From a virus: DNA of 26,754 bases. The notes beneath the pieces were generated by a model. That model had not been told where the DNA came from, did not search any database, and saw nothing but the letters and a program-made list of their open reading frames with translations. Made by a program: the position numbers and the translations under genes. Shown here in pieces: positions 1 through 26,754 of the stretch. The stretch is from positions 1 through 26,754 of the IMG/VR virus record IMGVR_UViG_3300030389_003827, one strand, 5' to 3'. Positions within the stretch are counted from its first letter, which is position 1. Every line of letters starts with the position of its first letter.

Positions 1-1
1 T

Positions 2-79
2 AAAATTTCAAGACAAGAACTAAGCGGTTGGCTTGTAGCAGGGTCTGCATTGGTGGTGTTAGTCAACGCCCTAATGTAG
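2..79 (+). CDS. 3' end of a gene cut by the window edge, hydrophobic C-terminus
   Basis: An open frame enters from the left edge and stops at TAG 77-79. The last 25 residues contain a hydrophobic run (GWLVAGSALVVLVNALM) long enough for one membrane helix at the extreme C-terminus. The next gene starts 10 bases later, and its Shine-Dalgarno AGGAGG (78-83) overlaps this stop codon, so the two genes are probably co-transcribed. Because it lies just upstream of a lysis cassette it could be a membrane or tail-end protein. Too little is present to name it. Confidence 0.4.
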   Translation, partial: KISRQELSGWLVAGSALVVLVNALM

Positions 80-89
80 GAGGTAATAT

Positions 90-2105
90 GTGCTGCGGTC
101 AAGGCTGTTGCAATGGTGGTTAATAACATCTTTAGTTATGCTACCAATATCAGCATTAGCTAACGAAGAAGAACAAGAGAATACTACAACTACAACTACT
201 ACCACTACGATACCTGGAGAGGTTGAAGAAATAGAAACATTTGATGGTCCTGAAGAAACAACTACGACCACAATACCTGAAGAAACAGGAACTACTACAA
301 CAACTACAACCACTACAACTATTCCTGAATGGGAACAATCTACAGATATAGAGTTACCTGAGGATGAGTTAGATAGTCAAGGTAATGAAGTAGATAATAA
401 CATACAGATAGATGATAGACATAGTAATGGTAATTGGTCATGTTGTGGTATGACAGATTTTCACATGAATTTACATTATCAACAACATAATAACAATAGT
501 AATGACTATACATTTACATTACCTGAAACTACAACAGTAGATGAAGAAGAACTAGAGATAGATATATACGAAGTAGGTTTCAGGATTGGTGCATTAAATA
601 ATGATGGAACAGTTACATACACACATACTGATGAAACAACACAAGTAAATGTGTTAGAGGGTCAAGATAATACAGACATAGAAAATATGTTTGAGGATGT
701 TGTTTACAATATATACGACACACTAGAAACATTTATAGAAAGTTTTACAATTACAATCAATGACTGGTCTTTGCTTGATGATATATCATTCAAATACATA
801 CAACCAACCATTACAACTACTACAACTACTACTACAATACCTCCGCCACCTAAAGCTGAGCCTGAACCTTACATTCCGCCTCCACCACCTGAACCTGAAA
901 TGTTTATAGTTATCTTAGATAATGGTGAAGAGGCAGAGTATCAACAACATGAAATAGATGATGGTACAGTAGAGAGAGATAATCAACGCAAAAAGAATTT
1001 AGAAATCTATGGTGTTGAGCTTACTGATGAACAGATAGAACGAGGAGATTTAGAACAGTATGACATTGAAATCATTGAGGAAGAGGACATGGGAGAACTC
1101 GGAGAAAAGTTTTTTGATGATGTTGATATACCTGAGTTTGTGGAAGATGAGCTTACTGAGGAGGAACTCGAAAGAGAAACTAAAAAACTTGAACTTGAAG
1201 AAGAATTTAAAATATTTACATTTGAAGATGAGGAAGAGATTGAAGAGTTTATTGATACAATTATCGAAGTAGAAGAATTTTTAGAAGATTTTGAAGAGGT
1301 AGAGATTATAATAATAGAGGATATAAAAGATATAGATATAGACATAGATGACTTTGATACAGAGTTTGAAGAGGTAGAGGAAGATGAGTTACTCGAAGAA
1401 GATATACGAAGAAATGATGACCAAGAGATTTCACAGGTCAAAGATATTACCGAAGAGATTGAGGAAGTATCTATTGACGAAGTGGTTGAAGAAGAGATTG
1501 AAGAGTTAAAAGAAATAATAGAAATACCTGATATTGAAGAAGATGATTTAACAGATGAAGAAATCGAAGAAGCAATTGAAACTTTTGTGCAAGAACTCGA
1601 CACCACCGAAGTTGTAGAAGTACTAGAAGAGGTTAATGATATAGGTGTACAGAACTTAGAACAAGCTACAGAAGAAGTACAAGAAATAGTTCAGGCTGTT
1701 GTAGAGGAAGCTATAGAAGAGATAGAAGAGCTTACAGAAGAACAGGTTGAGGTTGTTGCAGAGGTATTACAGGTACAAACAGAAGATGTTGAGATTATTG
1801 CAGAGGCTGTGAAAGAAGATGAGGTTGTTGCAGAAGCTGTTGAAGAGTACGTTGAAAGAGCTGTAGAGAATGCAGATGTGGAAAACTATACACTTGCTGA
1901 TGTTGTTACAGAAGTACAGTTTGAAACATTCTTAGAGAATCCAATAGAAACTTTTGTAGATATAGATTTTGAAGATATAAGTATTGCAAACATTGGCGAT
2001 GATATGACACAAGACCAAAAAGAAAAAGCTCAAGAGGTGGTAGTCCCTGTTATTTTGACTAGAATAGCAAGTATGGCAGCGTTTATGTTTAGGAAAACAT
2101 TATGA
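90..2105 (+). CDS. Secreted Thr-tract / Glu-rich repetitive protein, unknown function
   Basis: A 671-residue protein from a GTG start with AGGAGG six bases upstream (78-83). Residues 1-24 look like a signal peptide: RSR, a hydrophobic core (LLQWWLITSLVMLPI) and SALA before an acidic mature start. Three Thr tracts follow (about 32-40, 57-61, 68-77), each ending in Ile-Pro, and a fourth near 240-250 runs into a Pro-rich hinge. Residues about 300-640 are extremely acidic, with Glu/Asp alternating with Ile/Val/Leu in a pattern typical of long helices or coiled coil. The last ~25 residues change to a basic, hydrophobic segment (VVVPVILTRIASMAAFMFRK) that could sit in a membrane. Thr-rich spacers are typical of exported actinobacterial proteins. 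Its place ahead of the lysis genes suggests a tail-associated or envelope-acting late protein, but no enzymatic domain is visible. Antisense open frames over it are by-products of its composition. Confidence 0.85.
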   Translation: MLRSRLLQWWLITSLVMLPISALANEEEQENTTTTTTTTTIPGEVEEIETFDGPEETTTTTIPEETGTTTTTTTTTTIPEWEQSTDIELPEDELDSQGNEVDNNIQIDDRHSNGNWSCCGMTDFHMNLHYQQHNNNSNDYTFTLPETTTVDEEELEIDIYEVGFRIGALNNDGTVTYTHTDETTQVNVLEGQDNTDIENMFEDVVYNIYDTLETFIESFTITINDWSLLDDISFKYIQPTITTTTTTTTIPPPPKAEPEPYIPPPPPEPEMFIVILDNGEEAEYQQHEIDDGTVERDNQRKKNLEIYGVELTDEQIERGDLEQYDIEIIEEEDMGELGEKFFDDVDIPEFVEDELTEEELERETKKLELEEEFKIFTFEDEEEIEEFIDTIIEVEEFLEDFEEVEIIIIEDIKDIDIDIDDFDTEFEEVEEDELLEEDIRRNDDQEISQVKDITEEIEEVSIDEVVEEEIEELKEIIEIPDIEEDDLTDEEIEEAIETFVQELDTTEVVEVLEEVNDIGVQNLEQATEEVQEIVQAVVEEAIEEIEELTEEQVEVVAEVLQVQTEDVEIIAEAVKEDEVVAEAVEEYVERAVENADVENYTLADVVTEVQFETFLENPIETFVDIDFEDISIANIGDDMTQDQKEKAQEVVVPVILTRIASMAAFMFRKTL

Positions 2106-2287
2106 TAAACAAACTATGGAATTGGATAGTTCAAGCAATAAAGGAAACACTTAATTTAAGTTGGACTTTAGTTGGATTAATAATTGCAACTCTTACACTT
2201 ACGGGAAGCGCCCAACAAATAACAGGACTTGCTACTATAATAACATTAGGTGTATGGTTGTTAACCATAGGATTTAGAAAGGAATAA
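2102..2287 (+). CDS. Small two-helix membrane protein, holin-like
   Basis: This 61-residue protein starts four bases before the end of the preceding gene (ATGA overlap), so it is probably translationally coupled to it. A short amphipathic start (MINKLWNWIVQAIKETL) is followed by two hydrophobic stretches, about residues 20-34 and 40-56, separated by a short polar turn (GSAQQ), and it ends in RKE. Size, topology and position directly before a peptidoglycan-active protein fit a small holin or antiholin. A second holin-like gene lies two genes on, so the pair may act together. The role is inferred from topology and context only. Confidence 0.6.
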   Translation: MINKLWNWIVQAIKETLNLSWTLVGLIIATLTLTGSAQQITGLATIITLGVWLLTIGFRKE

Positions 2288-2288
2288 T

Positions 2289-2852
2289 ATGAAACTAACA
2301 GTAGTTAGAACTCAGTTTGGCACTGATGCAACCAATGGTATTTTATTGATTGATGGTGTATTCGAGTGTTTTACTTTAGAGGACCAATATCAAGCAGTAA
2401 AAGTTATGCACGAGACTTGCATACCTGAGGGAACATATAATATTGAGTTTAGAAAAACAGGTGGCTTTCACGCCAAGTATTCAGAAAGATATAAGAATGC
2501 ACACTATGGAATGTTACATATACAAGATGTACCTAATTTTACATACATTTTGATTCACACTGGGAATACAGACGAACACACATCAGGTTGTCTTATAGTT
2601 GGAGAAACACAACAGGATTTAGAAGTATCTAAGGATGGGTTTATTGGTAGCAGCACTGTGGCGTACAAAAAAATGTATTCAAAAGTAGCTAATCAATTAT
2701 TACAAGGTAAGAAAGTAACTATAGAATACACAACTATAAATAAATTACTTGACAAACCTGCAGAGAAATCAGATGTATATGAAAAGCTACAAGAGATAAG
2801 CGGTGAAATTAAAGTTTTAAATGCTAAACTAAGTGGAAAGAGTATTTTATAA
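2289..2852 (+). CDS. DUF5675-family protein, L,D-transpeptidase-like, probable lysis or cell-wall enzyme
   Basis: This 187-residue protein carries the DUF5675 hallmark around residues 90-105: His90-Thr-Gly-Asn-Thr, then Thr-Ser-Gly-Cys101-Leu-Ile-Val-Gly. The layout (early 'FTLED', then 'IPEGTYNI', then the His...Gly-Cys block) matches phage members of that family. Its His/Cys arrangement recalls the catalytic His and Cys of YkuD-type L,D-transpeptidases. After about residue 150 there is a charged helical extension (KSDVYEKLQEISGEIKVLNAKL) that could be a coiled coil for oligomerisation or virion attachment. It sits between two holin-like genes, and its last base is shared with the next start, so a lysis role in the periplasm or cell wall is plausible. 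Enzymatic activity is inferred and not visible in sequence beyond the His/Cys motif. Confidence 0.75.
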   Translation: MKLTVVRTQFGTDATNGILLIDGVFECFTLEDQYQAVKVMHETCIPEGTYNIEFRKTGGFHAKYSERYKNAHYGMLHIQDVPNFTYILIHTGNTDEHTSGCLIVGETQQDLEVSKDGFIGSSTVAYKKMYSKVANQLLQGKKVTIEYTTINKLLDKPAEKSDVYEKLQEISGEIKVLNAKLSGKSIL

Positions 2853-3142
2853 TGTCAGATTTATTTGAAAAAAATAAAAGACAAAGAAACCAAGACGGCA
2901 CATTTAAGAAAGATGTGAGGTGGACACCTTGGAATGACGCATGGAGTTATAAAATGAGTGAAGAACTCAAAGATATGCTTGAGCGAACCGTATGGACCTT
3001 TATTGAGGCTTTCATCGGTGCTTTAGTTGTTGCTCCCCTTGCAGGTGTTGACGCAGATTCGTTGCAGTTGGCAGCTATCGCAGGTGGTGGCGCAGCTTTA
3101 GCAGTTGTAAAAGCATATGCTAAAAAACAAATTAGCAAGTAA
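2852..3142 (+). CDS. Holin-like protein
   Basis: A 96-residue protein whose ATG shares one base with the preceding stop (TAATG). Residues 1-45 are polar and charged. The rest holds two hydrophobic segments (about 46-64, WTFIEAFIGALVVAPLAGV, and 70-87, LQLAAIAGGGAALAVVKAY) and ends in a basic tail (KKQISK). The phrases 'EAFIGALVVAPL' and 'AAIAGGGAALAVVKA' resemble the r1t-type actinobacteriophage holins. It is the last gene of the rightward block and is followed by a hairpin. It would form inner-membrane pores that release or activate the wall-degrading enzyme. Confidence 0.75.
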   Translation: MSDLFEKNKRQRNQDGTFKKDVRWTPWNDAWSYKMSEELKDMLERTVWTFIEAFIGALVVAPLAGVDADSLQLAAIAGGGAALAVVKAYAKKQISK

Positions 3143-3148
3143 TACTTA

Positions 3149-3192
3149 TAGCAAAGCCAAGAACGTTAGCCTTTCTGTCTTGGCTTCTGCTA
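3149..3192. terminator. Hairpin between convergent genes, likely bidirectional terminator
   Basis: AAGCCAAGA (3154-3162) pairs with TCTTGGCTT (3178-3186), extended by TAGC (3149-3152) with GCTA (3189-3192) across a small internal loop. It fills the whole gap between the rightward holin-like gene ending at 3142 and the leftward gene ending at 3193, where a terminator for both strands is expected. There is no clean T-tract on either side. Confidence 0.6.
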
Positions 3193-3408
3193 TTAAATAG
3201 CCCAGTCTTTAGAATATCCAATATGTTTTCTTTGGACTGTATTACAATTACATCTTTCAGAATAAATAATATAATTGTGTCTTACTTTTAAATCATGAAT
3301 TTGTTTTCTTAAATCAAAACCAGTTTTATGTCTACAAACAATATGCTCATCTTCAAGAATGCTTTTAACTAAATCAAGTTTATTGATTTTTACAGTTGTG
3401 TGGTCCAT
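3193..3408 (-). CDS. Small hypothetical protein, possible helix-turn-helix
   Basis: Read from ATG 3408 this encodes 71 residues. An in-frame ATG at 3447 would add 13 hydrophobic residues, but neither start has a good ribosome-binding site. The part LDLVKSILEDEH...FDLRKQIHDLKVRHNYII resembles the small winged-helix proteins common in phages: a helix, then 'LR..I.DLK....YII'. Two Cys follow (CNC). It is the last gene of a leftward group behind the Rad52-like gene, and it overlaps the 29-residue Cys/His gene at 3380-3469 in another frame. DNA binding is only suggested. Confidence 0.5.
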   Translation of the reverse strand: MDHTTVKINKLDLVKSILEDEHIVCRHKTGFDLRKQIHDLKVRHNYIIYSERCNCNTVQRKHIGYSKDWAI

Positions 3409-3469
3409 CTTCAAATAACTCAAAACAATATTCGCAATGATAATCATATCCAGGTACAGGATGACTCAT
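3380..3469 (-). CDS. 29-residue Cys/His microprotein, possible zinc knuckle
   Basis: The ATG (3469-3467) shares one base with the stop of the Rad52-like gene in a TAATG junction, the same coupling used across this cluster. The peptide contains C-x2-C-x8-H-x-C (CEYC...HNC), a plausible single zinc site. It overlaps the start of the next leftward gene by about 29 bases in a different frame. Short length makes it tentative. The junction type and the spaced Cys/His residues are the support. Confidence 0.45.
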   Translation of the reverse strand: MSHPVPGYDYHCEYCFELFEDGPHNCKNQ

Positions 3470-4272
3470 TAGAAAGGAGCCTCTCCAGGTTTAATCTCAT
3501 CAAGAGACCTAGCCTTTACTTCAATACCTTGCTCTTTTAATAATGTTTGTGTCCTTTCATTGTATGCTTCTTTAAATCCTGATGGTAAATTTTTATCATT
3601 TTTGTACCAGGACTTAGCATATTTATATTGACCTTTTTGGTCTGCATTTTCACAATCTTTACCTTTTGAACATCTAAAATCTGCAGAAGCAGGATTAGAT
3701 TTATCTTCAGGCATAATTATATTTACATAACCAAAGCATGGTTTCGGACAAAACAAACTATCTTCTGATGAGGAAGAGCTTGTCGTAGTCGAATTTGAAG
3801 GAGCCACAACGACTTTCTCAACTACGACTTTGCTCTCGTTTTCTGTAACGGTGGTTTTACCACTGGGTGTAGAACGTTCAAATTCTTCCTCAGTTACATC
3901 ACCGCTCCAAAGTTCAACACCCAACCCGAATCTCATACAAGCCCTTTTAAAGGAATCTGATTCTGCGTCCTTGAGTAATGAACCATCATTAATTGATTTA
4001 TTATCTAGCTTGAATGTGTCAACATCTCCAACGCCTTGAAAAGTTCCATGACCTTCAAGGGTAATGGTTCCAATAGCACCGACAATTCTTTTGACACCTT
4101 TATGGTCTCCATAAACTGGCTCACAAGACCATGAATATTTTATGTTACTATCTCTTAATCTTTCTACATATCTACTGTGTGAAACGTATTTTCCAAACTT
4201 ACCTTTTGGTGCGTCCTTTACATATTCTTTTGGAAATGGTTTCGTTAATTTATTAAATGCTTCTTTAGTCAT
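3469..4272 (-). CDS. Rad52/Sak-like single-strand annealing protein
   Basis: A 267-residue protein that would anneal complementary single strands during phage recombination and replication. The N-terminal ~125 residues follow the Rad52/22 pattern: 'YVSHSRYVERL' (29-39), the beta-hairpin region 'GAIGTITLEGHGTFQGVGD' (65-83) and the signature helix LKDAESDSFKRACMRFGLG (100-118), closely like the 'DAETDALKRA' motif of the family. A low-complexity Ser/Thr/Val linker (about 131-171) leads to a C-terminal part with four Cys (175, 179, 201, 207) that may bind zinc, and a short tail ending GEAPF. Single-strand annealing proteins often end in a partner-binding tail, possibly for SSB. Its neighbours are a phosphoesterase and small genes in the same direction. 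Confidence 0.8.
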   Translation of the reverse strand: MTKEAFNKLTKPFPKEYVKDAPKGKFGKYVSHSRYVERLRDSNIKYSWSCEPVYGDHKGVKRIVGAIGTITLEGHGTFQGVGDVDTFKLDNKSINDGSLLKDAESDSFKRACMRFGLGVELWSGDVTEEEFERSTPSGKTTVTENESKVVVEKVVVAPSNSTTTSSSSSEDSLFCPKPCFGYVNIIMPEDKSNPASADFRCSKGKDCENADQKGQYKYAKSWYKNDKNLPSGFKEAYNERTQTLLKEQGIEVKARSLDEIKPGEAPF

Positions 4273-4329
4273 TCTGCTCCTTCGTTTTAACTAATTATAA
4301 AATAATAATATTTATAATTATATTTTTTT

Positions 4330-4485
4330 TTAAATATTTGTAAGTTTATCAATACGTGTAACACCAGTTTTTATTGGTATATAGTTGTACTCTCCGTTTA
4401 ATTCTATAACAAAATGTGGAACTGTCCCCACACCTGCATATTCAACGGCTACAACTCTTGTATTGTTTTCTTTTACTTCTGTCAT
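4330..4485 (-). CDS. 51-residue hypothetical protein
   Basis: The start ATG (4485-4483) overlaps the stop of the phosphoesterase gene by one base (TAATG), preceded by GAGGAA as ribosome-binding site. The product has alternating hydrophobic and polar residues (RVVAVEYAG, PHFVIELNGEYNYIPI), suggesting a small all-beta protein. About 57 bases of AT-rich DNA follow before the Rad52-like gene, and that gap could hold a promoter. No family is recognised. Confidence 0.65.
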   Translation of the reverse strand: MTEVKENNTRVVAVEYAGVGTVPHFVIELNGEYNYIPIKTGVTRIDKLTNI

Positions 4486-5555
4486 TATTCCTCTAAATTG
4501 ACTAGATATTCTGCAGTAACACCTTTATTTGGTTTTACAAACAAACAAAATTGTGATGGTCTGCCCATACTAGCTAGTTGTTCAAGAGCGTATGTATTAT
4601 AACTTTCTGTAGAACCATTTACCCAAACACGTGTATCGTTTATGTACATGGTGGTTGGTGTATGGTAGTGACCACAAACCGCGTAGTTAAAATCTTCCAT
4701 GAGTTTGTTGGCTGCAAGAGACTTCCACCCAAGTATTTTTTTATTGTACCCATACCATGGGATACCTGCATGTCCTCTTATTTGGTCTCCATGAAAGCAA
4801 AGAAATTTAGCTTTCTTACCAAGATTTGCAACTGTGTACCAGTTTCTATCGTTTTGTCCGTCAGGTACTATGAATTTTATTCTTTTCTCACGAGCAAACA
4901 TCGTATCTAAAATACGACCTAACATTCGGTCTGCGTTAGTTTCAGGGTCATAATCACGCCTACTCCTTCCCCCTAAGGCACCGTGATTCCCAATAACCCA
5001 GTATACATCTACAGTTTCGAACCTTTCAAGCAATGTTGAAAAGAATTTGTAAAGGATTCTTGGACCATCAACGGTTACTTGTGAATATAAAGAAGCATCG
5101 ATTAGATGTGATTGTCCAGGAAAAATAAGCTCTCCCTCTACTATGTCTCCAAGAGCAAGAACCACGCATTTTTTTACAGATGTAAATGATGACTGTAGGT
5201 CTGCAAGTTCTACAATTTTTTGTGCGTATTGTTCAACTCTTTTTTCTGCAATCTTTGTGTTGTAATCAGGGGTGACCTTTGATAATTGTATGTCAGATAA
5301 AAGAGGAACACAGATTTCTTCTGTGGCTTTTTGTGATTTTTTCTTTGACGGTGGTTTTAACTTGGGTAATGATAATGTATTTATGCCATCGAATATGGCG
5401 CGATATACTGATTCTTTTAAATCAGAGTTTCTATCTTTAAGTCTTTCTATTTGTCTTAGCAATCTCTCGTTCGTACGTTTTAAATCATCTATTTTTTGGC
5501 TCTCAACTTCTGCTAGAAGTTCGGCTAACTTTTGTTCTTTTGTTCTTTTAGCCAT
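4485..5555 (-). CDS. Calcineurin-like metallophosphoesterase with N-terminal coiled coil
   Basis: In this 356-residue protein, residues 1-50 form a charged coiled coil and 65-78 a Lys/Ser/Pro-rich linker. The phosphoesterase core follows with its metal-binding motifs in order: Asp88 in LLSDIQLS, GDIVEG (136-141), GNHG (189-192), FHGD (254-257) and GHYH (295-298). This set defines two-metal calcineurin-like enzymes, which in phages include SbcD/Mre11-like nucleases and nucleotide or DNA phosphatases. The substrate cannot be told from sequence. The nearby Rad52-like annealing gene suggests DNA-end processing. The gene ends NLEE-stop, where GAGGAA also serves as ribosome-binding site for the next gene. 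Its start lies inside the 3' end of the 74-residue gene upstream (31-base overlap). Confidence 0.8.
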   Translation of the reverse strand: MAKRTKEQKLAELLAEVESQKIDDLKRTNERLLRQIERLKDRNSDLKESVYRAIFDGINTLSLPKLKPPSKKKSQKATEEICVPLLSDIQLSKVTPDYNTKIAEKRVEQYAQKIVELADLQSSFTSVKKCVVLALGDIVEGELIFPGQSHLIDASLYSQVTVDGPRILYKFFSTLLERFETVDVYWVIGNHGALGGRSRRDYDPETNADRMLGRILDTMFAREKRIKFIVPDGQNDRNWYTVANLGKKAKFLCFHGDQIRGHAGIPWYGYNKKILGWKSLAANKLMEDFNYAVCGHYHTPTTMYINDTRVWVNGSTESYNTYALEQLASMGRPSQFCLFVKPNKGVTAEYLVNLEE

Positions 5556-5749
5556 TTATTTATTGTCGCTGAACTCACAGGTACACTAAATTCATGGCGA
5601 AATATATCAGTCAATTTAGATGAGCTGTATATCTTCCCTTCTTGTAGTCCCTGTTGTATTGCTTGTTTAAATTCTTCTGCTCCTGCAGGAAGAAAATCAG
5701 GAAATTGATATTTTTTTTCTGCTTGTGCAATAAGCTCTTTGATTTCCAT
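5525..5749 (-). CDS. 74-residue putative helix-turn-helix protein
   Basis: The product is mostly helical. The C-terminal part (KLTDIFRHEFSVPVSSATIN, then KWLKEQKN) reads like a helix-turn-helix: a helix, a turn with VPVS, and a recognition-type helix. It leads the leftward group with the phosphoesterase and Rad52-like genes and overlaps the former by 31 bases. There is no Shine-Dalgarno. A TATACT hexamer (5762-5757) stands only seven bases before the ATG, which would fit a leaderless transcript. It may be a regulator or a replication-associated DNA-binding protein. Confidence 0.6.
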   Translation of the reverse strand: MEIKELIAQAEKKYQFPDFLPAGAEEFKQAIQQGLQEGKIYSSSKLTDIFRHEFSVPVSSATINKWLKEQKNKS

Positions 5750-5756
5750 ACTGCGT

Positions 5757-5762
5757 AGTATA
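5757..5762 (-). promoter_or_regulatory. Candidate -10 box (TATACT) of a leaderless promoter
   Basis: On the - strand TATACT lies seven bases upstream of the ATG at 5749, so transcription would begin at or next to the start codon. The 74-residue gene has no ribosome-binding site, which fits. No convincing -35 hexamer is present. Leaderless mRNAs are frequent in Actinobacteria. Confidence 0.3.
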
Positions 5763-5782
5763 GTCGAAAAAAAGGGGATAGT

Positions 5783-5816
5783 AGAAAAAATAAAAAAAAT
5801 TCACAACGAATGTTGT
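5783..5816 (-). terminator. Possible intrinsic terminator of the leftward unit upstream
   Basis: In leftward orientation ACAAC (5816-5812), loop ATTC and GTTGT (5807-5803) form a short hairpin followed by GA and a T-rich run (5800-5783, seven T, A, six T). It lies between the 95-residue gene ending at 5886 and the next leftward gene. The stem is only five pairs, so strength is uncertain. Two more hairpins lie just upstream. Confidence 0.4.
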
Positions 5817-5835
5817 TTTCGAAAAATGTAAGTAA

Positions 5836-5881
5836 GGAGGTCGAGGTGTTGACCTCCCTACTATCCTAGTGGTTCGCTAGG
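5836..5881 (-). terminator. Two tandem hairpins after a leftward gene
   Basis: GGAGGTC (5836-5842) pairs perfectly with GACCTCC (5851-5857), and CCTAG (5865-5869) pairs with CTAGG (5877-5881). Both lie within 50 bases after the stop codon at 5886. Together with the T-rich hairpin at 5783-5816 they may end or stabilise the 3' end of the leftward transcript. Confidence 0.4.
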
Positions 5882-5885
5882 TGAA

Positions 5886-6173
5886 TTAGTTATAATAAAT
5901 AAACTCTGCTGACGAACCATCTTGTTGTTGGTATGTCCAATCACCAACTTTATGTGTATCAAACTGAGTGTTGGGGTGGTTATCTTCTAACACTTCTAGT
6001 TCCCCAATCTCGTCTTCTACCCACCATCCACACTCATTGAGTCTGATATTATGCATGTTTGAACCACCATTGGAAGTATATTCAGTAATCTTTTCTACTG
6101 CTTCCTCAGGACTTCCTGCCTCAACGTATGCTTCACTTTCTTGTGTGTACTTTAAGTAATATAACTTACTCAT
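5886..6173 (-). CDS. 95-residue acidic hypothetical protein
   Basis: The start at 6173 is chosen because AAAGGAG stands just upstream. Upstream in-frame ATGs to 6215 have no ribosome-binding site. The N-terminus (KLYYLKYTQESEAYVEAGSPEEAVEKI) has the pattern of small phage proteins in which a beta-strand is followed by an 'EA.S.EEA..KI' helix. A Trp pair (GWW) and many Glu/Asp follow, then a C-terminus FIYYN. It is the first gene after the four-repeat region at 6247-6504. No function can be assigned. Confidence 0.65.
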   Translation of the reverse strand: MSKLYYLKYTQESEAYVEAGSPEEAVEKITEYTSNGGSNMHNIRLNECGWWVEDEIGELEVLEDNHPNTQFDTHKVGDWTYQQQDGSSAEFIYYN

Positions 6174-6246
6174 GTATTCTCCTTTCTTGTAACCTTTGCT
6201 TTCCATTCCGCGCATTACAATGCCTCACACCTCCGCTCCTTAGCAC

Positions 6247-6504
6247 AAAAAAACTTTATTGTGGCTAACCTTTGCTTACAACTCCTCACTTCACCTCAAC
6301 GCACCTATGCAATCCATAGCAATAAAAAAACTTTATTGTGCTTACCTATCCTTTCCAATCCCCTGCATACGGCACCTGACACCTCCAATGCTCGCCTGTC
6401 CATACCAATAAAAAAACTTAAATAAGGCTTACCTTTCCTTACCCTGCACCACCACGGTCCTCCTGTGCTTAGCTCAAAAAAACTTTAATGTGCCTTACCT
6501 TTGC
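6247..6504 (-). repeat. Four degenerate ~30-bp repeats, A7CTT...TTACCT type
   Basis: Cores of exactly A7CTT begin at 6247, 6324, 6410 and 6476, each followed after 8-11 bases by T(T/A)ACCT(T/A)T(G/C)C, ending at 6275, 6351, 6438 and 6504. Spacing is 77, 86 and 66 bases. Copy 2 is a hairpin (CAATAAA/TTTATTG) and copy 1 a partial one (TTAGC...GCTAA). The segments between are C-rich on the + strand, so the leftward RNA is G-rich and carries a GGAGG-like word between each pair of cores. This fills the gene-free stretch 6216-6560. Function unknown: protein-binding sites, a replication element or a repeated RNA module are possible. Confidence 0.6.
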
Positions 6505-6560
6505 CCTCCGCTCCGAACCCGTGTATAGCCCGCCTAACCAATCCGAGCCGATGCGTTCCA

Positions 6561-7304
6561 CTAAAAATTCTTACGAACCTCTAGCCATTTTGTTGTCAAC
6601 TTGTCCATAGATTTTATGAACTTTGTATCGTCTGTTTTGTATGCACCTGCGTCTAGGTATTTGAATAACAAAGATGAGTACACAGTTGCACTGGTACCTA
6701 TCCATGATTTGTTGAGTGCTTCTTGTTTCTTGGTTATCACTCCTGTATCTTTCAAGTGTCTGAGACCTCTCTTGAGAGACACAGTGCTACCGTCTTTGGC
6801 AGTGCCAAAGTTCTTTATCATGTTCTCAACTTTTCTAACAGGCTTGTTGATGTCATCTGCAATGATGTCAATGTCCATGCCCAAGTCACTTGCAGTCTTG
6901 ACATAGTCCTGTACCTCAATAGCTGAATAAGACAACCCATGAGAGTTGTTGAGTATGTATGATTTTCTTACTGCAACAATATCGTTCATGCACTCGTGAT
7001 ATTGTACAGATACTTTCTTTGCTCCCTGCTTGAGTAACGCATGGTATCTGTGCCACCCATCAAGTATCCTGCCTGTGACTACACCATCTCTTTTCTCAAC
7101 AGCGATAGCAGGAAATATCTGACCTAGTTTCATAGCGTCAGAATATGCATTTACTTTCGTAGCTAATATGTTTCTACGTGGGTAGATTGAATCATCTAAG
7201 ACAAGTTTCTCTATGTCGAACCATTCTTCGCCGCCTGATTCTGCGAGATACTTTTCTTGATTCTCAATTACACGTTCCTGTATTTTTTCTTTGCGAGATG
7301 TCAT
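6561..7304 (-). CDS. ParB-domain (ParB/Srx superfamily) protein
   Basis: A 247-residue protein with a ParB N-terminal domain: LDDSIYPRRN (36-45), a helix, then IFPAIAVEKRDGVVTGRILD and DGWHRYHAL (82-90), the phage version of the ParB box in which 'GERR' is replaced by 'DG.HR'. A helix-rich region follows (YSAIEVQDYVKTASDLGMDI, then DIIADDINKPVRKVENMI), recalling the helix-turn-helix after the ParB box. Such stand-alone phage ParB proteins act as DNA-binding regulators, CTP/ATP-using enzymes or nucleases. There is no ParA nearby, so plasmid-style partition is not indicated. It starts in an ATGA overlap with the upstream gene and is followed by the four-repeat region, which could be its target. 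That last point is speculation. Confidence 0.7.
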   Translation of the reverse strand: MTSRKEKIQERVIENQEKYLAESGGEEWFDIEKLVLDDSIYPRRNILATKVNAYSDAMKLGQIFPAIAVEKRDGVVTGRILDGWHRYHALLKQGAKKVSVQYHECMNDIVAVRKSYILNNSHGLSYSAIEVQDYVKTASDLGMDIDIIADDINKPVRKVENMIKNFGTAKDGSTVSLKRGLRHLKDTGVITKKQEALNKSWIGTSATVYSSLLFKYLDAGAYKTDDTKFIKSMDKLTTKWLEVRKNF

Positions 7305-7912
7305 ACAATCTCTTTAGCATCAACGACATCGAATCTACCAAAGTTACCACCTTTCTGTGGTCTGTAATCTCCGATACCTTGTTTCTTACCTGCGTCTGAT
7401 ACAATCTTTATCAATGCGTCCATTGGTTCTTTCCAAGTTGCATTCATGATTTCTGCGTCAGCTACGATTGTGAATGACAAGTTCCAATCTTTTACAACAG
7501 GTCGCACCCTGATGATACCTGAACGTTGCACGACAACTCTTCTTGCGTCTTGCTCGTACTCAGTGATTGGTTTACCTTTCCCGTCTTTCAACTCAATCAA
7601 GTCAAATGGTTCAATGATAATGTGGTTGAGTATTGTCTTTGCACTACTTCTACCTACCTTGAACACCTTTGAAGCCTCAAGGAATGAAGCTCTCACTTGT
7701 GTTGATGGGATACATAGATTACCATCTATGTTTCGGTAAGTTCTCATCTCTGCCTCTTCATTAGCATCGTATGTCTTTTTACCTTTCTGCATGTCCGAAC
7801 TCTCAACTGACATTGTTGCAGGATTGTTGAACATGATACCTGGGTCTTTCCCTTGTATTGTAAACTCATACATAACATCTTGAGTTACGTATGTTGCTAG
7901 TTTCGTTTCCAT
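7301..7912 (-). CDS. Conserved-looking phage protein with RAMP-like motifs, function unknown
   Basis: A 203-residue protein starting at 7912 with AGGAAAGGT as ribosome-binding site. Two segments stand out: CIPSTQVRASFLEASK (67-82), which resembles the 'IPGSSLRGAL' step of RAMP/Cas7-fold proteins, and a glycine-rich C-terminal block GIGDYRPQKGGNFGRFDV (179-196), which resembles the G-rich loop of the same folds. Between them are regular beta-type stretches (RRVVVQRSGIIRVRPVV, NLSFTIVADAEI). By eye this suggests an RNA-recognition-motif-like or Cas7-like fold used alone in a phage. No cas genes or repeats are present and no catalytic residues can be named. The gene is coupled to the ParB-domain gene by a four-base overlap. 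Confidence 0.65.
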   Translation of the reverse strand: METKLATYVTQDVMYEFTIQGKDPGIMFNNPATMSVESSDMQKGKKTYDANEEAEMRTYRNIDGNLCIPSTQVRASFLEASKVFKVGRSSAKTILNHIIIEPFDLIELKDGKGKPITEYEQDARRVVVQRSGIIRVRPVVKDWNLSFTIVADAEIMNATWKEPMDALIKIVSDAGKKQGIGDYRPQKGGNFGRFDVVDAKEIV

Positions 7913-7914
7913 AT

Positions 7915-8091
7915 TTACCTTTCCTCAACGACAATACTTGTGCCATTGATATGATTATCAAGCAAATCAGTTTGCACTTCATGGCTTGTTAGTCTTAGAA
8001 GTCGAATGACTTCTGCTTGTGTTATTTCGTCATTACTTACCATACGTGATATGGCGTGTAATCTTACTACTAATTTATTTTTCCAATCCAC
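7915..8091 (-). CDS. 58-residue hypothetical protein, GTG start
   Basis: The upstream gene ends GAG GAG GAA TAG, and a GTG start shares the last base of that stop (TAGTG, 8091-8089), with GAGGAGG ideally placed as ribosome-binding site. The product is helical (KNKLVVRLHAISRMVSNDEI, EVIRLLRLTSHEVQTDLLDN). It ends VEER-stop, where GAGGAAAGG serves as ribosome-binding site for the RAMP-like gene starting three bases later. No family is recognised. Confidence 0.65.
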   Translation of the reverse strand: MDWKNKLVVRLHAISRMVSNDEITQAEVIRLLRLTSHEVQTDLLDNHINGTSIVVEER

Positions 8092-8345
8092 TATTCCTCC
8101 TCGTATAAGATTTTGTTTTGATACTCATACGATGGATACTCGTAGTATTTGTTGTCTGTACTATCTGCGTATGCTTCATCATCAGTGTACATGTTCCTCC
8201 ATGACGAAGCCTCCATCAAAACATCAACGTAAGAAAACTCAGTGGTTGTACGGTTTATGATGTCATTTACCTCCTCGAATATTTCTTTCTCTGTGCCTTT
8301 AACATCAACATACATGTCAATGTGTACTCGTTTGTAATATATCAT
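8091..8345 (-). CDS. 84-residue acidic Tyr-rich hypothetical protein
   Basis: It starts at ATG 8345 in a four-base ATGA overlap with the previous gene, with GGAGGAAGA as ribosome-binding site. The N-terminal half (YYKRVHIDMYVDVKGTEKEI) looks like a beta-strand plus helix. The C-terminal half is unusually rich in Tyr, Asp and Glu and ends YEEE-stop, the last three codons being the ribosome-binding site of the next gene. No function recognised. Confidence 0.65.
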   Translation of the reverse strand: MIYYKRVHIDMYVDVKGTEKEIFEEVNDIINRTTTEFSYVDVLMEASSWRNMYTDDEAYADSTDNKYYEYPSYEYQNKILYEEE

Positions 8346-8779
8346 TCTTCCTCCAATATTCTTGCTATTGCTTCCTCTACGAGTGTTTCCATATTCTCCA
8401 CTACATCTTCTTCATTCAATGTGAGATATTCTGCACTCATAAACTCTCTACCCATTGGAACATCATCTATCGATTCATAGATGTATAGAGGTATATCAAC
8501 ACACAAGTCTGTGTCCGATAGCTCTAGTGTCCCGTCTATGTAAAGTCCGTATGCCCAATAAGTTCTCATGTGTGGAGGACCCATGCGTCCACCAACTGTA
8601 TTGTGTGGATAAGATATTGTAAGTGTCAACTGCATGTCAGCAGATACAACGTTCTCTAGATAATCTTGATTTATTTTCATGTCATACCCTTGAGCATGTG
8701 CCTCATCATTGAGAACAATCATCGTATCTTTGGATATGCTTATCCACCTCTCTTTGAAAATTTCTATTTTGTTTGTAAT
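8342..8779 (-). CDS. 145-residue acidic hypothetical protein, apparent AUU start
   Basis: The upstream gene ends GAG GAG GAA TAA. In its sister junctions the next base pair completes TAATG, but here the sequence is TAATT, giving an ATT codon (8779-8777) exactly where the start should be and five bases after GAGGAGG. An in-frame ATG at 8794 would add five residues (MGGGI) but has no ribosome-binding site of its own, so the AUU start is preferred. The product has mixed alpha/beta character, a possible sheet region (QLTLTISYPHNTVGG, LYIDGTLEL) and an acidic helical end, LEEE-stop. No family recognised. Confidence 0.6.
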   Translation of the reverse strand: MTNKIEIFKERWISISKDTMIVLNDEAHAQGYDMKINQDYLENVVSADMQLTLTISYPHNTVGGRMGPPHMRTYWAYGLYIDGTLELSDTDLCVDIPLYIYESIDDVPMGREFMSAEYLTLNEEDVVENMETLVEEAIARILEEE

Positions 8780-9000
8780 TATTCCTCCTCCCATGAGTCA
8801 TCGTTGAACTTCTGTAACATCTCACATAAGTCATCTTTTGTTTTTGGATACAACTCAAAGATGTAATCCCTGTCAACGTCCTCGTCCATGAGCCGCCAAC
8901 TTTCCAACTGTGCCTCAGCTCTTTTCTTGGTTGTAAAAAACAAATAATTTCTGCCACCGTTTTCTACATAAGACACTGCAAATATCTTTAATCGCTCCAT
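8779..9000 (-). CDS. 73-residue hypothetical protein
   Basis: Starts at ATG 9000, inside the last 13 bases of the upstream gene, with GGAG nine bases ahead. The product begins with a beta-type stretch (LKIFAVSYVENGGRNYLFFT) followed by a helix (KKRAEAQLESWRLMDED), a layout typical of small phage proteins of unknown role. It ends SWEEE-stop, encoded by the next gene's ribosome-binding site. Confidence 0.65.
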   Translation of the reverse strand: MERLKIFAVSYVENGGRNYLFFTTKKRAEAQLESWRLMDEDVDRDYIFELYPKTKDDLCEMLQKFNDDSWEEE

Positions 9001-9281
9001 GCTGTCAACTCCGTTGTCTTTGCAAAATCATACAATGTGTTATCATCAGGTCCGTATATTCCTACTTGTTGTACTTGTTGCATTAGACACTCACGTGAAC
9101 AATAAAAGCCCTCGTCATACTCAACTGTTCTGTCCCCCCACTTGTCATCAACAGATACAAACATGAACACTCTGTGTTGTTTTTCTTGAATGCTTAGAGA
9201 ACAGGTATCACAGTAATCCATGTGAAATCCATCATTGTGTAAAAGTTCAGAGAATCCACATGTGTAATATACTTTATACAT
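8988..9281 (-). CDS. 97-residue protein with two Cys pairs, probable zinc ribbon
   Basis: The start at 9281 has GAGGAG eight bases upstream. Residues YCDTC (C-x2-C) and YCSREC (C-x3-C) are separated by about 37 residues and frame a beta-rich segment (HRVFMFVSVDDKWGD), the pattern of a treble-clef or zinc-ribbon fold. A helical C-terminus follows. The ribosome-binding site is itself part of the coding region of the 39-residue gene upstream (eight-base overlap). The zinc site is inferred from Cys spacing. Confidence 0.65.
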   Translation of the reverse strand: MYKVYYTCGFSELLHNDGFHMDYCDTCSLSIQEKQHRVFMFVSVDDKWGDRTVEYDEGFYCSRECLMQQVQQVGIYGPDDNTLYDFAKTTELTAWSD

Positions 9282-9393
9282 TCTTTTTCTCCTCAGGTGA
9301 ACGTAGGTCGTACGTATCTTTCTTTACCTCGTTACCAAACAAGTCCACCCATGTAACTTCAAAGTTTTCCCAATCAATATTTTTATCTTTCAT
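9274..9393 (-). CDS. 39-residue hypothetical protein
   Basis: TAATG junction with the upstream gene (stop 9395-9393, start 9393-9391) and a strong GAGAGGAGG ahead of the start. The product is charged with several aromatics (DWENFEVTWVDLFGNEV) and ends SPEEKKNV, whose GAGGAG codons act as ribosome-binding site of the following gene. It is too small for family assignment, but the coupling on both sides makes it likely real. Confidence 0.6.
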   Translation of the reverse strand: MKDKNIDWENFEVTWVDLFGNEVKKDTYDLRSPEEKKNV

Positions 9394-9671
9394 TATTCCT
9401 CCTCTCCAAAAAGCTCACCCTCAAGTAAGGCAAGTCGTTGCTCACTGTTCTCCCATTCACTGTCAGGTTTACCAACGATTTTTGCTTTATGATACTTGTT
9501 AGTTGCTTTGTCTTTGAACTTCACACTTGTTGTCTGTAAGCTCCAATCGTCATCTTCATCTAACTTCATGATTGTGGCTTGAACGCCTTCACGATTAAGT
9601 TGCTTGTCTGTAACAAACTCGTAGATTGTTGAGACTTCTTTCGTATTTTTGACTACATACTTGTAATCCAT
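9393..9671 (-). CDS. 92-residue hypothetical protein behind a structured leader
   Basis: The start at 9671 follows AAAGGAG closely. Longer in-frame starts to 9731 lack such a site and would run into the structured RNA region. The product is rich in Lys and Glu with beta-type stretches (YKYVVKNTKEVSTIYEFV, GVQATIMKL) and ends GEEE-stop, where the codons double as the next gene's ribosome-binding site. It is the first gene downstream of the ~480-nt structured region, so its expression, and that of the coupled genes after it, may be controlled by that RNA. Confidence 0.65.
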   Translation of the reverse strand: MDYKYVVKNTKEVSTIYEFVTDKQLNREGVQATIMKLDEDDDWSLQTTSVKFKDKATNKYHKAKIVGKPDSEWENSEQRLALLEGELFGEEE

Positions 9672-9685
9672 ATTGCTCCTTTCTT

Positions 9686-10167
9686 TAGCTTGTAACACAC
9701 AAACTTCGTGTATGCCTCGGTTCGTTATCATACTTTGACCAGTCTGAGCGAGAGGCTTATGTGCTACAAGCTACCCACAACCCAAGCACGAAAGAGATTA
9801 AGTACTTGGGTTATGGTTGTGAGCTATTGCTAGTCCACAGTAGGTAGCACGGAGAACGCAGGGTTGAATGAAAGGGGTATCGTTGTTTAGTACGTATACC
9901 ACGCCACGTTCTCCATGCTATCTACAACAACAGTTCGGACACAAGGTCTGCAATTAGTTTTTAGTGCCGTAGTCGGTTATGAACCGACAACCTAGCTCTT
10001 TAGTTGCTTATAGATAGCTTGTAACACATAGTAGGTTTTCCCAGTATTTATTTTATAGCGACTGGTTACAAACGTATTTTACCTATGTGCTACAAGCTAC
10101 CTACGTTCAGTCGTTAGGTCAAACAGGGCATATGTTTTAATAACTAACTCCTACTTGTAGATAGCTT
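9686..10167 (-). ncRNA. Candidate large structured RNA or 5' leader with repeated long stem-loops
   Basis: No gene fits in 9672-10178. In leftward order it holds: a long stem 10011-10036 with 10081-10103 (TAGaTAGCTTGTAaCACATAG...); a 7-bp hairpin GTCGGTT/AACCGAC (9972-9988); a 19-position stem 9840-9858 with 9907-9925; a hairpin AACCCAAG/CTTGGGTT (9779-9812) with outer arms CACAAC/GTTGTG; and a stem TAGCTTGTAACACA (9686-9699) with TGTGCTACAAGCTA (9760-9773). The first and last share the same 14-base arms. Their A-C mismatches on the + strand become G-U pairs in the - strand RNA, which points to leftward transcription. The final stem ends next to the ribosome-binding site of the gene at 9671. 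It could be a leader with regulatory switching or a stand-alone RNA of the large ornate kind known from phages (for example GOLLD or ROOL). I cannot assign a class. Confidence 0.6.
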
Positions 10168-10178
10168 ATTTGCTTTGG

Positions 10179-10568
10179 CTAAATCGAATTTACACCATGT
10201 TTTAAAAAATCTTGTATGTCACCCATGTATCTGTGTATGAACCACTTGAACAACATCTCGTCATCGTAGTTGTCAACTTCGATAATAAACGGTGCGCTCC
10301 ACCATGCATACTTGAAACGTATGTTTGAGATGTGACCGTTTTTGTCTATGTCACAAAGTATCCTGTAATCAGGACCACCACCTGCGAGTTGTAGCTCCAA
10401 TGTTTTATACACACGTATTCCGTACACGCTTGACTCAATCTCCTCAAGAGTTTCCTCCGAGTAACTTAATTCATCTTTCTCATATGCACGTAACCAATTG
10501 TGAAATGTATTCACAATGTCCTTGTACGTATCATGTGCCTCTTGTGGTATGTCTGTACCGTTAGCCAT
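10179..10568 (-). CDS. 129-residue hypothetical protein
   Basis: Starts at ATG 10568 in a TAATG junction preceded by GAGGAGGAA. An in-frame upstream ATG lies inside the previous gene and is not needed. The product is helical at first (EAHDTYKDIVNTFHNWLRAYE, LEEIESSVYGI) and then beta-rich (YRILCDIDKNGHISNIRF, PFIIEVDNYDDE), ending with a helix. The layout is that of a soluble cytoplasmic protein with no motif I recognise. It is the last gene before the structured region. Confidence 0.65.
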   Translation of the reverse strand: MANGTDIPQEAHDTYKDIVNTFHNWLRAYEKDELSYSEETLEEIESSVYGIRVYKTLELQLAGGGPDYRILCDIDKNGHISNIRFKYAWWSAPFIIEVDNYDDEMLFKWFIHRYMGDIQDFLKHGVNSI

Positions 10569-10870
10569 TATTCCTCCTCTAGTGGTTTTGGTTCTTCTGT
10601 TTCTCCATAAATCCATATAGAAGCTAAGAACTCTGTATCTATGTCTAAAGGTAATTCCCTTGAGCCTACGATAGATACTGCTGTTTCACCGTTCCAGTAT
10701 TCTTCATAGCCTAAAGTTCCATTATCAAATATAGAAGGATTAAAGAATTCCTTTAATATATTTTCATCACTAGTTTTTTCTACCCAGCTTGTTGGATAGT
10801 AATATTGCATAGTGAAATCATGTTCACCTGTCCTTTGTTTGAACTGTATCATTGTTAATTGTGTATTCAT
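10568..10870 (-). CDS. 100-residue hypothetical protein
   Basis: Coupled on both sides by TAATG junctions, with GGGAGGAA as ribosome-binding site. The product has aromatic-rich stretches (MQYYYPTSWVEKTSDENILK, LGYEEYWNGETAVSIVGS) and an acidic end (ETEEPKPLEEE-stop), the final Glu codons again being the next gene's ribosome-binding site. No family recognised. Confidence 0.65.
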   Translation of the reverse strand: MNTQLTMIQFKQRTGEHDFTMQYYYPTSWVEKTSDENILKEFFNPSIFDNGTLGYEEYWNGETAVSIVGSRELPLDIDTEFLASIWIYGETEEPKPLEEE

Positions 10871-10980
10871 TATTCCTCCCTTGTACTTATTTGATTAACA
10901 TTATTACAATCTAAACAAATAGTATTATTTTCCATTGTTATTTTTATATTTGTAGTTCCACACCAAACACACTCATACAT
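10870..10980 (-). CDS. 36-residue zinc-ribbon microprotein
   Basis: The product has two perfect C-x2-C knuckles (CVWC at 4-7, CLDC at 22-25) separated by 14 residues, the minimal layout of a zinc ribbon. It starts in a TAATG junction behind GAGGAGGAA and ends TREE-stop in another TAATG junction, where GGGAGGAA starts the next gene. The Cys spacing makes this convincing despite its size. It may bind nucleic acid or a host protein such as RNA polymerase; that is a guess. Confidence 0.65.
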   Translation of the reverse strand: MYECVWCGTTNIKITMENNTICLDCNNVNQISTREE

Positions 10981-11066
10981 TATTCCTCCTCTTTTCTTTT
11001 ACTAACACAACTTGTACATCTGTACACACCGTCATAATATAATTCAAATTTATAACATACATGCAT
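10980..11066 (-). CDS. 28-residue Cys microprotein
   Basis: Starts at ATG 11066 (TAATG junction with the gene before) and ends KEEE-stop in another TAATG junction. It contains a single C-x2-C knuckle (CTSC) and one more Cys near the N-terminus (MHVC), then a basic stretch SKRK. There is no clear ribosome-binding site, so expression would depend on re-initiation. Support is the junctions on both sides and the Cys pattern shared with its neighbour. Confidence 0.5.
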   Translation of the reverse strand: MHVCYKFELYYDGVYRCTSCVSKRKEEE

Positions 11067-11515
11067 TAGCACACCTCACAATCTTGTAATCCACTAGGTA
11101 TCGCCATGCCACATGCATGGTAGTTCACAAACAAGTCTGCATGTTGAGGGCAACAACCTTTCTCTATATTATGGTCGAACCTCTTCACGTATCGATAAGA
11201 GCCATCTCTGACTTTGTCAGTTACCTCGTCCTGCAACAAATCTCTACGCTCTTGCAATTCCACATGCTTGGTAGTTTCTTTGCAGTCTCTACACATACCG
11301 TACATCTTCATGTGTTTACCACACAGAGTACAGCTAGGGCGCTGACTGTGGTTAATCTCTTGATGTTCGATACGCATACCTGATAGGTTCGGTATCTCGG
11401 TACGAGTGATAGTCTTTGTAGCTCTCATGTGTCTCGCATCAGCACTTACAAAGTCAACCTCGACCTGTGTCTTCATACGTGGTATTGAACCACGCCTCTG
11501 ATTTTTTGCACTCAT
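11066..11515 (-). CDS. 149-residue Cys-rich protein, probable zinc binding
   Basis: The start at 11515 is chosen for AAAGGAGGTG just ahead; an in-frame ATG at 11551 has no such site. The N-terminal third is basic and polar. The centre carries C-x2-C-x9-C-x2-C (CTLCGKHMKMYGMCRDC), a compact zinc knuckle pair, followed by a helix (HVELQERRDLLQDEV). The C-terminal part has CCPQH, a Cys in ACGM and a final CEVC, a possible second site. It is the first gene of a leftward group, and two short direct repeats (11607-11662) precede it. DNA- or RNA-binding is possible; no family name. Confidence 0.65.
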   Translation of the reverse strand: MSAKNQRRGSIPRMKTQVEVDFVSADARHMRATKTITRTEIPNLSGMRIEHQEINHSQRPSCTLCGKHMKMYGMCRDCKETTKHVELQERRDLLQDEVTDKVRDGSYRYVKRFDHNIEKGCCPQHADLFVNYHACGMAIPSGLQDCEVC

Positions 11516-11606
11516 GTACACCTCCTTTGCCAAAACAAAAGTGCTTGCCAAACAATCTAGTTTCGATTCTTCACGTATGGTTGATGATGGTTTATAAGTT
11601 GATTTG

Positions 11607-11662
11607 ATTGACTGGCTGTGGTAACCGTGTGTGTGTATTGACTGAATGTGGTAACACGTGTG
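11607..11662. repeat. Two direct repeats ATTGACTGnnTGTGGTAAC(A)CGTGTG
   Basis: Copies at 11607-11631 and 11637-11662 differ at two positions and one inserted base, with a 30-bp period. The core TGTGGTAAC recurs at 12642-12650 in the large intergenic region. They lie upstream of the leftward gene starting at 11515 and just past a terminator, so they could be operator sites of a phage regulator. No clear promoter hexamers could be fixed. The whole stretch 11516-11683 holds no gene. Confidence 0.45.
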
Positions 11663-11683
11663 AATTATTTGTTAGCATAAAAA

Positions 11684-11713
11684 AAACTTTACGGGCGTGA
11701 ACCCGTAAAGTTT
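11684..11713 (-). terminator. Strong intrinsic terminator, 12-bp perfect stem
   Basis: In leftward orientation AAACTTTACGGG (11713-11702), loop TTCACG and CCCGTAAAGTTT (11695-11684) form a perfect 12-bp hairpin leading into eight T (11686-11679). It begins seven bases after the stop of the -1 frame extension (11720) and about 155 bases after the zero-frame stop (11869), which favours the extension being the true end of that gene. Confidence 0.9.
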
Positions 11714-11719
11714 AATTAT

Positions 11720-11938
11720 TTAGACTAGATACTTAGCTGATATATTTAAGTCATCGATATATTTTTCAGAACAGATACAATCTTGTAGACCGTTCATAAC
11801 ATCTAGGATGTGCATATCGCTTGACTGTGTAATACAGTTTAGTTCTAGTTCGATGAGTTCTTGCTCTGCTAACTCAAGTATTTCTCCAATGAGTTGTTCA
11901 TTGTTTTGATTTTCTTTGAAGTCAGAGAGCCTTTGACT
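11720..11938 (-). CDS. C-terminal extension reached by probable -1 ribosomal frameshift
   Basis: This frame is open from 11947, right after a TAG, to TAA 11722-11720 and has no ATG, GTG or TTG near its beginning. It encodes about 72 residues of coding-like, acidic helical sequence (GEILELAEQELIELELNC, DMHILDVMNGLQDCICSEK) ending SAKYLV. The preceding gene carries G GGA AAA in the correct phase at 11944-11938, so a -1 slip would continue into this frame and give a 170-residue fusion (98 + 72). The terminator seven bases past this stop fits. A sequencing or assembly error of one base is the alternative. Confidence 0.55.
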   Translation of the reverse strand, partial: SQRLSDFKENQNNEQLIGEILELAEQELIELELNCITQSSDMHILDVMNGLQDCICSEKYIDDLNISAKYLV

Positions 11939-12231
11939 TTTCCCGAGCTAGTTACCTTTAGCTCTTCTTGTCTCTGCAAGATGAGATTTTTGATTACATC
12001 GGGAGTTGCACTGCGCCACATAGCGTCCCACTCGTAGAGAGGAGTAGCTTTGTTTTGCTCTGTATCTATCAAGTAGACGTTGTAACGTCTCTTGTAGACA
12101 CCATCTGCATTTTTAGTTTGTCTCATGTAGGTTTGTATAGAACAGTGTTCTAGTCCTTTTACTTTTGTAAGTGGACTTCTTGTCCCTACTGGAGTCTCAG
12201 GTATGTATGTACCTGTTGGATACTTTGGCAT
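11869..12231 (-). CDS. 120-residue hypothetical protein, zero-frame product of a frameshift gene
   Basis: The start at 12231 follows AAAGGTGG; an in-frame upstream ATG at 12270 has no such site. The N-terminus is Pro/Thr-rich (PKYPTGTYIPETPVGTRSPL), then comes a domain with a probable beta segment (YKRRYNVYLIDTEQN) and a helix (TPDVIKNLILQRQEELKV), and a basic tail after residue 98 that would be lost on -1 frameshifting. It is the first leftward gene next to the large intergenic region, so it is probably expressed early. A perfect 10-bp palindromic element lies 35 bases upstream. No family recognised. Confidence 0.65.
   Translation of the reverse strand: MPKYPTGTYIPETPVGTRSPLTKVKGLEHCSIQTYMRQTKNADGVYKRRYNVYLIDTEQNKATPLYEWDAMWRSATPDVIKNLILQRQEELKVTSSGKVKGSLTSKKIKTMNNSLEKYLS
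11938..11944 (-). other. Slippery heptamer GGGAAAA in -1 frameshift phase
   Basis: The zero frame reads TCG GGA AAA GTC, that is X XXY YYZ = G GGA AAA. Slipping back one base gives GGG AAA AGT and enters the open -1 frame, whose preceding stop lies only three bases upstream of the heptamer. A short stem AAGTCA/TGACTT follows but is too close to be a standard stimulator. Confidence 0.6.
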
Positions 12232-12265
12232 TGTATACCACCTTTCATTCGTGTATGTACGCTTG

Positions 12266-12296
12266 TACATATCTCGTACTCTAGTAGAGATATGTA
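12266..12296. promoter_or_regulatory. 10-bp perfect inverted repeat upstream of a leftward gene
   Basis: TACATATCTC (12266-12275) and GAGATATGTA (12287-12296) are perfectly complementary, with an 11-base centre. Lying 35 bases before the start at 12231, it could be an operator or a leader hairpin of that gene. Confidence 0.45.
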
Positions 12297-12315
12297 TTTA
12301 TATTATGTATTTCTA

Positions 12316-12417
12316 CATAGATAATTTATTCGATGAATAGTGCGTACTCGTTCGGCACGGAAAGAGCGACTAGGCTTGTACCTAGTCGGCACGACTGAAT
12401 AATAAATTATATCTATG
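12316..12417. repeat. Nested inverted repeat with strong inner hairpin
   Basis: Outer arms CATAGATA + ATTTATT (12316-12330) pair with AATAAAT + TATCTATG (12401-12407, 12410-12417) across a two-base bulge, 15 pairs in all. Inside lies CGACTAGG (12367-12374) with CCTAGTCG (12381-12388), loop CTTGTA. TCGGCACG occurs twice within it (12352 and 12386). It could be a cruciform at an origin or a structured leader. Confidence 0.5.
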
Positions 12418-12433
12418 AATTACTGAAAGACGG

Positions 12434-12461
12434 TAGATATATATCTGTAAAGATATATCTA
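12434..12461. repeat. AT-rich hairpin
   Basis: TAGATATAT (12434-12442) pairs with ATATATCTA (12453-12461) around a ten-base loop. It directly follows the nested inverted repeat and is part of the same intergenic region. Confidence 0.4.
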
Positions 12462-12803
12462 TTAGAACGAATATAAATATATTGAGGAGCCTAGCGAATA
12501 CGTGGAGCGTAGTGACGAAATATTTTGGTATAAGTTCTTAAGTCTTGATGTAATGAATAGTGTAGATTGTATAGAACTTTGTGATGTAAATACAGGGGGG
12601 TGGTGTTTGTAAATAAAATAAATACCTGTATTACGTATATGTGTGGTAACGCTCATATGTGTGCATAACTATACTAATACATACTATATATTGTGTATAC
12701 GGTGATGTTACATAGTCGCGTGCGCATGACCTGAGTTTAATGTGGCACACCGTGTATATGTACTGTAAGTACTAAGTATATTAATGGTAATTTGTACATA
12801 AAT

Positions 12804-12884
12804 AGAGCTAGTTACAGGTTACATTAGGGTTTAAAATATGGTGATATACCATATCTAGTTGTTCTGTTGAGACATACTAGCTCT
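12804..12884. repeat. Nested inverted repeat
   Basis: AGAGCTAGT (12804-12812) pairs with ACTAGCTCT (12876-12884) and encloses a second perfect hairpin ATATGGT (12836-12842)/ACCATAT (12848-12854). Two nested perfect stems in 80 bases suggest a folded RNA or a protein-binding palindrome set. Confidence 0.45.
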
Positions 12885-12970
12885 TGTAGTATTTTATCAT
12901 ATACTAGATATAGTGACTAGTGTTTATGTTAAAAATCCTTCTTTCTTTAATGGCGATGATGTTTGGGTTC

Positions 12971-13100
12971 TTTCGTGCGTGCGCGGGCATATATAGTGGT
13001 CGGCTTTACAAAATTGATGATGTGGTCCTCGGGTACTGCTCTTGAGGTAATCCCTATCCTATCTCTCGATAGTAAGCAGCTTTCGTGCGCCCGATACCCG
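12971..13100 (+). promoter_or_regulatory. GC-richer structured segment ahead of the rightward operon
   Basis: TTTCGTGCG occurs at 12971-12979 and again 110 bases later at 13081-13089. Within the segment CGGGTA (13030) faces TACCCG (13095), CTGCT (13036) faces AGCAG (13075), and CTATC (13059) faces GATAG (13068), three nested or stacked stems. Base composition is clearly GC-richer than the flanks. It lies 65 bases before the first rightward gene and may be an untranslated leader or control RNA of that operon. Confidence 0.4.
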
Positions 13101-13133
13101 CTTTACCTGTAACCAATCTCAACATTGTGTTTG

Positions 13134-13160
13134 TTGATTAAAGAATAACACAAGTATAAA
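13134..13160 (+). promoter_or_regulatory. Candidate rightward promoter
   Basis: TTGATT (13134-13139) and TATAAA (13155-13160) are spaced 15 bases, close to the first rightward ATG (13165), which has no ribosome-binding site. A transcript from here would be leaderless or begin just inside the first codons, in which case ATG 13186 would be the start used. The hexamers are weak evidence in AT-rich DNA. Confidence 0.25.
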
Positions 13161-13164
13161 AATA

Positions 13165-13740
13165 ATGTGGTTATTATTTCATCTAATGGGAACTATACAT
13201 GATTTCCATACAGATTACAACGTAGGGAAACTAGGAGAAAATTTAATCAGAGCATATTACAATGCTCAACGAACTGCTGACGATAAACGTATCTACATCA
13301 CTAGAGAAACAAAACTAGAAGAACAGATAAAAGGTGCGGACCTTTTTGTAATGAACAATGAATTAAATTACAAGTATGTAGAAGTAAAGACAGATACACA
13401 GATGAAAGATACAGAAAATTTTGCACTTGAGTATATGATTGAATACCGTACAGGATTCAAAACTATAGGATGTCAGATGAAGACTTTTCCTGACTACATG
13501 TTCTACTGGCAACATCCAACTAACCTTGTTTATTATTGGGAACCTGAAAAACTAAATCCCTATATAGTTTATTGGTTGATGAATGACAAACACAAGAAGG
13601 TCAAGACAGAAAACAAAAAATTTTTTTCGCGCTCAATACTCATACCAAAGAAAGACATGATGGAGACAAAACTTGTAAAAGTGATTACTGTTAGTATGTT
13701 GATAGTAGATAAGGTTTTACAAAATGAAAGTATGGATTGA
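13165..13740 (+). CDS. PD-(D/E)XK-like nuclease
   Basis: A 191-residue protein from ATG 13165, with an alternative ATG at 13186 (residue 8) that starts MGTIHDF. The expected nuclease elements appear in order: an N-terminal helix with Glu (LGENLIRAYY), then GADLFVMNNE with the catalytic Asp, and a strand YKYVEVKTD with E-x-K. It continues with an 'ALEYMIEYRTGFKT...FPDYMFYW' region that matches phage resolvase-like or Vsr/Hjc-type nucleases, where 'N.FIE...' and 'ADY..Y' recur. It would cut DNA, perhaps branched replication intermediates or host DNA. It is the first gene of the rightward operon and overlaps the ferredoxin gene by 17 bases. Confidence 0.65.
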   Translation: MWLLFHLMGTIHDFHTDYNVGKLGENLIRAYYNAQRTADDKRIYITRETKLEEQIKGADLFVMNNELNYKYVEVKTDTQMKDTENFALEYMIEYRTGFKTIGCQMKTFPDYMFYWQHPTNLVYYWEPEKLNPYIVYWLMNDKHKKVKTENKKFFSRSILIPKKDMMETKLVKVITVSMLIVDKVLQNESMD

Positions 13741-13969
13741 CCAGGATTTATGTACAGGAGATGGACTATGCGAGGAGATATGTCCTGATGTATTTATTGG
13801 GAAAGATGATGGTCTCTATTATGTCAAGGAGGGAGACAAGATATTTTCAGAAGAGGATGGAAATGTTGGTGGTGCCGAGGGCATAGCACTAGTCCCCAAG
13901 GGACAAGAGGAGGCGGTCATTGAATCTGCTGAGGAGTGTCCTGGCGAATGTATAATGATTGAACCGTAG
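13724..13969 (+). CDS. Small single-cluster ferredoxin, C-x2-D-x2-C-x3-CP type
   Basis: An 81-residue electron carrier. Ligand positions are Cys10, Asp13, Cys16 and Cys20-Pro in DLCTGDGLCEEICP, then Cys72-Pro, with an extra Cys76. Asp in the second position is the arrangement known from Pyrococcus furiosus ferredoxin ([4Fe-4S] with an Asp ligand, easily [3Fe-4S]). The MKVWIDQDLC opening and CPDVF are also like that family and like actinobacterial P450-type ferredoxins. At 81 residues it is longer than the usual 60-70, with a Gly/Glu-rich insertion around 40-60. It is very acidic. It lies between a nuclease and small virion-type genes with no obvious redox partner, so it may feed a host enzyme during infection. 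Confidence 0.85.
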   Translation: MKVWIDQDLCTGDGLCEEICPDVFIGKDDGLYYVKEGDKIFSEEDGNVGGAEGIALVPKGQEEAVIESAEECPGECIMIEP

Positions 13970-13976
13970 GATAGAT

Positions 13977-14123
13977 ATGTACACAGATGAAGTAATACTT
14001 GATGATTTGGATGATGAGCTAGATATTAAAAAAAATAATTGTAGGAGTTTTTTGCATCCTAATGGATACACAAGGGTAAGTATCTGTAATTGCAAATACG
14101 GTGGCGAACATCATGTAGAATAA
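13977..14123 (+). CDS. 48-residue Cys/His hypothetical protein
   Basis: It starts seven bases after the ferredoxin stop. The N-terminal 17 residues are acidic (DEVILDDLDDELDI); the rest has Cys at NNCRSF and C-x-C (CNC) plus HH near the C-terminus, with a patch HPNGYTRVS. No good Shine-Dalgarno is seen, though GTAGGATAG may serve. Possibly metal binding. Confidence 0.5.
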   Translation: MYTDEVILDDLDDELDIKKNNCRSFLHPNGYTRVSICNCKYGGEHHVE

Positions 14124-14129
14124 AATTAC

Positions 14130-14282
14130 ATGAGAAAAATAACGACATGCAAGTCATGTCATAATCCATTTAAAATAAAAGGTGGATATAGATTCTGTGG
14201 TAATCTTGGTTGTACAGAGTACAATAAAAGATATGGAAGGAGACTCGATGCCAGGCAAGAAAAAAAAGAAAAGAATGCCTAG
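14130..14282 (+). CDS. 50-residue zinc-ribbon-like basic protein
   Basis: Begins MRKITTCKSCHNPF with C-x2-C, followed after a beta-type stretch (FKIKGGYRFC) by C-x4-C (CGNLGC), then a Lys/Arg-rich helix to the end. This is the shape of a minimal zinc ribbon with a basic tail, a likely nucleic-acid binder. Its C-terminus overlaps the start of the 15-residue basic peptide in another frame. The C-terminal sequence contains the ribosome-binding site (AAGGAG) of that peptide. Confidence 0.6.
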   Translation: MRKITTCKSCHNPFKIKGGYRFCGNLGCTEYNKRYGRRLDARQEKKEKNA

Positions 14283-14295
14283 AAGGGGATACTAA
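14248..14295 (+). CDS. 15-residue Lys/Arg peptide
   Basis: AAGGAG six bases ahead of ATG 14248 precedes a peptide MPGKKKKKRMPRRGY, nine of whose fifteen residues are Lys or Arg. It lies inside the end of the zinc-ribbon gene in another frame and ends before the next gene's strong ribosome-binding site. It is far below normal gene size, but the site is good and the composition matches the neighbouring basic proteins. Confidence 0.4.
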   Translation: MPGKKKKKRMPRRGY

Positions 14296-14324
14296 GGTAT
14301 CTCACTAATGACAAGGAGGTGGAC

Positions 14325-14531
14325 ATGTCCATAAAAAATCAACCAAATATATTTAGAACACCTGATGATTTAAAATCATGGGCGATAGATTTGTCAGAGG
14401 CTTGTGGCTCTAAACTTATTAATAAAAAACACAATGTATCAAAAATAGATGCGTTGATAGAAAAATTTGTTTCTGACTATAATACTAATATGCAATTTAT
14501 GAATGAACTAAAAAAATTAGAGGAGGAATAA
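14325..14531 (+). CDS. 68-residue hypothetical protein
   Basis: ATG 14325 follows AAGGAGGT with ideal spacing; a GTG two codons earlier lies inside that site. The product is helical (DDLKSWAIDLSEACGSKLIN, IDALIEKFVSDYNTNMQFMN) and ends KKLEEE-stop, the GAGGAGGAA being the ribosome-binding site of the next gene in a TAATG junction. No family recognised. It heads the run of small genes before the terminase. Confidence 0.7.
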   Translation: MSIKNQPNIFRTPDDLKSWAIDLSEACGSKLINKKHNVSKIDALIEKFVSDYNTNMQFMNELKKLEEE

Positions 14532-14794
14532 TGGCACCAAAGAAGAAACCTAAAAGAAAACCTTTGAGCGCTAAAACTCAAGCTACATTAAGAAAGAAGG
14601 CAGCAAATTCAAAATACACATACGGACAACTTGCAAGAGTATATAGGCGAGGACAGGGAGCATATTTATCATCAGGTTCTAGGTCAGCTTCCATGGCTGC
14701 TTGGGCTATGGGGAGAGTTAATAGTTTTATTAGGGGTGGTCATTCTCAAGATAATGACATAAAACGAGGAAGTCGTGCCAAGAAAAAAAAGTAA
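14531..14794 (+). CDS. DUF5824-like small basic virion-region protein
   Basis: An 87-residue protein with Lys-rich ends. The central part, TYGQLARVYRRGQGAYLSSG and ASMAAWAMGRVNSFIRGG, fits the DUF5824 pattern ('L..VY.RG.AAY..G.RP...Q.WAMARV.SF..GG') known from phages and large viruses. It has a very strong ribosome-binding site and a one-base overlap with the gene before it. Its position in the late region next to the terminase suggests a capsid or DNA-packaging accessory role, but function is not established. Confidence 0.7.
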   Translation: MAPKKKPKRKPLSAKTQATLRKKAANSKYTYGQLARVYRRGQGAYLSSGSRSASMAAWAMGRVNSFIRGGHSQDNDIKRGSRAKKKK

Positions 14795-14975
14795 ACGAAA
14801 GGTTAAGTATGAGAAGGGTGTTCCTGCTAAATATCTTAAGAATAAAAAGAATCCTAAATCACAGGTTGCGGCTGAGATTAAAAGAACATCTAAGGCATAT
14901 AAAGAAGGTCGATATATAGATTTGAAAGCTGTTCAAAAATCAAGAGCTACTAAGAAAAGAAGGAGGAAGAAGTGA
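14775..14975 (+). CDS. 66-residue Lys/Arg-rich protein
   Basis: GTG start with GAGGAAG upstream, overlapping the previous gene by 20 bases. Both ends are poly-basic (PRKKSKRK, KKRRRKK). The centre GVPAKYLKNKKNPKSQVAAE and IKRTSKAYKEGRY recalls a short helical domain frequent in marine phages ('VP..YL.....K...A.EI.R..K.Y..G'). Strong positive charge suggests DNA contact, for example inside the capsid. The function is inferred from charge and place. Confidence 0.65.
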   Translation: MPRKKSKRKVKYEKGVPAKYLKNKKNPKSQVAAEIKRTSKAYKEGRYIDLKAVQKSRATKKRRRKK

Positions 14976-15154
14976 AGATGGTTAAAGTCAAAGGAGTTGA
15001 TGTTTCCAAACTTACTAAAAGACAACAAGATACTCTCAAGAAACATTCAAAGCATCATACCAAAAAACACATTGCATATATGGTAAACTCTATGAAAAGA
15101 GGAACTAGCTTTAGCAAAGCACATGTTAATGCACAAAAGAAAGTAGGTAAGTAA
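14972..15154 (+). CDS. 60-residue basic conserved-type phage protein
   Basis: GTG 14972 stands five bases after AGGAGG and overlaps the previous stop (GTGA); ATG 14978 is an alternative. The product KLTKRQQDTLKKHSKHHTKK, then HIAYMVNSMKRGTSFSKAH and NAQKKVGK, is the pattern 'LTKRQ..TLKKHS.HHTKKH...M...M..G..F..AH..A...VG' that I associate with short proteins near phage terminase genes. The role is unknown. It is His- and Lys-rich. Confidence 0.7.
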   Translation: MKMVKVKGVDVSKLTKRQQDTLKKHSKHHTKKHIAYMVNSMKRGTSFSKAHVNAQKKVGK

Positions 15155-15285
15155 TGCCAAAGACAAATGGTCAATACTCAGAAGCACAAAAAAAGATTGC
15201 GAGAGTAGCACCACCTTTTGATAAAATTACTGGAGCTGATTTTAAAAAATTAAGACAGAACAGTAAACGTAAGCCAAAACAATAA
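15154..15285 (+). CDS. 43-residue basic hypothetical protein
   Basis: TAATG junction with the previous gene and TAATG junction with the next. The product is basic with a central segment RVAPPFDKITGADFKKLR that reads like a conserved short linear motif followed by a helix. No ribosome-binding site beyond AAGTAGGTAAG. Coupling on both sides supports it. Confidence 0.6.
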   Translation: MPKTNGQYSEAQKKIARVAPPFDKITGADFKKLRQNSKRKPKQ

Positions 15286-15407
15286 TGGCAAAGCAAGTTA
15301 GTTGGATGTTTGGTGGTAAAAGATATTATGGAACTCTTATTAGAGAAACCAAGACACACAAATTTGCACGGACCAAGAATGGAAAAATTAAGAAAATAAA
15401 GAAATGA
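15285..15407 (+). CDS. 40-residue small beta protein, possible SH3-like
   Basis: It starts in a TAATG junction. The sequence QVSWMFGGKRYYGTLIRETK THKFARTKNGKIKKIKK has the strand-turn-strand rhythm of tiny SH3-like barrels ('V.W.YGGK.Y.G..I.ETKT..F.RT.NGK...I'). It is basic and ends with an ATGA overlap into the next gene. Only structure is suggested. Confidence 0.55.
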   Translation: MAKQVSWMFGGKRYYGTLIRETKTHKFARTKNGKIKKIKK

Positions 15408-15481
15408 TTGATGTAGTAATTATTATTAGCATTATTTTATTTGTTAATTATGGTGCGTGGAAAATTGTAGAAAAGAAATAA
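15404..15481 (+). CDS. 25-residue single-helix membrane peptide
   Basis: Starts in an ATGA overlap with the gene before it. The product is one hydrophobic helix (IDVVIIISIILFVNYGAW) with a basic tail KIVEKK, the size of a minimal membrane peptide. It ends three bases before the next start. Such a peptide in a packaging region is odd. It may be a small regulator of lysis or a membrane-active peptide, or a chance frame in AT-rich DNA. Confidence 0.4.
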   Translation: MIDVVIIISIILFVNYGAWKIVEKK

Positions 15482-15483
15482 TT

Positions 15484-15774
15484 ATGGCACATAACACAGC
15501 AAGAAAAAAAAATTTATTAAAGAAACATAATTTATCAGGAGTGAATAAACCTAAAAGAACTCCTAAGCACCCTACAAAATCTCATATAGTTTTGGCACAA
15601 GAAGGACATAATCTTAAATTAATTAGATTCGGACAACAAGGTGCAAAGACTGCAGGTAAGAAACAAGATGCAAGGTCAAAAGCAAAAAGAAAATCTTTCA
15701 AGGCTAGGCATAGAAAAAACATTGCTAAAGGTAAAATGTCTGCTGCCTATTGGGCAAACAGAGTAAAGTGGTAG
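15484..15774 (+). CDS. 96-residue basic protein, conserved type next to terminase
   Basis: Start at ATG 15484, just after the membrane peptide. The product has the pattern 'GVNKPKRTPKHPTKSHIVLA', 'LIRFGQQG' and 'SFKARHRKNIAKGKMSAAYW..RVKW'. I recognise this as a family found beside phage terminase or structural genes in many marine and other phages. It is strongly basic and ends VKW. Function is not established; a capsid or DNA-binding role is likely. Its last bases overlap the start region of the large terminase. Confidence 0.8.
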   Translation: MAHNTARKKNLLKKHNLSGVNKPKRTPKHPTKSHIVLAQEGHNLKLIRFGQQGAKTAGKKQDARSKAKRKSFKARHRKNIAKGKMSAAYWANRVKW

Positions 15775-17663
15775 AAAAAAACTTAGTTTGTGTACACCCT
15801 ACATGTAAAACTATTTTAAAAGGTAGACAAAGAAGATATTGCTCAAAACAACATCAAAGATATGTGCAAAATCAAATTGCTATGCATGGCAAAGAAAATG
15901 TTGATATAAAACCAAACAAGATAATACAAAATTCTACAACAAGAAAAGGTGCATATTATGATAAATTTGTTGAAGAGGGATATGCAGGTGAAATGTTGCT
16001 AGGTGATATATCAGCAAAAGAAGTTGCAAATTTGTTCAAAATAAGTTCTGCACAGGTATCTCGCATGTATTCAGCATATATTGAAGATGAAGAAACAAAA
16101 ACAAGACGTGAGGATTGGACAACACCTAAAGAGGCTATCAAATCTCTTAAGAGTTTTAAAAAATTTAGGGATAGATATTTTAAAACAGAACAAGGTGTAA
16201 AATATGAAACACCTGATTTCCAAGATAAATGGGTAATGTCTATACAAAAAAACATAGAGGAAGGTGGAAACCTTATGATACTGAGTCCTCCACGTCATGG
16301 CAAGACAGAACTACTTATACATTTTGCTATATGGCAGATATGTAAAAATCCAAATGTAAGGATAATGTGGGTTGGTGGAAATGAGGATATTGCAAAAAAC
16401 GCTGTTGGTTCTGTACTTGAACACCTAGACAGTAATCAACAACTTATAGAGGATTTTTGTGGACCTGGAATAACCTTTAGACCAAAGAGTAGGTCAGGCA
16501 AGAATTGGTCGCAAACAGCATTTTCTGTATCCACAAGAACAGTTACAGGTATTAAATCGCCTACAATGGTTGCCGTAGGCAAGGGTGGTAAGATTTTATC
16601 AAGAGACTGTGATTTAATTATTGCAGATGACATAGAGGATTTTGGTTCTACAGCACAACCATCAGGTAGAGCAGCAACAAAAAGATGGTGGACAACAACT
16701 TTATCATCTCGTGTTGAATCACATACATCTGTTGTTGTAATAGGTTCAAGACAACATGCAGATGATTTATATAATTCATTATTAGATAACAATGCTTGGG
16801 AGCATATAGTAGAACAAGCACATTCTGATGATTGTGTAGATGACCCTGATGATTTTGAATTACATGAAGATTGTATGTTGTGGAACAAAAAACGTGATTA
16901 CCAATGGTTATATCAACAAAAAGAAGCATCTGCTACCACAGGTGGTGTACATGTATATGAAATGGTTTATCTAAATAGAGCTATGCCTAAAGGTCAATCT
17001 ATATTTAATCCTGAATCTATACAAAAATGTTATGACACTTCAATAGATATTGGTGAATTAAAAGAATCAGCATACTTGGTTGCAGGTCTTGACCCTGCTG
17101 CTACAGGCTATCAAGCAGCTTTTTTATGGGCAATCTATGATACAGAATCTATAAGAATGCAAATGATTGATTTAGAAAATAACAAAGGTGGAGGAATAAA
17201 AGAGGCATTGCGTATTATAAAAGAATGGAATGAAATGTATGGCTGTTATCACTGGGTAATAGAAGAAAATGCGTTTCAAAGAGCTATTAGACAAGATACA
17301 GAACTAAAAGAATATTGTGCTACAAATGGAATAATTCATGAAGGACATCAGACACAATCAAAAAATAAATGGGATTCTAAATTTGGTGTCACAGCAATGA
17401 CTAGTTTGTTCGATGATGAAAAAATAATACTTCCTTACAAGTCCATAAACGCAAAAGTTAAATCAGATTTGTATAGGAAACAACTTACATTCTTTGCAAG
17501 CAAAGGTAGAGCTTATAAATCAGATATTGTTATGGCATCTTGGTTTCCTATGAAAGTTATTAGAAGGTTACAAACTGCCCGTTTTGATGATATGATGGTA
17601 GAATATAAACCATCTTTTGATGGATTTGATGCTACGTCTTGGAATGACGTACCTTGGAGATAA
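15768..17663 (+). CDS. Terminase large subunit, with N-terminal zinc finger and HTH
   Basis: The packaging motor that translocates and cuts DNA. A GTG start at 15768 is preferred; TTG 15750 would add six residues. The ATPase part has Walker A PPRHGKTE (174-181), Walker B DLIIADDIED (282-291) and a coupling-type motif VVVIGSRQHADD. The nuclease part has GLDPAATG with Asp442 and EENAFQ with Glu499, the acidic residues of the RNase H-like fold. Unusual is the first ~120 residues: a zinc-finger-like C8-x4-C-x11-C-x3-H segment (RRYCSKQHQRY) and an HTH-like helix pair (ISAKEVANLFKISSAQVSRM, about 80-100). No separate small terminase is seen, so this N-terminus may do the DNA recognition. At ~630 residues it is longer than the usual ~450-550. 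Confidence 0.9.
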   Translation: MVEKNLVCVHPTCKTILKGRQRRYCSKQHQRYVQNQIAMHGKENVDIKPNKIIQNSTTRKGAYYDKFVEEGYAGEMLLGDISAKEVANLFKISSAQVSRMYSAYIEDEETKTRREDWTTPKEAIKSLKSFKKFRDRYFKTEQGVKYETPDFQDKWVMSIQKNIEEGGNLMILSPPRHGKTELLIHFAIWQICKNPNVRIMWVGGNEDIAKNAVGSVLEHLDSNQQLIEDFCGPGITFRPKSRSGKNWSQTAFSVSTRTVTGIKSPTMVAVGKGGKILSRDCDLIIADDIEDFGSTAQPSGRAATKRWWTTTLSSRVESHTSVVVIGSRQHADDLYNSLLDNNAWEHIVEQAHSDDCVDDPDDFELHEDCMLWNKKRDYQWLYQQKEASATTGGVHVYEMVYLNRAMPKGQSIFNPESIQKCYDTSIDIGELKESAYLVAGLDPAATGYQAAFLWAIYDTESIRMQMIDLENNKGGGIKEALRIIKEWNEMYGCYHWVIEENAFQRAIRQDTELKEYCATNGIIHEGHQTQSKNKWDSKFGVTAMTSLFDDEKIILPYKSINAKVKSDLYRKQLTFFASKGRAYKSDIVMASWFPMKVIRRLQTARFDDMMVEYKPSFDGFDATSWNDVPWR

Positions 17664-19415
17664 ATGTTAGTAAACGATATTGTAGATAGAGCTGTAAACC
17701 TCAGAAATATGCATAAAAATGCTCTTACTGATAGGGCAAGATTTAGGTCAATTATGAATGGTGGTGCTGATGGAATACGAGCATTACTAGGTACATCACT
17801 AGATATGATGGATGATTCTTTACTTCCTGCTCCAAACTTACTTATGTCAGGATTAGATAGACTTGCACAAAAGTTAGGTAGAGTTCCTAATTTAAGAGTC
17901 GATTTAACAAATCCAAGAGATTCAGAAAGGTCTAAAAGAAAGAAAGAAAAACTTGAAAGAATTATTACTTCTTTTGATTCTATGCAAAATCTGAAAGGAC
18001 AATTACCTCAAGTAGCTAGATGGCTTCCAGGTTATGGTTTTGCAGTATTTATTATTACAACAAAACAAGATGCAGATGGAAATCAATACCCAGTTGCAGA
18101 ACTAAGAGACCCTTATGATTGCTACCCAGGATATTATGGTGCAAATCAAATGCCTGAGGAATTAGTTACAGTACGTAAAGTACCAGTAAATGAATTAATA
18201 TCTTTGTACCCTGAACTTAAATCTTACTATGCTGACCCTGAAGCAAATCAAAACAAAGAAACAGTAAAAGCATATACAACTTTTTCATATCAAGATTATG
18301 AAGATGGGTCATGGGAAAACTCAAATGATTCAGGTGGAAATATTATTGAATACATGAATATCGAAGGAACATACGTAGTACATATAGGTTCAGGCAAAAT
18401 TGTAGATTTTGTACCAAATCCATTGAAATCAGGTCCTGCATTTGTAGTAGCTAAAAGATATTCTTTTGACCAACTACAAGGACAATTTGACCAAACAATA
18501 GGTCTTATGGCAGCAATGGCAAAAATAAATATTATGTCTGTTATAGCTATGGAAGATGCAGTATTTACTGAAACTAATGTTGTTGGCGAAATAGAATCAG
18601 GACAATATAGAAAAGGTAGATTTGCAGTAAACTATTTGACTCCAGGTTCACAAGTTGTAAAACCAGTAAATAATTTACCGTATCAATTATTTGAGCAAGT
18701 AGGAAGAATAGAAAGACATCTCCGTGTAGTTGCAGGATACCCTGTACAAGATGATGCTATATCTCCAAACTCTTTTGTTACAGGCAGAGGATTAGAAGAA
18801 TTACAAAGTGGTGTATCCCTTATGGTTAGAGAATATCAATCTGTACTATCAAAAGCATTAGAAGAAGTTGATTATAAAAGACTAGAACTTGATGAGGTTT
18901 TATTTTCTAAAACAAGAAAACCATTATCAGGTTATATACGTGGCGCTGCTTTTTCAGAAAATTATACTCCTGGAACTGATATTAATAAAAATTACAAAAC
19001 ATCAAGAGTTTATGGAACTATGGCAGGTTTTGATGAACCACAAAAAATAATAACTGGATTGCAACTTCTTCAAGCAGGAATTATAGATAGACAAACTATG
19101 CAAGAAGAAATGGATGGACTACAAGACTTAACAAAAATAAATGACCGTATTACAAAAGAAAGAGCAGAAAGAGTTTTGTTCGAATCATTACTAGCTAGGT
19201 CACAACAAGGTGATGCACAAGCTATATCTGCAATAAGTGAAATTTATAGAAATCCAAACAGAATTGATAATATTCTTGAAACATTCTTTGTTGAAGAAGC
19301 ACAACAACAGCAGCAACAACAAGTTGCACAAGCACAACAAGGAGCTGTACAAGGTCAAGGTCCAACAAATATTCAAGATGTATTTGCGCAGATTGCTGCA
19401 GGTCAAAGTGGATGA
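17664..19415 (+). CDS. Portal protein
   Basis: This 583-residue protein begins right after the terminase stop with GGAG as ribosome-binding site. Position, length and sequence features fit the portal ring: an N-terminal region with 'PNLLMSGLDRLAQKLG', a beta-rich middle (YGFAVFIITTK, YPVAELRDPYDCYPG), a 'stem' helix region (MAAMAKINIMSVIAMEDAVF), a conserved-like 'GYPVQDD...SFVTGRGLEELQSGVS' and a long C-terminal helical crown region. The C-terminus is Gln-rich (about 550-570, Q tracts and QAQQG). It is the entry point for packaged DNA and the base of the tail. No major capsid gene follows within the window. Confidence 0.8.
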   Translation: MLVNDIVDRAVNLRNMHKNALTDRARFRSIMNGGADGIRALLGTSLDMMDDSLLPAPNLLMSGLDRLAQKLGRVPNLRVDLTNPRDSERSKRKKEKLERIITSFDSMQNLKGQLPQVARWLPGYGFAVFIITTKQDADGNQYPVAELRDPYDCYPGYYGANQMPEELVTVRKVPVNELISLYPELKSYYADPEANQNKETVKAYTTFSYQDYEDGSWENSNDSGGNIIEYMNIEGTYVVHIGSGKIVDFVPNPLKSGPAFVVAKRYSFDQLQGQFDQTIGLMAAMAKINIMSVIAMEDAVFTETNVVGEIESGQYRKGRFAVNYLTPGSQVVKPVNNLPYQLFEQVGRIERHLRVVAGYPVQDDAISPNSFVTGRGLEELQSGVSLMVREYQSVLSKALEEVDYKRLELDEVLFSKTRKPLSGYIRGAAFSENYTPGTDINKNYKTSRVYGTMAGFDEPQKIITGLQLLQAGIIDRQTMQEEMDGLQDLTKINDRITKERAERVLFESLLARSQQGDAQAISAISEIYRNPNRIDNILETFFVEEAQQQQQQQVAQAQQGAVQGQGPTNIQDVFAQIAAGQSG

Positions 19416-19596
19416 TTATACTAACGAAAGATTTTTAGATATTATCTTAAATGAATATCCTGAATATCAAAATTATATCTTTGATAACATTGATGAAGAT
19501 GCACAATCAGTTTCTATGGAGGCAATAACATTAGCTAAGTTTCCAGGTGTTAGAATTGATTTAGTAATTATTAAGGAGGAATATGACGCGGGGTAG
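19408..19596 (+). CDS. 62-residue acidic hypothetical protein
   Basis: GTG start at 19408 just before the portal stop (eight-base overlap). The product is acidic and helical (ERFLDIILNEYPEYQNYIFD, SVSMEAITLAKFPGVRIDL) and ends KEEYDAG. The GAG GAA in its end is the ribosome-binding site of the next gene, whose ATG lies inside this frame (14-base overlap). No family recognised. Confidence 0.6.
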   Translation: MDDYTNERFLDIILNEYPEYQNYIFDNIDEDAQSVSMEAITLAKFPGVRIDLVIIKEEYDAG

Positions 19597-19978
19597 AGAT
19601 AGATTAAATTATGACCCAGGTAAAGACCAAATATCACCATCTGATTTAGTTGGTGGTGGAGAAGATTTAGAGAGAGCAAGAAACCAAGAGTTAGTAAGAA
19701 CATTTCCTGTGGCTAGAGAAGAACCAGTTGATGTTCCTCAGGTTGAACAGGTAGATAGGGAGATAGCACAAAATAACGATGTTGTACCATTAGCAAGACC
19801 AACAGAGAGACCAAACATAAGTGCATTAGAAGATTCAGCTCAGTTAGAAAGAGATGTTGCAGTTGATAAACTTGCAACACTTAGAGCTTTATATAATGCA
19901 TATCCTGATGTTGATACTCTTGCATTAGTACAAAGTGAGTTAGATAAACAACAATCTGCAACTGGTAGATACAATTAA
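19583..19978 (+). CDS. 131-residue hypothetical protein of the head region
   Basis: Begins MTRGRDRLNYDPGKDQ behind AAGGAGGAA. The sequence is polar, Asp/Glu/Pro/Val-rich and probably partly disordered, ending with helix-type stretches (SAQLERDVAVDKLATLRALY). Position between the portal and a giant virion protein suggests a head-assembly or internal-core component, such as a scaffold-like protein, but no motif confirms this. Confidence 0.6.
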   Translation: MTRGRDRLNYDPGKDQISPSDLVGGGEDLERARNQELVRTFPVAREEPVDVPQVEQVDREIAQNNDVVPLARPTERPNISALEDSAQLERDVAVDKLATLRALYNAYPDVDTLALVQSELDKQQSATGRYN

Positions 19979-19987
19979 GGAGTTTAC

Positions 19988-22900
19988 ATGGTCAGATTTT
20001 CACAATACTGGGTAGACCCTGATGATGAACTTCGTCAAATAAATAATTTTGAGGAAGAAAAAAAACAAACACAGATTTTAAAAAATCAAATCAATCAATC
20101 ACAAGGTTTTTCTGTAGCTAATCTTTCATCACAATATGGTGGCTTTATGCCAAGCGGAGGAATCATAGCTGCAGGTCTTAAGGAGTTATCATTGCAAGCT
20201 CCTGAAATTAAAACTGTGGTTGACTCATATTTAGAACAACAAGGAAAATTAGGTAAAAGAGTAAGAGACGCAGCGAGAGGTTTTGTGAGAACTGCTTTTG
20301 TTGGTGCAGATTCTTTAGCAGAAGCTGTTATCAAAAGACCTTTTCAAGCTGCAGCAGAAACATTTGATGAAAGAGGTTTAAATCCTATTCTTGCATATGC
20401 AGGACCTTTGCTTGGATATCTGACAGACCCATTTACAAGAGATGAAGGTCAAGAATCTTTTTATCAATCATACAAAAGAAATAAAGAAGAATTAGGACCT
20501 ACTGTTTTTAAAAGAGCAATCAATGAGTTAAAAGAAGGAAGACCTGTAAATTTAGGTGCAGGATTTTTTGGAAACTCAAATACAGCAGAAAATCTTGATA
20601 TATTTCAAGCTATTGTTGATTCTACTGATGATGAAGATGTAATAAATTCTGCAAGGCAAATAATAAATGAACAACTTGGTACACCTATAACTATTGAAGA
20701 AAGAGCTGATGTAACAAGAGAACTGCAAAGAGATGGTTATATTATTTCACCTGGAACAGTTGCAGCAGTGAATGTATTTGAACCTGGTACTAAAGCATTC
20801 AATACAATGTCAGGTGCTATAGACTTTGCAGCAACAGTTGGATTAGACCCATTAAATTTTATTGGTGCAGGAATAGCAAAAGCAGGAAAGATTAAGAAAA
20901 CATTCAAGACTGGTGAATCACTTGAAGGAGTTGGTTTAATTGATAAAGCAATTAGAAAAACAGTACATCAACCAACAGTAGATGATTATTTTTTACGTGG
21001 TCCAGGTAAAAATATTGCTGAAGCTATGGCAAAAGAAAATAATGTAAAAAATATAACAAATATGTTTAGAAAAAGTTCTGATGCTATACCTAATGAATTT
21101 TATAGAGAAATAGCTGATGCGAACACAGCAGAGGAAGTAGCAAATTTATTTAGAAGAGAAACAGATGTATTACAAGGTAAAGGTTTAATTACAGAAAGAC
21201 TTGACCCTACATCAGCATTATTTAATGGAAAATTTTCTACAACATTAGCAAAAGCATTTGATAATGGTACAGGGTTATCACCTTTTGGAGTAAAAGCAGT
21301 TGTGAGAAAAAGATGGGAAGATACACCAATTCTTAAAATGATGGGTGACTTACCACCAGTCAATCTAAATGTAAAAAATCTTGATGATGCTTACGACCAA
21401 CTAAATCAATTTATGGATGGTGTTGGTATTAATGCAGATATACAAGACGATTTACTTAGAAAGTTTATAGACATAAGTGCAGAAGTAAAAGGTAAAGGTG
21501 CAAATCCAAATGAAGCTATACCTAGTTATGGAATTGTTTCTAAAGTTTTTAAATTTTTAAATGACGATGTATTTCCACAAGTTGATGAAGTGCTTGGAGA
21601 TAATTATGTAGGAAGAGCTTTTGAAAAGTTTGAAGCAGATACTTCTAAAATGAGAGATTATTTTCACGATGAGATGGGAAATCCTGAAATATTTTTAGGT
21701 GCAAAATCAGATATTATTGTTGACGGAAAAATACAAATACAACCAACTGCTCATATTTTTGCTGAGTATTTTGGAGGGAATATATTTTTACCTGGAGGAA
21801 GAGATTTAGCAAGAATTACAGGTAATACTAGAAATGCATTTTGGAGACTTATAGGATTTAGAAAACTTACAGGAAAAGATTTAACATTTGAAAATTTTGC
21901 AAAGGCACAATCAGAAGATGCAAACTTTGTTGTAAGAAATTTGTCCAAATTATTTTATGGTGTTGATGAAGCAGGACAAAATATTACAGAAGGTGCTTTG
22001 ACACAACTTGCTGATACATATATGCAAGCATTATGGAAGCCATTTATTCTACTTAGAGCTGCATGGACTACAAGAGTTGTAGGAGAAGAACAAGCAAGAA
22101 TGTGGGGTGCTGATTTAACAAGTGTATTTTCACATCCTATATCACATCTAGCTTGGGTTATTGGAACACCATCTACAGGAAAGTATGTTGGAAAAGTAGA
22201 AAATGTTTTAGCAAAGATTCCTGGAGTAAAAAGAAGAGGAATGGAAGATATTCTTGGCAATGAGTTTCTTATGGATATATCTTTTAAAAATGCGATGGCA
22301 AGAGGTAAATCAGTTTCAATAGGTGGGTTACAACCAAAAAGAGATAATGTATTCCAAGTCATAGGAAGAAATAATAAAAAATATTTAGATGGATATGTTT
22401 TAGAATTATCTTTACTTCATAATGATGTTTTAATAAGAGAACTTGCACAGACAATAACAAATTCAAAAAGCACATATGCGACACTCGATGATTTAGTTAA
22501 TGCAGCTTATAAAGGTGATTTAAAACCATTACTTGATGATTTTGTTGAACTAGCAGATGAAACATCATATGTTCAAAAAGCTAGAATTACAGAATCAACT
22601 GAAGGTGTAAGGGCATACTTAGAATCTTTACAAGCAAGATTACATGGACTTGCAGGAGGTAAGTATGAAAAATATTTTGTAAGACCTGATGGAACAGAAT
22701 TTATTATTAAAACAGGTGAAGCAATACCAAGTGAGTTTCAAAATTTAGTTCCAAGATTTAGAATATTACAAGAAGGTGATAAAGAAATTATTGACTTGAT
22801 TGCAACAGGTAAAGCAGAGGTTGCAGGAAGAAATGTAAATCTTACAGCATTAGAAAAAGATTTTAAAGGTGCATACAATTATGTAAAACAAACTTTAGGT

Positions 22901-24904
22901 TCTAAATTAAAATCTTGGGATAATCAAAACGTTCCATTCAATAGACCAAACTTTGTAAAAATATCTAAAACAGAAATAGATTCAAGTTTATTAAGTAAAT
23001 ACGATGAAGTTGTTTCATCTGTATTTAGAATATTTGGTTCTACACCAACAAATAAATTATCAAGGTCTCCTGCATTTAGACAGTTTTATTTTGACAAGAT
23101 AGAAAAAATGGCACCTTCTCTTACAGAAAATGCTTTGCAAACTGCTATAAAGCAAGCAAAGAAAAATAACCTTGATAAAAATTATATTAAAAGATTAGAG
23201 TCTGTGACATCTATTGTTGATGATAATTTAAAGATAAGTCAAAGAACTGCAGATGAAATAGCAAAAGCATTTGCTTTAGAAGAAACAAGAAGACTTCTTT
23301 ATCAATTAAATAAACGTTCACAGTTTGCAGATGCAACAAGGTTGATGTTTCCATTCGCAGAAGTTTATAAAGAAGTTATAGGAACATGGGGACGACTTGT
23401 AGCAACTAATCCACAAAAATTAAGAAGAGCAGAATTACTTGTAAATAAAGCACAAGAAAATGGATTCTTTACAACTGACCCTGTAACAGGAGAAGAGGTA
23501 TTTAATTTTCCATTTTCAGAAGGTCTTAGTAATGAAATTGTAGATGAAGAATCAGGAATACGAGCAAACTTAGTTGGTTACACTACAGGGCTAAACTTGA
23601 TAGGACAAAGTGTCTTACCAGGATTTGGTCCTGTAGTGCAACTACCTGCGTCATATCTTCCTGATACATCGAGGTTTCAATCACTTAAAAAAGTAATATT
23701 TCCATTAGGAGAGCCTGCAAATGTTGGACCTTTGCAAGCTGCTTTGCCTACATGGTATAAAAAAGTATTGACACTTGGTGATGATGGAGACCCACAGTAT
23801 AGAAGATTATTTGCAAATGTATCTTCTGATATATTAAAAGCAAGGGTTCTTTCAGGTCAGGCTAAGTTTTCTACAACAGAAGAAAGAAGACAAGCAGTAA
23901 AATCAGCAGAAAAAACTGCAACATTAATTACTCTTATACAGGCAGGTTTAGCTTTTGCTGCTCCTACAGGAGGAACAGTTAGATATTACAAACAAGTACC
24001 TGAAGAATTTTTGACAGATGAAATACAAAAAGAATTATCTTTAGATATAAGAGATTTTCCACCAGGAGAAGATGGAGCAGCAATGTTTGGATTTTCTGTC
24101 TTTACCGATGTGTATTATGGAATGTTACGAAAATACAAAGGCGATTCTTTTGAAGCAACAAAAGAGTTTATAAATACTTTTGGATTTGAACCTTTCGCAT
24201 TATTACAAAGAAAATCAAAAACAGTTAAAAGAACTCCATATACAGCAGAGGGTTCTGCATACATGGCAGAAAATAAAGAAGTATATGAATATGCTCCACA
24301 TACTGCTTACTATCACAATCCTGACAATCCATTAGATGAGTTTGATGTTGCATCATATTGGAAAGCATTTACAGAGGGAGATAGAGTATCTCTTACTACA
24401 GACCAGGTTGCAGCAGAAATAATGAATGCAAAAGGTAGATTTATTTATGAAGCAAAGAGAAGAGATTTATTAAATGATGCAAACTATTTTGGTGTTAGCT
24501 CAACTGTAAGAAGACAAATACTTAAAGAAATAGAAATATATTTAATTGAGACATTACCAGGATTTAGGGAAAGTTTAGGATTACCAGGAACAATAAACTA
24601 TGAAACTCAACTTAGAGAGCTAAGAACATGGGAAAATAATTCTGTTTTAGCTAGTTCTGATTCAGGTCAAGGGCTTGCAAAATATTTAGAAGCATATGAT
24701 AAAGTTATAGATTGGGGTAAAAGAAATATTAGAAGTAATATAACTATACAATCTGATGATTTGTTTGCTCAAAGAGAATATTTAAGAAGATATGCAGAGG
24801 ATGTTTTATTGAAAGAACACCCTGATTTCTACCATTTATGGGTTAATATATTATCAAGAGAACTTAGAGAAGACCCCGCAGAAGATAGACAAGCAGGATT
24901 TTGA
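19988..24904 (+). CDS. 1638-residue large virion protein
   Basis: The largest gene here, with AAGGAG before the ATG. The N-terminus is polar and coiled (EEEKKQTQILKNQINQSQG), then hydrophobic helices with Gly and Ala (PSGGIIAAGLKELS, YAGPLLGYLTDPF, SGAIDFAATVGLDPLNFIGA), followed by long mixed alpha-helical stretches. A region about residues 680-760 has many aromatics (WKPFILLRAAWTTRVVGEEQ) and could meet a membrane. It fits large internal or ejected virion proteins of short-tailed phages, or a minor capsid protein, but I recognise no domain. Its stop overlaps the next start (TGATG). Confidence 0.6.
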   Translation: MVRFSQYWVDPDDELRQINNFEEEKKQTQILKNQINQSQGFSVANLSSQYGGFMPSGGIIAAGLKELSLQAPEIKTVVDSYLEQQGKLGKRVRDAARGFVRTAFVGADSLAEAVIKRPFQAAAETFDERGLNPILAYAGPLLGYLTDPFTRDEGQESFYQSYKRNKEELGPTVFKRAINELKEGRPVNLGAGFFGNSNTAENLDIFQAIVDSTDDEDVINSARQIINEQLGTPITIEERADVTRELQRDGYIISPGTVAAVNVFEPGTKAFNTMSGAIDFAATVGLDPLNFIGAGIAKAGKIKKTFKTGESLEGVGLIDKAIRKTVHQPTVDDYFLRGPGKNIAEAMAKENNVKNITNMFRKSSDAIPNEFYREIADANTAEEVANLFRRETDVLQGKGLITERLDPTSALFNGKFSTTLAKAFDNGTGLSPFGVKAVVRKRWEDTPILKMMGDLPPVNLNVKNLDDAYDQLNQFMDGVGINADIQDDLLRKFIDISAEVKGKGANPNEAIPSYGIVSKVFKFLNDDVFPQVDEVLGDNYVGRAFEKFEADTSKMRDYFHDEMGNPEIFLGAKSDIIVDGKIQIQPTAHIFAEYFGGNIFLPGGRDLARITGNTRNAFWRLIGFRKLTGKDLTFENFAKAQSEDANFVVRNLSKLFYGVDEAGQNITEGALTQLADTYMQALWKPFILLRAAWTTRVVGEEQARMWGADLTSVFSHPISHLAWVIGTPSTGKYVGKVENVLAKIPGVKRRGMEDILGNEFLMDISFKNAMARGKSVSIGGLQPKRDNVFQVIGRNNKKYLDGYVLELSLLHNDVLIRELAQTITNSKSTYATLDDLVNAAYKGDLKPLLDDFVELADETSYVQKARITESTEGVRAYLESLQARLHGLAGGKYEKYFVRPDGTEFIIKTGEAIPSEFQNLVPRFRILQEGDKEIIDLIATGKAEVAGRNVNLTALEKDFKGAYNYVKQTLGSKLKSWDNQNVPFNRPNFVKISKTEIDSSLLSKYDEVVSSVFRIFGSTPTNKLSRSPAFRQFYFDKIEKMAPSLTENALQTAIKQAKKNNLDKNYIKRLESVTSIVDDNLKISQRTADEIAKAFALEETRRLLYQLNKRSQFADATRLMFPFAEVYKEVIGTWGRLVATNPQKLRRAELLVNKAQENGFFTTDPVTGEEVFNFPFSEGLSNEIVDEESGIRANLVGYTTGLNLIGQSVLPGFGPVVQLPASYLPDTSRFQSLKKVIFPLGEPANVGPLQAALPTWYKKVLTLGDDGDPQYRRLFANVSSDILKARVLSGQAKFSTTEERRQAVKSAEKTATLITLIQAGLAFAAPTGGTVRYYKQVPEEFLTDEIQKELSLDIRDFPPGEDGAAMFGFSVFTDVYYGMLRKYKGDSFEATKEFINTFGFEPFALLQRKSKTVKRTPYTAEGSAYMAENKEVYEYAPHTAYYHNPDNPLDEFDVASYWKAFTEGDRVSLTTDQVAAEIMNAKGRFIYEAKRRDLLNDANYFGVSSTVRRQILKEIEIYLIETLPGFRESLGLPGTINYETQLRELRTWENNSVLASSDSGQGLAKYLEAYDKVIDWGKRNIRSNITIQSDDLFAQREYLRRYAEDVLLKEHPDFYHLWVNILSRELREDPAEDRQAGF

Positions 24905-26319
24905 TGACAGAAGAAGAACTTAAAGCGTACCAAGCAGGACAATTTATAAATCAAATAGGTAATGCAATAAAAAATGGTGTTATAGAAGAAATAGAAAGCA
25001 CTGTAGCTTTTTTAGAGTTTTTTCTTGAAACTTCAGGATTAATTACTGGTATAAATGCAGCGAATTTTAGAAAATTTATTATGGCATTGGGTCAATCACA
25101 ACCAGGTGAGTTTTCTGCAGTAGCACAACCTTTAGTTTTAGATGCTTTACAGAATCCTGAAGAGGGTGAAGGCTTCATAGAGCCTTTTCTTGCAGGAGTT
25201 ACAGGACAAGCATTTTCACCTGAAGATACAAAGAAAACAGATTTTTCAAATTATATTGAATCGGAAACAAGAGAAGAAAGAATAGAAGAGATTGAAACTC
25301 TTAGAAAAACAAATATTCTCGCAGGAGAAAAACCATTATCTATTCAAGAACAACAAAAAGCATATCTTGAAGAGCAAGTACAAGCAGGTGCAGTTGATGA
25401 TGAACTTCTTGACACACTAGGTCTTTATGGATTGTCTCCAAGCTCTTTACCATTTCTTGGTATAGATACAGGTACAATATTACCATCTACAAGTCCTGAA
25501 GCTGTACCTTTATATTTAAACGGTTTTGAATATGGACTATTTAATGGAATGTCACCTGAGGAACTTACTAGTGTGCAAGTCGCATTAGTTGAAGCAAATT
25601 ATTTAGCACCAGGAAGTTTTAGCGCAGGTGTTCTTGACCCAAGAACACAAAATGCAATAGCAAAAGCTATGAGTTTGCACAATCAACAAGGAAGAACTAA
25701 CACAACTTTGAACTCTAGTTTTGTTTTACAGACAGCAGCTTCAGGTCAAGCTCCTGCCGTAGCTTCTGATATAAGAGATTTCTTTTTATCTGAAGTTGCA
25801 AAAGATGCAGGACAAGATGCTGTATCGATAGCTATAGATGAATCTATTAATTTATTTCCTGAGTTTGCTGCTTTGTATGGAGAAACTGCAGCAGAAGGAA
25901 TATTAGGAAGAAAAATAAGAACTGGCGAAAGAGCCATGATGGGTAGATATTATTCAGCAGCCGTAGAGGAAGCGTCTAACATTGTTCTTGAAATGCTTAA
26001 TGAAAGAGAACAATCAAGAAAAGATGCGCAAGTAGAATCATTAAAGATGGAAGAAATTAGATTAAAAGGTGGTCTGCCTCAAGGTGTTTACTCTTTAGAA
26101 TCACCACAGCAATTTACAGCTAGACCAGGAGATATAAGTAGTCCTGAGGCTATACAAGGACTTATTACATCACTTGCAAATCAAAGGTTTGAAAATAAAA
26201 TAAATTCTATTGGTGGATATGCAGCAGAACTTCAAGAGGGTGAGAAAGAAAGAGAAATGAAATCTAGGTCAAGAGCATTTAATACTGCACTAAATGTAGT
26301 AGGAGGTCTTGGAACATGA
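24904..26319 (+). CDS. 471-residue virion-associated protein
   Basis: Starts at ATG 24904, sharing a base with the stop of the giant gene (TGATG). The N-terminus is helical, with an acidic stretch after about residue 115 (ESETREERIEEIETLRK). Residues about 224-265, VQVALVEANYLAPGSFSAGV then LDPRTQNAIAKAMSLHN, have the shape of a peptidoglycan-binding-like three-helix motif ('L...G.L.PGSF..G..D..T..A...AM...N') seen in large structural proteins of actinobacteriophages. The C-terminus is helical and charged. It is followed directly by a lysozyme-like gene, so both may belong to the ejection or cell-wall-entry machinery. Confidence 0.6.
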   Translation: MTEEELKAYQAGQFINQIGNAIKNGVIEEIESTVAFLEFFLETSGLITGINAANFRKFIMALGQSQPGEFSAVAQPLVLDALQNPEEGEGFIEPFLAGVTGQAFSPEDTKKTDFSNYIESETREERIEEIETLRKTNILAGEKPLSIQEQQKAYLEEQVQAGAVDDELLDTLGLYGLSPSSLPFLGIDTGTILPSTSPEAVPLYLNGFEYGLFNGMSPEELTSVQVALVEANYLAPGSFSAGVLDPRTQNAIAKAMSLHNQQGRTNTTLNSSFVLQTAASGQAPAVASDIRDFFLSEVAKDAGQDAVSIAIDESINLFPEFAALYGETAAEGILGRKIRTGERAMMGRYYSAAVEEASNIVLEMLNEREQSRKDAQVESLKMEEIRLKGGLPQGVYSLESPQQFTARPGDISSPEAIQGLITSLANQRFENKINSIGGYAAELQEGEKEREMKSRSRAFNTALNVVGGLGT

Positions 26320-26754
26320 AGGTTGATACAAAAGAAATAGTTACAAAACTTAGAGAAGCAGGTGTAGATGAGAAACTAATACCTGCATTAGTTATGACAG
26401 CATACTATGAATCAAATCTAAATAGCCTTGCTGTAAATACAAATCCAAATAAATCAAAAGATTATGGTTTGTTTCAAATAAATTCAGCTAGCTTTTATAA
26501 AGAAGATGGTTCTCCTGATGAAACGCTTGAATCATTTTTTGAAAAAGAAAATATGGCATCATTATCAAAAGGAGCATTTGAAAGAAAACTTAAAGATTTA
26601 GATTTTAATATATCTTTTACAGCACACTATGTAGATAGAATTGCAAACAATCCAAAAAGTTTTGGAACAGAAGACCCACTAGATTTATGGAATGCATATA
26701 AAACATATGTAAAACCTTTTCTTGCAGGAGATAAAATACCACCAAGAGGTAATA
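26316..26754 (+). CDS. Lysozyme-like (SLT) transglycosylase, 5' part
   Basis: Starts at ATG 26316 with GGAGG upstream, overlapping the previous stop, and runs off the right edge after 146 codons. Glu32 in MTAYYESNLNSLAV sits where the catalytic Glu of soluble lytic transglycosylases lies, and it is followed by DYGLFQINSASF, the classic 'GLFQIN' motif. A virion-borne transglycosylase would open the cell wall during DNA entry. The rest of the protein is outside the window, so fusions to other tail domains cannot be excluded. Confidence 0.8.
   Translation, partial: MKVDTKEIVTKLREAGVDEKLIPALVMTAYYESNLNSLAVNTNPNKSKDYGLFQINSASFYKEDGSPDETLESFFEKENMASLSKGAFERKLKDLDFNISFTAHYVDRIANNPKSFGTEDPLDLWNAYKTYVKPFLAGDKIPPRGN

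What the first reader, a model, noticed from the sequence alone, without database searches (positions are those of the whole stretch)
9686..10167. Large repeated stem-loop RNA candidate upstream of a leftward gene
A ~500-base gene-free stretch holds several long stems. Two of them (9686-9699 with 9760-9773, and 10015-10031 with 10083-10099) share the same arms, TAGCTTGTA-A-CACA and TGTG-C-TACAAGCTA. Each has the same single A-C mismatch on the + strand, and the second has one more (10014/10100). All of these become G-U wobbles in the - strand RNA, which is what a folded leftward transcript would tolerate. Further stems lie between (9840-9858 with 9907-9925; 9972-9988; 9779-9812). The last stem abuts the ribosome-binding site of the gene at 9671. 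This may be a new phage leader or ornate RNA.
Basis: seen in the sequence. Interest (0 to 1): 0.78.

Follow-up and report, generated by a model that had tools for sequence, protein, structure and literature searches.

The report
Shuffled RNA cassette arrays in phages
A gene-free stretch of an uncultured virus of bacteria encodes a string of folded RNA modules held by two short alternating arm sequences; the same arms recur in well over a hundred related virus fragments while the modules between them are swapped like cassettes, an RNA architecture that matches nothing in the public RNA family library.

Summary
It matches no Rfam family. Each F can pair with the R before it (linker stem) or the R after it (insert stem); both pairings show co-variation, and the two are mutually exclusive. 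A second pattern scan confirmed both: 53 of 54 linkers had the predicted F with GAA before it, and 25 of 26 variant insert arms had their complement (2.8 expected). Modules recombine: four phages with near-identical flanks carry four different first inserts; seven module families occur in both positions. Arrays run from just after one gene's stop codon to just before the next gene's ribosome-binding site, but precede 28 unrelated gene families, so this is not the leader of one gene. Function is inferred: most likely a platform of exchangeable structured RNAs acting on the host (about 0.35); rivals are an intercistronic switch or an RNA-processing site.

The parts
10157..10165 (-). R0 arm GCUAUCUAC, first element of the array, 13 nt after the stop codon (10179-10181) of the upstream gene
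10105..10156 (-). Linker module L1 (class 0): AGUA/GAA internal loop, covarying stem, apical GCCCUGU
10096..10104 (-). F1 arm GUAGGUAGC; can pair with R0 (linker stem) or R1 (insert stem)
10019..10095 (-). Insert module I1 with inner stem UUGUAGCACA/UGUGUUACAA; a different insert sits here in each of L001, L003 and L122
10010..10018 (-). R1 arm GCUAUCUAU
9926..10009 (-). Linker module L2, contains the perfect hairpin GUCGGUUCAUAACCGAC (9972-9988)
9917..9925 (-). F2 arm GUAGAUAGC; homology with L001, L002 and L003 resumes exactly here (9925)
9849..9916 (-). Insert module I2, inner stem AUGGAGAACG/CGUUCUCCGU
9840..9848 (-). R2 arm GCUACCUAC
9779..9839 (-). Linker module L3 (class 6, three-way-junction type by inspection); weak resemblance to Rfam ssNA-helicase (21 bits, cut-off 41.5)
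9770..9778 (-). F3 arm GUGGGUAGC
9690..9769 (-). Insert module I3 (core CCUCUCGCUCAGACUGGUC...GAGGCAUACACGAAG shared with cluster 1), inner stem UUGUAGCACA/UGUGUUACAA
9681..9689 (-). R3, truncated final arm GCUAAAGAA, running into the ribosome-binding site (AGGAG, 9676-9680) of the gene starting at 9671
9393..9671 (-). Downstream gene (92 aa, no family match)
10179..10616 (-). Upstream co-directional gene (145 aa, no family match)

Best explanation
A modular intercistronic RNA array of an uncultured phage clade. SHOWN (about 0.95): short arms R and F alternate, R-L-F-I-R-L-F-I-R, on the coding strand between co-directional genes. Modules are closed by R.F stems. Each F has two competing partners, the R before it and the R after it, and both pairings show co-variation. 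Linkers and inserts come from a large shared repertoire and are exchanged at the arms, even between nearly identical phages. INFERRED (about 0.35): the array is a platform that lets the phage collect, swap and express structured RNA cassettes acting in trans on the host, for example as decoys, inhibitors or mimics. Because every F is complementary to every R, any module placed between two neighbouring arms is closed by a stem, so the arms work as universal adapters. The roughly 19-22 bp insert stems may serve as RNase III sites that free the cassettes or separate the flanking messages. Exchange is probably carried out by the phage's own single-strand annealing protein (3469-4272) acting on the short identical arms.
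For: Repertoire and exchange: 313 modules fall into 152 clusters, and one linker class is followed by 18 different insert clusters. Seven of the larger clusters (1, 7, 8, 9, 13, 18, 26) occur in both positions. Window, L001, L003 and L122 share the first linker and flanking DNA at about 88-98% identity but carry four different first inserts, with homology ending at the F1 insert arm and, in L001-L003, resuming at F2. 65% of homology ends lie in the arm frames against 27% expected. Structure: all ten inner insert pairs exceed permutation, z 3.3-6.8; 25 of 26 held-out arms find their partner against 2.8 permuted; linker alignment 97.9% paired, 58 doubly changed cells against 15 shuffled, and RNAalifold predicts the same fold unaided. 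Dual pairing. Not tied to one gene: 28 downstream families. Annealing protein.
Against: No transcript data were available, so expression, processing and trans action are all unproven. The array seems to be part of an operon, with no convincing promoter or terminator of its own. Its ends sit next to the upstream stop codon and the downstream ribosome-binding site, which also suits a cis role. No module tested matches a known RNA family. CRISPR-repeat mimicry was not tested because the host is unknown.
Confidence: 0.4

Rival explanations
1. A cis-acting intercistronic switch. The F arms pair either leftwards (R0.F1, R1.F2 ...) or rightwards (F1.R1, F2.R2 ...), so a change at one end, such as a ribosome finishing the upstream gene and covering R0, can pass along the array and decide whether the last R, next to the downstream ribosome-binding site, is paired or free.
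For: Both pairings co-vary. R0 begins a median 16 nt after the upstream stop codon in 67 arrays and the last R ends a median 23 nt before the downstream start in 52. The two global states differ by only a median 5.4 kcal/mol per array. 79 of the scored arrays lie between co-directional genes.
Against: 28 unrelated downstream families. Inserts change between near-identical phages while the adjacent genes stay the same. The closeness to stop and start could simply reflect tight gene packing. The rightward state is usually favoured by computed energy (B favoured in only 12 of 83 arrays).
Confidence: 0.25
2. RNA processing or protection sites: the 19-22 bp insert stems are cut by RNase III, or shield the ends, so that each cistron of the operon becomes a separate stable message, as between the early genes of phage T7. 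The modules are tolerated passengers.
For: Long, nearly perfect stems between co-directional genes; position just after a stop codon and just before a ribosome-binding site. The T7 comparison is from general knowledge.
Against: Does not explain recurring module cores, the AGUA/GAA loops or two-sided pairing of F.
Confidence: 0.2
3. A DNA-level element: the arms are recombination or replication sites, and the RNA folding is a by-product of inverted repeats.
For: Breakpoints cluster at the arms; the phage encodes an annealing protein.
Against: Pairs are kept as G-U on the coding strand; the minus strand folds far better than the plus strand; alignments show RNA-type compensation and an AGUA/GAA internal loop.
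Confidence: 0.08
4. A leader RNA specific to the gene at 9671.
For: The last stem abuts its ribosome-binding site.
Against: The same arrays precede many unrelated genes, and the module content differs among phages that carry this same gene (L001-L003).
Confidence: 0.03

Closest known systems
Bacterial interspersed mosaic elements (BIMEs / REP arrays)
   Same: Composite repeats in which regularly spaced units are present in alternating orientations (abstract of PMC2817692); intergenic mosaics with exchangeable short motifs (general knowledge).
   Different: Here the repeated units are single arms rather than whole palindromes, pairing is RNA-strand-specific with conserved G-U, modules are large structured RNAs, there are only one or two arrays per phage, and no REP transposase was sought.
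GOLLD / ROOL ornate phage-associated RNAs
   Same: Large structured non-coding RNAs (PMC12286853); association with phages from general knowledge.
   Different: No Rfam match; modular and recombining content instead of one conserved fold.
RNA anti-CRISPRs (Racrs)
   Same: Small phage-encoded RNAs that act on host defence (PMC10651486); shares only the idea of anti-host RNA.
   Different: Racrs mimic CRISPR repeats; no such mimicry was shown or tested here.
Rfam RF03070 ssNA-helicase RNA
   Same: A hairpin followed by UGUAGCAUGUAGCA resembles a linker hairpin followed by GUAGCUUGUAGCA.
   Different: 21.0 bits against a cut-off of 41.5; its model has no partner arm and no array.
Phage T7 intercistronic RNase III sites (from general knowledge)
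   Same: Long stems between co-directional early genes.
   Different: T7 sites are not arrays with dual-partner arms or exchangeable modules.

Membership tests
Any Rfam 15 family | Match at or above the family's gathering score | tested here: not met
   Window: none. 15 relatives, 130 kb: none.
RF03070 ssNA-helicase | Gathering score 41.5 bits | tested here: not met
   21.0 bits, E 0.25.
GOLLD / ROOL | Covariance model match | tested here: not met
   No hit at gathering score or at E up to 10 in the region.
BIME / REP array | Units in alternating orientation with exchangeable linkers | tested here: met
   About 92% of neighbouring arms alternate (311 of 338, counted from the strings); mosaic linkers.
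BIME / REP array | Each unit is itself a palindrome (REP) with many copies per genome | tested here: not met
   Arms are single strands R or F; arms cluster mainly in one array, sometimes two, per roughly 40-kb phage.
BIME / REP array | REP-associated tyrosine transposase | not tested
   No search for this transposase was made.
Racr RNA anti-CRISPR | Sequence or structure like a CRISPR repeat of the host | not tested
   Host unknown; no host CRISPR repeats to compare.
tRNA or tRNA-like array | ARAGORN tRNA call | tested here: not met
   None in the window or in 40 loci.
Riboswitch or leader of one gene | Constant association with one gene family | tested here: not met
   28 downstream families among 89 arrays, largest 18.

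The most novel reading that the evidence does not exclude
A new class of viral RNA element: a cassette platform with two universal adapter arms in which each F arm has two selected, mutually exclusive partners. The phage swaps dozens of structured RNA payloads through it to counter diverse host defences, an RNA equivalent of a gene-cassette array.
Probability: 0.35. Interest if true: 0.95.

Novelty: categorically new. Interest (0 to 1): 0.86.

Why it matters
It would be an exchangeable RNA cassette system in phages, with more than 150 module clusters in about a hundred arrays, most of unknown fold and function. It offers a ready library for RNA structure determination and for anti-host screens. 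The dual-partner arms would also be a natural example of long-range competing helices kept by selection, testable by simple reporter and probing experiments.

Tried and rejected
Rfam search at gathering and relaxed thresholds gave no family; microRNA hits are chance hairpins. tRNA arrays were suspected because of T-loop-like GGUUGAAUUCC and anticodon-like loops; ARAGORN found none. DNA search of 50,697 phage records with the region or with one insert found no relative. A pattern scan of 85k bacterial and archaeal genomes gave one contig, phage-like, in a MAG. A first permutation test of linker pairing mixed both strands and was weak; restricting to the coding strand resolved it. Extension of the rightward F.R helix beyond the arms showed no co-variation, and two of four variable positions on that side were not significant, so the rightward pairing of the outer arm is less strongly supported than the leftward one. 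The leftward core test is biased because R was picked partly by pairing; the extension, AGUA/GAA and one search tests are not. Literature searches found no description of such arrays in the held library; the paper I tried for the ssNA-helicase motif is not held.

Full report
CHECK OF THE OBSERVATION. The minus strand of 9672-10178 folds at -179.4 kcal/mol, z -7.96 against dinucleotide shuffles, and the plus strand at z -4.32. The region does not match any Rfam family at the gathering score; the best relaxed match, ssNA-helicase RNA, scores 21.0 bits against a cut-off of 41.5. No tRNA is present. The neighbouring genes are phage genes of an uncultured clade: terminase, portal, Rad52/Erf-like annealing protein, exonuclease, ParB-like protein. 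The terminase is about 26-27% identical to the best-ranked cultured-phage hits listed.

A WIDESPREAD FAMILY. The 15-mer GTAGCTTGTAGCACA, the 5' arm of two of the stems, was found in 120 stretches of viral contigs before the scan stopped at its limit. Nearly every copy has the partner TGTGTTACAAGCTA downstream on the same strand, mostly 40-130 nt away. The loci belong mostly to one diverse phage clade: 102 of 124 carry a homolog of a window protein, and the terminase is present in 50, the closest listed 53-60% identical. Of about 85,000 bacterial and archaeal genomes one had the paired pattern with a 45-75 nt loop, on a phage-like contig.

ANATOMY. The arrays consist of two arms, F (GUAGGUAGC) and R (GCUAUCUAY), that alternate with variable modules between them: R-L-F-I-R-L-F-I-R. 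About 92% of neighbouring arms alternate (311 of 338, counted from the strings), and the arms cluster mainly in one array, sometimes two, per genome. In the window there are three linkers and three inserts: R0 10157-10165, F1 10096-10104, R1 10010-10018, F2 9917-9925, R2 9840-9848, F3 9770-9778, and a truncated R3 at 9681-9689 that runs into the ribosome-binding site. Arrays lie between co-directional genes in 79 scored cases. R0 begins a median 16 nt after the upstream stop codon and the last R ends a median 23 nt before the next start codon.

RNA-LEVEL SELECTION. Insert stems: without using pairing to choose the arms, all ten inner pairs are kept above permutation, z 3.3-6.8, with many fully compensated variants such as TTGATAGACA/TGTCTATCAA and TCGGATTACG/CGTAATCCGA. 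Linker stems: the bases beyond the R.F helix continue to pair (1.18 against 0.70 +/- 0.08 permuted, 0 of 5000), and linkers with GUA at the end of the five bases after R (nearly all AGUA) have GAA before F in 18 of 21 cases against 3 of 95 in the rest, the pattern of a loop-E-like internal loop (that it forms such a loop is inference). At all four variable arm positions F and the preceding R co-vary (p 7e-10 to 5e-4, 3 A-C mismatches over 160 arm pairs). With the following R, two of four positions co-vary (p 9e-4 and 2e-4), with 13 A-C mismatches over 166 arm pairs. Shared ancestry inflates such tests to an unknown degree. F therefore has two partners that cannot be paired at once. Folding with either set enforced gives energies that differ by a median of 5.4 kcal/mol, usually in favour of the insert stems.

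HELD-OUT TEST. A second scan used only R plus NAGTARGAG, with no information on F or the insert. Of 54 distinct linkers, 19 of them at loci already known, 53 had F downstream, and all 53 had GAA directly before it. On 39 aligned linkers the proposed fold pairs 97.9% of cells, with 58 doubly changed cells against 15 in shuffles, and RNAalifold returns the same 16 pairs unaided. In that alignment the R.F helix itself varies only one-sidedly, partly because R was fixed by the search pattern. Of 26 new inserts without the original 15-mer, 25 had the complementary arm followed by an R-like arm; permuted arms gave 2.8 on average and 7 at most.

MODULE EXCHANGE. 313 modules form 152 clusters, 55 with more than one member; the commonest linker class is followed by 18 different insert clusters, and seven of the larger clusters occur in both linker and insert positions. 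The window and three close relatives (flanking DNA mostly 88-98% identical) share the first linker but have four different first inserts; homology stops at the F1 insert arm and, in L001, L002 and L003, resumes at F2, 9925. Over all arrays 65% of homology ends fall in the arm frames against 27% expected; part of this excess is built in, because conserved arms extend alignments. Downstream genes fall into 28 families among 89 arrays.

HOW IT MOST LIKELY WORKS. The anatomy, the two-sided pairing and the exchange are shown. That the modules act in trans on the host is inferred from their rapid replacement between near-identical phages, their lack of tie to any gene, and their recurring folded cores. 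The logic of the arms follows from the anatomy: as every F complements every R, any module between two neighbours is closed by a stem. The phage's annealing protein is a plausible agent of exchange at such short identities; this is inference. A cis switch and an RNA-processing site remain serious rivals, and no result here separates them cleanly from the trans reading.

COMPARISON AND NOVELTY. BIMEs share the alternating, mosaic layout but not the single-arm, strand-specific RNA pairing or the large structured modules. GOLLD and ROOL are ornate RNAs with their own fixed folds and do not match. Racrs share only the general idea of anti-host RNA. No description of this architecture was found in the held literature, which covers only open-licence papers. 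It is therefore rated categorically new in architecture, with function open.

Noticed in passing
window 6210-6560, minus strand: Another gene-free stretch with about four diverged copies of a unit, 67-86 bases or more apart, containing AATAAAGTTTTTTT between short inverted arms.
   Followed up: no
window 12241-12460 and 5761-5900, minus strand: Two further gene-free stretches fold far better than shuffles (z about -8.8 and -8.0 in the 160-nt scan), without R/F arms.
   Followed up: no
window about 11670-11715: A strong terminator-like hairpin, TTTACGGGTTCACGCCCGTAAAG followed by a run of T on the minus strand.
   Followed up: no
L098:1691-1839, L083:4844-4938, L059:2788-2886 and others: Several inserts carry T-loop-like hairpins such as GUAGGUUGAAUUCCUACC or UAGGUUCGAAUCCUA, although ARAGORN, run on L098 among 40 loci, calls no tRNA.
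   Followed up: partly
window 9690-9769 and L026:452-577: The recurrent module CCUCUCGCUYAGA...GUAUGAUAACGAACCGAGGCAUACACGAAG could form an H-type pseudoknot (CCUC/GAGG with GUAUG/CAUAC); not tested.
   Followed up: no
window 9762-9813: Weak resemblance of the third linker plus F arm to Rfam ssNA-helicase RNA; that family may be a fragment of a similar array.
   Followed up: partly
L125 (PAEL01000115.1): A contig binned into a gammaproteobacterial MAG carries one array and a phage-like gene layout; host assignment is uncertain.
   Followed up: no
window 2289-3142: DUF5675 protein followed by a holin-like protein, a probable lysis pair.
   Followed up: no
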